DNA from: Sporosarcina thermotolerans
Lineage (GTDB): Bacteria > Bacillota > Bacilli > Bacillales_A > Planococcaceae
Direction: 5' to 3'
NCBI RefSeq assembly: GCF_030067815.1
Contig: NZ_CP125968.1
Location: 1,914,001-1,978,000 of the forward strand
Length of the DNA: 64,000 bases
The first letter of the stretch is position 1, and each line of letters begins with the position of its first letter. Below are positions 1-64,000 of this stretch, piece by piece. Made by a program: the position numbers and the translations under genes. The notes below the pieces were generated by a model. The model searched no databases. It had not been told where the DNA came from and saw only the letters and a program-made list of their open reading frames with translations.

Positions 1-632
1 GCTACGGTATTCCTGATGAGGAAAGGAAGATACTTATACCGCAGTTGTTGGAGTTAGTAAATCTAACTCATAAAAGAAATTCTTATGTTGATTTGCTTTC
101 GAGGGGGATGAAGCAGAGACTATGCTTGGCTCGTAGCTTGATACACGATCCTAAGGTGCTTATTTTGGATGAACCTGCTTCTGGACTTGATCCAAGGGCA
201 CGGGTTGAAATGCGTGATATTCTAAAAACGTTAAAAGGTATGGGAAAGACAATCTTAATCTCCTCTCATATTCTGCCTGAACTTGCGGAGATGTGTGATG
301 AAATTGGTGTTATTGACAATGGGAAACTGATTGCACATGGATCCGTTGCTGAAATACAGAAAAAATTGCAAGGAGAAAAAGTAATTACAGTTCGACTTAT
401 CTCTAAAACTTATGAAGTAATTTCCTTTTTTGAGGAACAGCCATATGTTACATCAATTGAAAGGCTTGATAGTGGAGATGGCATTTCCTTCACGTATAGG
501 GGAAGCGAAGAGGAGCAGATTGGCATGCTGAAAAAGGCGATGTTAGAAGATTTGCCGATTGTTTCATTCATGGAACATGTAACAAACCTTGAAGATGTCT
601 TTATGGAAATAACGAAAGGAGCCGCCGACTAA
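1..632 (+). CDS. ABC transporter ATP-binding subunit (5' end outside window)
   Basis: Open in frame from position 3, so the gene begins upstream of the window and the Walker A region is missing. What remains shows the ABC signature LSRGMKQRL, Walker B LILDEPASGLDP and the H-loop histidine in SSHIL, followed by a C-terminal domain of about 90 residues. SRGM-type signatures and this layout are typical of ABC-2 exporters (CcmA/NatA type). The stop is one base before the start of the membrane permease, so the two form one exporter. It heads, or lies near the head of, the operon running to 9.1 kb. The substrate cannot be predicted; linkage to MoxR and VWA proteins suggests a cell-envelope role, by inference only. 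Confidence 0.9.
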   Translation, partial: YGIPDEERKILIPQLLELVNLTHKRNSYVDLLSRGMKQRLCLARSLIHDPKVLILDEPASGLDPRARVEMRDILKTLKGMGKTILISSHILPELAEMCDEIGVIDNGKLIAHGSVAEIQKKLQGEKVITVRLISKTYEVISFFEEQPYVTSIERLDSGDGISFTYRGSEEEQIGMLKKAMLEDLPIVSFMEHVTNLEDVFMEITKGAAD

Positions 633-633
633 T

Positions 634-1475
634 ATGAATTTTAATAATCCGGTTCTTTTTAAGGAATTGAAACTTAGATTCCGATCATTCAAAGGCTTCA
701 ATGGGATATTATTCTTTCTGTTAGCTATGTGCATATTTGTTTTCGGTTATATATTCCTCACTGTTAACATGACGGGCACATCCTATTTCAGACCAAGTCA
801 AAGTTTTGTCCTATTTGCCTTTCTATCCTATATCCAACTTGGGCTTGTGTTATTCACAGCCCCAGGGCTAACGGCTGGATCAATCAGTTCGGAAAGGGAA
901 AAACAGACATTGCCAATTCTTTTGACAACTTCTCAAAGCTCGTTTCAAATAATTTCAGGGAAAATGCTTTCGTCCGTAGCTTTCCTACTCTTACTAATCG
1001 TTGCGGGACTTCCTGTTTATAGCTTGGTATTCTTGTTTGGCGGTATTTCCCCAATGGATTTTGTAAAGGTTTTTTTCTTCCTATTCGTAACGTTGTTAGC
1101 AATTGGAAGTATCGGGGTCATGTTCTCTACATTAATTCGCAGAACAATTGTATCAATGATTGCAACATATGGATCAATGCTTTTCTTATCGGTAGTAACT
1201 GGTTTCCTATTCATTATTGTAATGCAAATGAAAGCTTTCAATAATATGGGGACCATTACCTCACCTTCTTATTTAGGTCAGTTTTTGGCATCCATTAATC
1301 CTGGGTGCTGTTTGCATCATTTTTATCACCCGATTTGAATAGCTCCATTAGCGAATTAACGAAAATCGACTTCCCGATTTGGGCCGGTTATTTAATATTT
1401 TATGGATTGATTACCGTGACGGCGTTTTTTATATCGGTGAAAAGATTACGTGTCAATATGAAAAGATTAAAATGA
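634..1475 (+). CDS. ABC-2 type transporter permease (frameshifted)
   Basis: Hydrophobic protein of about 280 residues with an N-terminal membrane span, then further spans around residues 60-85, 110-135, 145-165 and 175-200, as expected for an ABC-2 permease partnering the ATPase just upstream. The frame that starts at 634 stops at 1338. The other frame from about 1305 to the TGA at 1473-1475 continues with a plausible loop and last membrane span (IWAGYLIFYGLITVTAFFI). Adding one G to the GGG at 1303-1305 joins the two into a sequence reading NPGVLFASFLSPDLN. I therefore treat it as one gene carrying a sequencing deletion rather than a pseudogene. Confidence 0.85.
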
Positions 1476-1488
1476 GGGGGTGTAACAG

Positions 1489-2952
1489 ATGGAAGGGAAA
1501 ATAGCGTTACAGCGATATGTCAAAAAGGCGTTAAGATCATTACGTCTCGAACGATCGGTCTATAAGTTGCAAACTGGATTGTTTCTGTCCGCTTTGCTGT
1601 TCACACTAATCCTTTCCGCTTCCAGACTGTTCATACTGCCGCATTACTTATTGATAGCCATTTGGATTGCTTGCCTAACAATTGGAGTTACGATTGTCGC
1701 TTTATTACTAAAAAATGTTCGGCGTGAAGAGGCCATCTGGAGGCTGGATAAATATTTACCTGATAATTTATTAGTGACGGCATTGGATGATCGTATCCAA
1801 CAATCGAGCTTTGCTGAGTCAATCACTCAAAATGCGAAGAAAAGTATGAACTCTGCGTATCTAGAATTTAAGAAACGTGAAAAGAAGTTTGTAAATGGCA
1901 AGATGTTAGTTGGTTTTCTGATCCTTCTTACAGCATCTATATTGTTGGTGATGTTTCCTTCTAATGCACAGCAGGAAGCGACTGCTGTTGCCAAGGAGAA
2001 AGAGATCATTGAAGAATTAAAGAAAGAAATTCAAGAGTTAGCCAAAAAGGAAAAAAACCCTGAACTTAAGAAGGATCTTGAAGACTTAACTGAGAAATTA
2101 AAAGCCATGGAAACAACTGAAGAGACTTTGCGAGAATTAGTGAAGAAACAAAAAGAGTTCAAGTTGAAGGAACAGAGATTAGCCGAAAAGAAAAATAACG
2201 ATGGCGAAGGATTAAGTGAATCTGAAGAGGATGAACTCGACAAACTTAGGCCGTTAGTCGACCAGCTCGCTCAGCAAGCAGGAAAGTCACAAAGCGCATT
2301 AAATAAAATCGGCAAAGCCCCTTCTTTACCAGCATTAGCTAACGCCGGGAACCAGCCGTTGGGCAGTGGCCAATCTAACACCAATACAAATGGAAAAACC
2401 GGCTCAGGCCAATCCCAAGTTGGTTCTGGAGGCCAAGGTCAAGGTCAAGGCGAAGGTCAAGGCGAAGGTCAAGACGAAGGTCAAGGCGAGGGTCAGGGCG
2501 AGGGTCAGGGCGAAGGTCAAGGCGAAGGTCAAGGCGAGGGTCAGGGCGAAGGTCAAGGCCAAGGTCAAGGTCAAGGGCAAGGGCAAGGGCAAGGGCAAGG
2601 CCAAGGTCAGGGTCAAGGTCAAGGTCAAGGTCAAGGCCAAGGTCAAGGTCAAGGTCAAGGCCAAGGTCAGGGCCCGGGTGCTGGAACGGGAACAGGTGGC
2701 CGGAATATGCTTTCGATTCCAAACGATCGTATAGGTGGCTACAATGATCCAACAGTAATTGGCGGTGAACTTGGAGAAGGTGAGTTTATCGAAGAGAATG
2801 AACGTGACGGTCTTGTCGAAAGAGGAAACCTTAAGCCATACCGCGAAGTAGTGGGCAGTTACAAAGATGCATACTTGAAAGGTTCGGATAAGTTAAAGTT
2901 ACCTGCTGACTTGCAAAGAATTCTTTCTGATTACTTTTCATCAATTGAATGA
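1489..2952 (+). CDS. membrane protein with coiled coil and long Gly-Gln-Glu repeat
   Basis: 487 residues starting at ATG 1489 after a GAGGGGG ribosome site. Two membrane spans near residues 30-75 and one near 140-160 are followed by a highly charged Glu/Lys coiled-coil segment (about 165-255), then a low-complexity tract of [12 protein letters not shown] hexapeptides (about 315-400), then a conserved-looking 85-residue tail. The arrangement resembles DUF4175-type proteins, which also carry Gln/Gly tracts and sit beside MoxR/VWA genes; that match is from memory and tentative. It lies between the ABC permease and the MoxR ATPase in the same operon. Function unknown; probably an envelope-associated partner of the MoxR/VWA machinery. 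Confidence 0.8.
2433..2682 (+). repeat. in-gene tandem hexanucleotide repeat (GGTCAAGGCGAA-like)
   Basis: About 40 imperfect 6-bp units alternating GGTCAA/GGCGAA/GGGCAA, encoding Gly-Gln and Gly-Glu pairs. The array keeps all frames open on both strands, so long overlapping frames here are artefacts. Unit number is expected to vary by slippage. Confidence 0.9.
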
Positions 2953-2974
2953 GAAATGAATGGGAGATGTACAC

Positions 2975-3970
2975 ATGTCGTTTTCGTCGGAACAATTTGA
3001 AGAAATGAGCAAGAAACTTGCTGATGTACGTGCAGAAATAGGCAAATTCATAGTTGGACAACAGGAAGCAGTCGAATTTTCCTTGTACTCCATTTTGTCT
3101 GATGGGCATGCTTTGTTGGAAGGGCTACCTGGACTTGGGAAAACCATGCTTATCAGAACTATTTCGGAAGTCTTGGACCTTTCCTTCTCTCGAATCCAAT
3201 TCACACCGGATCTAATGCCGGCAGATATAACGGGAACCAGTATTCTTGAACGCAGTGAGGATGGCGTACAACGATTTGTTTTCAAGGAAGGACCCATCTT
3301 CAGCCAAATGGTACTTGCGGATGAGATAAACCGTGCCACACCGAAGACACAGAGTGCTCTTCTTGAAGCAATGGGTGAGAAAACCGTAACAGTGCTTGGT
3401 GAAACTAGAAAGATGGCCAAACCGTTTTTTGTCTTGGCTACTCAAAACCCGATTGAAATGGAAGGTACCTATCCATTGCCTGAAGCTCAAATGGACCGGT
3501 TCTTATGTAAAGTTTTATTGCCATATCCTTCTAAGGAAGAATTGAAGGAAATAATGTTAAGAACAACCGGTCCTGAGTCTATTGCCATACGAAAAGTCAT
3601 GAATACTGAAACAATCGTAGAAGCACAAGAAATGGCGAAAGCGGTTGTCATTGCTGATGATATGATTGACTACGCAGTCGATCTTGTTTCAGCAACCCAT
3701 CATAAATCGGGATCGGAAGATGAATGGAATCAGTACGTTCAGTATGGCAGTGGCCCTCGTGGGTTGCAGTCCATCATACGTCTTGCGAAAGCAAGAGCGC
3801 TTATGGCGGGGCGTGTTCATGTATCAATTGCAGATATTAAAACAGTTGCAAAACCAGCATTACGGCACCGTATCCTCATCAATTATGAAGGGGAAGCGGA
3901 AGGGATTGATGTCGACAAGCTTATCGATAAACTATTGGAGGAAGTACGTCAAGGGGCTTCAATCCAATGA
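2975..3970 (+). CDS. MoxR-family AAA+ ATPase
   Basis: About 331 residues. Walker A GLPGLGKT, Walker B/arginine region VLADEINRA, sensor ATQNPIEMEGTYPLPEAQMDRF and a C-terminal lid domain identify the MoxR family, ATP-driven chaperones that act on VWA-domain partners. Two in-frame ATGs are possible; 2975 is preferred because GGGAGA lies at a good distance from it, while the ATG at 2960 has no ribosome site. The stop overlaps the next start (ATGA at 3967-3970), implying translational coupling with the DUF58 gene. Together with the two VWA proteins downstream this forms a classic MoxR-DUF58-VWA set whose client in Firmicutes is not established. Confidence 0.93.
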   Translation: MSFSSEQFEEMSKKLADVRAEIGKFIVGQQEAVEFSLYSILSDGHALLEGLPGLGKTMLIRTISEVLDLSFSRIQFTPDLMPADITGTSILERSEDGVQRFVFKEGPIFSQMVLADEINRATPKTQSALLEAMGEKTVTVLGETRKMAKPFFVLATQNPIEMEGTYPLPEAQMDRFLCKVLLPYPSKEELKEIMLRTTGPESIAIRKVMNTETIVEAQEMAKAVVIADDMIDYAVDLVSATHHKSGSEDEWNQYVQYGSGPRGLQSIIRLAKARALMAGRVHVSIADIKTVAKPALRHRILINYEGEAEGIDVDKLIDKLLEEVRQGASIQ

Positions 3971-4839
3971 AGGTAGAGCTATTTCCCGATAGATTGGCCA
4001 AACGGTTGGGTGCTTTGTCCATTTCGACGAAATCGAGACGCCTTGGTCATCATAAAGGTGCGCATCGTTCAACTAAGACGGGTTCTTCCCTCGATTTTTC
4101 GGATTTCCGAGAATATCATCCCGGCGACGATTTACGGCATATCGACTGGAATGTATTTGCGCGTACGGATAAACCCTTCATTAAGCAGTTTTTAGATGAA
4201 CAGGAGATGCGGGTACATATCTTACTCGATTCCACAAAGTCCATGGGTACAGATGGTAAATGGGATTTTGCACGCCAAATTGCAATTGGATTCGGCCATA
4301 TTGCTTTAAAAAGCGGTGATACTGTTTCGTTTTCTACCTGGAGCACGGATGAAAGCTTCTTTTTTCGGAAAAAAGGTGCATTACATCGTGCTAATTTATC
4401 AAAATTCATTTCCAAAATTGAAACCCCATCATCCAATATGGATTTTGCTGATCAAGCCTTAAAACATATACCGAAGGCATTGACTGTACTATTAATTATT
4501 ACCGACGGTTTGGAACAGCTTGAGAAATGGGAGAAGTTATGCAAGAGATTACCCGGTATTTGTAGGGATGTCCGTATAGTGACCGTACACTCTTCATCGG
4601 AAGAGCTTCCTGCATTTGAAGGCGATGTCAGGCTAGTGGATATCGAGAATGAATCGGTTATTGAAGTTTCAATGACTAAAAGAATCGTTGAAGACTATAC
4701 CGAGAAAAAAAGAAAACATGAAAACGAACTAACCGCATTGGCGAATAAGTACGGAATTGGATTATTACGTTCAGAGGTTTCTGAAGGTGTCATGGATCTA
4801 TTCACGAAAAAAATGCGCCAAGTTGGTTGGTTACAGTGA
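3967..4839 (+). CDS. DUF58 domain-containing protein
   Basis: 290 residues. The DUF58 hallmark is present around residues 35-70: SSLDFSDFREYHPGDDLRHI followed by DWNVFARTDKP. A VWA-like fold follows (HILLDSTKSMGTDGKWDFA), with the metal-site serine kept but the usual DxSxS altered to DSTKS. No membrane spans, so it is probably cytoplasmic. It overlaps the MoxR gene by four bases and precedes the membrane VWA proteins. In other bacteria DUF58 proteins are always found with MoxR and are thought to be its adaptor or substrate; that role is inferred here from context. Confidence 0.92.
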   Translation: MKVELFPDRLAKRLGALSISTKSRRLGHHKGAHRSTKTGSSLDFSDFREYHPGDDLRHIDWNVFARTDKPFIKQFLDEQEMRVHILLDSTKSMGTDGKWDFARQIAIGFGHIALKSGDTVSFSTWSTDESFFFRKKGALHRANLSKFISKIETPSSNMDFADQALKHIPKALTVLLIITDGLEQLEKWEKLCKRLPGICRDVRIVTVHSSSEELPAFEGDVRLVDIENESVIEVSMTKRIVEDYTEKKRKHENELTALANKYGIGLLRSEVSEGVMDLFTKKMRQVGWLQ

Positions 4840-4852
4840 TAGGGGCGGCTAA

Positions 4853-6618
4853 GTGGGGTTCGATCAGTTAAGTAATATGTGGACTGCGGTTTTTCCGTTG
4901 GCCGTCCTTCTTTATTATTTCTTCAGGAAAAAGTATGTCACCACAACAATTTCATCTACATTATTCTGGGAGAACTCAATGCGTGAGACGAAGGTGTCTC
5001 CTTATTTGAAAAATTTACAGCGTAATGCGTTATTCTATTTACAAATGGCGGCATTATTACTTTTGCTTTTTATATTACTTGCACCTTTTTTACCGAAGGA
5101 AACTGTTATGGACAGTCATACTGTTTTCGTCGTGGATACATCTGCAAGCATGGGTGTAACCGATGGTGATCTTTCATTGTTTGAAAGAAATAAAGAAAAA
5201 ATGATAAACCTCGCTGAAGAGCGTGCTGGTAACGCAATATCAATCATTACCACCGGAAAAGAACCGTCTTTGTTATTGCGGAAAGAGACTGATACACGCG
5301 CAGTTTTGGCAGCAATTGATAAATTAGGTGTGCAATATGAACATGAACATATGGCACGCTCAATCGACTTCGCAAAGTCAATTGCTTTGCAGGATGGTGC
5401 GGATGTCCATATTTTCACCGATTTTTTAGATAGGTCGGTATTCGTGGAAAGTGTAAGTGGAATCACCTGGACAGTACATAACAATGAAAGTCCATCCGTT
5501 AATATCGCCATTGAAAAGTTCGGTGCCGTATCTACCGTGGATGGAACCGAGGCCATTATTAAGCTGTCGAATCAATCTAAATCTAAACAATCTGGAAAGG
5601 TGATCATTAAGAATGAATTGACAGATGAATCATTATCGGAACAGGAATTTTCCGTCAATGAGGAAGCTGATATTCTTCTTTCATTTAAAGGTTTACCGTT
5701 ACTCTCTGCCGTTAGTGCTGTTCTTCAAGTACAAGATGATTATCAAACTGATAACGAGGCCTTCGTCATGATTGGCAACGAATCGTCTGAGGTAATTGTA
5801 GATAGCCAATTGCATGAACTTGTAAAGAAAGCATTTGAAGCAATCGGATTAACCGTAACGACGGGCTCCGTTAAGAAAAATGCGATGGCAAGGGATCAGG
5901 CAATGCTTGTGACAAATGATCCGTCATTTCTTCTTGAGGGATCGGACCCGATTCTTTTACTTGGCAGAAACGATTCGTCAACTGAGCCGGTTTCAGGGGT
6001 GGTGGATAGTGTCAACGACTCCTTGTTTACCATTGCATCGATTAATGATATATACGTGAGTGCAGTATACCCTCCGTTTGAGGGGTATACGACATTGGCG
6101 TCAATAGATGGAAAGCCTTTTATACAGCGTTCGCAGCGAGGCGATATTATCGTCTTATCAGATATTGCGTTGACCGATTGGCCATTACATCCCTCATTTC
6201 CGCTATTTATATGGAGTACTGCAGAAACGCTTAGGTCGGCTAATGAGAATGTAGGGACTTTTACTCCAAATGAAAGGAAAGCCGTCCTAACAAGTGGAGG
6301 ATCGGACGGAATCGAAATTTTTACAATCGAAGACAAATACGTTGTTAGCTACCCGAATGGCAGAAGTTTTGTAGCACCCTCAGTACCAGGGGTTTATAAA
6401 ATGATAGATGGCGGAACGGAGAAATATTTATCAGTTCAATTGGAACCGAACGAAAAAGTTGTTTCCAGTGGAATGAGTTATCGTATAGGCTTCGTTGAAG
6501 TTGATAGTAGTGGAAAGAAGAAGGCAAAAGTATGATTGGATGGCTATTTTTATTGCCTGTCCTCCTTCTTTTATTGATTGAGTGGGAGGTGCAAAGACGT
6601 CGTGGATATCCGAATTGA
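4853..6618 (+). CDS. BatA-like membrane protein with VWA domain (C-terminal frameshift)
   Basis: Starts at GTG 4853 after GGGGCGG. The first 80 residues have the BatA/aerotolerance N-terminal form: two membrane spans separated by KKYVTTTISSTLFWENSM. A VWA domain follows with an intact MIDAS motif DTSAS near residue 93. The frame as read stops at 6535 without a C-terminal anchor. The next frame (6532-6618) encodes MIGWLFLLPVLLLLLIEW followed by EVQRRRG, the membrane anchor usual for this family. One extra A in the run at 6514-6516 would join them through GKEEGKSM. The extended end is inferred; the stop at 6535 is what the bases show. Probable partner of the MoxR ATPase in the membrane. Confidence 0.8.
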
Positions 6619-9126
6619 GGAGCCGCTATGGCTAGTGTTGCTTATCCCTGTAGCGCTTTATATGGTGTACACTTGGAAGGCTTCGAAAATGCGGTTCTTT
6701 GGAAAAGGAACCATTCTTTATGCGCTAAGGAGCCTGACAATTTTTTGTATCGTATTTGCACTTACTTTCCCTTATATTATGTTGCCGGATAATGAGGAAC
6801 AGATTTTATTTGTCGTGGATAGATCCGTATCAGTCGAAGATGCAGGACCATCAGCTGAAAAATGGATTACGGACAGCTTAAAGTTCCGCCGTGCAAATCA
6901 ATCAGTAGGGATCTATTCATTTGCCGGTACCTTTCGAACCGATTTTCAATTATCCGATGGGGAAGCAAAGCTGCCAAAATTGGAGCCGATTGAATCAAGT
7001 AATAATACGAACATCGCGAATGCAATAGATTTGTCCGCAGCAGTGGCAAAATCGAATTTAGCTACAAGGATTGTTCTTTTATCCGACGGGTTAGAGACGG
7101 AAGGGTCTATGGAGGAACTATTGCCAAAGTACGAGAATAGCCGAGTTCAAATCGATACGGTTGTCTTAAACAGGGCAAATAGAACAGATGCATCTATCTC
7201 GCTATTCGAAACCCCACGAACTGCATATGAAGGGGAAAAACAATTACTGCAGCTGGAAGTAGAATCGTCTTCCCAGAAATCTGGTCAGTTACTTATCTAT
7301 CGAAACGATGAAGAAATAATTAATGAACTTGTCTCACTTGATGAAGGTGGAAACATGTTTTCATTCCATGTAGAGGCAAGGGGAACTGGACTTCTGAAAT
7401 ACGAGGCAAAACTGATTGTCCCTGATGATGGATTACTGGAAAACAACCGAATGCTATCCGTTACGATGTTGGAGCAATCCCCAAGGGTTCTCATCGTTCA
7501 AACGGAGCGTAATCCATCTGTTATCCCAACACTTCTTGACCAAAATGCCATGGAAGTTGAAGTTGTGAATGCCGAACAGTTACCAGAGAATTTATCAGGG
7601 TTTTTGGGCTATGGTGCGATTCTTTTCGATAATGTCCCAGGTCATCTTGTTGGTGAACATAAAATGGCAGTAATCGAACAGGCAGTCAAGAGCTTCGGTA
7701 CAGGCTTCATGATGGTGGGCGGAGATGAAAGCTATGGATTAGGTGGTTATTTCAAATCCCCAATCGAGCGTTTATTGCCTGTGGAAATGGAAGTGAAAGG
7801 AAAAGAACAGCTTCCTTCACTTGGACTTGTCATCGCTATGGACCGTTCGGGAAGTATGTCCGGCTGAAAATTGTGATTGCTAGGGAAGCTGCCGCAAGGG
7901 CAGTGGAATTGCTGCGGAATGATGATACATTTGGTTTCACTGCATTTGACCATGAAATATGGGAAGTGATTCCCGTTGGACCCTTAGGGAATAAGCAAGA
8001 GACGATCGATAAAATTCTATCGATTCCCGCCGCTGGTGGTACAGATATTTTCCCTTCTGTCGAGAAAGGTTACGAAGATTTAGCCGATTTAAAGCTCCAA
8101 CGAAAACATATTATCCTTTTGACAGATGGGCAGTCAGGTATGCCTCCTGATTATGAAGATATTATTTCAGAGGGGAAAAATAACAATGTTACATTATCAA
8201 CCGTTGCAATCGGAACGGATGCAGATAGTGTCTTATTAGAAGAATTAGCTGAAATTGGCGGGGAAGATTTTATGATGCGGTGGATGAGTCAACAATTCCC
8301 GCAATATTAACGCGGGAGACATCGATGCTAACCCGAACGTATATTGAAGACGATCCGTTCTACGCAACATTCAGCAATGTTCCGGAGTGGACATCGATTT
8401 TCAAGGACGGGTACCACAAATGAATGCTTATATTGCAACAACTCCAAAGGGATCCTCGACTATTGTTGCGGAAAGTCCTAAAGAAGACCCTGTCATTGCG
8501 GAGTGGATGTATGGTTTAGGTCGTACGATTGCTTTCACTTCAGATTCGACAGGAAAGTGGTCAGGGATCTTGCAAGATGGGGAGGCTATTCCGATTTTTG
8601 GAATACGGCTGTTTCACGACTTCTGCCGTCGTATGAAGACGTCCCTTATCTCATTACCCATGATCGTGGCGGTACGTATACAGTAACAGACAGTTCCCGT
8701 AAGGCTGCATTCCTCGATATTGCCATTATAGATGAAAAAGGAAATGAGGTACCTTTCCAGTCTGAACCTTTGGCTCCCGGGAAAGTAAGAGTTACCTTGC
8801 AAGCAGATCCGGGACTTGTCTTTTTCGGTGTTTCGGATGATAAAGGCGGTTTGTTTGAAGCGGGTGTGTCAGTCCCTTACAGTGAGGAATACAAGCCATC
8901 AGAGCCGAATGTTGCGTTACTGGAAAAAATCGCTGAGCGTACAGGCGGAGAATATCATGAAGATCCTGAAAAAGTATTCAGGTCACATCCGTTTAAGAGT
9001 GGGAATCAAAAGCCTATCGCAAATTGGTTGATCATGGCTGCGATGATCTTATTTTTTATTGATATTACATTACGCCGTTTTGGCATGTTCTCGGACTCAT
9101 GGCAAAAATCGAGAAAAAACCTGTAA
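6602..9126 (+). CDS. large VWA/glutamine amidotransferase-like membrane protein (four frameshifts)
   Basis: A single protein of about 842 residues interrupted by four one-base deletions (near 7862, 8260, 8409 and 8564, each in a G run). Start chosen at GTG 6602 behind GGGAGG, giving an N-terminus MDIRIEEPLWLVLLIPVA with two membrane spans. Then come a VWA-like domain (VVDRSVSVED), a class I amidotransferase-like domain (about 290-400: LFDNVP, MMVGGDESYGLGGY), a second VWA domain with perfect MIDAS DRSGSMSG near residue 420, and a C-terminal membrane span. It is the last gene of the MoxR operon. A coding-like tail (AVAEDHVSELLKAKKKR) continues after the stop to 9192, hinting at further errors at the 3' end. 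Confidence 0.82.
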
Positions 9127-9194
9127 CGGAAAAACCCCGCCGTTGCAGAAGACCATGTATCTGAACTTTTGAAAGCGAAAAAGAAAAGATAAGA

Positions 9195-9229
9195 AAAACC
9201 TCATCTTCAGATTCGAAGATGAGGTTTTT
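9195..9229. terminator. bidirectional intrinsic terminator
   Basis: AAAACCTCATCTTC and GAAGATGAGGTTTT form a 14-bp perfect stem around a 6-base loop, with T runs on both strands. It sits between the convergent VWA and MFS genes and serves both. Confidence 0.9.
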
Positions 9230-10432
9230 ATGTTGTCCGTGTTGATGCAAGAAGTGTTTTGTTTTTATTGGCCCAAAAGCCAGTAATTCCAAAACAAATT
9301 AATAATATTGCTGTACCAACCAAGTAAGGCAAAGCGATATTGAAATCGAAAATAGAACCGGCAAGTGCGGGACCGACCATATTGCCTAAACTCATATAGG
9401 CATTCATCATCCCTGCTGCAAAGCCTTGTTCTTCTCCAGCAAGCTTTGATACGAGTGTGTTCACGGCTGGACGTAGTAGGGAAGTAGCTGTTGAGAATAC
9501 TGTCGCAACTAAAAGAATCGTCCAAAATAGATCAACAAGTAAAACTGCCGACATAGAAAATGCAGCGACAATCAAGTTGACTAATATAACGCGCATTTCA
9601 CCGTACCGTTTAAACAGCGGGTTAATAACAAAAGTTTGTACAATGACGCCGACAAATCCCCGACAGTGATAAGGATTGCGATTTGAGAAGGAGTATATCC
9701 GTATTTCTGGTCAACATATAGTGAAATTGTCGCCTGATAGTTTGCAAGTCCGAAGGAAAAAACGAACATGACAATCAACATTATGAAGTAAGGTGTTTTC
9801 GTTGACCGATACAATTGTTCAATCAGATTTTCTTTCCGACTCTGAAGCTTTTCAACTGAGATGGATGGCGCGGGATTCGGCAAGATGAAAATAGATAATA
9901 TTGCTGCAAACACTGCAGCTCCTGCTGCAAAATAAAAAGGAAACAGAAGACTAATCTTCGAAAGAAAACCGCCAATACCCGGTCCAATCATAAAGCCCAA
10001 TGACATTGACGCTCCAAGGAGACCCATTCCTCTCCCACGTCGCTCCAAAGTCGTTATATCGGCAACGAATGCCATCATTGGTGGCACGATGAATGCGGCC
10101 CCGAGACCCGAGAAGAATCGAGCTGCGAAAAGCATCCATAAATGAGTCGACATACTGAACGCAAGCTGCGCTAAGCCGTATATTATTAATCCGAAAATAA
10201 TAATTTTCTTTCTGCCATGTCGGTCGGATAAACTTCCGGAGATAGGAGAAAAAATGAACTGTGCAAAGGAAAATATTGCAATCAGGAACCCAAGCACTTG
10301 CCCGGCAGCTCCGAATGTTCCAAGGAACTTCGGCATGATAGGAATAATTAGGCCAATGCCAGCCATGGCGATAAACATATTGAACATCAGTATGTATAAT
10401 GCCAAATTATTGGATTGTTGTTTCTCGACCAA
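9228..10432 (-). CDS. MFS transporter, DHA1 drug-exporter type (one frameshift)
   Basis: About 401 residues and 12 predicted membrane spans. The loop 2-3 motif GSLSDRHGRKK and GLGAAFIVPPMMAFVAD in span 4-5 place it in the DHA1 proton-driven drug efflux group (TetA/Bmr/MdtG relatives); substrate unknown. Start taken at TTG (complement of 10430-10432), eight bases after AGAGAGGTGG, giving MVEKQQSNNLALYILMFNMF. The frame breaks near 9658: restoring one C to the run CCCC at 9658-9661 joins ITVGG to FVGVIVQTFVINPLFKRYGE and the remaining spans. It stands alone between the VWA operon and the polyamine operon, with a hairpin on each side. Confidence 0.88.
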
Positions 10433-10521
10433 GAACACACCACCTCTCTTAACTATTTCGTGTATCTGAAATAGTTTACCACAGTCGGCAAGTAAAAACA
10501 CTTCGGTGCTTAGGAACATGA

Positions 10522-10548
10522 CCCCCCCTCAAACAGATTGAGGGGGGG
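10522..10548. terminator. C7/G7 hairpin between MFS gene and potD
   Basis: CCCCCCCTCAA pairs perfectly with TTGAGGGGGGG around a 5-base loop. No T run follows on either strand, so it is a very stable stem-loop at the end of the pot operon rather than a textbook terminator. Confidence 0.6.
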
Positions 10549-10558
10549 CATTGAACGA

Positions 10559-11629
10559 TTATCTCAAATTCATTTTGAATTCCAAGAAGAGTTCATTGTA
10601 AACGCCTAATAATTCTAAACCTAAGTTTTTATACACTTCCAAATGGCTCCGTGTCTCTTCATCAGGGTAGAAGCGTTCATCTTCCACCACTTCAGGATCC
10701 ATCAAGTCAAGTGCCGTTAGATTTGGCGTTGAATAACCGACATAATCAGCATTTTGAGCTGCTACTTCTGGGTCAAGCATAAAATTAAGGAAGGCATAGG
10801 CACCTTCGATATTTTTAACCGTCCGTGGAATGACAAAATTGTCAAACCATAAATTGGACCCTTCTTCAGGTACGATATAGTCGATATCTTCATTCTCAGA
10901 CATCATGTCAGCTGCCTGACCGGACCAAGTTAGCGCTATGGCCGCCTCGTTATTGACCATTAACTGAGTTACTTCATCGCCGATTACTGCTTTGACATTG
11001 GGAGTTAATGCCTTCAACTTATCTGTTGCTTCGCGTAATTCATCAAGATCTGTTGAGTTCAAAGAATATCCCAATGAATTTAAACTCATCCCTACTGTCT
11101 CTCTTGCGCTATCTACAAGGATAACCCTTTGCTTTAGGGAAGGGTCCCAGAGATCGTCCCAACTTTCAAATGTTTGGCCTTCTAACAAAGTGGGATTATA
11201 GGCGATCCCCACCGTTCCCCAAAAATAAGGGACGGAGTATTTATTCCCCGGGTCGAATGACAAATCTAAAAAATAGGGGTCGATATGCTTGATGTTTGGA
11301 ATTTTACTGAAATCAAGTGGCAACAAAAGGTTCTTTTCTTTCATCATTTCTATCATATATTCTGAAGGAGCTGTAATATCATATGATGTACCGCCTTGCT
11401 CGATCTTTCCCATCATTCCTTCATTCGAATCGAATGTTTCATAAATGACCTTGATGCCTGTTTCTTGTTCAAATTGCTTTATCAGATCAGGATCGATATA
11501 TTCGCCCCAGTTGTAAACTGTGATTGTATTTTTTCCGGCTGAACCTCCTTCATTCAATTTGGCATTGATGAAAATTAGGATACCGGAAACGATAAGGATT
11601 AATATTGCTGCTTGATAGATTGATTTCAT
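10559..11629 (-). CDS. potD: spermidine/putrescine-binding protein PotD
   Basis: 356 residues, extracytoplasmic substrate-binding protein of the polyamine ABC importer. Family motifs include NWGEYIDPDLI, YDITAPSEYMI, VPYFWGTVGIAYNP and ALTWSGQAADM. The ATG overlaps the potC stop (ATGA), which fixes the start. Odd point: the N-terminal segment AAILILIVSGILIFINAKLN is hydrophobic but has no lipobox cysteine. Gram-positive PotD proteins are normally lipoproteins, so this one seems to be held by an uncleaved N-terminal helix. Last gene of the regulator-potABCD operon. Confidence 0.95.
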   Translation of the reverse strand: MKSIYQAAILILIVSGILIFINAKLNEGGSAGKNTITVYNWGEYIDPDLIKQFEQETGIKVIYETFDSNEGMMGKIEQGGTSYDITAPSEYMIEMMKEKNLLLPLDFSKIPNIKHIDPYFLDLSFDPGNKYSVPYFWGTVGIAYNPTLLEGQTFESWDDLWDPSLKQRVILVDSARETVGMSLNSLGYSLNSTDLDELREATDKLKALTPNVKAVIGDEVTQLMVNNEAAIALTWSGQAADMMSENEDIDYIVPEEGSNLWFDNFVIPRTVKNIEGAYAFLNFMLDPEVAAQNADYVGYSTPNLTALDLMDPEVVEDERFYPDEETRSHLEVYKNLGLELLGVYNELFLEFKMNLR

Positions 11630-12426
11630 TTTTTCACCCCCGCAAGAGGCGCTTTCATTTTCCGAGTTAGTGCGTAATATCCAAGTACAAGGCCAACTGT
11701 TACTACGAAGATAATTCCGGATAGGGCATTGATAGTAAGACTAATCCCTGTTCTCGCCATTGAATAGATTTCAACGGATAAAGTAGAGAATCCATTTCCA
11801 GTTACAAAGAATGTAACTGCAAAATCATCAAGAGAATAGGTTAGTGCAAGGAAAAACCCGGCGAATATACCTGGCTTTATGAAAGGGAGGATGACCCTTG
11901 TCATAATGTCTTTATGCGTTGCACCTAAATCGCGTGCAGCATCTATCAAAGTAGGATTCATCTCCGATAATTTCGGCAATACCATAATAACAACAATCGG
12001 AATACTGAATGCAATATGTGATATCAACACCGATGCGAAGCCTAATTTAACCCCAATCATTGTGAAAAGGATGAGGAATGATGCTCCGATAATAACATCT
12101 GGGCTTACCATCAGAATATTATTCAGTGAAAGCACTGCATTTCTCATTTTTTTATTTCTCATGAAGTAAATAGCCAACGCTCCGATAACACCGATAGCTG
12201 TTGAAACAAGTGCGGATAATAGGGCGATAATGACTGTATTTAATACAATGATAATCAGCCGTTTATCTTCAAAAACTGCGGCATAATGCTCCCAAGTAAA
12301 TGATTCGAAATTCGACATTCCGCCTCCAGAATTAAAAGAGTAGAATATCAAATAAAAAATAGGCGCATACAGGATAATGAAAATAACAGTTAGATACAGT
12401 TTTGGAAGCTTACCTATTCTTTCCAT
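11626..12426 (-). CDS. potC: polyamine ABC transporter permease PotC
   Basis: 266 residues with six membrane spans and the binding-protein-dependent permease EAA loop (DAARDLGATHKDIMTRVILP near residue 165) that contacts PotA. Similar to PotC by order and by the LYLTVIFIILYAPIFYLIFYS start. Its ATG lies inside the end of potB (17-base overlap), and its end overlaps the potD start by four bases, so translation is coupled along the operon. It forms the membrane channel with PotB for spermidine/putrescine uptake. Confidence 0.95.
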   Translation of the reverse strand: MERIGKLPKLYLTVIFIILYAPIFYLIFYSFNSGGGMSNFESFTWEHYAAVFEDKRLIIIVLNTVIIALLSALVSTAIGVIGALAIYFMRNKKMRNAVLSLNNILMVSPDVIIGASFLILFTMIGVKLGFASVLISHIAFSIPIVVIMVLPKLSEMNPTLIDAARDLGATHKDIMTRVILPFIKPGIFAGFFLALTYSLDDFAVTFFVTGNGFSTLSVEIYSMARTGISLTINALSGIIFVVTVGLVLGYYALTRKMKAPLAGVKK

Positions 12427-13234
12427 TGCCTGTAACCCCCTTTTCTTTACCAGTAGTGAACATCATTATAATGAACATGAAGAGAATTAGGAATACCGCA
12501 ATCGTTGAACCCATTCCCCAGTTTTGCGTCACTAAAAACTGTTGTTCAATTGCTGTTCCTAGTGTAATCACTTTGTTACCTGCAATCAGTCTTGTGATCA
12601 TGAAGAGCGATAGGGCAGGGATGAAAACCACTTGAATACCCGATTTCACGCCGTTTATCGTCAACGGCCAGATCACACGTTTAAACGTCGTCCAACTATT
12701 AGCACCTAAATCACGTGACGCGTCTATCAATGCAGGGTTCAACTTGTCGAGCGCGTTGAAAATCGGCAAAATCATGAACGGAATGAAAATATAGACGGAA
12801 ACGAAAACGAAACTGAAATCGGTGAACAGAATCTGTTGTTTGCCAATACCTATTACATCAAGCAACGCATTGATTGGTCCGTATAATCCCATTAATCCAA
12901 TGAACGCATACGTTTTTAGCAATAGATTAATCCACGAAGGAATAATGATTAATAAAAGCCATAGCTGCTTATGCTTAGTCTTTGTTATGAAATAAGCTGT
13001 TGGATAGGCGATTAACAATGAAAACAATGTAATTAAAAATGCATACCAAAATGAACTTATTGTTAGCTTAAGATAAACAGATGTAAAAAAGTCTTTATAA
13101 TTGGATAAAGTGAAGTTGCCTGTTAAATCGAAAAATGAATAGTAGACGATCAATGCAATCGGTGCAAGGACAAACAATACTATCCAAGCTGTATAAGGAA
13201 CCGTGTAAATTGACCGTAGGCGATTATTCTTCAT
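12410..13234 (-). CDS. potB: polyamine ABC transporter permease PotB
   Basis: About 274 residues, six spans, EAA loop [20 protein letters not shown]. Start taken at the ATG complementary to 13232-13234, which has GGAG nine bases upstream and overlaps the end of potA (stop at 13224-13226). The frame is open further upstream, but that part lies inside potA. N-terminus [17 protein letters not shown] leads directly into the first span, as in other PotB proteins. Partner of PotC in the polyamine channel. Confidence 0.93.
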
Positions 13235-14328
13235 CGGCAAGCGCTCCATAGGATTCAAGTCTTGCATCGTATTCTTCTTCTGACTCATTCAACCTCATGA
13301 CATGAATGTCTTCAGGATTGAAATCGAGACCGATTACTGCACCAACTTCCGCCTTCTTTGTTGAATGGACGAGCCATTCGTTTCCGTCCTTGTCATAAGT
13401 GGACAGTTCATAATGTACTCCACGGAATAATTGTGTATCTACTGTTACATTCATTTTACCTTTATCGACGGTTGTAATCTCCAAATCCTCTGGCCGGATG
13501 ACGATATCGACTTTTTCATTCGGTTGAAGACCCGCATCAGCACAATCAAATCTCTTGCTTGTAAATTCAACGATATAATCCTCAATCATTCGACCTGAAA
13601 CTATATTGGATTCACCAATGAAATCTGCGACAAAACGGTTAATCGGTTCGTCGTAAATATCAAGAGGTGTACCGGATTGTTGAATAACACCGTCGTTCAT
13701 GACGAAGATTTCATCCGACATGGCAAGTGCTTCTTCTTGGTCATGAGTGACGAAGACGAATGTTTTACCTAAACGCTGCTGTAATTCGCGTAATTCATAC
13801 TGCATTTCCGAACGTAACTTTAAGTCAAGGGCGGATAAAGGTTCGTCTAAGAGAATGATTTCGGGATCATTGACAATCGCTCTTGCAATTGCAACACGTT
13901 GGCGTTGGCCACCTGACATCTCCGTAATTTCCGATTCTCATAGCCCGCAAGATTGACGAATTTCAATGCTTCCTTGACTTTAAGATCGATTTCATCCTTC
14001 TTCACTTTTTTTATACGCAAGCCGAATGCGATATTTTCATACACATTCAGATGGGGAAGAGGGCATAGTCTTGGAATACCGTATTCACTTGACGTTCATT
14101 TGCAGGGACGTTATTGATGTTTTTTCCATTGAAGTAAATCGTCCCATCAGTTGGCTCGATAAATCCCGCGATTAATCGAAGAATTGTCGTCTTACCACAT
14201 CCTGAAGGTCCTAATAAAGTATAAAACTTACCGCGTTCCATCTCGAAAGAGACATTATCCAATACGGTTGTGTCATCACTGTATTTCTTTGTTACGTTCT
14301 CAAAACGGATAATAGGCTGGTTTGCCAT
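13224..14328 (-). CDS. potA: polyamine ABC transporter ATPase PotA (two frameshifts)
   Basis: About 368 residues once two missing bases are restored. Walker [10 protein letters not shown] near residue 38, Q-loop QDYALFP, signature MSGGQRQRV, Walker [14 protein letters not shown]-loop VTHDQEEA and a C-terminal TOBE domain ([10 protein letters not shown]). First break at 14053-14056 (G run on the plus strand; restored reading [17 protein letters not shown]). Second at 13928-13930 (T run; restored [12 protein letters not shown]). Both are one-base homopolymer losses in perfectly conserved family sequence, so the gene is almost certainly intact in the organism. Energises PotBC; starts 14 bases after the regulator gene. 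Confidence 0.93.
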
Positions 14329-14345
14329 TTTAAAAATTTCCCCCT

Positions 14346-14888
14346 TTATAAATATGATTCTGTTGCCACAAGTAGCAACTCGGTCGGACCTTCATTTGCA
14401 TTCGATACACGATGATGGTCGGATGCTTCATAATAAGCTGAATCACCCTTCGAGGCCGTGTATGTACGTTTGCCAAGTTCAATTTCAACTTTACCGGATA
14501 AAACATAAATGAAAGTTTCCGCAAGCGATGGATCGAACTGTTTAAATTCGCCGTGTTTTGAAAATGAAATATGGACAGGTTCCATTTCATTTTCATTCGA
14601 ACGGGGAACTGACCAACGGATACTATATTTTAGTTCGTCATTCACATAGGTGGTTTGATCTTCAGGTGAGTAAACTACTTTCATGTTTTTCTTAGGTTCA
14701 TCGAAAAATTCTTTTGGCGTAGTTCCTAACACCTCCAATAAAGAAAAGAGAGTTTCGATTGATGGAGAAGTAAGTTCGCGTTCCAATTGAGATATATAGC
14801 CTTTTGTAAGGTCAGTTCTTTCGCCTAACTCTTCTTGGGTCAATCCTTTTTTCAATCGAAGACTTTTGATTTTACTCCCGATCTGCAT
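14346..14888 (-). CDS. XRE-family regulator with cupin domain, likely polyamine operon regulator
   Basis: 180 residues. An N-terminal helix-turn-helix (about 5-60: [20 protein letters not shown]) is joined to a C-terminal cupin sensor domain (about 105-178: [29 protein letters not shown]). This is the PuuR/SinR-cupin layout used by regulators of polyamine genes. It is the first gene of the pot operon and presumably binds its own promoter, where an imperfect inverted repeat lies at 14916-14950. Ligand (a polyamine) is inferred from context. Confidence 0.9.
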
Positions 14889-14915
14889 GGTGTATCATCT
14901 TCCCTTCATATCGGA

Positions 14916-14950
14916 GTTTAGTATTACTGTACTTTAAGTTTACTATAAAC
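14916..14950 (-). promoter_or_regulatory. possible operator upstream of the pot regulator
   Basis: Imperfect inverted repeat GTTTAGTA ... TACTATAAAC between the predicted -10 and the start of the cupin regulator, a usual place for an autoregulatory site. Confidence 0.35.
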
Positions 14951-14957
14951 CTTTTTA

Positions 14958-14985
14958 ATTATACAAAATACTGGTTGAAAATCAA
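14958..14985 (-). promoter_or_regulatory. SigA promoter of the pot operon
   Basis: On the minus strand TTGATT, 16-base spacer, TATAAT (complement of 14958-14963), about 70 bases before the regulator start. Confidence 0.65.
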
Positions 14986-15068
14986 GATGTTAATTAAATT
15001 TAATACAAATTTTGATGGGCACGCATAGAATAGGCAGTGAAGATCTTTTTAAACGGAGGGAAAAACCT

Positions 15069-15524
15069 ATGAAAATACGCGAACAGATGCCCGAATTGAG
15101 AGGAGCAACAACTTGGTTAAATGGGAGGGTGGATAGGTATGATCTGATAGGTGAGAGGCCTACCCTTATTCATTTTTGGTCTGCAAGCTGCCGTCAATGC
15201 AAAGTAGCAATACGGGATGTAAATTATATCCGTGACCGCTACAAGGGTAAATTGAATATTGTCGCTGTGCATATGCCTCGATCCGCAGATGACAATGATT
15301 TGGATACGATTAAAGCGCTTGTTAGATTACATGATATTACACAACCGGTTTTTGTCGATAATGATTTACTATTGTCAGATGCATTCGATAACCAATTCGT
15401 TCCGGCGTATTATGTCTTCGATAAGCATGGTCAATTGCGTCATTTCCAAGCAGGTGGAAGCGGAAGTATGCATATGCTTGAAAATCGTGTAAGTCGTGTA
15501 TTGGATGAAACGAGAATGCAATAG
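15069..15524 (+). CDS. TlpA-like thioredoxin-fold protein
   Basis: 151 residues from ATG 15069, placed after GGAGGG; the frame is open to 15012 but without a ribosome site there. Redoxin/TlpA fold with active site WSASCRQCK (CxxC) near residue 40 and the cis-proline region FVPAYYVFDKHGQ near 115. No signal peptide or membrane span, so it is probably a cytoplasmic thiol-disulphide protein. It stands alone between the pot operon and ktrC with its own terminator; the partner is unknown. Confidence 0.85.
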   Translation: MKIREQMPELRGATTWLNGRVDRYDLIGERPTLIHFWSASCRQCKVAIRDVNYIRDRYKGKLNIVAVHMPRSADDNDLDTIKALVRLHDITQPVFVDNDLLLSDAFDNQFVPAYYVFDKHGQLRHFQAGGSGSMHMLENRVSRVLDETRMQ

Positions 15525-15530
15525 ATAAAC

Positions 15531-15562
15531 GGGATGGCCTATAGGATAGGTCGTCTTTTTTA
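15531..15562 (+). terminator. intrinsic terminator of the thioredoxin-like gene
   Basis: GATGGCCTAT pairs with ATAGGTCGTC (two G-T pairs) around AGG, then a run of T. Confidence 0.8.
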
Positions 15563-15621
15563 TTTGTCAGGAAAGTATGATACACTAGTTTCATCCATCA
15601 AGCGGATTGGAGCGTCGGTAT

Positions 15622-16281
15622 ATGAAAAAGGAATTTGTTGTCATTGGATTAGGGAGATTTGGCGGTAGCATTGTTAAGGAATTAGTGGAACTTGGCGCGG
15701 ATGTTATGGCGATTGATGTGTCCCATGAACGGGTGGAAGAGTTTGCTCAAATTGCGACTACTGCAGTTTCAGCAGATACGACCGACGAATCTGCGTTACG
15801 TGCACTCGGGATCCGGAATTTCGAACATGTTGTCGTCGCGATCGGGGAGAATATACAAGCAAGTATTTTAACGACATTGATATTAAAAGAAATCGGTATA
15901 AAGAAAGTTACCGTCAAAGCGCAAAATGATTATCATGAAAAAGTATTAAGTAAAATCGGGGCCGATCAGGTTGTGCATCCAGAGCGCGATATGGCGAAAA
16001 GGCTTGCAAATAATATGGTTTCGAATAACATCCTTGACTACCTTGAATTGTCGGATGAGTATTCGATTGTTGAAATCAGGGCAAATGAAAAAATTGCAGG
16101 TTTTACACTGATCGATTTAGATATCCGTGCGAAATTCGGGGTCAATATTGTCGCGATTAAACGCCAATCACAAATATTAGTTTCACCACAAGCTATTGAG
16201 GAGATTGAACTGAATGATATTTTGATTGTCATTGGTTCTGATATCGATATCCATAGATTCGAGAGAAAGTCTCTTCATTAA
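15622..16281 (+). CDS. ktrC: potassium uptake regulatory subunit KtrC (RCK domain)
   Basis: 219 residues. The N-terminal RCK domain has the Rossmann motif GLGRFGGSI and the acidic residue ending strand 2 (MAIDVS), binding NAD(H)/ATP/ADP. A C-terminal RCK_C domain (about 140-215) is expected to bind cyclic-di-AMP. Such peripheral subunits gate KtrB/KtrD channels. Start at ATG 15622 after TTGGAGCG. In B. subtilis the orthologue (ykqB/ktrC) also sits beside the RNase J1 gene. No channel subunit is in the window. Confidence 0.93.
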   Translation: MKKEFVVIGLGRFGGSIVKELVELGADVMAIDVSHERVEEFAQIATTAVSADTTDESALRALGIRNFEHVVVAIGENIQASILTTLILKEIGIKKVTVKAQNDYHEKVLSKIGADQVVHPERDMAKRLANNMVSNNILDYLELSDEYSIVEIRANEKIAGFTLIDLDIRAKFGVNIVAIKRQSQILVSPQAIEEIELNDILIVIGSDIDIHRFERKSLH

Positions 16282-16292
16282 ATTTGAAAGAT

Positions 16293-16331
16293 AAAAAAAT
16301 CCTCATGTCATTTAATGACAGAGGATTTTTT
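16293..16331. terminator. bidirectional terminator between ktrC and rnjA
   Basis: AAAAAATCCTC-TGTCA pairs with TGACA-GAGGATTTTTT, with T runs on both strands; shared by the convergent genes. Confidence 0.9.
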
Positions 16332-16334
16332 GTT

Positions 16335-18003
16335 TTATACTTCCATGACGACAGGAAGGACCATTGGTCTCCGCTTTGTCTGGTCGTATAAATAAGGGGA
16401 TAGGATATCGATTATGTCACTCTTTAAAGCTCCTGCTTCGGCCGAGGAATTGGCAAGCTTTTTATTCAATTCCTTAGACAACAATTGCTGGGCTTCGCTA
16501 ATCATTGTACCTGACTCTCTCATATAGACAAAACCACGAGAAATAATGTCCGGTCCTGAAACAACTTTGTTACGTTTCTTATCAACTGTTGCAACAACGA
16601 TCACCAAACCGTCTTCGGAAAGGATTTTACGATCGCGTAATACAACACTTCCAATATCACCAATTCCACTTCCGTCGATGTACACATCTCCTGATGGAAT
16701 TTTGCCAGCGACTCTTGCAGTATTCTCAGTTAACGCCAAGACATCACCGTTACTCATGATGAATGTGTTTTCTGGTTCAACATCACAGTCAATGGCAAGC
16801 TCTTTATGCATCTTTAACATGCGGTATTCTCCATGGATAGGCATAAAGAATTTAGGTTTAATCAAACGAAGCATCAGTTTCTGTTCTTCTTGGGATCCGT
16901 GACCAGATGTATGGATGTTGTTTAGAGCACCATAAATAACTTCGGCTCCTGCACGGAACAACGCATTAATTGTTTTGTTAACACTAAGAGTGTTTCCGGG
17001 AATTGGAGACGACGAAAAGATTACAGTGTCGCCAGGTTGTATTTGTACTTGGCGATGAGTCCCATTCGCAATCCTCGACAAAGCTGCCATAGGCTCACCT
17101 TGGCTTCCTGTACAAAGAATCATTACTTCATTGGCGGGAAGTCTGTTTAGTGATTGAGTATCAACGAATAATTCCTTAGGGGCATTAATATATCCCAGTT
17201 CACGACCAATTGTAATTGCATTATCCATGCTACGGCCGAATACAGCTATTTTTCTACCATAATGCTCAGCAGCTTCGATAACCTGTTGTAGACGATGTAT
17301 ATTGGAAGCGAAAGTAGCGAAAATGATCCTTCCATCCACTTTCCGGAAAATTTCGTTAAGACTGTCACCGACTTTTCGTTCCGACATTGTAAAGTTCGGC
17401 ACTTCGGCATTCGTACTGTCCGATAAAAGACAAAGGACACCGTCGCTACCGACTTTTGCCATTTTTGCAAGATTAGCAGGCTCTCCGACCGGAGTGAAAT
17501 CAAATTTGAAATCTCCCGTGTGTACGACATTTCCGGAAGGTGTTTTAACGACTACTCCGAAAGCATCGGGAATACTATGGGTTGTTCGGAAAAAAAGAAA
17601 CAGATGTCTTTCTGAATTTGATGACGTCTTCTTCTTTGATTTCAATCATTTTTGTTGTTCGAAGGAGGCCGTGTTCCTCGAGTTTATTGCGAAGAAGGCC
17701 AAGTGCTAATTTCCCACCATAGACTGGAATATTAATTTTTCTTAGTAAATATGGAATACCGCCAATATGATCTTCGTGGCCATGCGTGATAAATAGCCCT
17801 TTGATTTTATCGATATTCCTTTCCAAATACGTATAGTCAGGAATTACATAGTCAATTCCAAGCAAATCGTCCTCTGGAAATTTAATGCCTGCGTCAATTA
17901 GGATGATTTCATCCTGAAATTGTACGCAGTACGTATTTTTGCCGATTTCACCAAGTCCGCCTAAAGCGAAAACGGCAGTTTCATTGTTTTTTATTAATTT
18001 CAT
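16335..18003 (-). CDS. rnjA: ribonuclease J1 (one frameshift)
   Basis: 555 residues after correction, the same length as B. subtilis RNase J1. Metallo-beta-lactamase core with the zinc motif [10 protein letters not shown] near residue 75, beta-CASP domain (about 210-370) and the RNase J C-terminal domain. It has 5'-3' exonuclease and endonuclease activity in mRNA decay and rRNA maturation. The frame breaks at 17590-17596, where the plus strand has seven A; six would give [15 protein letters not shown], the conserved motif. This is one of three insertions seen in the window. It lies five bases after rpoY, an arrangement conserved in Bacillales. Confidence 0.95.
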
Positions 18004-18008
18004 GATGC

Positions 18009-18218
18009 TTAGACCTGCTCTAACTCAAAATGAGGGGATGCTTGCTCATATTCGAGATGTTCGCCTTCAAGTAGCTGAATCAATTCAATATTGTACTTAC
18101 GATCCTTCAGTTTTTCGCGGACAGTTCTTTCTGAATCGGATTCGATGTACAAATGTTTTGTGTTTTCGCGAATAGGTACTTGTGTTACATTTTCTTGGTA
18201 ATAGACTTTGTAAATCAT
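18009..18218 (-). CDS. rpoY: RNA polymerase epsilon subunit RpoY
   Basis: 69 residues (YkzG/DUF1447 family): [19 protein letters not shown] at the N-terminus and [16 protein letters not shown] at the end. Binds the core RNA polymerase of Firmicutes near the beta' jaw. Start at the ATG after AAAGGAGAGC; the frame is open further upstream but without a better site. Its coupling to RNase J1 in one transcript is conserved in the order. Confidence 0.93.
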
Positions 18219-18286
18219 GGTAAGCTCTCCTTTTTTACGTTCGTTTGAAATCTTTCTCTTCATCTTAGCATGTCAGTTGTCTAAAA

Positions 18287-18318
18287 TAAAGAAAAGCCCA
18301 CCAATTGCATTGGCGGGC
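18287..18318 (-). terminator. intrinsic terminator after the 25-aa peptide gene
   Basis: On the minus strand GCCCGCCAAT - GCA - ATTGGTGGGC followed by TTTTCTTT. It separates the small peptide gene from rpoY-rnjA. Confidence 0.85.
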
Positions 18319-18324
18319 GTGAAA

Positions 18325-18402
18325 TTATGCAATAGTCTTTTTGCCGAGTATGCCATTGAGCCGTTTCAACAGTTTGCGTTTTAGGCGCTTGTACATGGGC
18401 AT
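18325..18402 (-). CDS. 25-aa strongly cationic peptide, unknown function
   Basis: Short frame on the minus strand with a near-perfect ribosome site (AAGGAGTGAT directly before ATG), beginning MPMYKRLKRKLLKRL and ending GKKTIA. It has nine Lys/Arg in 25 residues and could form an amphipathic helix. It is followed within ten bases by its own intrinsic terminator, so it looks like a complete monocistronic gene. I do not recognise the family. It could be a ribosome- or RNA-associated small protein or a membrane-active peptide; no evidence favours either. Most automatic annotation would miss it because of its length. Confidence 0.55.
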   Translation of the reverse strand: MPMYKRLKRKLLKRLNGILGKKTIA

Positions 18403-18477
18403 ATCACTCCTTAAAGACATTATACATCTATTCGAACTTTCTGTCAAGTTGAATTAAGGTTTAATGATGAAAATAGG

Positions 18478-18535
18478 TAATGTTGATTTGCGCTGCAGGC
18501 GGACGGTTTCCGCTTCAATCAACGGAAATACTTCC
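18478..18535. repeat. miniature copy of a Bacillales intergenic palindromic repeat
   Basis: Contains GATTTGCGCTGCAGGCGGAC and a short TCCGCTTCAATCAACGG end. It is the reverse complement of the right end of the repeat at 19297-19490 (CGTCCGCCAGCAGCG..AATCAACG) joined directly to its left end, i.e. an internally deleted copy. Confidence 0.6.
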
Positions 18536-18557
18536 CATTAATGAAAGGATGAAAATA

Positions 18558-18980
18558 ATGAGTGAATATAAATTTAAAGGTTACGGTTGGTCAGAATTGG
18601 CTGAGTGTTGGGGATTAGAGATAAAGGAACAACCGTTTACTGCAAGTACGTCAGATGGAGAAATGGTGAATTTGGGAACTATTCCTGAGAAGATTGAGAA
18701 AGTGTACCAAATTAATGGTACAACTATGAAAGTATCGTTAACTGACGTGGAAGAGGTGCAAGCAGAGAAAATTAAACAATTCATCTGGTCAAATCTTGGT
18801 AACGGTGGGTTCAAACACCCCCAAATACGTACAGATATTCTAGACTTTTTAAAAGCACTAATCATTGAGTCAAAAGAATTGGATTATAATACACCTGTTT
18901 ACGAAGGATTGTTAAAAATCGACGATGATCACACTTTAGCTACTTGGATTACTTTTAATTTAGAAATGTTATGGACATAA
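18558..18980 (+). CDS. hypothetical protein, lineage-specific
   Basis: 140 residues from ATG 18558 (GAAAGGATG lies upstream). Soluble, acidic, no signal peptide, no cysteine motif; begins MSEYKFKGYGWSELAECWGL and ends with a Trp/Thr-rich tail. I do not recognise the family. It sits alone between two fragments of a palindromic intergenic repeat and in front of a 21-bp tandem array, in a spot where B. subtilis has no such gene. This suggests an acquired or lineage-specific gene. Confidence 0.65.
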   Translation: MSEYKFKGYGWSELAECWGLEIKEQPFTASTSDGEMVNLGTIPEKIEKVYQINGTTMKVSLTDVEEVQAEKIKQFIWSNLGNGGFKHPQIRTDILDFLKALIIESKELDYNTPVYEGLLKIDDDHTLATWITFNLEMLWT

Positions 18981-19018
18981 AACGCATAGTATAGGGAAAA
19001 ATCGAGTTTTTAACACTA

Positions 19019-19118
19019 AGTGGTGATAAACATCGCCTTAGTGGTGATAAGCATGCTTTAAGTGGTGATAAACCCCACATAAGTGGTGATAAGCATGCTT
19101 TGAGTGGTGATAAACATT
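19019..19118 (+). repeat. five-unit 21-bp tandem repeat
   Basis: AGTGGTGATAA starts at 19019, 19040, 19061, 19082 and 19103, an exact 21-bp period, with a variable 9-10 base remainder; two units contain the palindrome AAGCATGCTT. One frame reads SGDKHAL-like heptapeptides, but it has no start codon and is bounded by stops, so it is not read as coding. Confidence 0.9.
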
Positions 19119-19138
19119 TTCCTGATTAGAAATTTGCT

Positions 19139-19190
19139 GTTATTTTGCGCTGCAAGTGGACGATTTCGTTTCAAACAAGGGAAATAGTTT
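19139..19190. repeat. fragment of the palindromic intergenic repeat
   Basis: TTTTGCGCTGCAAGTGGACG matches the right end of the family in the reverse orientation; a degenerate copy. The stretch 18981-19506 otherwise holds only the tandem array and the larger repeat below. Confidence 0.5.
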
Positions 19191-19296
19191 TAGAAGGAAT
19201 ATGGAAAGAAAAAATGCTCAGAGACTTCTAAGCATTTTTTGATGGGGTATTCTATTAATTTTAAACTTTAATTATGGTGAAAGAATATCTGTTTAT

Positions 19297-19490
19297 TGAA
19301 GCGGAAGGCGGCGAAATGCAAAGATATGCTCTCAACGCTTCGCTATTGTTCGCAAAAGCCGTTCTTTGTTACGGCTTTTCCTGGGGATAAGCGGGACAGG
19401 TGAGACCCCGCAGTGGAGCGAAGCGACCGAGGAGGCTCACCGCCCGCCCCCCGGAAAGCGTCCGCCAGCAGCGTAAATCAACGGTTTACT
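19297..19490. repeat. full-length palindromic intergenic repeat
   Basis: GC-rich block beginning GAAGCGGAAGGCGGCG and ending GAAAGCGTCCGCCAGCAGCG then TAAATCAACGG. Its centre holds the sequence GGTGAGACCCCGCAGTGGAG followed by CGAAGCGACCGAGGAGGCTC. The GTGAGACC..GGAGGCTCACC core can pair. Blocks of this kind are widespread between genes in Bacillales genomes; function unknown. Confidence 0.7.
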
Positions 19491-19506
19491 TTTTATTTAT
19501 CTTCCA

Positions 19507-20070
19507 TTAATCCCTTTCAAAAGGAACTGCGCCTGGGATTTCTTTGAAAGGTTCATTAGGATCGATATGATCGTAAAACATGACACCGTTCAAATGGTCC
19601 AATTCATGTTGAAATGCAATAGCCGGAAGGCCCTTTAATCTTAACTTGAATTCCTTGCCGTCAACATCGAATGCTTTAATCGTAATTCTCGAATAGCGAG
19701 GTACAAAACCTTCAACATCGCGGTCTACTGATAAACAGCCTTCTCCGGACGATAAATAAGTTCTTTCAACTGAATGGCTAATTATTTTCGGGTTGATGGC
19801 GACAAAGCTTAGCGGCTCTTTATCTTCATCATCATCTTCAATATGCAAGGCGAATACTCGTTTTGAAACATTAACCTGTGGTGCAGCGAGTCCTATGCCT
19901 GGTCGCAGGTCGTATCGTTCGCATACTTCAAAGTCTTGACTATTTATAATATATTGAAGTAACTCTTCACAAAGTTTTTTGTCTTCATCAATTAAAGGGA
20001 AAGTCACTTCTTTTGCGACTTTTCTTAGTACGGGATGACCCTCGCGCACAATATCATTCATCAAAATCAT
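19507..20070 (-). CDS. def: peptide deformylase
   Basis: 187 residues, type 2 (Gram-positive) deformylase that removes the formyl group from nascent N-terminal methionine. The three metal-site motifs are intact: GIGLAAPQ near residue 59, EGCLS near 110 and QHELDH near 154. A small acidic insertion (EDDDEDKEP) lies between motifs 1 and 2, as in other type 2 enzymes. Start at ATG complementary to 20068-20070, preceded by AAGGAAGAAG; an alternative ATG nine bases downstream is possible. Corresponds in position to ykrB of B. subtilis. Confidence 0.95.
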
Positions 20071-20206
20071 TGGATGCTCTTCTTCCTTTCATTTACCATG
20101 CTTTCCTCTATTATATGCTAATAGGAAAAATGGTTAAAGTAATTTGTGCATCCTTGAAAAGGATGAACGATAGCGATATAGTGAAACAAAGATTGGAGGA
20201 AAACGT

Positions 20207-20848
20207 ATGAAGAAAAATCTGTTAGGATTTTTGGTGATCGGTGTAATGATACTATCAGGTTGCAGCATAGGTGTGTCAACCGAGAAACAATTATCCGACA
20301 CGCTATCTAAAATGAATGATTCTGAGTCGGAATATCGAAATACGCAAAGTGAAATGACAGAGATGGAATTGACGGAACAAAAGATATTTGAAGAAACAAT
20401 GGAGTTAACGAAGGAAGATGTTGATAAGTTACGGTCCAATGTGACAGAGTTGGAGAAACTTATTGAAGAGAGGTTAGGTCAATTAGGCAAAGAAAAAGAA
20501 TCCATGAAGGAAGCGGAAGGATTCATCAAAGAACTCGATACGATTCTGGAAAAAGCTTCAGAATCGGAGAAAAGTCAGGTCGAAAAGTTGAAAGTCTCTG
20601 TTCAAAAACGATATGAACTACATCGGTCATTTGTGGATGAATATAGAAAGTTAGCTTCTCTTCAAAAAGAATTTTACAGTGTTTTATCCAAAGAAGATGT
20701 TAAATTGGAAGAATTAAAGCAAAGAGTGGAAGAAATCAACGAACAAAATGCGGTTGTTAAAACTGCTATTGCCGATTTCAATGAAGCAACAAAAGAAGTC
20801 AATTCGATAAAGGACGATGTGTTTTCAAGTTTAGAAAAGGATAAATAA
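20207..20848 (+). CDS. ykyA: YkyA-family lipoprotein
   Basis: 213 residues. Lipoprotein signal MKKNLLGFLVIGVMILSGCS, cysteine at 19, then an almost wholly helical Glu/Lys-rich body likely to form coiled coils. Family YkyA, found just upstream of the pyruvate dehydrogenase operon in Bacillus, as here. It is anchored on the outer face of the membrane; the role is unknown. Ribosome site TTGGAGGAAA before ATG 20207. Confidence 0.88.
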   Translation: MKKNLLGFLVIGVMILSGCSIGVSTEKQLSDTLSKMNDSESEYRNTQSEMTEMELTEQKIFEETMELTKEDVDKLRSNVTELEKLIEERLGQLGKEKESMKEAEGFIKELDTILEKASESEKSQVEKLKVSVQKRYELHRSFVDEYRKLASLQKEFYSVLSKEDVKLEELKQRVEEINEQNAVVKTAIADFNEATKEVNSIKDDVFSSLEKDK

Positions 20849-20858
20849 AGGAAATGGG

Positions 20859-20888
20859 TAAAGTGGTGGCGATTTGCTCCACTTTTTC
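20859..20888 (+). terminator. terminator after ykyA
   Basis: AAAGTGG ... CCACTTT stem with a 12-base loop and a T-rich tail. Confidence 0.65.
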
Positions 20889-20953
20889 TTTTTCTTAAAA
20901 TGCATAACTATTATAATACAGGTGAAATATTGTAGTAGTACAGACTGTTATTC

Positions 20954-20962
20954 TGGTATAAT
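20954..20962 (+). promoter_or_regulatory. extended -10 promoter of the pdh operon
   Basis: TGGTATAAT, a TGn extended -10, about 135 bases before pdhA; the -35 is weak. A second TATAAT lies at 20912-20917. The long leader to 21104 shows no clear riboswitch fold. Confidence 0.5.
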
Positions 20963-21089
20963 TAAGATAGTGATTACGCATTGAAATAACGATGATTTCA
21001 ACGATTGACCAATTTGCTCCACTTAAGTATACTAAATGGTGAAGACTATTGTATCACTTTAAGTAATAGAAAAAATAATACAGTTATAA

Positions 21090-22220
<1,131 letters not shown>

Positions 22221-22223
22221 CCG

Positions 22224-23199
22224 ATGGCACAAATGACGATGATTCAAGCGATTACCGATGCAATGCGCACGGAGCTTAAAAATGATGAAAACGTCCTCGT
22301 CTTCGGTGAAGACGTTGGGGTAAATGGCGGTGTATTCCGCGCAACAGAGGGGCTACAAAAAGAATTTGGCGAGGATCGAGTATTCGATACACCACTTGCC
22401 GAGTCTGGTATCGGCGGACTTGCAATTGGTTTATCGTTAACTGGATTCCGTCCGGTAATGGAAATCCAATTCTTCGGTTTCATTTTTGAAGTGATCGACT
22501 CTGTAAGCGGTCAGCTAGCACGTCAATCCTTCCGTAGTGGTGGACATTTCAATGCTCCAGTTACAATCCGTTCTCCATTCGGCGGGGGTGTTGCAACACC
22601 GGAAATGCATGCTGATAGCTTAGAAGGACTTGTCGCATCACAACCGGGGATAAAAGTAGTTATTCCTTCAACTCCTTATGATGCAAAAGGGCTTCTTATT
22701 TCTGCTATTAAGGATGATAATCCGGTTGTTTTCCTTGAGCATATGAAACTTTACCGTTCATTCAGACAAGAAGTTCCTGAGGGAGAATACAATTCCACTT
22801 GGTAAGGCTGATGTGAAACGTGAAGGTAGCGATCTTTCAATCATTACTTATGGTGCGATGGTGCATGAAAGCTTGAAAGCAGCTGAAGTATTGGAGAAAG
22901 AAGGATACTCAGTAGAAGTAGTTGACTTGCGGACAATCCAACCATTGGATATCGAAACAATCATTGCATCCGTTGAGAAAACGAACCGAGCAATCGTTGT
23001 CCAAGAAGCACAAAAACAAGCAGGTATAGCAGCTAATGTCGTATCCGAAATTACAGAACGAGCAATCTTGAGCTTGGAGGCTCCAGTCTTAAGGGTGGCA
23101 GCTCCAGATACAATCTATCCATTTGCACAAGGTGAAAATGCTTGGCTGCCGGATGCAAACGACATTATTGAAACAGCTAAGAAAGTGTTGACATTCTAA
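22224..23199 (+). CDS. pdhB: pyruvate dehydrogenase E1 component, beta subunit (one frameshift)
   Basis: 325 residues after correction, the usual family length. Conserved [19 protein letters not shown] at the N-terminus and [19 protein letters not shown] near 265. The frame breaks at 22789-22791: the bases read GAA TAC AAT TCC, while the family sequence [15 protein letters not shown] needs two more bases (TACACA for TACA). It is the only two-base indel in the window, consistent with loss of one CA unit. Pairs with PdhA to form the E1 tetramer. Confidence 0.95.
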
Positions 23200-23238
23200 T
23201 TTGAGGTTTAACAGTGACAATATGAAAGGGTGAATCTT

Positions 23239-24559
23239 GTGGCATATGAATTCCGTTTACCGGATATCGGAGAAGGAATCCACGAAGGTGAAGTTGTAAA
23301 GTGGTTTGTTGCTAAAGGCGATAAAATCAATGAAGACGACACGCTTCTTGAAATCCAAAATGATAAAGCAGTAGTAGAGATACCATCTCCTGTTACCGGC
23401 ACAGTTGAAGAAATCCTTGTTGAAGAAGGTAAAGTTGCAATTGTTGGAGACGTTTTAATCCGTCTTGATGCTCCAGGATTCGAAAGTCCTCATGTTGAAG
23501 AAGAGGGCAAGAGGAGACTGAAGCACAGGTTCAGTCGACTGCTGAAGCAGGACAAAAAATCGAAAAGGCTGAAGTAAAGCAACAGCAGCCTGAAAAAGTG
23601 CAAGCTGAAGAATCACCATCACTACGTGTTATCGCGATGCCATCTGTCCGAAAATATGCTCGTGAGCAGGGAGTAGATATTCGTCAGGTGCAAGGGTCAG
23701 GTAAAAACGGGCGTGTTGTGAAGAGGATATTGAGACGTTCTTAAGCGGCGGACAACAGGAAGTTGCACAACCGACTCAAGAAGCTCAAACTACAGACGCT
23801 GTTGTATCTGAAGAAAAAGTTGCTATCCCTGCGGCACCAGTCGTGCTTGAGGGTGATTTCCCAGAAACTCGTGAGAAAATGTCAGGAATCCGTAAGGCAA
23901 TTGCAAAAGCAATGGTCAATTCCAAGCATACTGCACCACACGTGACATTATTGGATGAAATCGATGTAACCGAGCTTGTCGCTCATCGTAAGAAATTCAA
24001 GGCGATTGCTGCGGAAAAAGATATTAAGTTAACATATCTTCCTTACGTTGTAAAAGCTCTTGTATCGACCTTACGTGAGTTCCCGCAGTTGAATACATCA
24101 CTTGATGATGCAAAAGAAGAAATTATTCAAAAGCATTATTACAACATTGGAATTGCGGCTGATACAGATCGCGGTCTTTTAGTTCCGGTAATTAAACATG
24201 CAGATCGTAAATCAGTATTTGCAATTTCTGAAGAGATTAGCACGTTGGGAGAAAAGGCTCGTGACGGTAAATTAAGCCCCGCAGAAATGAAAGGTGCTTC
24301 TTGTTCAATCACGAATATCGGCTCTGCAGGTGGACAATGGTTCACACCGATTATCAACCATCCTGAGGTTGCAATTCTTGGAATTGGAAGAATTTCAGAA
24401 AAACCAATTGTAAAAAATGGTGAAATTATAGCTGCACCTATGTTAGCATTATCTTTGGTATTCGATCATCGAGTGATTGATGGTGTTACAGGACAGCAAG
24501 CTCTGAACCATATTAAAAAATTACTCGGCAATCCAGAACTATTATTAATGGAGGCGTAA
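23239..24559 (+). CDS. pdhC: dihydrolipoyl acetyltransferase, pyruvate dehydrogenase E2 (two frameshifts)
   Basis: About 440 residues. One lipoyl domain with the lipoylated lysine in [14 protein letters not shown] (about residue 43), an E1/E3-binding domain ([20 protein letters not shown], about 145), a linker rich in Gln/Glu/Ala, then the acetyltransferase core ending in [18 protein letters not shown] with catalytic His and Asp. Start at GTG 23239, eight bases after AAAGGG. Breaks at 23509-23510 and 23721-23722 each need one extra A (AAGAGG to AAAGAGG); both lie in linker regions. It forms the 60-subunit core of the complex. Confidence 0.94.
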
Positions 24560-24563
24560 GCAA

Positions 24564-25975
24564 ATGGTAGTAGGAGACTTTCCAATCGAAGTGGATACAC
24601 TTGTTGTAGGATCTGGCCCAGGAGGATACGTTGCGGCAATCCGAGCAGCGCAGTTGGGACAAAAAGTGACAATCGTTGAAAGAGAAAATCTTGGAGGCGT
24701 ATGTCTGAACGTTGGATGCATCCCTTCCAAAGCACTTATTTCTGTAGGTCACCGTTACGCATCTGCTAAGAATTCCGATGATATGGGAATTACGGCAACA
24801 GATGTAAAGCTTGACTTCTCAAAAGCTCAAGCTTTCAAAAATAGTGTAGTCAACAAATTGACTGGCGGCGTTGAAGGATTGTTAAAAGGTAATAAAGTGG
24901 ATATCGTCACGGGGAAGCATACTTCGTTGACGCTAATACTGCAAAAGTAATGGACGAGAAATCTTCGCAAACGTATAAGTTTAAAAATGCGATCATCGCT
25001 ACTGGTTCACGTCCTGTTGAAATTCCATCATTCAAATACTCGAAACGTGTTATCAATTCTACAGGGGCGCTAAACTTAGAAGAGGTGCCTGGACATCTTG
25101 TAGTTATCGGTGGCGGTTACATAGGAACTGAACTTGGTTCCGCTTATGCCAACCTTGGATCGAAAGTTACAATTATCGAAGGTGGAGATGATATCCTTGC
25201 TGGCTTCGAAAAACAAATGACTCAAATCGTTAAAAAAGGCTTGAAGAATAAAGGCGTCGAAGTGGTTGTGAAAGCATCTGCAAAAGGCGTTGAAGAGTCC
25301 GATACTGGAGTTGTCGTTACTTACGAAGCAAAAGGCGAAGAGCAAAAAGTTGAAGCTGACTATGTTCTCGTTACAGTTGGACGTCGTCCGAACACAGATG
25401 AAATCGGTCTTGAAGAAATGGGCGTTAAATTCCTTGAGCGTGGTTTGATCGATGTAGATAAGCAATGCCGTACAAGTATCTCGAACATCTATGCAATCGG
25501 TGATATCGTATCGGGTCCACAGCTTGCACACAAAGCTTCTTATGAAGCGAAAGTAGCAGCTGAAGCGATTTCAGGCGAGAAATCCGAGGTAGATTATTTG
25601 GCTATTCCGGCTGTCTGCTTCACTGATCCTGAGCTTGCAACAGTAGGATTAAATGAAAAACAAGCGAAAGACGAAGGGTATGAAGTTGTAGCTGGCAAAT
25701 TCCCATTTGCTGCAAATGGACGTGCGCTTGCACTGAATGCAACTGACGGTTTCGTTAAACTTGTTTCACGTAAAGAAGACGGATTACTATTAGGTGCGCA
25801 AATCGTAGGAGAAAATGCATCCGATATGATAGCGGAACTTGGACTTGCAATTGAAGCAGGTATGACACTTGAAGATATCGCAATGACAATCCATGCGCAT
25901 CCAACATTGGGTGAAATCTCAATGGAAGCAGCGGAAGTTGCTTTAGGTAAACCTATTCATATGATTACAAAATAA
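24564..25975 (+). CDS. pdhD: dihydrolipoamide dehydrogenase, pyruvate dehydrogenase E3 (one frameshift)
   Basis: 470 residues after correction, as in B. subtilis. FAD motif [17 protein letters not shown], redox-active disulphide [16 protein letters not shown] motif [17 protein letters not shown] and the C-terminal catalytic His-Glu (HAHPTLGEI). One G is missing in the run at 24911-24914; restored, the sequence reads [18 protein letters not shown]. Its ribosome site GGAGG lies in the end of pdhC. Reoxidises the E2 lipoamide with NAD+; probably also serves other 2-oxoacid dehydrogenases. Confidence 0.96.
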
Positions 25976-25994
25976 TATTTCATGTTTAATAGAG

Positions 25995-26034
25995 AACGCG
26001 TCCAAGGCATGAATTGCCGCCGGACGCGTTTTAT
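25995..26034 (+). terminator. terminator of the pdh operon
   Basis: AACGCGTCC / GGACGCGTT stem with an 18-base loop and TTTT. Confidence 0.8.
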
Positions 26035-26097
26035 TCGTTTGAAGCGATATCCAAAATCATGTTAGGATTGAATTATTCAATAAAAGGAGATGTTTCT

Positions 26098-26942
26098 ATG
26101 AAAAGAGAATACTATACATACCATTACTGTCCATGCTGCTTTTGGCTTCTTGCAATGAAAAAACGAATCCTGAAACTTCTCTACATGAAGAAAATCCAGC
26201 AAATGCAGAAATAGAAACAGAAGAGGTTTTGGAAAAGGATATTGAAAATGAATCCGAAACGGAAATAGCAGAGGAAGAAGAGGAGAAATCTATTCGAGCA
26301 CCACAATACGTGATGAATCCAAATACGTATTCAATCGAACCATTCGGTGAAGCGGACCCAAAAGTTGTACTTCTTACAATAGACGACGCTCCAGATAAAC
26401 GGGCTCTTGATATGGCCAAGACATTGAAGGAATTGGGTGTTCCTGCAATTTTCTTCGTCAACGGTCACTTCATCGCTACTGACGAAAAAAAGACGATTCT
26501 GAAAGAAATCCATGATATGGGTTTTATAATCGGTAATCATACAAAAACGCATGCGAATCTAAAAAAAATATCGGAAGATGAACAACGTGAGGAAATCATT
26601 TCCGTGAATGATATCGTTGAAGAGGTGACTGGTGAGCGTCCAAAGTTTTTCCGTGCTCCATTTGGTGTGAATACCGATTTTAGCCGTGCTTTGGCGAAAG
26701 AAGAAGGTATGCTGTTGATGAATTGGTCATATGGATACGATTATGAAAAAGAGTATATGACGAAAGAAAAAATTGCGGATATTATGGTGAATACTGAACT
26801 CTTGAGAAATGGCTCAAATCTATTAATGCATGATAGGGAATGGACAGCTGATGCGTTAGAGGAGATAGTAAACGGATTGCGAGAGAAAGGTTATAATTTT
26901 GTCGATCCGAATTTGATAAAAGGAATAGAAGAGAATGAATAA
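26098..26942 (+). CDS. polysaccharide deacetylase family lipoprotein (frameshift in signal peptide)
   Basis: About 281 residues. NodB homology domain: TIDDAPD (motif 1, aspartates kept), GNHTKTHANL (motif 2, zinc histidines), FRAPFG (motif 3) and LLMHD (motif 5). Such enzymes de-N-acetylate peptidoglycan or other wall glycans. The frame with ATG 26098 and the strong site AAAGGAGA runs out at once. Adding one A to AAAA at 26101-26104 gives MKKRILYIPLLSMLLLASCN, a textbook lipoprotein signal with lipobox LASC. An acidic spacer of about 35 residues follows the cysteine. It replaces slp/speA found here in B. subtilis. Confidence 0.87.
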
Positions 26943-26961
26943 GTGAATGGGGGAATGAATC

Positions 26962-27918
26962 ATGCAGTGGAAAACGAGAGTTACTGAACTGTTGGGAATT
27001 GAATACCCGATTATTCAAGGAGGTTTGGCTTATCTTGCGTATTCGGACCTTGCTGCAGCGGTTTCCAAAGCCGGTGGACTTGGACAAATTACAGCGATGA
27101 GTCTTGAATCTCCAGATGCGTTAAGAGAGGAAATAAAAAAAGTTAAGTCGTTGACGAATAAGCCTTTTGGCGTGAACTTTGCAATTGGTCAACATGGAAG
27201 GCCGTATGAACATCTATTGGATGTAGCAATCGAAGAAAATGTTAAGGTGGTCTCTGTTACTGGGGGAAATCCAGCTCCATTCTTTGAGTACTTAAAAGGG
27301 ATCGATATAAAAAAACTTGTCTTAGTTGCCTCCAAGAGACAAGCGATAAAAGCGGAATCCCTCGGAGCGGATGCTGTAATGGTTGTCGGCCAAGAAGGTG
27401 GCGGCCATTTAGGGCGTGACGATATCGGTACGTTTGTCTTAGTCCCTCAAGTTGTTGACGCTGTTAAAATCCCTGTAATCGCTTCAGGTGGCATTGGGGA
27501 CGGACGTGGATGGATGGCTGCTCATACCTTAGGCGCGGAAGGCATTGAGATGGGAACGCGTTTTATCGCGACAAAAGAATGTGTTCATGCCTCCTCTGCG
27601 TATAAAGATGCATTACTTCAAGCTGAGGAAACAGGTACAGTTGTCATTAAACGTACAATTGGCGCACCTGCACGCGCCCTCACTGGTACATGGACTGAAA
27701 AAATCTTACGTATGGAAGCCGACAATGCGGATTATGATAAGTTGAAGGATTATATTAGCGGAGAGGCAAATTGCCGATTTATCCATCATGGGGACGAGCA
27801 GCAAGGTTTCGGTTGGGCTGGACAAGTTGCTGGAATGATTGAGGATGTACCTTCAGTTGCTGAATTGATCGGACGAATGGTAGATCAAGCCGAAAAAATA
27901 CGTGGAAAATGGGCTTGA
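26962..27918 (+). CDS. nitronate monooxygenase family flavoprotein
   Basis: 318 residues, FMN-dependent TIM barrel of the NMO/2-nitropropane dioxygenase and FabK superfamily. N-terminal EYPIIQGGLAYLAYSDLAAAVSKAGGLG, the QEGGGHLGR glycine-rich loop with the conserved histidine near residue 150, and PVIASGGIGDGRG near 178. Family members oxidise nitronates (such as propionate 3-nitronate) or act as enoyl-ACP reductase; NMO is more likely because the FabK cluster genes are absent. Seventeen bases after the deacetylase, so possibly co-transcribed. Confidence 0.88.
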   Translation: MQWKTRVTELLGIEYPIIQGGLAYLAYSDLAAAVSKAGGLGQITAMSLESPDALREEIKKVKSLTNKPFGVNFAIGQHGRPYEHLLDVAIEENVKVVSVTGGNPAPFFEYLKGIDIKKLVLVASKRQAIKAESLGADAVMVVGQEGGGHLGRDDIGTFVLVPQVVDAVKIPVIASGGIGDGRGWMAAHTLGAEGIEMGTRFIATKECVHASSAYKDALLQAEETGTVVIKRTIGAPARALTGTWTEKILRMEADNADYDKLKDYISGEANCRFIHHGDEQQGFGWAGQVAGMIEDVPSVAELIGRMVDQAEKIRGKWA

Positions 27919-27937
27919 AGAAAGGTGCGGAAGAATA

Positions 27938-28207
27938 TTGGATTATAATTACCCACTGAGTCATCATTGGACGACTGAAGAAATAATTGATGTTGTAAAT
28001 TTCTTTCAGGCTGTCGAAAAGGCTTATGAAAAAGAAATAAAGAGAGAGAATTTCATGAATGCTTATAGGGCTTTCAAAAAGGTCGTTCCTTCAATGGCAG
28101 AAGAAAAAACGATTTTCAAAGAATTTGAAGACGTCAGCGGGTTTAATAGCTATAAAATCGTGAAGTCCGCTAAAGAAGGCGATGACGGTGAATTAATCAA
28201 GGCATAA
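27938..28207 (+). CDS. yktA: UPF0223 family protein YktA
   Basis: 89 residues, small soluble protein; MDYNYPLSHHWTTEEIIDVV at the start and KTIFKEFEDVSGFNSYKIVK near the end match UPF0223. Start taken at TTG 27938 because the family begins with (M)xYxYP; the frame is open upstream into the end of the NMO gene. Same neighbourhood (yktA-yktB) as B. subtilis. Function unknown. Confidence 0.85.
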   Translation: MDYNYPLSHHWTTEEIIDVVNFFQAVEKAYEKEIKRENFMNAYRAFKKVVPSMAEEKTIFKEFEDVSGFNSYKIVKSAKEGDDGELIKA

Positions 28208-28258
28208 CGGGCGGGTACGAAAAAAAGTTTTTCTGAAAAAACGACTTATACAATTGAG

Positions 28259-28292
28259 AAAAGGGATGCATACTACATGCATCCCTTCCTTT
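28259..28292. terminator. bidirectional terminator between yktA and yktB
   Basis: AAGGGATGCAT / ATGCATCCCTT stem with a 5-base loop and flanking A and T runs. Confidence 0.9.
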
Positions 28293-28915
28293 TATCCGAT
28301 GATGACATCATATAAAGGATAAAGATCATTGATTGTTTTTTCCACAAGTACCAAAAATTCTGTTTCAGAAAGGGTGGTTGCTACGTCTGTAGACAAATGC
28401 TTACCGATTACAAGCTCAGCTTTTTTTACGGTTTTTAACCTTTCCAATAAACTTTCGATCCCTTCAATCCCTATTTCATGTATGTATTCCGCCTCAGGTT
28501 TCATATGGTCACCCGATATAACGAAGTCTTCAGGTAAAGATAAAAGCACGTTACTGTTTTTACTAAGCCTTTCAGCAATTCCTTTTTTATCCGGATTTTC
28601 ATAAATTACGGCCAAAATGATAAATAAATGGGTTCCCCATAATCCCACTTGAAAATGCGGTAAAGCTTTATATCCTCGTTTTGCAGGAGCGAACGCCACC
28701 CAGCTATCTTTCGGCGGATTAACCGTCCTTCTTGCGTGTTTTGCAATATGTGGATAAAATTCGCCTGTTCCATGAGAAGATAAAAAAGTTGCAATATGTT
28801 CACCAATTACTCCAAACTTCGGTTGAATTCTATTTTGAAGCGCACTCATTCTGTTATCTAATCCATCTATTGAAAATACATTAAAATCTTCTTTTGTCCA
28901 AAATCCTTGTGTCAA
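28292..28915 (-). CDS. yktB: DUF1054 protein YktB
   Basis: About 207 residues; hallmark AKHARRTVNPPKDSWVAFAP and KRGYKALPHFQVGLWGTHLF. Start at TTG (complement of 28913-28915) with GGAGGAG seven bases upstream, giving MTQGFWTKEDFNVF as in YktB; an ATG nine codons further upstream has a weaker site. Function unknown; monocistronic on the minus strand between plus-strand neighbours. Confidence 0.88.
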   Translation of the reverse strand: MTQGFWTKEDFNVFSIDGLDNRMSALQNRIQPKFGVIGEHIATFLSSHGTGEFYPHIAKHARRTVNPPKDSWVAFAPAKRGYKALPHFQVGLWGTHLFIILAVIYENPDKKGIAERLSKNSNVLLSLPEDFVISGDHMKPEAEYIHEIGIEGIESLLERLKTVKKAELVIGKHLSTDVATTLSETEFLVLVEKTINDLYPLYDVIIG

Positions 28916-29074
28916 TTTTAACTCCTCCATTTCATTCTCCACGTTTATCGTAACAGAAAACGGGGAACAATCTTATACAAGAAGGCTTATAACTAACAAA
29001 AGCAAAATGGCCAGCATAAGTTAGAAGTAAGTAAATGCATCGTAAGTAAATGATAAAAAAAGGGGTGTTACGAA

Positions 29075-29272
29075 ATGAAACAAGTCGTCCATATTATCCG
29101 TAAAGCTGAAATTGAAAAGGAGTACGTGAAACTACTGCATCTTGAATTGGATTATGAATTAGCTACATTGTTCGATGCCATGCAAGAGAAGGATAGCAAA
29201 CAGGCTGAGAAAAGCAAGGTAAGACTCACTGAAATCCATTGTGAGCTGGAGACTTTCAATGCTTTTGCGTAA
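29075..29272 (+). CDS. ykzI: small conserved protein YkzI
   Basis: 65 residues, helical and charged (IIRKAEIEKEYVKLLHLELD). It lies between yktB and the inositol monophosphatase gene, as ykzI does in B. subtilis. Clear ribosome site AAGGGGTG before ATG 29075. Role unknown. Confidence 0.75.
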   Translation: MKQVVHIIRKAEIEKEYVKLLHLELDYELATLFDAMQEKDSKQAEKSKVRLTEIHCELETFNAFA

Positions 29273-29294
29273 TAGAAATCCATCGAACCGAATT

Positions 29295-29347
29295 AGGCGC
29301 CTTCACTGAAAACCCTTTAGGGTACATAACAGTGTGGGCGCCTTTTT
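29295..29347 (+). terminator. long three-tier stem terminator after ykzI
   Basis: Nested pairs AGGCGCC/GGCGCCT, CACTG/CAGTG and ACCCT/AGGGT, followed by TTTTT. Confidence 0.8.
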
Positions 29348-29399
29348 GTCTGCGGATTATGTTATTATTGAATAATAAGACTGTAGATGGGGTGTATAG

Positions 29400-30191
29400 A
29401 TGAACTGGGGAGCAATTGACCGGTATGCAAAATCCCTTATTAAAGAAGCGGGCCATAAAATAAGGGTGTCCTTTTACAAAACAATTGATGTTGAGTCTAA
29501 AGCTGAAGCGAATGATTTAGTCACGAATATTGACCGTGACATCGAACAATTTTTCATTCGCAAGATTAGAGAGAAATTTCCTGATCACCGTATTTTTGGG
29601 GAAGAGGGTTTTGGTGATGAGATCAAGTCACTTGAAGGTGTGATTTGGATGCTTGATCCGATAGATGGTACTATGAATTTCATCCACCAAAAAAGGAACT
29701 TCGCTATTTCACTTGGCATTTATCTTGAAGGCGTTGGAATACTTGGTTATATATATGATGTGATGAATGATGACTTTTACCATGCCGTAAAAGGCGAAGG
29801 GGCATATTTTAACGATGAACGTCTCCCTATGCTTGAAAATACGCCGATCGAAGAAGCGGTCATTGGTGTAAATGCCAGCTGGGTTGCACCTAATCGAAGA
29901 ATTGAACATATGCCGATTGTTGAAATGGTACATAGATGCCGTGGAACCAGATCTTATGGGTCCGCAGCCATTGAACTTGCTTATGTGTCATCAGGGCGTA
30001 TCGATGCCTATATGTCTCTGCGTTTATCGCCTTGGGATATTGCCGGAGGAATGGTCATCGCCCAGGAGGTTGGGGCGATAGCGACAAATATGAAAGGTGA
30101 AAACCCGCATTTATTAGGGCAGGATACTTTTATCGTTGCAAAATCCGGATTACATGAGGAGATTTTGAAAAACTATATAGTACTCAAATAA
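29400..30191 (+). CDS. suhB: inositol-1-monophosphatase family protein
   Basis: 263 residues. Metal-binding motifs EEG (FGEEGFGDE near residue 73), WMLDPIDGTMNFIHQ near 85 and SPWDIAGGMVIAQEVG near 205 are those of the IMPase/SuhB family; orthologue of YktC. Hydrolyses inositol or related sugar monophosphates with Mg2+; relatives also act on NADP or fructose-1,6-bisphosphate. ATG 29400 after GGGGTG. Confidence 0.93.
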   Translation: MNWGAIDRYAKSLIKEAGHKIRVSFYKTIDVESKAEANDLVTNIDRDIEQFFIRKIREKFPDHRIFGEEGFGDEIKSLEGVIWMLDPIDGTMNFIHQKRNFAISLGIYLEGVGILGYIYDVMNDDFYHAVKGEGAYFNDERLPMLENTPIEEAVIGVNASWVAPNRRIEHMPIVEMVHRCRGTRSYGSAAIELAYVSSGRIDAYMSLRLSPWDIAGGMVIAQEVGAIATNMKGENPHLLGQDTFIVAKSGLHEEILKNYIVLK

Positions 30192-30192
30192 A

Positions 30193-30227
30193 AAAAGGAC
30201 TGCTTAAAATAACCTGCAGTCCCTTTT
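30193..30227. terminator. terminator between suhB and ylaF
   Basis: AAAAGGACTGC ... GCAGTCCCTTTT stem with A and T runs on either side, shared by the convergent genes. Confidence 0.85.
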
Positions 30228-30232
30228 CACGA

Positions 30233-30418
30233 TTATAATAAACCTTGTTCCCGCATCTTCTTCTTCGTTTTGAAACCATTACCCATGACGAAAATAAGTG
30301 CGAGAATAGCAATTAGAGCAGCGGGGATGCTACGCATGCCTACGGCTATACCAATACCACACATGGCAGCAATTGCAGCAAAAGAATAAATGACGAAAAC
30401 CCATTTAATATTCTTCAA
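30233..30418 (-). CDS. ylaF: DUF5325 membrane protein YlaF
   Basis: 61 residues, two membrane spans (WVFVIYSFAAIAAMCGIGIA and SIPAALIAILALIFVMG) and a basic C-terminus FKTKKKMREQ. Position beside typA identifies YlaF. Function unknown; the positive-inside tail faces the cytoplasm. Confidence 0.8.
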   Translation of the reverse strand: MKNIKWVFVIYSFAAIAAMCGIGIAVGMRSIPAALIAILALIFVMGNGFKTKKKMREQGLL

Positions 30419-30465
30419 AATGATACATCTCCCGAAATAAAATGTTTTTTAATACCATCCCTATG

Positions 30466-30474
30466 TGCTATAAT
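30466..30474 (+). promoter_or_regulatory. extended -10 promoter of typA
   Basis: TGCTATAAT, an exact TGnTATAAT, 42 bases before the typA start; no good -35. Confidence 0.65.
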
Positions 30475-30515
30475 AACACAGTTATACATCTGATAAAAGA
30501 TAACGGAGTGAAAAC

Positions 30516-32355
30516 ATGACAAAAAAACGTAATGATTTACGGAATATAGCAATTATCGCCCACGTTGACCACGGAAAAACGACACTCGTCGATTCGTTGT
30601 TAAAGCAATCCGGTATATTCCGGTCAAATGAACATGTAGAAGACCGTGCAATGGACTCAAATGATCTTGAACGTGAACGTGGAATTACAATTCTTGCTAA
30701 AAATACGGGAATTGAGTATAAAGACACGAAAATTAACATTCTTGATACACCAGGACATGCTGATTTTGGTGGGGAAGTGGAACGGATCTTGAAAATGGTA
30801 GACGGTGTCGTACTTGTTGTCGACTCCTTCGAAGGATGTATGCCGCAAACCCGTTTCGTGTTGAAAAAAGCATTGGAAACGAATTTAAAACCGATTGTTG
30901 TTGTAAACAAAATTGACAGAGATTTTGCGCGTCCTGAAGAAGTAGTCGACGAAGTACTCGAATTATTCATTGAGTTGGATGCGAATGATGAACAACTTGA
31001 GTTCCCTGTAGTCTATGCTTCCGGTTTTAATGGAACAGCAAGTCTGTCACCAAACCCAGCAGATCAGGAAGAAACGTTGGAAGTATTGTTCGATGCAATT
31101 GTTGAACATATTCCTGCTCCTGTCGATAATCGTGAAGAGCCGTTACAATTCCAAGTTTCATTACTTGATTACAATGACTATGTTGGTCGAATTGGAATTG
31201 GCGTGTTTTCCGTGGAACTATGAAAGTGGGTCAACAAGTATCAGTTCTAAAACGTGATGGTTCAACCAAAAATTATCGCGTTACGAAAATGTATGGTTTC
31301 CTAGGGTTAAAGCGAATTGAGATTGAAGAGGCTTATGCGGGAGACTTGATCGCTGTATCAGGAATGGAAAATATAGACGTTGGTGAAACGGTTTGTCCTA
31401 TCGATCACCAGGAAGCATTGCCTGAACTTCACATCGATGAACCAACGCTTCAAATGACTTTCCTTGTCAATAATAGTCCGTTTGCCGGGAAAGAAGGTAA
31501 ATGGGTAACAGCAAGGAAAATCGAGGAAAGATTAGAACAGCAATTACAAACGGATGTCTCTCTGCGTGTAGATCCTACAGATTCACCGGATGCTTGGGTT
31601 GTTTCGGGACGTGGGGAACTTCATCTTTCTATTCTGATTGAAAATATGCGTCGAGAAGGGTTCGAACTTCAAGTATCGAAGCCTGAAGTTATCATTCGTA
31701 CAATTGATGGAGTGCGTTCTGAACCTGTTGAACGTGTACAAATTGACATCCCTGAAGAATATACCGGCGCTATTATCGAATCCATCGGAGAGCGCAAAGG
31801 TGAAATGCTGGATATGATTAACAACGGTAATGGACAGGTTCGCCTAATTTTCCTAGTTCCAGCTAGGGGATTGATTGGGTATCTACTGACTTCCTTACAC
31901 TAACAAGAGGGTACGGAATTATTAATCATACATTCGATTCTTATAAGCCGGTTGCGCACGGTCGTGTTGGTGGCCGTCGCCATGGTGTGCTTGTATCTAT
32001 GGAGACAGGAACTGTCACAGGATATGGTATAATGCAATTGGAAGATCGTGGAGTCATGTTTGTAGATGCGGGTACTGAAATTTACGCCGGGATGGTTGTC
32101 GGTGAAAATAGCCGTGACAATGACTTGACGATTAATCTAACAAAGATCAAGCATGCTACAAACGTGCGATCTGCTACAAAAGATCAAACTGTTACAACTA
32201 AGAAACCACGGATTATGTCACTTGAGGAAGCGTTACAATATGTTGGAGATGATGAGTATTGTGAAGTTACACCTCAATCAATCCGCTTACGTAAAAAGAT
32301 CCTTGATAAAAACGAACGTGAACGTGTGCAAAAGAAGAAAAAACTCGGTGAGTAA
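30516..32355 (+). CDS. typA: ribosome-associated GTPase TypA/BipA (two frameshifts)
   Basis: 613 residues after correction. G1 [10 protein letters not shown]2 RGITI, G3 [11 protein letters not shown]4 NKID, then elongation-factor domains II, III and V and the TypA-specific C-terminal domain. Binds the ribosome and aids 50S assembly and cold or stress adaptation. Breaks: near 31202 (family sequence [14 protein letters not shown] needs one more base, CC for C) and near 31882 ([16 protein letters not shown] needs TT for T). Both lie in invariant stretches. Good ribosome site ACGGAG before ATG. Confidence 0.95.
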
Positions 32356-32389
32356 GGCTATATCGAGTTGATGGAAAGGGATGTGTTGA

Positions 32390-32719
32390 ATGAAGTTGGA
32401 GGATTCGGACGTAATCGAAAGTATGTCGGGGATATCACGTTTTATATATGAAATGATGCCTTCGTTCACTTCGGCAGGGTATGTGTTATTAGCCCTCGTG
32501 TTCCTCTTATCGGCACTTGTTTATAAGCTTGGTTTTGCCAGGAAAATCAAGCCATGGCAAAATCTCGTTATATATGCATTCTTGTTTTTGGGATGTCTTA
32601 TCTTGACGTTCCTTGCCTTCTTCCTTCCAATTGCGGAGGGACTGATTGTTGCAGCGCTCATATTAATCATTTACAGAATTCGTAGGATGAACGAGCATAA
32701 AGAAAACTCCACCGTTTAA
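32390..32719 (+). CDS. ylaH: YlaH-like membrane protein
   Basis: 109 residues with three membrane spans (SAGYVLLALVFLLSALVYKL, VIYAFLFLGCLILTFLAFF, EGLIVAALILIIYRI). Position directly after typA as in B. subtilis. ATG 32390 after GGAAAGGGA. Function unknown. Confidence 0.82.
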   Translation: MKLEDSDVIESMSGISRFIYEMMPSFTSAGYVLLALVFLLSALVYKLGFARKIKPWQNLVIYAFLFLGCLILTFLAFFLPIAEGLIVAALILIIYRIRRMNEHKENSTV

Positions 32720-32735
32720 ACGGTGGAGTTTTCTT
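32700..32735. terminator. perfect 36-bp palindromic terminator
   Basis: AAGAAAACTCCACCGTTT and its exact complement AAACGGTGGAGTTTTCTT, with no unpaired centre; shared by ylaH (overlapping its stop codon) and ylaI. Confidence 0.9.
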
Positions 32736-32755
32736 ATGGACTAAAATTTTATCGG

Positions 32756-32959
32756 CTAAAATTTATCTTCAGCAGAGTGGGAACTGCGGTGGAAGATAAA
32801 CTTGCCCGTGCTGACTCGTAAGTTAGTATAATTCGTAATCCGTTCATTGCATTGATCGCACATATAGGTATTGATCGGATGATTCCTAAGTTTTTTAGCA
32901 AGTGGAGTATCATCTTGTAGCTGCCCGATTTCGTCGCAAAGAACACATTTTACTCGCAA
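32756..32959 (-). CDS. ylaI: small zinc-ribbon protein YlaI
   Basis: About 67 residues (DUF2197). Two CxxC pairs, CVLCDE near residue 5 and CDQC near 34, form a probable zinc ribbon; KKLRNHPINTYMC is the family signature. Start at TTG (complement of 32957-32959) placed behind AAAAAGGAG; the frame upstream has no site. Function unknown. Confidence 0.85.
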   Translation of the reverse strand: MRVKCVLCDEIGQLQDDTPLAKKLRNHPINTYMCDQCNERITNYTNLRVSTGKFIFHRSSHSAEDKF

Positions 32960-33001
32960 ATGATCAACTCCTTTTTCGTGAAAAACCAAACAAGACAATT
33001 A

Positions 33002-33502
33002 TCACTTAATGACTATGCCGCTGATTGCTTTTAAAGGGTTTTCGATATTCGACCCATCATTAAATAATAGATGTACAGGTCCGTCTTCCAGTAATGGCTT
33101 GCCGTCCTGACTGAACTTAAAGATAAAATCTTCAGCTTCAGAAAGCGAAAATGTTTCTTCGTGATTGGTAGATGTAACGAAAGTGATCGTCTCCGCATTT
33201 TCCCCCGGGACGGCGTTTTTCAGGAAAGGTTTCAATAAAATCCCGAAAGTACCTGTAACCATTTTTTTACGGTCAAACTTTTTTTCTGTTTTTAATGTAG
33301 GAGGGAAAGTAGCACCCTCCATAATCTCCCTGGACCAATGTTTGCCCATGCTATTTAAATATTTCTCGTCTTCATCTATTTCAATTCGATCTTCGTTAAA
33401 ATACGTATTTAAATCAATTCTACGGTCGTCGAAGATCCAGACAGTTGGATCGAGGGTGATGTTATGTTTTACATTGCCTTGTACAGTTATGATTGTTTCC
33501 AA
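33002..33502 (-). CDS. conserved hypothetical protein
   Basis: 166 residues, soluble. Begins METIITVQGNVKHNITLDPT with VWIFDDRRIDLNTYF following, a distinctive N-terminal motif; the C-terminus reads PVHLLFNDGSNIENPLKAIS. No signal, membrane span or cofactor motif. I recall similar proteins in Bacillus annotated loosely as peptidyl-prolyl isomerase, but nothing in the sequence supports an isomerase fold. It lies just upstream of ylaI on the same strand and may share its transcript. Confidence 0.75.
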   Translation of the reverse strand: METIITVQGNVKHNITLDPTVWIFDDRRIDLNTYFNEDRIEIDEDEKYLNSMGKHWSREIMEGATFPPTLKTEKKFDRKKMVTGTFGILLKPFLKNAVPGENAETITFVTSTNHEETFSLSEAEDFIFKFSQDGKPLLEDGPVHLLFNDGSNIENPLKAISGIVIK

Positions 33503-33685
33503 TGTGAATAGCCTCCTACAACTTATAGCTGTTTAGTATATAGTATACTCCTTCCAATTGATTGTGGAAAGACATTGATATTATACTACCTGTGAAAAGG
33601 GAAACACTTGCAATTTACCTTCTCAAAAGATACAATTTAATTCATAATCACCGTAGTAGAAATAAAAGGTGAATGGGGCGTCCTC

Positions 33686-33967
33686 GTGGATATTGAATTG
33701 CAGGAAACCTATCAGGAAAAAGCAATGAAACAATTGCAAGCTGATGCAGATAAAATCGCACAACTCATAAAGGTACAGATGGATCATTTGACTATGCCCC
33801 AATGCCCTCTTTACGAGGAAGTGTTGGATACCCAAATGTACGGCTTATCCAGGGAAATTGATTTTGCTGTCAAGCTTGGATTGATTGAGCGTGAAAGAGG
33901 AAAGGAAATCCTTTCGTTGTTAGAAAAAGAGATGAACATTCTGCATGAGCTATATACAAAAAAATAA
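33686..33967 (+). CDS. ylaN: DUF1507 protein YlaN
   Basis: 93 residues; signature [33 protein letters not shown] is that of YlaN, a helical dimer shown in B. subtilis and S. aureus to act in iron homeostasis by binding Fur. Start at GTG 33686 behind GGGGCG. Monocistronic with its own terminator, immediately before ftsW. Confidence 0.93.
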
Positions 33968-33971
33968 ACAA

Positions 33972-34008
33972 AAGACTCAAACTCATTAATTGGTTTGAGT
34001 TTTTTATT
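33972..34008 (+). terminator. terminator after ylaN
   Basis: ACTCAAAC / GTTTGAGT stem with a 10-base loop then TTTTTTATTT. Confidence 0.9.
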
Positions 34009-34028
34009 TAATAAAGGTGGGAAGTCCG

Positions 34029-35191
34029 ATGGGGAAATATATTAAGAGAATGATTTCAAACTTCGATTATCCGTTATTCATAGTATACATAGTGCTTTGC
34101 CTCTTCGGATTAGTGATGATCTATAGTTCAAGTATGGTAGTGGCGGTTAATCGATATGGTTTTTCACCTGACCATTTTTATGTAAGACAATTGAAGAATC
34201 TGGCAGTGTCAATTCCTGTTTTCCTATTAGCGTCATTCTTCCCGTATCAGAATTACAAGAGAAAAAAGTTCATGATGTTTTCGATTGCAGTAATGTTCAT
34301 GCTGCTCATACTTGTCCATTTCATTGGATATGCTGCAGGTGGTTCCCAAAGTTGGATCCGAGTCCCGGGATTCGGAAACATCCAACCTTCGGAAGTTGCG
34401 AAGCTTGTAATCATCATCTATTTTGCAAGTGTTTTTGCTAAAAAATATGAAGCAGGAACAATCGATTCTATTAATAAATCGATTGGACCTCCTGTCGGCA
34501 TCCTTGTCTTTGCTATTGGATTGATTATGTTTGAGACAGATATCGGCACATCATTCATCATTATCATGGGTGCCTTTTCAGTAATTGCTGCAAGCGGTCT
34601 ACGATTAAAGACGTTTGGTAAATTAGGCGGAATAATTATGGTAGGGATGATAATAGGTTCAGCTAGTCTTTATTTTATTTGGGATACAGTCATGAATGAC
34701 AGTCGGAAAGGCCGTATTTTATCTTTCATGAACCCTTTCGATTATGTACAAGGCTCCGGATACCAAATCGCAAACGGTTATATTGCAATTGGAACTGGGG
34801 AGTAAAAGGATTGGGTTTAGGAAATTCCATTCAGAAGATGGGCTATTTACCAGAGCCGCATACGGATGTAATCATGGCTGTAATTTCTGAAGAGATTGGT
34901 ATACTTGGGACAATCATTGTTATAGGAGGTCTTGGGTTCATCGTATTACGTGCATTGTATATTGCGATGACCACTACAGACCCACAAGCCCGAATGCTTG
35001 CAGCTGGTATTGGAAGTGTCATTGGGATCCAGACATTTGTGAATCTTGGTGGGTTAACCGGTTTAATTCCGCTTACAGGTGTACCCCTTCCTCTTATAAG
35101 TTATGGCGGAACTTCTATGATTCTGTTATCTTTATCTTTAGGAATATTGATGAATGTGTCAATGTTCTCAAAATACCAAAAGAATAAATAG
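34029..35191 (+). CDS. ftsW: peptidoglycan glycosyltransferase FtsW (one frameshift)
   Basis: 387 residues and ten predicted spans; SEDS family enzyme that polymerises septal peptidoglycan with its class B PBP. Motifs GGSQSWIRVPGFGNIQPSEV near residue 110, the MNPF segment near 235, and ISYGGTSMI near the end. Start at ATG 34029 behind AAAGGTGGG. The break at 34797-34800 needs one more G (IAIGTGGVKGLGLGNSIQK). As ftsW should be essential, this supports sequencing error. Position before pycA matches B. subtilis. Confidence 0.95.
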
Positions 35192-35210
35192 AAAAGGAAG
35201 TGCATTTACG

Positions 35211-38200
35211 GTGGAATTAGGACGTATAAAGAAAATCCTCGTAGCAAACCGCGGTGAAATTGCAATCCGCATATTTCGTGCATGTACTGAATTAAGAATC
35301 CCAACTGTCGGTATTTATTCTGCAGAAGACAGGGGTTCATTCCACCGTTACAAAGCTGATGAATCATACCTTATCGGTGAAGGGAAAAAACCGATTGATG
35401 CATACTTGGATATTGAAGGGATCATTGCGTTAGCGAAGTCATGCGGGGCAAATGCAGTCCATCCTGGATATGGTTTTCTTGCAGAAAACGAGGAGTTTGC
35501 CCGAAGACTTGAAGAGGAAGGGATCATATTCATAGGGCCTTCATCCAAACATTTAGATATGTTTGGGGATAAGGTAAAAGCAAGAGAACAGGCGATTAAA
35601 GCTAAAATTCCAGTAATTCCAGGTACGGATGGTCCTGTTTCCTCCATTTCGGAAGTAAACGCTTTCGCGGATATTCATGGTTATCCACTCATTATCAAAG
35701 CTTCACTTGGTGGTGGGGGGAGAGGGATGCGAATTGTCCATTCCGAGGATGAAGTCCCTGATGCTTATGAACGTGCGAAGTCAGAAGCAAAATCGGCATT
35801 CGGTTCTGATGAAGTGTATGTTGAAAAATATATTAACAAGCCAAAACATATAGAAGTTCAAATCTTAGGAGATGCGTATGGCAATGTTGTTCATTTATAT
35901 GAACGAGATTGTTCCATTCAACGTCGCCACCAGAAGGTAGTTGAGATAGCACCATCAATATCATTGGATGATACGCTACGCCAAGATATTTGCGATGCAG
36001 CTGTGAAATTGGCGAGAAATGTTTCCTACGTCAATGCTGGAACAGTTGAATTCCTCGTTTCGGATGGTGATTTTTATTTCATCGAGGTTAATCCTCGTAT
36101 TCAAGTCGAGCACACTATTACGGAGATGGTGACAGGTATTGATATCGTACATGCTCAAATCCATATTGCAAATGGAGGAAATCTCCATGAAGGTGAATCC
36201 GCAATTCCGGAACAGAGTAAAATACCACTATTCGGTTATGCGATTCAATCCAGGGTGACAACGGAAGACCCGTTAAATGATTTCATGCCTGATACTGGCA
36301 AGCTGATGGTCTATCGATCGGGTGGAGGCTTTGGCGTCCGACTTGACGCAGGTAACGGCTTCCAAGGGGCAGTCATTACCCCATATTACGATTCCCTTTT
36401 AGTCAAGGTGTCGACTTGGGGAACCTCATTCAAAGACGCAGCAGCGAAGATGGACCGCAATTTACAAGAATTTAGAATTAGGGGAATTAAAACAAACATA
36501 CCATTCTTAGAGAATGTTGTCCGTCATGAGAACTTTCTAACAGGAAGTTATGACACTAGTTTCATAGACTCTACACCAGAGTTATTCGAATTCCCAGTAA
36601 GGAAAGACAGAGGAACCAAAATTCTTAATTACTTGGGAAATGTGACAGTCAACGGGTTTCCGGGCATAGGTAAACAGGCCAAACCTATTTTCCATCCAGT
36701 AAGAAAACCCGCAATAGATCTATCCGTTCCGCCGACTTACGGTACAAAGCAACTATTGGATGAAAAAGGACCCGAAGCATTGGTTCAATGGATAAAGGAT
36801 CAAAAGATGTTCTTCTCACGGATACTACATTTCGGGATGCACACCAATCATTACTTGCGACACGTGTTCGTACTTCGGATATTGTAAATATTGCTTCTGA
36901 GTCAGCAAGACTTATGCCCGATCTGTTTTCGTTTGAAATGTGGGGAGGTGCAACATTTGACGTTGCATACCGGTTCTTAAAAGAGGATCCATGGGAAAGG
37001 CTAACGAAACTTCGCAACCAAATTCCAAATGTACTTTTTCAGATGCTTTTCCGAGGGGCTAATGCGGTTGGATATTCAAATTATCCCGATAATGTCATCC
37101 GTGAATTCATCAAAACTTCGGCGGAATCTGGGATAGATGTGTTTCGTATTTTCGATAGCCTGAACTGGATAAAAGGAATGGAGATTGCTATTGATGCAAC
37201 TCGTCAAGCGGGTAAGGTCGCAGAAGCCGCACTTTGTTATACAGGGGACATCCTTGATGATTCCCGAGCAAAATATACGGTGGATTATTATAAGAAGATG
37301 GCGAAGGAGCTTGAAGCAACTGGTGCTCATATTCTTGCCATAAAAGATATGGCTGGTCTGTTGAAACCAGAGGCAGCTTACAGACTAATTTCAGAACTAA
37401 AGGCGACAGTTGACATACCGATTCATCTTCACTCACATGACACGAGTGGGAATGGGATCTATATGTATGCAAAAGCTGTAGAAGCTGGAGTCGATATCGT
37501 TGATACTGCTCTTGGTTCTATGTCGGGTCTCACTTCTCAGCCATCTGTAAGTTCTCTTTATTATGCTTTGCAGCATGGTAAACGGCAAGTACGTGCTGAC
37601 GTTAAAGCACTTGAATCCTTATCTTATTACTGGGAGGATGTACGGAAATATTATCAAAACTTTGAAAGCGGCATGGTGAGCCCTCACTCTGAAGTTTACG
37701 TGCATGAAATGCCCGGTGGTCAATATTCCAATCTTCAACAACAAGCAAAGGCTGTAGGACTCGGGGAAAGATGGGAAGAAGTGAAAGAAATGTATTCCCG
37801 TGTCAACTTGCTCTTCGGAGATGTTGTGAAAGTAACACCATCTTCGAAAGTAATCGGAGATATGGCATTGTTCATGGTGCAAAATAATCTGAATGAGATT
37901 TCGGTTATAGATCGAGGGAAGACAATTGATTTTCCTGAATCTGTCATCGAGTTTTTTGAAGGGTATATAGGCCAACCGTATGGCGGATTCCCGGAAGAAT
38001 TGCAACAGGTCATTCTAAAGGGAAGAAAGCCGATTACTGTACGTCCCGGTGAACTATTAGAGGATGTGGACTTTGAAATCCTTCTTAATAAGACGGAGGA
38101 ATTATTAGGTCATCCTTCAACGATGAAAGATGCATTGGCATACACGCTTTATCCAAAAGTGTTCGAGGAGTATGCAACGACGAAGAAGCAGTTCGGAAAC

Positions 38201-38652
38201 ATATCTGTCGTTAATACATCAGAATTCCTTTTCGGAATGCGATTGGGGCAAGAAATTGAAGTGGAGATTGAAAGAGGGAAAACACTAATCATTAAATTGG
38301 TATCCATTGGGGAACCGCAATCGGATGGGAATAGGTAATTTACTTCGAATTAAACGGCCAACCACGGGAAATTGTCATACAGGACATGAACATCGAATCC
38401 GATGTTATTCATAAACAAAAAGCGGATCTATCAAATGATTCGCATATAGCGGCAACAATGCCTGGAACTGTATTGAAAATTGCTGTCTCAAAAGGAACAA
38501 AAGTCAGAAGGGGAGAGCATCTACTAATCACAGAGGCAATGAAGATGGAAACGACGATCCAAGCACCATTCGATGGGATAGTAAAAGAAATCTACGTAAA
38601 CGCAGGGGAATCCATTTCGACAGGGGATTTACTAATAGAGCTTGATCATTAA
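35211..38652 (+). CDS. pycA: pyruvate carboxylase (two frameshifts)
   Basis: About 1147 residues after correction: biotin carboxylase domain (ATP-grasp KASLGGGGRGMR, EVNPRIQVEHTITE), carboxyltransferase barrel (DTTFRDAHQSLLATRVRT, metal-site LHLHSHDTSGNG variant), and biotinyl domain with the biotin site EAMKMET. Makes oxaloacetate from pyruvate to refill the TCA cycle; normally activated by acetyl-CoA. Start at GTG 35211 after AAAGGAAG. Breaks at 36802-36805 (A run; KDQKDVLLTDTTFRD) and 38334-38335 (G run; GNRVIYFELNGQPREI). Confidence 0.96.
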
Positions 38653-38694
38653 AACAACGCTCGTGAGCATTGACTCACGAGCGTTGTTTTTTTT
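38651..38694. terminator. bidirectional terminator between pycA and ctaA
   Basis: AAAACAACGCTCGTGAG and CTCACGAGCGTTGTTTT pair perfectly over 17 bp around a 6-base loop. Confidence 0.93.
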
Positions 38695-38695
38695 A

Positions 38696-39604
38696 TTAAT
38701 TTTGTCTACTTCTTGATACGAGTAGGACCATATACGTTAGTAATCCAAACAATAGGATTACAAATAGTGAGTGGGCTAAAGCAACGTATAGATTCAAACG
38801 AGTAATAATGACGATAGCGCCAGCTAAAACTTGTAATGTCACTAATGAGAAGGCGATGATCCATCCCCAATAGATAACTCTTTGGTTTTTATAATGCCTA
38901 ATTGCGTGGATTGCAATAATCAAGAGCCATATAAAAATTAATGCGGCTGCTGTCCGATGACCCATTTGAACCCATTCCCAGAAGTTTTGCGGAAGGGAAA
39001 AGTCTCCGTTTTTGCACATCGGCCAATCTGTACAGCTAAGTTCAGACTCTGTATGGCGAACAAGCGCTCCAGTATAAACAACAATATAAGAGTAAATTGT
39101 TACTCCAATCGTATGTGTTTTGAGTGTTTTACCAATTTTCAGCGTGTCTGCGTCAAATTTCTTATCAACCTCAAATATTAACAAGGTAAGAAGTAGGACA
39201 GAAGCGAATGAAATAAGCGATATTCCAAAGTGAAGTGCAAGTATGAAATCACCTTGTCCCCATAGAACCTGTGCAGCTCCTATTAACGCTTGTAAGATCA
39301 AGAAGAATAGAGCTAAAAAAGAAAGGAGTTTCGTTTCTCTAATATGGCCAATCGCTTTCCACGACCAAACAGACAAGACGACAATCAAGATTCCAACAGC
39401 ACCAGTCACAAGCCGATGAGAGAATTCGATTAACACTTCCGCAGTTATTTCATCAGGAATCAATTGACCATTACAACCTGGCCAATGCCTTCCGCAACCC
39501 ATACCGCTATCGGTCTTTGTAACAAGTGCACCGCCCAAAAGAATTAGTAGCATACCAATTGTAGAAGCTACAGCAAACCATTTTAAAAATTTATTATATC
39601 TCAA
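38696..39604 (-). CDS. ctaA: haem A synthase CtaA
   Basis: 302 residues, eight membrane spans in two four-helix halves. Haem-ligand histidines in EFSHRL, ALHFGIS, QMGHRTAA and ALAHSLF; cysteine pairs in the outer loops (GCGRHWPGCNG and SCTDWPMCKNG). Oxidises haem O to haem A for cytochrome oxidase. Divergent from ctaB across a 322-base intergenic region, as in B. subtilis, where this region is controlled by ResD. Confidence 0.96.
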   Translation of the reverse strand: MRYNKFLKWFAVASTIGMLLILLGGALVTKTDSGMGCGRHWPGCNGQLIPDEITAEVLIEFSHRLVTGAVGILIVVLSVWSWKAIGHIRETKLLSFLALFFLILQALIGAAQVLWGQGDFILALHFGISLISFASVLLLTLLIFEVDKKFDADTLKIGKTLKTHTIGVTIYSYIVVYTGALVRHTESELSCTDWPMCKNGDFSLPQNFWEWVQMGHRTAAALIFIWLLIIAIHAIRHYKNQRVIYWGWIIAFSLVTLQVLAGAIVIITRLNLYVALAHSLFVILLFGLLTYMVLLVSRSRQN

Positions 39605-39723
39605 AAAAACACCTACTTTAACTAATGATTGCTATATGAATAAAAGACTCCGCTTGTAGATGATATCGAAAAATAGTAGAAAAAACAACGTATATTGGCC
39701 AATTCAGGGTTTACCCTAAGCTA

Positions 39724-39766
39724 TTTCACAAATTGTTCATAAAAAAGACCCTTTAACTTCACAAAA
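39724..39766. promoter_or_regulatory. possible ResD sites between ctaA and ctaB
   Basis: TTTCACAAA at 39724-39732 and TTCACAAAA at 39758-39766 are reverse-strand matches to the ResD-type half site TTTGTGAA. ResD controls ctaA/ctaB in B. subtilis; the sites here are inferred from sequence only. The rest of 39605-39926 is AT-rich leader with no gene. Confidence 0.4.
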
Positions 39767-39836
39767 GGCATAGGGAAATGATTTACTATAGATAGGCGAA
39801 GTGAATTTACAAGTGGTACAACTTTGCGGATTTATT

Positions 39837-39874
39837 GAAATTCGGTTTATGTATAGAAATTAGTCCCGAATTTC
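39837..39874 (+). other. stem-loop in the ctaB leader
   Basis: GAAATTCGG and CCGAATTTC pair over 9 bp around a 20-base loop, about 50 bases before ctaB; no T run follows, so it is not a plain terminator. Confidence 0.5.
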
Positions 39875-39926
39875 GATATAGTAAAGTATAGCGGTCCTTG
39901 CCGACATCCTTGAAAGGAGGGTACAT

Positions 39927-40844
39927 ATGTCAAATGGTCGGGCGATTACGTCATCCGTTGAACCGGATATCAGATCGACTTCCATCGTGAAAGATTTCCT
40001 TGCACTTATTAAAATAGGCATAGTCAATTCTAATCTGATTACAACATTTACCGGACTTTTCTTAGCCTTTCAATTCTCAAGCAAGAGCTTTATCCACAAT
40101 TTGGACTTAATGTTGTATGCACTTCTTGGTTCAGGGCTCATTATTGCCGGGTCGGCAGCTTTGAATAATCTTATCGATCGGGATATCGATCCCGTTATGA
40201 CAAGAACCAAGACGCGCCCAACAGTCACAGGTAGATTTAAAGCACCTTACGTATTAACTCTCGCTCTCGCTTTCATAGTGATAGGAGAAGTGATGTTGTT
40301 TGCAGCATCACCAGCGGCTGGATTATGGGGGCTTGCGGGTGTATTCAGCTATGTTGTACTCTATTCAATGTGGTCTAAAAGAAAATATGTCAGCAATACT
40401 ATCGTAGGTAGTATATCCGGAGCAATACCTCCTTTAATCGGTTGGGCCGCGGTTGAACCCACACTTGGTATGGGTGCCTGGGCGTTATTCCTTATTATGT
40501 TCGTGTGGCAGCCCCCACATTTTTATGCTCTGGCAATGCGCAGGACTGAAGAGTACCGTGCTGCAGGAATACCGATGCTACCAGTTGTAAAGGGTTTCAA
40601 GAGGACAAAAGTTTCAATACTTGCATGGGTGCTTCTATTATTCCCGTTGCCATTCCTACTTGCTGATCTTGGTGTCGGATTCATTGTGTTGGGAACTGTA
40701 TTGAATATCGGTTGGTTATACTTGGCGGTAAAAGGATTTAAGGCAAAGGAAGATTTGAAATGGGCAACATCCATGTTCATCTATTCACTGAATTACATGA
40801 CAATCCTTTTTGTTGCTATGATCATTTTTTCGATATTCATCTAA
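39927..40844 (+). CDS. ctaB: protohaem IX farnesyltransferase (haem O synthase)
   Basis: 305 residues, UbiA-family prenyltransferase with about nine spans. First aspartate motif NNLIDRDIDPVMTRTKTRP near residue 80; second region around YRAAGIPMLPVVKG near 210. Adds a farnesyl group to haem B, giving haem O, the substrate of CtaA. Strong ribosome site GAAAGGAGG before ATG 39927. First gene of ctaBCDEF. Confidence 0.96.
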   Translation: MSNGRAITSSVEPDIRSTSIVKDFLALIKIGIVNSNLITTFTGLFLAFQFSSKSFIHNLDLMLYALLGSGLIIAGSAALNNLIDRDIDPVMTRTKTRPTVTGRFKAPYVLTLALAFIVIGEVMLFAASPAAGLWGLAGVFSYVVLYSMWSKRKYVSNTIVGSISGAIPPLIGWAAVEPTLGMGAWALFLIMFVWQPPHFYALAMRRTEEYRAAGIPMLPVVKGFKRTKVSILAWVLLLFPLPFLLADLGVGFIVLGTVLNIGWLYLAVKGFKAKEDLKWATSMFIYSLNYMTILFVAMIIFSIFI

Positions 40845-40943
40845 ATGATGGAATTCTTTCTTTTGACAGGAATTCATGATAGAGAGGTCAACAGTCCTCA
40901 TTTGAACAAAACATTTTTTTAGAAAGAGAGGTATTAGTTAGCG

Positions 40944-42011
40944 ATGATGAAAGGACTTAAAAATTGGCGTCTCTTTTCTCTATTGGCTGTACTAACAGTG
41001 TTCCTTGCGGGATGTGGTCAAGAAGAACTATCAACGCTTCTGCCTGCAGGACAAGTCGGAAGAGATCAGTTCAACTTACTACTACTGTCTTCAGCGATCA
41101 TGTTACTCGTTATTCTCGTAGTTGTAGCAATTTATTTAGTAGCGTTAGTACGTTTTCAGACGCTCCAAATTAGGTGAAGATCATATTCCAGAACAAGTTG
41201 AAGGCAGTCATAAGCTTGAGCTTGTATGGACGATCATTCCGATTCTATTAATTTTACTACTCGCTGTTCCTACTGTTTATTACACTTATAAACTTGGAGA
41301 TGTGGCAGCAATGGGTGCTGTAGATGAAGATGGGAATGCTGAAAATCTTGTAGTAGATGTTACTGCGAAACTATATTGGTGGGAGTTTGAATACCCAGAT
41401 TTAGGTATCGTAACTGCACAAGAATTGGTCGTGCCGATGGATGAAAAGGTTTACTTCAATCTAATTGCTGCAGACGTTAAACACTCATTCTGGATACCAG
41501 CCGTAGGTGGTAAGCTTGATACGAACGTTGAAAACGTCAATAAGTTCTATCTAACATTTGAAAAGAATTCAAAAGATCTTAAAGACGCAGGCGGAGTCTT
41601 CTATGGTAAGTGTGCGGAGCTTTGTGGACCATCTCACGCATTGATGGACTTCAAAGTAAAAACGATGCCACGTGCTGAATTTGACCGTTGGGTTACTGCA
41701 ATGCAGGCAACAGCTGATAATCAAGTTGTAGCAAATCCAGATGGTCAAGCTTATTCCAACAAAGCTGTATCGGGTGTCACGCAGTTTCAGGTGTAGGTGA
41801 GACTGGAGCACAAGGCCCGAACCTTGCTACTTTCGGAGACCGTAACCGTGTTGCTGGATTTATGGATCACACGAAAGAAGATTTGATTGAATGGATCAAA
41901 CATCCACAACAATACAAACCAGGTAATAAGATGCCTGATTTCGATGGTCAGTTTTCTGATTCGGAATTGGATGCCATTGCTGAATACCTAATGGGTCTAT
42001 CTATTGAATAA
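40944..42011 (+). CDS. ctaC: caa3 cytochrome c oxidase subunit II with fused cytochrome c (two frameshifts)
   Basis: 355 residues. Lipoprotein signal with lipobox LAGC, two membrane spans, cupredoxin domain with the CuA ligands (H in VKHSFW; CAELCGPSH), then a C-terminal cytochrome c domain with haem motif CIGCH and axial Met in NKMPDF. The fusion defines the caa3 type, which takes electrons without free cytochrome c. Breaks: an extra T at 41153-41156 (restored VRFRRSKLGEDH) and a missing T near 41766 (restored SNKACIGCHAVSG). Without the second repair the haem motif is lost. Confidence 0.94.
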
Positions 42012-42047
42012 TAATTTTCACTCGATTTTGATGAGGAGGTAAACAAA

Positions 42048-43922
42048 GTGAGTTCAGTTGCTCAAAAAAAGGGTTTTGGCGCAACGCTGTGGGACTGGTT
42101 AACTACAGTCGACCATAAGAAAATCGGAATCCTTTACTTCCTTGGGGGCGGATTCTTCTTCGTTGTAGGCGGAATTGAAGCTATGCTGATTCGTTGGCAG
42201 CTTCATATTCCAAACAATGATTTCGTTAGTGCAGGTCTATTCAATGATTTGATCACAATGCACGGAACGACGATGATTTTCTTAGCAGCCATGCCTATAT
42301 TATTTGGATTTATGAACGCGATAATGCCGTTACAAATCGGTGCGCGTGACGTTGCGTTCCCATTCCTTAACTCATTGGGTTTTTGGATGTTCTTCTTCGG
42401 AGGATTATTCCTCAACATTTCTTGGTTATATGGTGAGGTTCCTGATGCTGGATGGACATCTTACGCATCACTTTCACTTGCATCCCAAGGACATGGTGTT
42501 GATTTCTATGCGATAGGGCTTCAAATTGCCGGGGGCGGTACATTGATAGCGGGGATCAACTTCCTCGTCACAATCATCAACATGCGCGCGCCAGGTATGA
42601 CGTACATGCGGATGCCATTGTTCACATGGACAACGTTTGTTGCATCTGCAATGATCTTGTTCGCATTCCCTCCATTGACAATAGGTCTATTCTTCTTGAC
42701 GTTTGACCGTATGTTCGGAGGAAACTTCTTCAATCATGAAATGGGTGGTAATACAATTATCTGGGAGCATATTTTCTGGATTTTCGGTCACCCTGAAGTT
42801 TATATTCTTATTTTGCCTGCTTTCGGTATTTTCTCTGAGATTTTCTCGGTATTCTCCCGTAAGCGTTTGTTCGGATATCCATCCATGGTCTTCGCGACTG
42901 TGTTGATCGGTTTCCTAGGATTTATGGTGTGGGCTCACCATATGTTCACTGTTGGTTTAGGGCCGACTGCGAACGCAATTTTCGCTGTTGCAACAATGGC
43001 GATTGCCGTGCCTACAGGGGTTAAAATCTTTAACTGGCTATTGACAATGTGGGGCGGAAGCATCAAGGTTACAACTCCAATGCTTTATGCACTTGGTTTC
43101 ATACCATCATTTACAATGGGTGGGGTTACGGGTGTTATGCAAGGGGCTGCACCACTTGACTACCAATTGCACGATTCTTATTTCATCGTAGCTCACTTCC
43201 ACTACGTAATCGTTGGTGGTGTTGTTCTTGCGATTTTGGCAGCTACACATTACTGGTGGCCAAAAATGTTTGGTACGATGTTGAATGAAACGCTTGGTAA
43301 AGTAACATTCTGGTTCTTCTTTATCGGATTCCATATGACATTCCTTATCCAACACTGGTTAGGATTCTGGGGTATGCCGCGTCGAGTTTGGACGTATATG
43401 GACGGTCAAGGTTGGAACCTTGCAAACCTTATCAGTACAGTTGGTGCGTTCTTTATGGCAGTAGGGGTTATTGTACTTGTTATCAATGCAATCATCACAT
43501 CAGTTAAAAATGTAAAAGTTTCAAACGATCCATGGGGAGATGGACGTACACTGGAGTGGGCAATTGAATCACCACCTGTGTATTACAACTTCGCTGCAAC
43601 TCCACTTGTTCGTGGACTTGATACTGTTTGGATTGAGAAGAAGGAAGGCAACGAGTCAGGATTAACACCTTCAGAACCAGTCAAAGACATTCATATGCCA
43701 AACGGTTCTATCATTCCTTTGCTTATGGCTTTCGGTTTATTCATTGCAGGATTTGGCGCGATGTTCCGTACTGAAGAGTCATGGGGATTACCATTACTTA
43801 TCTTCGGTCTACTATGGACTTTCGTTTCAATGGCAGCACGTTCTTTGCAAGATGACACTGGATACTATGTTAAAAAAGAAGAGATTCTCCGTGATTTGAA
43901 ACGTAAAGGGGGTCAAAACTAA
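42048..43922 (+). CDS. ctaD: cytochrome c oxidase subunit I
   Basis: 624 residues. Twelve-helix haem-copper core: haem a ligand in TMHGTTM, CuB ligands in WEHIFWIFGHPEVYI and the following WAHHMF, haem a/a3 ligands in VAHFHYVIVG. C-terminal extension with extra spans as in Bacillus caa3 oxidase. Start at GTG 42048 with an ideal GAGGAGG site. Proton-pumping terminal oxidase subunit; unbroken over 1.9 kb. Confidence 0.97.
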   Translation: MSSVAQKKGFGATLWDWLTTVDHKKIGILYFLGGGFFFVVGGIEAMLIRWQLHIPNNDFVSAGLFNDLITMHGTTMIFLAAMPILFGFMNAIMPLQIGARDVAFPFLNSLGFWMFFFGGLFLNISWLYGEVPDAGWTSYASLSLASQGHGVDFYAIGLQIAGGGTLIAGINFLVTIINMRAPGMTYMRMPLFTWTTFVASAMILFAFPPLTIGLFFLTFDRMFGGNFFNHEMGGNTIIWEHIFWIFGHPEVYILILPAFGIFSEIFSVFSRKRLFGYPSMVFATVLIGFLGFMVWAHHMFTVGLGPTANAIFAVATMAIAVPTGVKIFNWLLTMWGGSIKVTTPMLYALGFIPSFTMGGVTGVMQGAAPLDYQLHDSYFIVAHFHYVIVGGVVLAILAATHYWWPKMFGTMLNETLGKVTFWFFFIGFHMTFLIQHWLGFWGMPRRVWTYMDGQGWNLANLISTVGAFFMAVGVIVLVINAIITSVKNVKVSNDPWGDGRTLEWAIESPPVYYNFAATPLVRGLDTVWIEKKEGNESGLTPSEPVKDIHMPNGSIIPLLMAFGLFIAGFGAMFRTEESWGLPLLIFGLLWTFVSMAARSLQDDTGYYVKKEEILRDLKRKGGQN

Positions 43923-44548
43923 TGGATTTGAATAAAAAATTCACCCCTGAGACGTGGCCTGACCATCCGGAAAGAGCAACGCTTGAAGCGAAAAACAAAT
44001 TTGTAGGTTTCTGGCTCTTCCTTGGTGGAGAGACAATCTTGTTCGCGACATTATTTGCAACATACGTTGCATTGAAAAACTCTGGACCGAGCGGCTTTGG
44101 CTTCTCGACTCAAGGGCTTTATGAATTACCATTAGTATTCGTCATGACGATGTTGCTTCTAACATCTTCATTGACAAGTGTGTTTGCGATGTACCATTTG
44201 CGTAACTACAACTTCAAGAAAATGCAACTTTGGCTTGCAATTACTGCATTTTTAGGACTTGGCTTCCTAATGCTTGAAGTTTATGAGTTCTCGCATTATG
44301 TCAGCTTAGGGTTCACTTACGGTAACAGTGCTTTCAGTTCGGCGTTCTATACGCTTGTTGGAACTCACGGGTTCCACGTAGCTGTTGGTCTTGTTTGGAT
44401 CACGTTGTTGATTTTCCGTAATGCGAAACGCGGTTTAAACCTTTATAACGCTACGAAGTACTATACATTTTCATTGTACTGGCACTTTATCGACGTTGTT
44501 TGGGTATTCATCTTCACTGTAGTCTACTTGATGGGAGTGGTAGGTTAA
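43922..44548 (+). CDS. ctaE: cytochrome c oxidase subunit III
   Basis: 208 residues, five spans; GFWLFLGGETILFATLFATY at the N-terminus and YTLVGTHGFHVAVGLVWI mark subunit III. The A of its ATG is the last base of the ctaD stop codon, so translation is coupled. Confidence 0.96.
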   Translation: MDLNKKFTPETWPDHPERATLEAKNKFVGFWLFLGGETILFATLFATYVALKNSGPSGFGFSTQGLYELPLVFVMTMLLLTSSLTSVFAMYHLRNYNFKKMQLWLAITAFLGLGFLMLEVYEFSHYVSLGFTYGNSAFSSAFYTLVGTHGFHVAVGLVWITLLIFRNAKRGLNLYNATKYYTFSLYWHFIDVVWVFIFTVVYLMGVVG

Positions 44549-44549
44549 G

Positions 44550-44897
44550 ATGGCAGACATCCAAGTTTACAAACGTACACCGGCTGAACAACAGCTTGCA
44601 CAAAGACGTGCAAAGCAATCTATGCGCAGTCAGGTTATGATGTTTTCTCTTATGATCTTCCTGACAATTGTTTCATTCTCTATGGTTGTTGCATATGAAG
44701 CTGAAGTTGCAGGGTTTTCCAAATTCTTTATTATCCCGATGATCATGCTTTTTGCAGCTGTTCAAGTTGGGTTGCAACTGTATTACTTCATGCATATGAG
44801 TGAAAAAGGGCATGGCATTCCTCAAATGTTCATGTACACAGGAGCCCTTTTAGGTTTCTTGATCCCTTTAACATTCGTTACAATCGTTTGGTGGTAA
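44550..44897 (+). CDS. ctaF: cytochrome c oxidase subunit IVB
   Basis: 115 residues with three spans (VMMFSLMIFLTIVSFSMVVA, FIIPMIMLFAAVQVGLQLYY, MYTGALLGFLIPLTFVTIVW). Small quinol/cytochrome oxidase subunit IV family. One base after ctaE; last gene before the operon terminator. Confidence 0.94.
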   Translation: MADIQVYKRTPAEQQLAQRRAKQSMRSQVMMFSLMIFLTIVSFSMVVAYEAEVAGFSKFFIIPMIMLFAAVQVGLQLYYFMHMSEKGHGIPQMFMYTGALLGFLIPLTFVTIVWW

Positions 44898-44906
44898 TTA
44901 GTAAGA

Positions 44907-44938
44907 AAAACCTGTGGATCCATTCCACAGGCTTTTTC
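44907..44938 (+). terminator. terminator of the ctaBCDEF operon
   Basis: CCTGTGGA / TCCACAGG stem with a 5-base loop, then CTTTTTC. Confidence 0.85.
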
Positions 44939-45009
44939 TGTTTTACGGTGTATTTCAGATCAATTCGTCACATTCTAGTCAAAAATGAGGCAATGTTAAA
45001 GTTCGTTCA

Positions 45010-45039
45010 TTGTGTTAAATGTCTCGTTCGTTTTATAAT
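45010..45039 (+). promoter_or_regulatory. SigA-type promoter of ctaG
   Basis: TTGTGT, 18-base spacer, TATAAT (45034-45039), 30 bases before the chosen ctaG start. Confidence 0.6.
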
Positions 45040-45069
45040 AGAATAAGACACCTTAAAGGAGCGATGGCA

Positions 45070-45996
45070 ATGATGCCTTTTAGCATATTCGGATTTCAGG
45101 CACTTTGGAGTCCCTATTTTTTCTTAACAATTGTACTGCTTGTCGTACTATACTTCCTATTGACGAAGAAATGGCGACATTGGTTTGAGGGAACCGAACC
45201 TGTATCGGGTCGACAAATCAAGTATTTTATTGCTTCAATGATTCTTTTGTATATTGTAAAAGGATCGCCGCTTGATTTGATTGGGCATATTTTGTTTTCA
45301 GTTCATATGACGCAGATGGCTCTTCTATTATTGGGAGTCGCCCCATTAATGATTATCGGAATACCAAACTTTATTTGGAAAAAAGTTTTCAGTGTGAAAA
45401 TCATTGATAAGGTTTTTAGATTGTTTACCAAGCCAATTATTAGCTTACTTATTTTTACGCTTGCATTTTCTATGTACCACTATCCGATGATTTTAGATTA
45501 CATTAAATTAAGTGCGGTATTGCATGCAATATTTACAATTACAGTATTTTTAGCGGCTGTGGTTTTATGGTGGCCGGTTGTAAATACAATGGAAGATCAT
45601 CCTACACTGCATGGATTGAAGAAAATTGGCTATGTCATATTGAGTGCCCTTTTAGTGACGCCTGCATGTGCGTTAATCATTTTTGTAGATGTACCTGTAT
45701 ATGAAACGTACAGCAGCGGAGAAGCGTGGTTGAAGGCAATGGCACTGTGTGTACCTGCTGGGACGCTATCTGGCATATCTGGTCTAGGCATTTCAGGACC
45801 GGAGTTATTTACAAACATGCCTACAGTATATGATCAGCAACTGGGCGGAATTATTATGAAAATTATTCAAGAATTAATCTATGTAGTTGTCATCGGTAAA
45901 ATCTTCATTAAATGGTATCGTGATGAGCAATTGAATGCTGATGAGATTACTCAAAGAGATTTATTGGAAAGACAAAAATTTGAAATGAATAGATAA
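45070..45996 (+). CDS. ctaG: cytochrome c oxidase assembly factor CtaG
   Basis: 308 residues, seven spans, caa3_CtaG family needed for assembly of active caa3 oxidase in Bacillus. Motifs LIGHILFSVHMTQMALLLLG and FTLAFSMYHYPMILDY. Start at ATG 45070, eight bases after AAAGGAG; the frame is open upstream through the predicted promoter, so an earlier start is unlikely. Confidence 0.93.
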   Translation: MMPFSIFGFQALWSPYFFLTIVLLVVLYFLLTKKWRHWFEGTEPVSGRQIKYFIASMILLYIVKGSPLDLIGHILFSVHMTQMALLLLGVAPLMIIGIPNFIWKKVFSVKIIDKVFRLFTKPIISLLIFTLAFSMYHYPMILDYIKLSAVLHAIFTITVFLAAVVLWWPVVNTMEDHPTLHGLKKIGYVILSALLVTPACALIIFVDVPVYETYSSGEAWLKAMALCVPAGTLSGISGLGISGPELFTNMPTVYDQQLGGIIMKIIQELIYVVVIGKIFIKWYRDEQLNADEITQRDLLERQKFEMNR

Positions 45997-46024
45997 TCTA
46001 TTTCACTTTGAAGGAGTATTATGT

Positions 46025-46486
46025 ATGGATGTTCCTTTTTTACCGACAGTGAGCACTTTTTTCATAGTGTTATCAGCAATCTTTGTAGTAATTGGTTGGA
46101 AACTGATACGTGATAGAAAAATTGAAGCTCATAAAAAAATGATGATTGCTGCAGCAGTCTCAGCTGTAATTTTCTTTATCATATACGCAACACGCACTAT
46201 TCTAATTGGAAATACAGCTTTCGGTGGGCCAGATAATTTGAAGGTCTACTATACAATTTTCCTTGTTTTTCACATTGTCCTTGCGACTACGGGAGCAATC
46301 TTCGGGGCGATTACTATCAATTGGGGATTAAAAAACAAATTGGACAAACACCGTAAGATTGGTCCGGTTACAAGCATTATTTGGCTATTCACCGCACTCA
46401 CTGGCGTTGCCGTTTATTTATTGCTTTATGTAATATATGAAGGCGGAGAAACAACGTCAATGATCAAAGCCATATTAGGAATATAA
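46025..46486 (+). CDS. DUF420 membrane protein (YozB-like)
   Basis: 153 residues, four to five spans with histidines placed as in DUF420 (IEAHKKMM, FLVFHIVLATTG, LDKHRKIG). DUF420 proteins occur beside haem-copper oxidase genes and resemble the CtaG/SCO assembly neighbourhood; role unproven. GAAGGAG site before ATG; 28 bases after ctaG, so likely co-transcribed. Confidence 0.88.
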   Translation: MDVPFLPTVSTFFIVLSAIFVVIGWKLIRDRKIEAHKKMMIAAAVSAVIFFIIYATRTILIGNTAFGGPDNLKVYYTIFLVFHIVLATTGAIFGAITINWGLKNKLDKHRKIGPVTSIIWLFTALTGVAVYLLLYVIYEGGETTSMIKAILGI

Positions 46487-46487
46487 G

Positions 46488-46520
46488 AAAAACACGCTTC
46501 TGAGGGAGCGTGTTTTTTAT
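46488..46520. terminator. bidirectional terminator after the DUF420 gene
   Basis: AAAACACGCT / AGCGTGTTTT stem with T runs; shared with the convergent ytvI-like gene. Confidence 0.85.
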
Positions 46521-47580
46521 AATTTAAAATTCAACTTGATGATGCCTGCTTCTCGCGCGGTATTAAATATTATTACTATCATTGGTCCAATGAACAATCC
46601 AAATACACCAAACAATTTTAAACCGATGAACATTCCTATCAACGTTGGAAGAGGGAAAGGCCAATCTGATTGCCCATCACTTTCGGTTCGACAGTTCTTC
46701 GAACGACTAATAGAACAGCAGCGAGGATAGCAAGCTTTGTACCGAGTCCAATATCTCCACTGACGTATTGATATAATGACCAAGGTGCAAGTATGATGAT
46801 AGCCCCTAAAATCGGGATAATATCGATTATCCAAATAACGAGGGACATGACCAAAGCATATTTTGGTGCTATGAACAGTAAACCTACGAAACTAACAGCA
46901 AGGATGACGAAACTTACAAGCAATTGCGCTTTTAAAAATCCGAAAATGACTGAGTTTAATTTCACTATCATATAGCGTACTTTCTTAGAAGTTTCTTCTG
47001 ACAAGTATCTGAAAATCATTTTCTTTAACTCCGGTATTTCTAACATGAAGAGGAATAGCGCAATCATATAAAATATAAAGCTGACTAAGTAGCTTGGAAT
47101 TTCAGACGCTAAGGATAGTATCTTTTCGGAATTAAAAAAAGCTAAAAATGAATCCTTAAAGGATATCAAAATATCATTAAAACCATTTTGCATTGACCTC
47201 ACTACATCATCTGGCAAATCGGAGGTGTATAAAAAGATCTTACTTTGGAAGTCTATCCATACATTTGAAAGTTTGTTCAAGTACTCCGGTGCGTCTTTTG
47301 TGAATTGAATGAGTCTACCTATCAATGAAGTGACTGTATAATAGATGATAACAGCTAAAAGTGCAATTATGAAAATATAAACAGACATAACGGACACATT
47401 TCGTTTCCATTTAAATTTTGATTCGGCTAATTTCACGAGTGGTTCGAAAAGAAGTGCGGTTAAAAAGGCCAAAATAATTGGTATTGAGACAGGGAGTATA
47501 AAAATTGATAGTAAAATGACGATGATGAGCAGGAAAAGAGCGTAATATTCCTCTTTGTAAGCCAACGAGCCAATGGTCAT
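46517..47580 (-). CDS. YtvI/PerM family membrane protein (AI-2E transporter family; one frameshift)
   Basis: About 354 residues, seven to eight spans. The family motif near the end (IIDIIPILGAIIILAPWSL and VEPKVMGNQIGLSPLPTLIG) and the central helical region match YtvI-like proteins of the AI-2E/PerM family; the Bacillus member is a sporulation membrane protein of unknown role. One base is missing at 46653-46655 (G run), beyond which GMFIGLKLFGVFGLFIGPM continues to 46517. Start uncertain: ATG 47580 is only one base from GGAGGT, too close for normal initiation. B. subtilis has no such gene at this position. Confidence 0.82.
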
Positions 47581-47637
47581 ACCTCCATAATGTTCATTGT
47601 TAGCATTATACCCAAAATTAGGCAAAGTTAAATAGAA

Positions 47638-47672
47638 AAAAAGTCGAAGAACCAAAAGTTCTTCGACTTTTA
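47638..47672. terminator. hairpin between the ytvI-like and yugN-like genes
   Basis: AAAAGTCGAAGAAC / GTTCTTCGACTTTT, 14-bp perfect stem, T run on the minus strand after the yugN-like gene. Confidence 0.85.
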
Positions 47673-47681
47673 CTAAAAATA

Positions 47682-48047
47682 TTAATTTTTTTGTAGGTAT
47701 GGTTTAAGATCTTCCATAACTGCCTTCAATGTTGTTTGGCAGTCTTTCACAAGGCCCGCTGGGAAGTTCTCATCTTCTCCATATTCAACGCCGTGTGGAT
47801 AGTAGTGTTTCCCAAGTGCTGGTTTCTTTAAGTGTATGGTGGCATCGCGTGTATCGACATCTCCATCAGGTGTGAAACCGAATACACGAAGGTAATATGT
47901 ACCCTCTTTAATTACATATTTTTTATCATAGGTTACTCGCTCGTAGTCCCATTGTCCAGCACGAACAAGATCATGATTCAACATGATTTCATCAAGTAAT
48001 GATAAGTCGGCAACAACTTCTTCAATGCCTGTATTTTCAATATACAT
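47682..48047 (-). CDS. YugN-like family protein (YlbA position)
   Basis: 121 residues, soluble: WDYERVTYDKKYVIKEGTYYLRVFG and KPALGKHYYPHGVEYGEDENFP are YugN-family features. It occupies the position of ylbA between ctaG and ylbC. Start ATG behind GAAGGAGGAC. Function unknown. Confidence 0.85.
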   Translation of the reverse strand: MYIENTGIEEVVADLSLLDEIMLNHDLVRAGQWDYERVTYDKKYVIKEGTYYLRVFGFTPDGDVDTRDATIHLKKPALGKHYYPHGVEYGEDENFPAGLVKDCQTTLKAVMEDLKPYLQKN

Positions 48048-48301
48048 CGTCTAAAGTCCTCCTTCGTGATCATCCAGTCAATTGCTTATACTTATTCATA
48101 ATAGAACAATTTCGAGTGAGTTGCAATGACAACATTGTGTCATGATTGAAGTGAGGACGTCTAAATTGGATAGTCATGATAAAATGAGGCGGTTTTTTAA
48201 GTCGTTACAATTAACATAGCCCCTATAGTCATGAATGTATTATAATAGGATTAAATTCACGTAAACTATAGGTTGAAGTAATCAGAAAGGGGCGAGAAGA
48301 C

Positions 48302-49393
48302 TTGAGAGTTTTTTGGAAGATAGCTTTATTACTGTTTATACTTCTCGCAGTTTTCTATTTCTTGGACAGTCGGGTCAAAGAAAATGAACCACTTGAATCA
48401 CCAGTAAAACACGGAACGGCAATTCCCGTACCCGATAAGGAATTTGATGAACAACAGATTTCTGGTCCTGAAAGACCCAAATCAGGACTTTCGACATTTG
48501 TCGGGAAGAATACTATTGACTTGATTGAAGCATTTGGAGAACCAGACAGGATTGAACCTTCCTCCTATGGTTACGAATGGTGGATATACACGGATGGATA
48601 CTCTTTCATGGCAGGTGTGAACGACGATGAAAAAGTGAACCAAATATTCAGTGCAGATCAATCAGTGGAATTGAAACCATTTTTTGTCGGGCAAGATATA
48701 AATGAAATTTATAGATTTTCAATTATAGAAACCGAAGTGAATGTTGTGTTAGGAGAAAATGTATATACATTTACATTAAACAGTCAAGATTTAAAAGATA
48801 AAATCCTATTGAAGTTTGAAGGTCTTTTTGCACAAATTTATGTAGATGGAGAAGAAGAAATAATTGAAGGTGTACGATTTATCGACCCTAAGACATTAGT
48901 CGTCCACCAACCGTATGATATGGAATATATGGGTGAGTTGATGGTGGCTCGGCATCCATCTTCGAGAGCCCAGATGGAAGTGGATCGTTCCATGGAGCGA
49001 CAAATTTTTGAATTGACGAATTTTTATCGTGAACACCACGGACTTGAGCCTTTGGAAAATAATTATTGGTTAACAACTCTTGCCCAAAATCATAGCAAAG
49101 ACATGGCTATCGGAAATTACTTTTCACATGAGTCTCCTTCAGGTGGAAACCTATCAGAACGGTTGAAAAACTCCGGTATTGAACATAAAAAGGCGGGGGA
49201 GAATATTGCCTCCAATTACGTAGACGCTATAGAAGCGGTACATGGTTGGCTGAATTCCCCCGCACATCGCAGTGTCTTATTGGATCCCGATGCAACGGAT
49301 ATCGGTACTGGTGCATATGGAAAATTTTATACACAAGTATTAATTAAATCCGATCCAAAGAAAAAAACTGATTCAGGATTAATGCAAAGATGA
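48302..49393 (+). CDS. ylbC: CAP-domain secreted protein YlbC
   Basis: 363 residues. N-terminal signal/anchor helix (WKIALLLFILLAVFYFL), a CAP-associated domain (about 65-205, FVGKNTIDLIEAFGEPDRIE) and a C-terminal CAP/SCP domain (about 235-350) with the conserved HSKDMAIGNYFSHESPSG and AGENIASNY motifs. Start at TTG 48302 after AAAGGGGCGAG. Orthologue of YlbC; extracellular, function unknown in Bacillus. Convergent with the aspartokinase gene, only one base between the stops. Confidence 0.92.
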   Translation: MRVFWKIALLLFILLAVFYFLDSRVKENEPLESPVKHGTAIPVPDKEFDEQQISGPERPKSGLSTFVGKNTIDLIEAFGEPDRIEPSSYGYEWWIYTDGYSFMAGVNDDEKVNQIFSADQSVELKPFFVGQDINEIYRFSIIETEVNVVLGENVYTFTLNSQDLKDKILLKFEGLFAQIYVDGEEEIIEGVRFIDPKTLVVHQPYDMEYMGELMVARHPSSRAQMEVDRSMERQIFELTNFYREHHGLEPLENNYWLTTLAQNHSKDMAIGNYFSHESPSGGNLSERLKNSGIEHKKAGENIASNYVDAIEAVHGWLNSPAHRSVLLDPDATDIGTGAYGKFYTQVLIKSDPKKKTDSGLMQR

Positions 49394-49394
49394 A

Positions 49395-50126
49395 TTATGG
49401 ATTGACCCAAGTACCATTCTCTTTAGAAGTGATACCTCTTACATACAGGGGTATCGCTTTTTTCATTGCATAAATTGCAGCTCGTTTTTGAATAACGGGG
49501 CGGTCTGTTTCAAGTAGAGGTAGCAGTTGAAGGATGTTAAGATTATCTAACTTCCTGGAATCATTGTGATCTTTGGGGTCGCTGGACATGATGCCTGGAA
49601 CGTCTTTGAAAAACTCAACATGTGAGACTCTTAGAGCAGCACCAACAGCGATGGCAGTCAAATCACTTCCACCTCTTCCAATGGTCATTACCTGACCGAA
49701 TTCGTTTATCCCTTGAAAACCGGGAATAATGACGCAACCAGTTTCTGTTAATGCATCTTTTATCATTGTTGGATCAACATCACTTATTGTTCCATCCCCG
49801 AAATCTCCAGATGTCCAAATACCCGCTTGTATGCCATGTAAAATCCTATTCGGGGTACCTGCCTGTTGTAGTTCCGCAGATAGGATGGCCGCAGCGATAA
49901 GCTCCCCACATGAAGCGGCTAAATCACTTGCAGCTTTCGCAGAGCTAAAAGCATCGGTTAGATGTAATAGACTATCTGTGGAATATGGATCAATCCCTCT
50001 TCCGATGGCCGAAACGACCACTACAACATTTTGATATCTCTCCAGAGCGGCTTGGATGTGTTCGATGCATAATTTTCTTGTTTGTTGGTCTTTCATAGCC
50101 ACTCCGCCAAATTTTTGAACTATCAT
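49395..50126 (-). CDS. aspartokinase catalytic domain without ACT regulatory domains
   Basis: 243 residues, only the amino-acid kinase domain. N-terminal MIVQKFGGVAM corresponds to the VQKFGGTS of aspartokinases; TIGRGGSDLTAIAVGAAL, FFKDVPGIMSSDPKD and the C-terminal AAIYAMKKAIPLYVRG follow the family. Housekeeping aspartokinases have about 400 residues with two ACT domains for lysine/threonine feedback; here these are wholly absent, and the stop follows the kinase fold directly. Divergently transcribed from a MurE-type ligase across 115 bases. Predicted to make aspartyl phosphate without feedback control, feeding diaminopimelate/dipicolinate synthesis; this role is inference. Confidence 0.8.
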   Translation of the reverse strand: MIVQKFGGVAMKDQQTRKLCIEHIQAALERYQNVVVVVSAIGRGIDPYSTDSLLHLTDAFSSAKAASDLAASCGELIAAAILSAELQQAGTPNRILHGIQAGIWTSGDFGDGTISDVDPTMIKDALTETGCVIIPGFQGINEFGQVMTIGRGGSDLTAIAVGAALRVSHVEFFKDVPGIMSSDPKDHNDSRKLDNLNILQLLPLLETDRPVIQKRAAIYAMKKAIPLYVRGITSKENGTWVNP

Positions 50127-50168
50127 TCAAGCTCCCAACTTTCTTCGTGTCGTTCGTTTCATTTTCTT

Positions 50169-50196
50169 CATACGATAAAGTATGGTTCGCTCTCAA
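50169..50196 (-). promoter_or_regulatory. possible sporulation promoter of the aspartokinase gene
   Basis: Minus strand reads GAATATA, 12 bases, CATACTTTA. The -10 fits the CATAnnnT pattern of SigE/SigK promoters, the -35 fits SigE in six of seven positions, and the spacer is about two bases short. The inverted core CATAC-N6-GTATG also gives a CATACGATA -10 on the plus strand for the MurE gene, where no matching -35 is seen. Confidence 0.35.
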
Positions 50197-50241
50197 TATA
50201 TTCGGTATTCGTGAAAATTGTTCGGGAAGGGGAGAGGGCTT

Positions 50242-51662
50242 TTGTTACTGTCGGAGATCTTGAAAGATTGGCCCTGCACGGTTTCTGGAAGTATCGGTAT
50301 GTCAGTACGTGGCATAACCGAGCGCTCGGGGAATGTGAGAGAGGGTTATATTTTTGTTGCAAGGAAAGGTGCCAAGGATGATGGGTTATGTCATCTACAG
50401 GAAGCAATAGAAAGTGGTGCGATTGCAATTGTTGTTGATCGCAATACAACTATAAATATAAAAATACCTGATAATATTACAATTATTGCCGTACCGGATG
50501 GAAGAAAGTTCATCTCATATGTAAGCTCAAAACTTGCAGGTGATCCATCAGAATCACTGACAATCATTGCTGTAACTGGCACGAATGGCAAGACAACTGT
50601 TACGCATTTTATCGGTCAATTATTAAATATGTGTGGGAAACAAGCTGCAGTTATCGGTACGACAGGCATCTTTTCGAATGGAAGAAAAATTAGTATGGAA
50701 GTTCCTGAGATGACAACATTACCAGCTGAATTCCTCCATCCCTTATTAAAAGGATGCCTTCATGCGGGAATGGAATATGTAGTCATGGAAGCCTCTTCTT
50801 TGGGACTTTCCACATCAAGACTCGATCATTGCATAATCGACATTGGTGTATTTTTAAACATCGGTGTTGACCATTACGAGGAACATGGCAGTAAGCAGTC
50901 CTATCTTAGTGCAAAAAAGAAGTTGGCTTCAATAGCGAAAGAATTGGTTGTGAATGCAGATGACGAACAATGCATGGCCCTTGTTCATAATTCCAAGCGA
51001 CCAACAATCTATTTTAGTGAAACGATGATCACTGATGTAAAGGCTACGGATGGACTCTACTTCACTGCTATACCTGGTAGACATAATAGGATGAACGCAC
51101 TTGCCGCCGTTACAACTTTAAGTTCTCTTGGTTTTGATAGGATGGAATTATTATCACTTTGCCAACAGCTTCAATTGCCGGAGGGGCGTTTGCAAAGAAT
51201 TGAAGAATCAGGTGTAACGGTTTATATTGACTATGCCCATACACCTGATGCACTCCATAATGTACTATCCTCTTTGAGGAAAGAATGCACTGGCGGACTA
51301 ATCACTGTATTTGGTTGCGGGGGTGACAGGGATCATGGGAAGCGTCCGATGATGGGAGAAGTAGCGGCGGCCTTCTCGACACAAGTAATTATTACTTCCG
51401 ATAATCCAAGAAATGAAGATCCACTTAGAATAATTTATGAGATATTAATGGGGATAGATGACATGTCGCCTAATATAATTGTTGAACCTGATCGGAAAAC
51501 CGCCATTGAGAGAGCAGTATTTGAAGCAAAAGATGGAGATGTTGTATTGATAGCTGGTAAGGGGCATGAAAAAACGCAGCAGGTCGGTCAAATGTTTTTC
51601 CGTTCTCTGATTCTCGGATTGCAAAAGAAGCATTGCAGAATAAAAAATTCGAGATTAATTGA
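50242..51662 (+). CDS. second MurE-type ligase (UDP-MurNAc-tripeptide synthetase), one frameshift
   Basis: About 473 residues. ATP site VTGTNGKTTVTHF near residue 113, YAHTPDAL, GCGGDRDHGKRPMMG and SDNPRNEDP near 390, AGKGHEKTQ near 440. The DNPR tetrapeptide is the signature of MurE enzymes that add meso-diaminopimelate rather than lysine. Start at TTG 50242 seven bases after GGAG. Near the end one A is missing at 51590-51592; restored, it ends VFPFSDSRIAKEALQNKKFEIN at 51660-51662. As read, the frame runs falsely into ylbF. It lies outside any division-wall cluster and is paired with the ACT-less aspartokinase. Confidence 0.88.
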
Positions 51663-51726
51663 ACAGAAAACATGCAAAAACAGTATCATATTTGTTATGA
51701 TTAGTTGGAATGGAGGGGAATGCCCG

Positions 51727-52170
51727 ATGATGATGACAGATGAATGGATGTCAATCATTGAGAAAGCGGAGACGCTCTCCGACATGATACTCTCTTCTGA
51801 AATTATTAATGAGTATAGAAGAGCGAATCATGCCGTATATTCCGACAAGTTGTTGGCAAAAGCGATTTACGATTTTACCAACATGAAAGAGCGTTACGAA
51901 GAAGTGCAACGTTTTGGTAGATACCATCCTGATTATAAGACAGTGATGAAAGATATACGTATCCAAAAAAGAAACTTGGATATGAATGAGCAGATAGCTG
52001 CTCTTAGAATTGCTGAGAACGATGTTCAGAACTTATTGAACGAGGTTAGTGCAATCATTGCAAAATCGGTGTCCGATTCGGTCAAGGCCCCTGCTGGTGA
52101 CGGATTCTTTACGGATTCATCATGCGGTGGAGGGTGTGGCTCCGGCGGCAGTTGTTCCTGTTCGGCTTAA
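51727..52170 (+). CDS. ylbF: YlbF/RicF, RNA-processing complex subunit
   Basis: 147 residues. RicF family: helical body with VQRFGRYHPDYKTVMKDI and a C-terminal cysteine tail CGGGCGSGGSCSCSA, which in B. subtilis helps bind a 4Fe-4S cluster in the RicA-RicF-RicT complex that works with RNase Y in mRNA maturation and affects sporulation and competence. Start at the first of three ATGs (51727) after TGGAGGGGA; the second or third is equally possible. The frame before this start belongs to the MurE gene. Confidence 0.93.
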   Translation: MMMTDEWMSIIEKAETLSDMILSSEIINEYRRANHAVYSDKLLAKAIYDFTNMKERYEEVQRFGRYHPDYKTVMKDIRIQKRNLDMNEQIAALRIAENDVQNLLNEVSAIIAKSVSDSVKAPAGDGFFTDSSCGGGCGSGGSCSCSA

Positions 52171-52183
52171 ACGCTTTTAAAAT

Positions 52184-52300
52184 AGTGACAAGTGAATCGT
52201 GGTGCCTTAATTTCTGCAAAAGGCGCAGAAATACGGCAAATGAACCCTTCGCTGTTCGATTGGATGCGGTACCGGAGGAAGTTGTTCATGTTCGGCGTAA
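52184..52300 (+). pseudogene. duplicated cysteine-rich tail of ylbF (remnant or tiny gene)
   Basis: The bases 52262-52300 encode GCGTGGSCSCSA and a stop, 10 of 11 residues the same as the ylbF tail CGSGGSCSCSA. Upstream, in another frame, 52184-52260 reads RGALISAKGAEIRQMNPSLFD, which would join if the bases near 52260 carry an indel. No convincing ribosome site is present. It looks like a partial duplication of the ylbF 3' end that has drifted, but a small expressed protein is not excluded. Confidence 0.45.
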
Positions 52301-52319
52301 AAATATATGTATAAACAAA

Positions 52320-52356
52320 AGAAACGGTTGCCATTCTTATAATGGCAACCGTTTCT
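52320..52356. terminator. bidirectional terminator
   Basis: AGAAACGGTTGCCATT / AATGGCAACCGTTTCT, 16-bp perfect stem with a 5-base loop. Confidence 0.93.
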
Positions 52357-52357
52357 A

Positions 52358-53266
52358 TTAGTCTGAATGGTGTTGAATGATTTCCGTCACCAATTCCGGG
52401 ACATCAGTTACAAAACCAGCCGCCCCTATGCTAAGTAATCTTTCAATTGTTTCTTTATCTTTAACATCATTATAGTAAACAGCAACGTTAAGACTAGAAA
52501 GGAAGTTGATAAAGCTTTCAGTATTCATCGGGAAAACCCCCAACTTTTCCGGGATGCAAAATAAATCTGCACGTGGATTGTATAAATGACCAAATTTACT
52601 TGAATACGCTGCATAGGCCTTTCTCACTTCATCATTTCCGGCTCCGGTTGCAACTTTGTTTTGAGCATACAAATTGAAGCGATCCGTTTGCTCGTCAAAA
52701 GAACTTATGACAATGACACGATCCTCAGCACCTGTCTCTTCAAGGAGACGCCAAAGTTTGGATGGCATTAAACTGCCTTCATACGTGTCAGGTGAGTCTT
52801 TAAGATTAATGGCAATAAGCATTTGCGGGTATGCATGCAATAGTTCACGCAAGGTAATAATTTTCTCACCTTTATCGCGGTATGGATAATTGCCTTCATC
52901 ATCTACAAACATATATCCAGCATCTGCATTTTTTAACTCATCTAATGTATATTCGGATATTTTACCAGAAAAGTCAGTTGTTCGATCTGCTGTTTCATCG
53001 TGGAAAACGATGATCTCTTCGTCTTTAGTTAATCGGATATCAATAGCAAAACCATTAACACCAAGTTCTGCCGATTTTGAAAACGCTGCCAATGTGTGTT
53101 CTGGTGCGTTTATCATTCCACCACGATTTGATAGGACGACTGGATTTTTGAATTCAAGTGATTGCTTGGGAGAGCGGGGTTTCGGCTTGGCAACTACTTT
53201 GGAGGCTGCCCAAGCTGTTAGACCGGCTGCTCCAACGGTAATGGCCACTTTCGTTTTTCTTCCCAT
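52358..53266 (-). CDS. GDPD-fold protein lacking catalytic residues
   Basis: 302 residues from ATG (complement of 53264-53266) behind AGAGGAGGA. An N-terminal hydrophobic segment ([20 protein letters not shown]) anchors it; the rest matches the glycerophosphodiester phosphodiesterase fold ([44 protein letters not shown]). The key residues are changed: HRG is NRG, the metal-binding Glu of IELDV is Ala (FAIDI), and the Glu of the IEIK strand is Asn (AINLK); the FHD histidine remains. Probably not an active phosphodiesterase; perhaps a binding or scaffold protein. It is an insertion relative to ylbF-ylbG of B. subtilis. Confidence 0.85.
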
Positions 53267-53401
53267 TTCGTATCCTCCTCTATTATCGTAAACATGTCCT
53301 ACACACATTATAAGGGAAAAAACGAAGGCTGTCAGCAATGTTCGGTTGCAGGCTATTTCTCACCTATGGTATTGTATGGGATAGGAAAGAGGGGGGAAAT
53401 C

Positions 53402-53674
53402 ATGATTGATCGACAAGGGATAATAGTCTATCTGCATCATTTGAAACAAGCCAAGTCATTAAGGAAGTATGGTCATGTCCATTATATATCGAGAAAACTG
53501 AAATATGTTGTCCTGTATTGTGATCAAGTGGATGTTGAAGAGAACATCCGTAAAATTGAACGTCTTCCATCTGTTAAAAAAGTACTGCCATCATATCGAC
53601 CTTTTGTAAAAACCGAATACGAGAATGTAAAACCCGATAAGGCGAAAGAATACGACTACAAAATCGGTCTTTGA
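53402..53674 (+). CDS. ylbG: DUF2129 protein YlbG
   Basis: 90 residues; [20 protein letters not shown] and [23 protein letters not shown] are typical of the UPF0298/YlbG family. Start at ATG 53402 after GAAAGAGGGGGG; the frame is open upstream without a site. Function unknown; keeps its place between ylbF and rsmD. Confidence 0.9.
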
Positions 53675-53684
53675 AACTGTTTCG

Positions 53685-54077
53685 TTATTGCAGAGGCGGA
53701 ACTAAATGATTCAAACGTAGGATTCCTGTTATATACTGATAAAAAAGACGATGATCAGCGAACTCAGAAGAATGCTTTAATTCTATAAAAATGGGTTCCT
53801 GACCAACTTCTTCAGCCGCCTTTTCAAAAAGTACTCTTCTTTTTGATTTTTTATCATCTATTTGTTTAATTCCTTCCCGGCATATGTATATTGGCATGAA
53901 TTTACTATCTTGTGCAGGATGGAATACGGCTGCAAGGGAGATTGCTTGTCCTCCGTTCGTATTGGAAGAAAATATGAAGGTTCTATGTAAGCGCTTTTGA
54001 TTTGTTTTCATAAGTTCGACTAACTCAAAAATGTCACCGTAGCCTTCGCCTAATTCAATAAAGTACTGTTGTAACAT
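53685..54077 (-). CDS. conserved hypothetical protein (DUF7147-like)
   Basis: 130 residues: FIELGEGYGDIFELVELMKTNQ at the start and FYQYITGILRLNHLVPPLQ at the end. A Bacillales family I recall as DUF7147, sometimes mislabelled methylthioribose kinase; no kinase motif is visible. Soluble. Start ATG behind AAAGGTGG. Convergent with ylbG. Confidence 0.75.
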   Translation of the reverse strand: MLQQYFIELGEGYGDIFELVELMKTNQKRLHRTFIFSSNTNGGQAISLAAVFHPAQDSKFMPIYICREGIKQIDDKKSKRRVLFEKAAEEVGQEPIFIELKHSSEFADHRLFYQYITGILRLNHLVPPLQ

Positions 54078-54174
54078 AATTTTTTAACCACCTTTCTTTG
54101 AAACAGAATACATCATATCATAGCATTGAATTTTTTAAAGTGCATTTATCATCCCTTGCAATGAGGTGCAACAA

Positions 54175-55592
54175 ATGAAGATCGTCATTAGAACAGTCAT
54201 TCTGTTATTAATAATGAACTTCTCATTATTATATATGCATTACAGCCAAATGGCGGATGCAAACGGTACTATGGAACAAGTAATGACATACTCAGAAGAA
54301 ATTGAAGTAATAAATAGAACCGATGCGCTTTTTGTCAGGCACCATTTTCGAAATTTGAACTCAAACAGATATGAAATTATATGGCCAGAGGGCAGCGAGG
54401 ACATTAGCTGCTACAGTGAGGTCGACTCATCTTGTGAAAGAATCAATGAAAATGTTTCGGCGATTTTGGAAGGTGAGATTAACCATCAATCCATTTCTTA
54501 CAACATTCCAAAATCCGAAACTATGGCTGTGAGGAAGTTATGGAGAAGCCCTTTCGCTACATTGAAAGGTGCAACACCTGATACAACTATGTTGCATATC
54601 ACAGACGAAACAGGTATTAACGGCATATGGATCAGTGGATTAAAATTGGTAGGAACTAAAAAAACGGAGATGATTGACTACTCATTGTATAAAGGCAATG
54701 GCCAAGTAACCGACCTTTATTGGCAACAGAAAGCCCTGCCCCTAGCATACAAGGGAAGCAACCTTTCAATATTAGGTCAATCCGTTAATGAAGAGTTAGC
54801 AACCCAATTAAATGATCAGTTAGGGAAAATGAATGCTACTCACCTTGTATTAGCAGTGGATCCCGAAGGGGAGTCGCTTCATTCAGACCGGTTCGTCATT
54901 GCCCATCTTGGCTTTCCTGAAAGTACGGATGCGGTCTTGGATAGAGGTGTACATTCCCAGTACTTTTTCCCCGAGGGGGAGCAGCTAACAGCCGATTTAA
55001 TAGTGTCCATACTCATTGATAAGCCTATTGGGAACCAAAGGTCGACGGAGGCTTTTGAGATGTTGAAAAAGTCTTTGAGAACAAGTCAGTTGGAAGAGTT
55101 GAAAACCCATTTGGCCGACCTACGGGGACAAGTGTCGATGCAGCCGCGTTGGATAGACTAATCGGTGAAGTAAATGGACTAAGGACCACTTTTGTACAAA
55201 AGAACAGAGAAGGTAATTATCCTCTTCTTTTTGAAGAGACTAAAACCATCCATTTAAACGGCAAGGCGCAAGAGGATCTGCGGGCGGTAGTAGTGAATAA
55301 CAGGACTCTCTATCCAGCGATGGAGATTTTGACACAGAGTGGTTATACACTATTAATTACCGATCAATCTATATACATTGAAAATGATGCAGAGAAGATT
55401 AGGTTTTCATTACTGGATCCTTTTTATGTATTGAACGAAAGAAGATATACGTTTAGGGATTCACCTTTCGAATTAATTGACAATGAATATTATTTCGAGG
55501 AAGACACATTAAGACGTCTATTTCACTTATCGATACAAAAAAATCAAGAGGCCATATTTATCACTACATTAACGGGAGGTGGAATTGAATGA
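54175..55592 (+). CDS. membrane-anchored extracellular protein of unknown function (one frameshift)
   Basis: About 472 residues after correction. Starts MKIVIRTVILLLIMNFSLLY, one N-terminal membrane helix, then an extracellular body. The last 110 residues (VVVNNRTLYPAMEILTQSGY and ELIDNEYYFEEDTLRRLFHL) resemble two copper-amine-oxidase N-terminal-like stalk repeats, a wall-binding or adhesive fold. One G is missing at 55124-55127; restored, the join reads LRGTSVDAAALDRLIGEVNG. Its end overlaps rsmD by four bases, so it is translationally coupled to rsmD-coaD. No counterpart at this place in B. subtilis. Confidence 0.72.
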
Positions 55593-56137
55593 GAGTCGTT
55601 TCAGGGTCAAGGAAAGGAACTCCATTAAAATCACTAACGGGCAACTTGACAAGACCAACCTCTGATAAAGTGAAAGAATCAATTTTTAATATGATTGGCC
55701 CTTATTTTGATGGTGGGATAGTTGTTGAATTATTCGGAGGCAGTGGCTCATTGTCCATCGAATCGCTGTCAAGAGGGGTGGATGAAGCGTATATATTCGA
55801 AAAAAACCCGAAGGCTTGCACAATCATACGGGAAAATGTAGAGAAATGCCGATTTACAGATGAAGTGCATATCATACGGAATGATGCGAGGAATGCGGTA
55901 AAGTCATTGCAATCATCTAACGTTCTTGTAGATTTATTATTTATCGACCCTCCATATGCTGAGGATAAGTATTATGACTTGGCTTTGGAATTTGTGCAAG
56001 CGGGCTTATTATCCGATAATGCGATTGTTATTTGTGAACATGAAAAGCAGTTGACATTACCAGAGTCATTTGGAGAATACATAAAGACGAAAAACCCAAT
56101 TTACGGCAACAGTGCGATATCCATTTATATGAAATGA
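55589..56137 (+). CDS. rsmD: 16S rRNA (guanine-966-N2) methyltransferase RsmD
   Basis: 182 residues. SAM motif VVELFGGSGSLSIESLSRG near residue 48 and catalytic DPPY (LLFIDPPYAEDKYYD near 115). N-terminal RVVSGSRKGTPLKSL and RPTSDKVKESIFN are family-specific. Modifies G966 in the small-subunit rRNA. Coupled to coaD, ten bases downstream, as ylbH-ylbI in B. subtilis. Confidence 0.95.
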   Translation: MRVVSGSRKGTPLKSLTGNLTRPTSDKVKESIFNMIGPYFDGGIVVELFGGSGSLSIESLSRGVDEAYIFEKNPKACTIIRENVEKCRFTDEVHIIRNDARNAVKSLQSSNVLVDLLFIDPPYAEDKYYDLALEFVQAGLLSDNAIVICEHEKQLTLPESFGEYIKTKNPIYGNSAISIYMK

Positions 56138-56141
56138 GTGA

Positions 56142-56630
<489 letters not shown>

Positions 56631-56633
56631 TTA

Positions 56634-56667
56634 TGTAGGGGCAGGGGAAAACCCCAGCCCCCTACAT
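56634..56667. terminator. GC-rich hairpin between coaD and ylbJ
   Basis: TGTAGGGGCAGGGG / CCCCAGCCCCCTACA around AAAA; shared by the convergent genes, weak T tract. Confidence 0.75.
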
Positions 56668-56673
56668 TTATAT

Positions 56674-57564
56674 TTATAAAAGAAAATATAAAATTACTGG
56701 TACTGTAATGATGCTCCAAAGTCTGCTAAAGAAGTAGGGGAGAAGTGGTGTATTGACTGTTTTTGCGATGACGAACACTTGCATATGGATACTTAGGCCG
56801 TTCATAGAAATAATTGCAGCTATTATGAATGGAAATAGTTTTGATGTGTAAAAATGATCTGTAGCGGACTGGACACCTGATGTCATTTCAAATATAGCTA
56901 AAAGAATTGTTTTAGTAATTCCAAGATCAACAGTAAAAGTAGATAAAATCGTTGAGGTTAAGACATTTCCAAGAGAAGAGAAGAATATGACAGTAGTTGC
57001 AACCAATACAATAACGTTTGTGCTGTCCTTTAGTGCATCCAAAAGGGGGGAATTAGAAACTTTTATCTTGCTCACTTGTTGAGGGATCTCCATTTTTGGT
57101 TGAGTTTTCTTTAATAATAGTAAAGTGAATATGAAAAATATGATATTAGCAATATGGATGGAAGCAAGAAGTTTCCAGCCAGCTATTGAACTGCCGAATA
57201 ATTCTGTACCGACAAAACCTATAATGAACATCGGGCCAGGTGCATGACATGCCGCAAGCAGGTAGCCACTTTCCCGTCGCGTCAATTCTCCGTTTTTCAC
57301 CATTTCCGTTACGGTTACTGCTCCAACAGGAAACCCACCGAAAGAACCTAAAACATATGCCTTAAAATAACGCTTCCAGTTTCTTTTTGAATTGGACTTC
57401 ATTGGCGTTTTTAAAAGCCATTGCGTTAGAATAATATAGGGTAATAAGTAAGGGAGCAGCGCATTTACAAATAATGCAGCGCCGGCCTCTGCACCGTCAT
57501 GGGCAATGCCTGGCTGTAAGATGAATAAGACGATCAGACCCCATATAATAATAAGATTGATCAT
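56674..57564 (-). CDS. ylbJ: sporulation membrane protein YlbJ
   Basis: 296 residues, about eight spans, nucleoside-recognition (Gate) domain. GSFGGFPVGAVTVTEMVKNG followed by LAACHAPGPMFIIGFVG matches YlbJ, required for spore cortex formation in B. subtilis; this copy is shorter (about 300 against 400 residues). ATG 57564 follows a strong SigE-type promoter so closely that the mRNA leader would be about ten bases, and no ribosome site is visible. Convergent with coaD. Confidence 0.88.
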   Translation of the reverse strand: MINLIIIWGLIVLFILQPGIAHDGAEAGAALFVNALLPYLLPYIILTQWLLKTPMKSNSKRNWKRYFKAYVLGSFGGFPVGAVTVTEMVKNGELTRRESGYLLAACHAPGPMFIIGFVGTELFGSSIAGWKLLASIHIANIIFFIFTLLLLKKTQPKMEIPQQVSKIKVSNSPLLDALKDSTNVIVLVATTVIFFSSLGNVLTSTILSTFTVDLGITKTILLAIFEMTSGVQSATDHFYTSKLFPFIIAAIISMNGLSIHMQVFVIAKTVNTPLLPYFFSRLWSIITVPVILYFLL

Positions 57565-57579
57565 ATTATCGATTGTGGC

Positions 57580-57608
57580 ATGTTATGTAAGTGTTTTTTC
57601 AAGTATGC
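57580..57608 (-). promoter_or_regulatory. SigE-type promoter of ylbJ
   Basis: Minus strand: GCATACT, 14-base spacer, CATAACAT, close to the SigE consensus (kmATATT, N13-14, CATACANT). In B. subtilis ylbJ belongs to the SigE regulon. Confidence 0.65.
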
Positions 57609-57694
57609 TCTTCCTTTCAGGCTCAGAATTGGATTCGTTTTTATTAATACTTTATTGTGAATATTTTTGATGGTACACTAGTTAACAATATTGT

Positions 57695-58178
57695 TGTCCA
57701 GCTCCGGCGGCCAGGTGCTCGGGTCATAAGCCAGCCCTACTGCACGGCAAAAAGCGCCGTTTCGTAGGTCAGTCTTATGCCTGTCGCACCTAAGCGGCCG
57801 CCTCCGCTTTTCTTTGTCTAACTCCGGGTGGCAGCTGCTCGGGTCACTTCGGTTTTGAAATAAAGGCAAAAAGCGCCTTTGTTTTCAAATCCTTTAGTGC
57901 CTGTCGCAGCTAAACGCCACCCTCTGTTTTTCTTTTGTCCAGCTTCGGCGGCCAGGTGCTCGGGTCATAAGTCAGCCCTACTGCACGGCAAAGGGCGCCG
58001 TTTAGTAGGTCTGACTTATGCCTGTCGCACCTAAGCAGGCCGCCTACGCTTTTCTTTGTCCAGCTCCGGCGGCCAGGTGCTCGGGTCATAAGCCAGCCCT
58101 ACTGCACGGCAAAAAGCGCCGTTTCGTAGGTCAGTCTTATGCCTGTCGCACCTAAGCAGGCCGCCTACGCTTTTCTTT
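57695..58178. repeat. four tandem copies of a 120-bp palindromic repeat
   Basis: Units start at 57695, 57815, 57936 and 58057 (period 120-121). Each begins TGTC[CT]A[GA]CT[CT]CGG, carries GGTGCTCGGGTCATAAG in the left arm and CTTATGCCTGTCGCACC in the right arm, and ends in CGCTTTTCTT. The second unit has a different centre (TTTTGAAAT arms) but keeps complementary arms. The same family lies inverted at 61414. The 57565-58228 gap contains only this block and promoters. Confidence 0.9.
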
Positions 58179-58228
58179 TGTTATTTATATGCGTTATCTG
58201 TACAGGCTATTAATGGAGGTGTGTGTGT

Positions 58229-59234
58229 ATGAAAGCTAAAAGGATTGGATTGTATGCGGTTGTTGTGCTTTTATTGTTGTTTTTATTTATTTTCCCTTTG
58301 GATGCTTACGTATCTAAACCTGGTGGTGCCTATGATTTAGCGCCAATTGTAGAGGTTGAAGGGGGCGATGTGAATGATGTCGGAACATTTAATTTGATGA
58401 CGATTTCAATCGGAAAAGCCACTCCCTTTTCTTATGTAGCCTCCAAGTTTTCAGATCGGATGAAAATCTTAGAGGTAAATAAAGTGAGGCGGGATGGGGA
58501 AAATGATAAAGAATATAATATTCGCCAAAAGAAGCTTATGTCGGATTCACAATTTAATGCGATTACAGTCGCATTCGAGAGGGTAGGAATCCCGGTCGAT
58601 ATTACATACGATGGCGTCTTCGTCGTAAGTGTATTGACTGGGGGGCTGCAGACGGAAAGCTTGAAGTCGGTGATAAGATTCGTAAAATTGACGGGGAGCA
58701 ATTGCAGAGTCCGGACAATTCGCCTCTAAAATTTCCGGAAAAGGTAAGGGAGATAAAGTAACTCTAACCGTTGACAGGGACTCGGAACAAAAGGATGTAG
58801 ATTTAGTATTAAGTGAAATTCCTAACCAAGAAGGACGGGTAGGCTTAGGGGTTCAATTCCAAGAAGATCGTGAGCTATCTACGAATCCAAAAGTGGATAT
58901 CCATACAGCTGAAATAGGCGGACCTTCTGCCGGTCTAATGTTTACACTTCAAATCATGAATCAGTTGATGGATGAGGACTTAACAAAAGGGTACAACATT
59001 GCAGGGACCGGTGAAATGCTTGCTGACGGTACAGTTGGACGAATTGGTGGAGCCGATTTTAAGGTGATTGCTGCTGATCGAGAAGGCATTGAAATATTCT
59101 TTGCTCCTGATGATTATTTATCTGATCAAGTGATCAATGCTAACCCCGGTATAAAGACGAACTATCAGGAAGCCGTAAAAATGGCCGAAAAAAATAGGCA
59201 CGAAGATGAAAATCGTGCCCGTCCGAACAATTGA
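58229..59234 (+). CDS. ylbL: YlbL, PDZ-Lon serine protease of the SepM family (two frameshifts)
   Basis: About 335 residues. N-terminal membrane helix (LYAVVVLLLLFLFIFPLDAY), PDZ domain (about 125-200), C-terminal Lon-type protease domain with catalytic serine in GGPSAGLMFTLQ and lysine in GGADFKVIAAD. Relatives cleave secreted peptides or take part in DNA-damage checkpoint recovery (YlbL degrades the inhibitor YneA in B. subtilis). ATG 58229, nine bases after GGAGG. Missing bases: one G at 58640-58645 (SVLTGGAADGKLEVGDK) and one T at 58719-58720 (SPDNFASKISGKGKGDK). Confidence 0.92.
59186..59219 (-). terminator. tmcAL terminator inside the 3' end of ylbL
   Basis: On the minus strand GGCACGA - 9-base loop - TCGTGCC followed by TATTTTTTT. 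It lies within the last 15 codons of ylbL on the other strand. Confidence 0.75.
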
Positions 59235-59246
59235 CAATGCCCTAGC

Positions 59247-60492
59247 TTATTTAAGGGGACTGCCTGAAAAGTAATTGTTCATAATTGGAGATATTGTATA
59301 ATCCAGCCCTATTTTAGAAGCGATAGATCCTTTTCCAATCGCCAATGCATAAATATCGGATGCTTGGATATCCATATCAAGTGATGGATTTGAAAAGGCT
59401 GCCACTTTGCTGATGAGGGGAAGTGGCAAGTCCTTTTTCCTACCGCTAAGATAGGACCGTCCCTTATCTGTCATTCCTAACAATCTCAAATAAGCGGGAA
59501 CATCTATTTCAGAACGCATTTCTTTTGTAAAACCGGTTAATATATGTGTTAGCATTCGTTGAATCCTTGTCCATGTATAGCGCTTAGACTTTATGTCATT
59601 CATAAATGTTTGAAATGTATCGTTTTTTTTGGCGGCGCGGTAAATCAGGTTCTCGATACCTTCTGAAAGGTCGGCAATGGTAGAAAGGTGCGCTGGGCCA
59701 TCCCGTAAAATACTAAATCGTAAAAATGGATAAAAACTCTCCCAGTTACCAAAATTCATTCGTTCAGTTTGCCATTCGATCAGAATGTTTTTTGTTGATT
59801 CGGGAATGAAATTGAGTACTTCATCCAATTTTTCTGTCGAAAAAAAAGATTTGCGGATTCCCGTAGCGCTCGCCACTTTATTAACTTCCAATGTATCGTC
59901 GTGATACTCTGCACCAAGCCTTTTAATAGTTGTTGGCATCATTGATGAGTTTAGTGTACGGGCTGCTTGCATGTAATGGAACCCTAAAATATTGTTTGGT
60001 TTGGAGAGGTCAACAAGCCTTCCACCCTTTTCTGTGTTAGGTTGAACTGCATCATATGCCTTGTTTAGTGCCATTGGATAGCTTAACCCTTCTTGCATGG
60101 CGTTTTTTATTGCCTGGTTGTATTCTTCCGAATTATTGTCAAGAAGGTCCAAGGTGTTGTGGAAGGGCTCAATATCACCATCTTCACTACCGAAAACAAA
60201 ATGCCGTGCAACCCGCAGCGTCAAGTAAGCTTATTGCCCCGTGAGCAAATACTGTGGCATGTCCGGTTGCGAAGCGATAAGGCAGCTCGAAAACAATATC
60301 TACACCGGACGCCAAGGCCATCTTTGTCCGCGCCCATTTATCGATAAATGCGGGTTCTCCTCTTTGCAGGAAATTGCCACTCATGACAGCAATGATTAAA
60401 TCAGCATTTGTCGCCGCTTTAGCTTGCTGTGCATGGTATACATGCCCGTTATGCAAAGGGTTATATTCAACGACAACCCCTGTTGCTTTCAT
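59247..60492 (-). CDS. tmcAL: tRNA(Met) cytidine acetate ligase TmcAL (one frameshift)
   Basis: 414 residues after correction (YlbM). N-terminal nucleotidyltransferase-like motif [20 protein letters not shown] and [23 protein letters not shown]. Forms acetate-AMP and transfers acetyl to C34 of elongator tRNA-Met. The frame breaks at 60193-60196, where the plus strand has AAAA; three A give [25 protein letters not shown] behind AAAGGGGTGG. Convergent with ylbL. Confidence 0.94.
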
Positions 60493-60560
60493 TTGTCCAC
60501 CCCTTTGATATTATCTATTTAAATTATACGATGCTGCGATTTAGGTGACAAGAAAATATC

Positions 60561-60589
60561 TTGACATCCCATTTTATCCATTATATAAT
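60561..60589 (+). promoter_or_regulatory. consensus SigA promoter of ylbN-rpmF
   Basis: TTGACA, 17-base spacer, TATAAT: an exact match to consensus, 30 bases before ylbN. Expected to be strong, fitting a ribosomal protein operon. Confidence 0.92.
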
Positions 60590-60618
60590 CAACAGTGTTG
60601 TCTTGAGGTGATATAGAC

Positions 60619-61152
60619 GTGAAATGGTCCATTCATCAATTACAGAAATACCGACAAGGGGCTATGCCGCTTGACGAAGCGGTCAACCTTGAAACCGTTA
60701 AAAAGCGGAATCCGGAAATCCGGGATATTAAGCCTGTCCACGTAACGGGCAGCTGTGTAATTGGTTCGAAAAAACTGAGTTGTCGTTTTCACCTTGAAGG
60801 TGTTATGACATTACCTTGTTCTCGTACATGGGTAGATGTTGAATTTCCTTTTTCAATAGAAACGAACGAACAGTTTAGTTGGGATGAAGCCACCCTTGCT
60901 TCGGACGATTCAATTCACCCCGTAGAAGGTGAAGTTGTCGATCCGACTCTACTTTTTGAAGAATTAATTCTTCTTGAAGTGCCTTTACAAGTTTTTAGCG
61001 AAGAAGCTGAAAAGATGAAAAGGGCAGAGGGGAAAGGTTGGTCATATACAACAGAAGATGAATACGATGCGCAGTTGAACGAAGAAAAGGAAAATAAAGT
61101 TGATCCACGATTAGCTGGATTGGCTGAATTTTTTAATTCGGACAAGGAATAG
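60619..61152 (+). CDS. ylbN: DUF177 (YceD) family protein YlbN
   Basis: 177 residues; KWSIHQLQKYRQ at the start, GVMTLPCSRTWVDVEFPF with a conserved cysteine, and KVDPRLAGLAEFF near the end. YceD proteins precede rpmF in most bacteria and affect rRNA maturation in some. Start at GTG 60619 after GAGGTGATA. Co-transcribed with rpmF. Confidence 0.92.
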   Translation: MKWSIHQLQKYRQGAMPLDEAVNLETVKKRNPEIRDIKPVHVTGSCVIGSKKLSCRFHLEGVMTLPCSRTWVDVEFPFSIETNEQFSWDEATLASDDSIHPVEGEVVDPTLLFEELILLEVPLQVFSEEAEKMKRAEGKGWSYTTEDEYDAQLNEEKENKVDPRLAGLAEFFNSDKE

Positions 61153-61179
61153 GCGATCGATTATAAGGAGGTGCCTCAA

Positions 61180-61353
61180 ATGGCAGTACCAAAAAGAAGA
61201 ACTTCAAAAACATCTAAAAGACTTCGTCGTACACATTTCAAACTACAAGTTCCAGGCATGACAACTTGTGACAATTGTGGCGAAGTGAAGTTGGCACACC
61301 GCGTTTGCAAATCTTGCGGTCATTACAAAGGAAAAGAAGTAGTAGGCGAATAA
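61180..61353 (+). CDS. rpmF: 50S ribosomal protein L32
   Basis: 57 residues, [20 protein letters not shown], with the zinc form CDNC ... CKSC (C+ paralogue, likely the Zur-independent one). Perfect ribosome site AAGGAGGTG before ATG 61180. Confidence 0.97.
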
Positions 61354-61367
61354 TCAAAAACCTACTT

Positions 61368-61407
61368 AAAAGATCACCGAGAGGCCATGGCTCCGGTGAT
61401 CTTTTTT
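61368..61407 (+). terminator. terminator of ylbN-rpmF
   Basis: AAAAGATCACCG / CGGTGATCTTTT stem with an internal AGCC-type arm and T6. Confidence 0.9.
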
Positions 61408-61413
61408 ATATTT

Positions 61414-61686
61414 AAAAAGCGGAGGCGGCCGTTTAGATGCGACAGGCATAAGGCGGACACGCGCAACGGTGCTTTTTGCCGTGTAGCGTATCTGACTTAT
61501 GACCCGAGCGTCTGGCCGCCGGAGTTGGATTGAAAAAAAGCGGAGGCGGCCGTTAAGATGCGACAGGCATAAGGCGGCCACGAGAAACGGCGCTTTTTGC
61601 CGTGCAGCATGTCTGACTTATGACCCGAGCGTCTGGCCGCTGTAGCTGGATTGAAAAAAGCGGAAAGCGCGCTATGTAGATGTGAC
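61414..61686. repeat. two inverted copies plus a fragment of the 120-bp palindromic repeat
   Basis: Units start at 61414 and 61534 (AAAAAGCGGAGGCGGCCGTT) and read as the reverse complement of the block at 57695 (GATGCGACAGGCATAAG ... CTTATGACCCGAGCG). A third unit is cut off after about 35 bases (61652-61686) where the 21-bp array begins. Confidence 0.88.
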
Positions 61687-61692
61687 TAAAGA

Positions 61693-61818
61693 CCCGAAAT
61701 GACCATATATCTCGGGAAATGATCAATATAAGTCGGGAAATAACCGATATATCCTTTGAATTGATCGATATATCGTGGAAATGATTGATATCCATTGGGA
61801 AATGATCGATATATTTCT
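61693..61818. repeat. six-unit 21-bp tandem repeat, second type
   Basis: Units of the form GGGAAATGATCGATATATNNN with period 20-21 (conserved GAT position at 61701, 61721, 61742, 61763, 61783, 61804). Different sequence but the same period as the array at 19019. With the palindromic repeats it accounts for nearly all of the 61354-61842 gap. Confidence 0.85.
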
Positions 61819-61842
61819 TCAACTACCTAAAAGGGAGGGATA

Positions 61843-62604
61843 ATGTTGGCGTATAAAATTAAAATCAATGATGGTGTTGCTACGTTTACGATTAACCGGC
61901 CTGAAATGAGGAACGCCATTAATTTTGAGGTCATGGATGGCTTGGAAAAGTTTTTAGGGATTGTGGAGAATGATGAAAAAATCGCCTTCGCAGTTATAAC
62001 TGGATCTGGTGACCGCGCATTTTGTTCAGGTGGAGATTTATCGGAATTTCATGGCTTTCGCACAGCAATCGAAGCCTATCCGATGTTGAGTAGAATGGCG
62101 AGCTTATTATTCAGATTGTCTACCTTACCTATGCCAGTCATTGCACTCGTCAACGGAGCAGCAGTCGGAGGTGGTTGTGAAATCGCATCAGCTTGTGATT
62201 ATAGGGTTGTATCCTCAAAAGCGAGGGCAGGATTCATCCAAGGTACACTCGCGATTACAAGTGGTTGGGGTGGGGCTACACAACTATTTACGAAAATGAA
62301 AAATCATGATGCCGTTTTGAAATTCCTAACTGAAGCAAAAATCCATAATGCGGAAGAGTTGAAATCGATAGGTTGGGCTACCTCTATTTATGATGACACT
62401 GCTGAAATAGGTTTACATGAATTCATCTCCACGATGAAAGATATCCATCCAGATGTACATAGGGCTTATAAAAAGATTTCCATTCAAAATTGGAAAAACA
62501 CCGAAATAGAAAATCGGATGCTTGAAGAGGCCGAACAATGCGCCAAACTATGGGAAAGCGAAGCGCATCATAAGGCTGTGGAAAGTTTCTTAAGAAAAAA
62601 ATAA
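61843..62604 (+). CDS. enoyl-CoA hydratase/isomerase family protein
   Basis: 253 residues, crotonase fold: INRPEMRNAINFEVM, oxyanion-hole segments GDRAFCSGGDLSEFHGF and ALVNGAAVGGGCEIASACDY, GTLAITSGWGGATQLF. The catalytic glutamates of classic hydratases are only partly kept (Glu in CEIASA; the second position is in TSGWGG), so the exact reaction is open. AAGGGAGGGA before ATG 61843. Lies upstream of a CoA-ester carboxylase subunit, suggesting amino-acid or branched-chain acyl-CoA catabolism. Confidence 0.85.
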   Translation: MLAYKIKINDGVATFTINRPEMRNAINFEVMDGLEKFLGIVENDEKIAFAVITGSGDRAFCSGGDLSEFHGFRTAIEAYPMLSRMASLLFRLSTLPMPVIALVNGAAVGGGCEIASACDYRVVSSKARAGFIQGTLAITSGWGGATQLFTKMKNHDAVLKFLTEAKIHNAEELKSIGWATSIYDDTAEIGLHEFISTMKDIHPDVHRAYKKISIQNWKNTEIENRMLEEAEQCAKLWESEAHHKAVESFLRKK

Positions 62605-62647
62605 GTACTGATAAAACTTAGATTATCAAACTTATTCAGACTAATAG

Positions 62648-62675
62648 TTGAAAACGGTTTCATTCTTCGTATAAA
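62648..62675 (+). promoter_or_regulatory. SigA promoter with overlapping CcpA cre site
   Basis: TTGAAA (62648-62653), 16-base spacer, TATAAA (62670-62675). TGAAAACGGTTTCA at 62649-62662 matches the cre consensus TGWAANCGNTNWCA at every position and covers the -35 region, so CcpA would block transcription when preferred sugars are present. Confidence 0.75.
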
Positions 62676-62722
62676 CTATAGATGGGGAGAAATTCTAATT
62701 TAAGCAACTTGGGGGTTTCAAA

Positions 62723-64000
62723 ATGAATAAAATTCTTATAGCGAATCGCGGAGAAATTGCCCTTAGAATCATCAAAACATGCAAGCGACTCGGAATTAGC
62801 ACAGTAGCTGTATATTCTGCAGCTGACGAGCACATGCCTTTCGTGAAAGCCGCGGATGAAGCCTATTTAATCGGACCGGGACCTGTTCAGCAGTCATATC
62901 TGAAGGCTGATGATATTATTGGAATCGCACTACAGACCGGTGCGGAAGCGATTCATCCGGGGTATGGTCTGTTATCAGAAAACGCGGTATTTGCTCGGAA
63001 AATTAAAGACGCGGGCTTGAAATTTATCGGTCCCGATGCGCAAACAATTGAATTAATGGGGACAAAATTGCATCAAGGGTGAAGATGAAGGATGCAGGGG
63101 TTCCGGTCGTTCCTGGTACGGATGAGGGCGTTTCTACAATTGAAGAAGCTATCGTTGCAGCTGAACAGATTGGTTATCCAATAATGCTAAAGGCAAGTGC
63201 TGGCGGCGGAGGAATTGGTATGGTGCGATGTGAAAGTGAGCAAGCGCTCAGTCAGCACTTCCAATCCATCAAAAGCCGTGCAAAGGCCTATTTCGGTGAT
63301 GATGTGGTTTTCCTTGAAAAGTTTGTTGAAAATGCACGTCATATTGAAGTGCAGGTTTTCGGAGATTCAAAGGGAAATATAGTCCATCTATTCGAACGGA
63401 ATTGTTCCGTTCAAAGAAGAAATCAAAAAGTGATTGAGGAATCTCCATCACCGGGTTTAAGTGAAGAGGTAAGAGTTCGATTGCATGAAGCCGCGGTGAA
63501 TGCTGCTAAGGCTGTAGCATATGAAAATGCTGGAACGGTGGAATTCATTTTAGCGGATAATGATGAATTTTATTTCCTTGAGATGAATACACGTTTACAA
63601 GTAGAACACCCAGTAACCGAAGAAGTGACTGGATATGATTTGGTAGAGTGGCAAATTGAAGTTGCCCGTGGAAATGAATTGCCGATAAAGGAACAAAAGT
63701 TGATTTCCTCTTCGGGCCACGCCGTTGAATACAGGATTTATGCGGAACACCCAACAACATTCATGCCATCTCCAGGTAAAATTGCCAAGATGGAGTCGCT
63801 TCATTTGGAAGGCGTACGTATTGACGCTGGTTATGAAGAAGTGGTGCAATCACGCCTTTTTATGACCCGATGATTGCAAAAGTTATTGTTTATGGAGAGA
63901 CGCGTCAAGAAGTGATTGAAAAATCAAAGACATTTTTCAATTCGTATACAATTGAAGGTATTAAAACAAATATACCGCTGTTCCAAAAATTCATCGACTC
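62723..64000 (+). CDS. biotin carboxylase subunit of an acyl-CoA carboxylase (3' end outside window; two frameshifts)
   Basis: More than 425 residues seen. Biotin carboxylase: KILIANRGEIALRIIKTCKR, ATP-grasp KASAGGGGIGMVRCE, and EMNTRLQVEHPVTEEVTGYDLV. Breaks at 63058-63061 (G run; MGDKIASRVKMKDAGVPVV) and 63848-63849 (A run; VVQITPFYDPMIAKVIVYG). Because it has its own cre-controlled promoter and an enoyl-CoA hydratase beside it, it is more likely the AccC-like subunit of a catabolic propionyl- or methylcrotonyl-CoA carboxylase than of fatty-acid synthesis. The carboxyltransferase gene should follow outside the window. Confidence 0.9.

Follow-up and report, generated by a model that had tools for sequence, protein, structure and literature searches.

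A divergent aspartokinase-like gene and murE between ylbC and ylbF

The window, a stretch of 64,000 nucleotides from Sporosarcina thermotolerans, belongs to a genome assembled as a 3.66-Mb single contig that was scored 83% complete and 8.5% contaminated. Between homologues of ylbC and ylbF, it carries a gene encoding a short aspartokinase-like protein and, divergent from it, a murE gene (Table 1). An earlier note on this DNA had described an aspartokinase of 243 aa without ACT domains, separated by 115 bp from a DNPR-type MurE and located apart from any wall cluster. These points hold: the kinase frame ends just past the kinase domain, the ligase has the motifs DNPRNEDP and GKGHE, and murD of the dcw cluster lies about 26 kb further downstream. 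The start of murE is a TTG codon preceded by AAGGGGAG, and the gap of 115 bp is therefore right. A start at conserved FGKG codons was rejected, this stretch being the Shine-Dalgarno site.

Table 1. Features of the locus (window positions, except for the last row, which gives positions in the records named).
Feature	Position	Strand	Remarks
ylbC homologue, left border	48302..49393	+	name assigned in the earlier note
ACT-less aspartokinase-like protein (DapG-like kinase domain only, 243 aa)	49395..50126	-	frame, NCBIfam match, alignment, dN/dS
-35-like element towards murE, GTGTCGTTCG	50147..50156	+	commonest form in relatives: GTGACATT
-10-like element towards murE, CATACGATA	50169..50177	+	
-10-like element towards kinase, CATACTTTA	50176..50184	-	
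Shine-Dalgarno-like AAGGGGAG of murE	50227..50234	+	conserved; FGKG if translated
murE, ylb-locus type (DNPR, DAP-type)	50242..51662	+	end from frame of relatives; own frame breaks near 51.6 kb
DNPR diamino-acid motif codons	51400..51411	+	no variation in D, N or R among 32 aligned sequences
GKGHE motif of murE	51556..51570	+	
ylbF homologue, right border	51727..52170	+	name assigned in the earlier note
Small opposite-strand frames before ylbF	L244 1921-2502; L247 1975-2499; L258 4864-5325; L144 8092-8673; L253 1913-2488		

The same divergent arrangement was found in 73/73 loci fetched for the short kinase (ylbF in view in 71), and a MurE without kinase occupies the same slot in 13/13 loci from kinase-free genera and in genome G099. 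In several genera, a small opposite-strand open frame (154-194 codons) also recurs just ahead of ylbF, whether or not murE is present. One record titled Arthrobacter beigongshangensis REN13 (L170) holds a Sporosarcina-type locus, and its title therefore looks misnamed.

The claim that the MurE is complete fails for this assembly. Its murE is read as a 650-aa frame that leaves the frame of its relatives and runs on (about 51590-52170) into ylbF. This run-on is found in only this genome, one of the 71 loci with ylbF in view, and the 70 relatives lack the break; assignment to the MurE family thus rests on their intact copies. A programmed frameshift or a MurE-YlbF fusion was ruled out on the same count. 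Since the assembly is scored as given above and the second murE of this genome, linked to prfC (L001), is broken too, both breaks are likely to be assembly indels.

The intergenic stretch shows striking conservation across 30 loci of the Sporosarcina group. We defined a promoter-like box as CATANNNT followed by A or G, with G-N-C followed by A or G upstream; the search required this second element and left its position free. The box is present upstream of MurE in 82/86 loci and 11/12 genera, its two halves being 20 bases apart in 71 of the 82. A stricter box, with the spacing confined to a range, is found in 80/86 loci versus 1.2 in mononucleotide shuffles. The CATAnnnT-type -10 elements that the earlier note had seen in the shared region are conserved as well: CATANNNTA occurs within 130 bp of MurE in 71/86 loci (5.5 in shuffled sequences, maximum 15), and upstream of six neighbouring genes in 0-13 of 75-86 stretches. 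In the ten kinase-free loci with the box, it lies 23-33 bases ahead of MurE. On the kinase side, CATANNNTA was found in 42/73 loci. In the window, CATACGATA and CATACTTTA together form a palindrome, CATACGATAAAGTATG (50169-50184).

The sigma-K consensus is AC-N16/17-CATAnnnTA. The murE box may be a mother-cell promoter, which it resembles, and would fit this consensus better than that of sigma-E. As a calibration, CATANNNT was found upstream of spoIVA and of spoIID in 20/20 genomes each; this calibration is weak since shuffles of that length give 11-13/20. The -35 elements of these two genes (TCATA, GAATA, GCATGAAACG) are unlike GTGACATT of murE in the same genomes. The 5' leader of the kinase gene, CGAAGAAAGTTGGGA (window 50127-50160, minus strand), is itself nearly invariant in the 30 loci of the Sporosarcina group. 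Its conservation exceeds the needs of a ribosome site, and on the opposite strand the -35 region of murE lies next to it.

The short kinase and the two MurE enzymes

The best NCBIfam match of the short kinase is the DapG-type model NF006068, DapG being aspartokinase I of Bacillus. The match covers positions 3-246 of 405 and scores 230 bits versus a cut-off of 474; as it lies below the cut-offs of the aspartokinase models, the protein is classed as aspartokinase-like. Its nearest named relative is from Sporosarcina highlanderae (95% identity), and full-length DapG-type proteins of Robertmurraya, Neobacillus and Listeria share 38-40% identity with it. The ACT-less form (frames of 237-256 aa) is found in all 73 loci, from six genera, and is therefore not a truncation confined to one genome. 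Moreover, dN/dS is 0.03-0.10 in six close pairs: the short kinase is under strong purifying selection.

Besides lacking ACT domains and being divergent from murE, the short kinase differs from DapG at conserved residues. We compared 72 short forms with six full-length DapG, leaving out L068, whose kinase leaves the common frame at its end. Ser10 is replaced by Ala and Thr176 by Lys174 in 72/72 short forms, the original residues being present in 6/6 DapG, and His215 is replaced by Gln213 in 99% of the 72. Lys5, Ser39, Gly42-Arg43, Glu75, Arg151, Asp155 and the GRGGSD loop are kept. Since the Thr of TDV contacts the nucleotide, its replacement by Lys suggests that the ATP site may be remodelled. 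We take the short form to be a functional protein, probably an aspartokinase that lysine cannot inhibit; freedom from lysine feedback, proposed in the earlier note, is a reading of the missing ACT domains.

The ylb-locus MurE of the window scores 411 bits against TIGR01085 (cut-off 257) and 407.5 bits against the DAP-ligase model NF001126 (cut-off 373). It shares its domains, its nucleotide loop and the motifs DNPR and GKGHE with the DAP ligases, but it belongs to its own clade, lies far from dcw and is preceded by a sporulation-like promoter box. In six close pairs, its dN/dS is 0.09-0.21 and the enzyme is thus under purifying selection.

A search of the whole genome for the Mur-ligase family gave nine places. 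The earlier note had proposed looking for a second, Lys-type murE in the dcw region. As predicted, a second copy without DNPR exists; it has the motif LTTDDPRDEP and adjoins prfC (C1:1882690). The search detected no murE between the window copy and the murD of dcw, which is therefore without its own murE there. Three MurF-like ligases (G000:C1:2330923-2340615; L003, L004 and L005), far from the wall cluster, are grouped amid ATP-grasp-like proteins, as read by eye, and are possibly spore-coat or peptide-making enzymes.

In other genomes, 30/30 complete prfC-type copies have TDDPR, as does the broken copy of S. thermotolerans, and a prfC or M42-peptidase gene adjoins them in 29/30 genomes. The ylb-locus enzymes have DNPR in 80/86 cases and DN followed by A, S or C and R in 6/86; DNAR, DNSR or DNCR replaces DNPR in g13, g18 and g19 (L145-L147 and L149-L151). 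Entry 4bub, named a lysine ligase and presumably the Thermotoga maritima enzyme, has DDPR in our alignment, like the prfC-linked MurE and unlike the enzyme of the window. According to PMC3829189, the Asn and Arg of DNPR bind the second carboxylate of DAP, and the lysine-adding MurE of S. aureus has DNPA. This binding is why DNPR marks DAP enzymes, and the motifs thus fit DAP as the substrate of the ylb-locus MurE and lysine as that of the prfC-linked MurE.

A FastTree phylogeny of 73 MurE sequences with midpoint rooting separates the two enzymes. The ylb-locus copies form one clade (31/31, support 0.93; 0.97 with the copy of genome G020) and the prfC-linked copies another (30/30, support 0.89). 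The MurE of four Bacillaceae/Listeria genomes do not nest with the former; they group with the latter, at support 1.0 for a clade that also takes in two odd enzymes. No prfC-type MurE was found among the matches in the g2 and g4 genomes read. These genomes carry instead a long-branched MurE (279-295 bits; L156 5418-6986, L157 5711-7264). We take g4 to be Psychrobacillus, whose walls contain L-Orn, and the long-branched enzyme is a candidate ornithine-adding MurE.

Distribution in Planococcaceae and the tie to sporulation genes

We sampled 200 genomes of Planococcaceae, per-genus counts being tallied by hand from tables. The profile of the ylb-locus MurE matched 151 of them at E <= 1.8e-179; 45 of the remaining 49 were listed at E >= 4.8e-122 and four fell under the reporting limit. 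SpoIVA was detected in 151/200 genomes, including 150 of the 151 carriers of this MurE. SpoIID was detected in 161/200 at E <= 1e-20: 152 matches are strong (E <= 8.9e-58; 150 above the curated cut-off), and the nine weak ones (1.6e-32 to 8e-23) all come from g7. The strong set consists of the 151 genomes found with the MurE profile and of G020. The ylb-locus MurE is therefore present in 152/152 genomes with a strong SpoIID versus 0/48 others, which span seven genera, the copy of G020 being counted by inspection of its slot and the 48 being assessed by profile.

Two genomes looked like exceptions. G020 was ruled out as a sporing genome without MurE: its copy is too diverged for the profile threshold, and its ylb slot holds a diverged kinase-MurE pair, both open frames. 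The MurE frame has 439 codons; it has DNPR and a normal P-loop, reads GKGNE rather than GKGHE, and is preceded by a CATATAGTA element. G099, a genome in 160 contigs, has MurE and no SpoIVA; its SpoIID (3.8e-90) rules it out as a non-sporing carrier.

The ylb slots inspected were those of the 73 genomes with kinase and of G020, those of G099 and 13 others among the 78 lacking a close kinase, and those of ten non-carriers out of 48. No murE lies between ylbC and ylbF in 8/8 inspected non-carriers outside g2. The other two, both from g2, hold eroded remnants: in G001, 125 codons of MurE are left and the kinase is missing, and G038 retains pieces of both genes. G020 is their relative bearing spore genes, and the fourth genome of g2, G054, lies outside the ten inspected. 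Shared descent inflates the co-occurrence of MurE with sporulation genes, and the losses are its independent evidence. With this reservation, the proposed co-occurrence is borne out in the sampled family: the MurE locus tracks genes for SpoIVA and SpoIID, which do not prove spore formation, and is missing from relatives without them. Bhargavaea is not known to sporulate. In g3 (Bhargavaea/Edaphobacillus, L078-L085), 8/8 genomes have spoIVA and spoIID, and these strains perhaps have a hidden sporulation ability.

The kinase does not share this constancy. A close short kinase is encoded by 73/200 genomes and a diverged one by G020. Because 78 carriers of sporulation genes have MurE without a close kinase (14 such loci were inspected), the ligase is the core of the locus and the kinase a frequent, dispensable accessory. 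The view of the pair as one module thus stands for MurE, constant in carriers, but not for the kinase, missing from about half of them. The MurE of kinase-free genera form one clade (10/10, support 1.0), whose placement within kinase-bearing ones is weak (support 0.43). Since the outermost copies (G020 and Psychrobacillus) carry the kinase, it is probably ancestral and was lost once.

Among 398 genomes of the class, Planococcaceae included, none outside the family exceeded 452 bits (E 2.1e-135) with the ylb-locus MurE, carriers within the family being found at E 2.2e-171 or better, and the matches listed in an order-level search were all from Planococcaceae. A scan for the kinase in one genome of each of 84,980 species gave 186 stretches encoding relatives. 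Among the best 80 of the 186, short kinases were found in Sporosarcina, Filibacter, Paenisporosarcina, Bhargavaea, Edaphobacillus, Rummeliibacillus, Viridibacillus and Psychrobacillus, followed by full-length DapG of Robertmurraya, Neobacillus and Listeria. Of the candidate short relatives outside the family, L234 and L236-L240 were rejected as full-length DapG; L241, which lies at a contig end, stays a candidate.

A proposed DAP ligase for the spore cortex

The main idea of the earlier note, a dedicated DAP-type MurE tied to sporulation, withstands the genomic checks (second MurE, co-occurrence and -10 elements). We consider it highly probable that this is a sporulation locus, providing a mother-cell DAP MurE for the spore cortex, with the prfC-linked MurE serving growth and a feedback-free kinase as an accessory. 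From gene content, the co-occurrence with sporulation genes across the sampled genomes of the family, the conserved promoter-like boxes, the DAP-type motif and purifying selection, we infer the time and cell of expression, the substrate of each ligase, the kinase activity and the chemistry of the cortex. In growing cells, the prfC-linked DDPR-type MurE would, judging by its motif, be the enzyme that places L-lysine in the wall peptide. During sporulation, a sigma-K- or sigma-E-type factor would switch on the ylb-locus MurE in the mother cell; this enzyme would add meso-DAP to UDP-MurNAc-dipeptide and thereby supply DAP-containing precursors for the cortex. In genomes that have it, the divergent ACT-less aspartokinase would be turned on from the facing promoter and would drive aspartate into the DAP pathway without inhibition by lysine. 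Since, in the sampled genomes of the family, this MurE accompanies sporulation genes and is absent or eroded in those that have lost them, it probably gives the cortex a chemistry unlike that of the growing wall.

The second MurE could also be a wall enzyme of general stress or of the stationary phase that co-occurs with sporulation genes by shared ancestry only, as all carriers were found in one family and presence is inherited. However, the 48/48 profile-negative genomes without a strong spoIID, the decaying remnants in 2/10 inspected non-carriers and the box like mother-cell promoters make this very improbable. Another view gives the pair a role mainly in dipicolinate synthesis, MurE being incidental. 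Aspartokinase feeds dipicolinate, and dapG belongs to the dipicolinate operon in B. subtilis. This view is very improbable: it is the kinase, and not MurE, that varies between carriers, and the usual synthase subunit DpaA (TIGR02853) was detected in 0/200 genomes of the family at E 1e-30, a threshold that matched the B. subtilis control and that a diverged subunit could escape. As 152 of these genomes have a strong SpoIID, Planococcaceae may make dipicolinate another way.

For the kinase-like protein, the more serious alternative is that it is no longer an aspartokinase and acts as a regulator, or as a kinase with another substrate or nucleotide. The substitutions of Ser10, Thr176 (both 72/72) and His215 (99%) speak for it; we find it doubtful, given the retained Lys5, Ser39, Glu75, Arg151, Asp155 and GRGGSD loop, the strong purifying selection and a place beside a DAP ligase that fits DAP supply. 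That it is a mere truncated pseudogene, as the missing ACT half and the missed model cut-offs might suggest, is extremely unlikely, since the frames of 73 loci from six genera end at nearly the same point and dN/dS is so low in six pairs.

The proposed DAP ligase would have a counterpart in Lysinibacillus (Bacillus) sphaericus. This species has an L-Lys wall during growth and DAP in the cortex, and a DAP-adding ligase activity reportedly appears in its sporulating cells, an observation attributed to Linnett and Tipper in the 1970s. The likeness that we propose lies in these three traits, but that system is known only as an activity. We think it rather likely that the family has a cell-type switch of peptidoglycan chemistry. 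The wall MurE, adding Lys (Orn in Psychrobacillus), would be joined by an anciently diverged MurE that would be made solely in the mother cell and would build a DAP cortex. Its ancestral divergent partner would be a remodelled aspartokinase, free of feedback and later lost in one branch, and the ylb-locus murE would be the gene behind the sporulation DAP ligase of L. sphaericus. No paper naming this gene was found in the open-access literature, where most old papers are missing, and passages of PMC4015370, PMC9781867 and PMC3533761 hold nothing on it. A sporulation-related meso-DAP peptidase of B. sphaericus is named in the reference list of PMC10653849, in line with DAP in the cortex of this species.

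The ylb-locus MurE provides a candidate gene for an activity known only as a biochemical observation of the 1970s, so that a single deletion could show if DAP, and not lysine, is what the cortex requires. It could also serve as a genomic marker for those members of the family that sporulate. Furthermore, the putative natural one-domain aspartokinase may find use where lysine feedback is unwanted. If the proposed role is true, the third residue of the wall peptide can differ between cell types of one bacterium.
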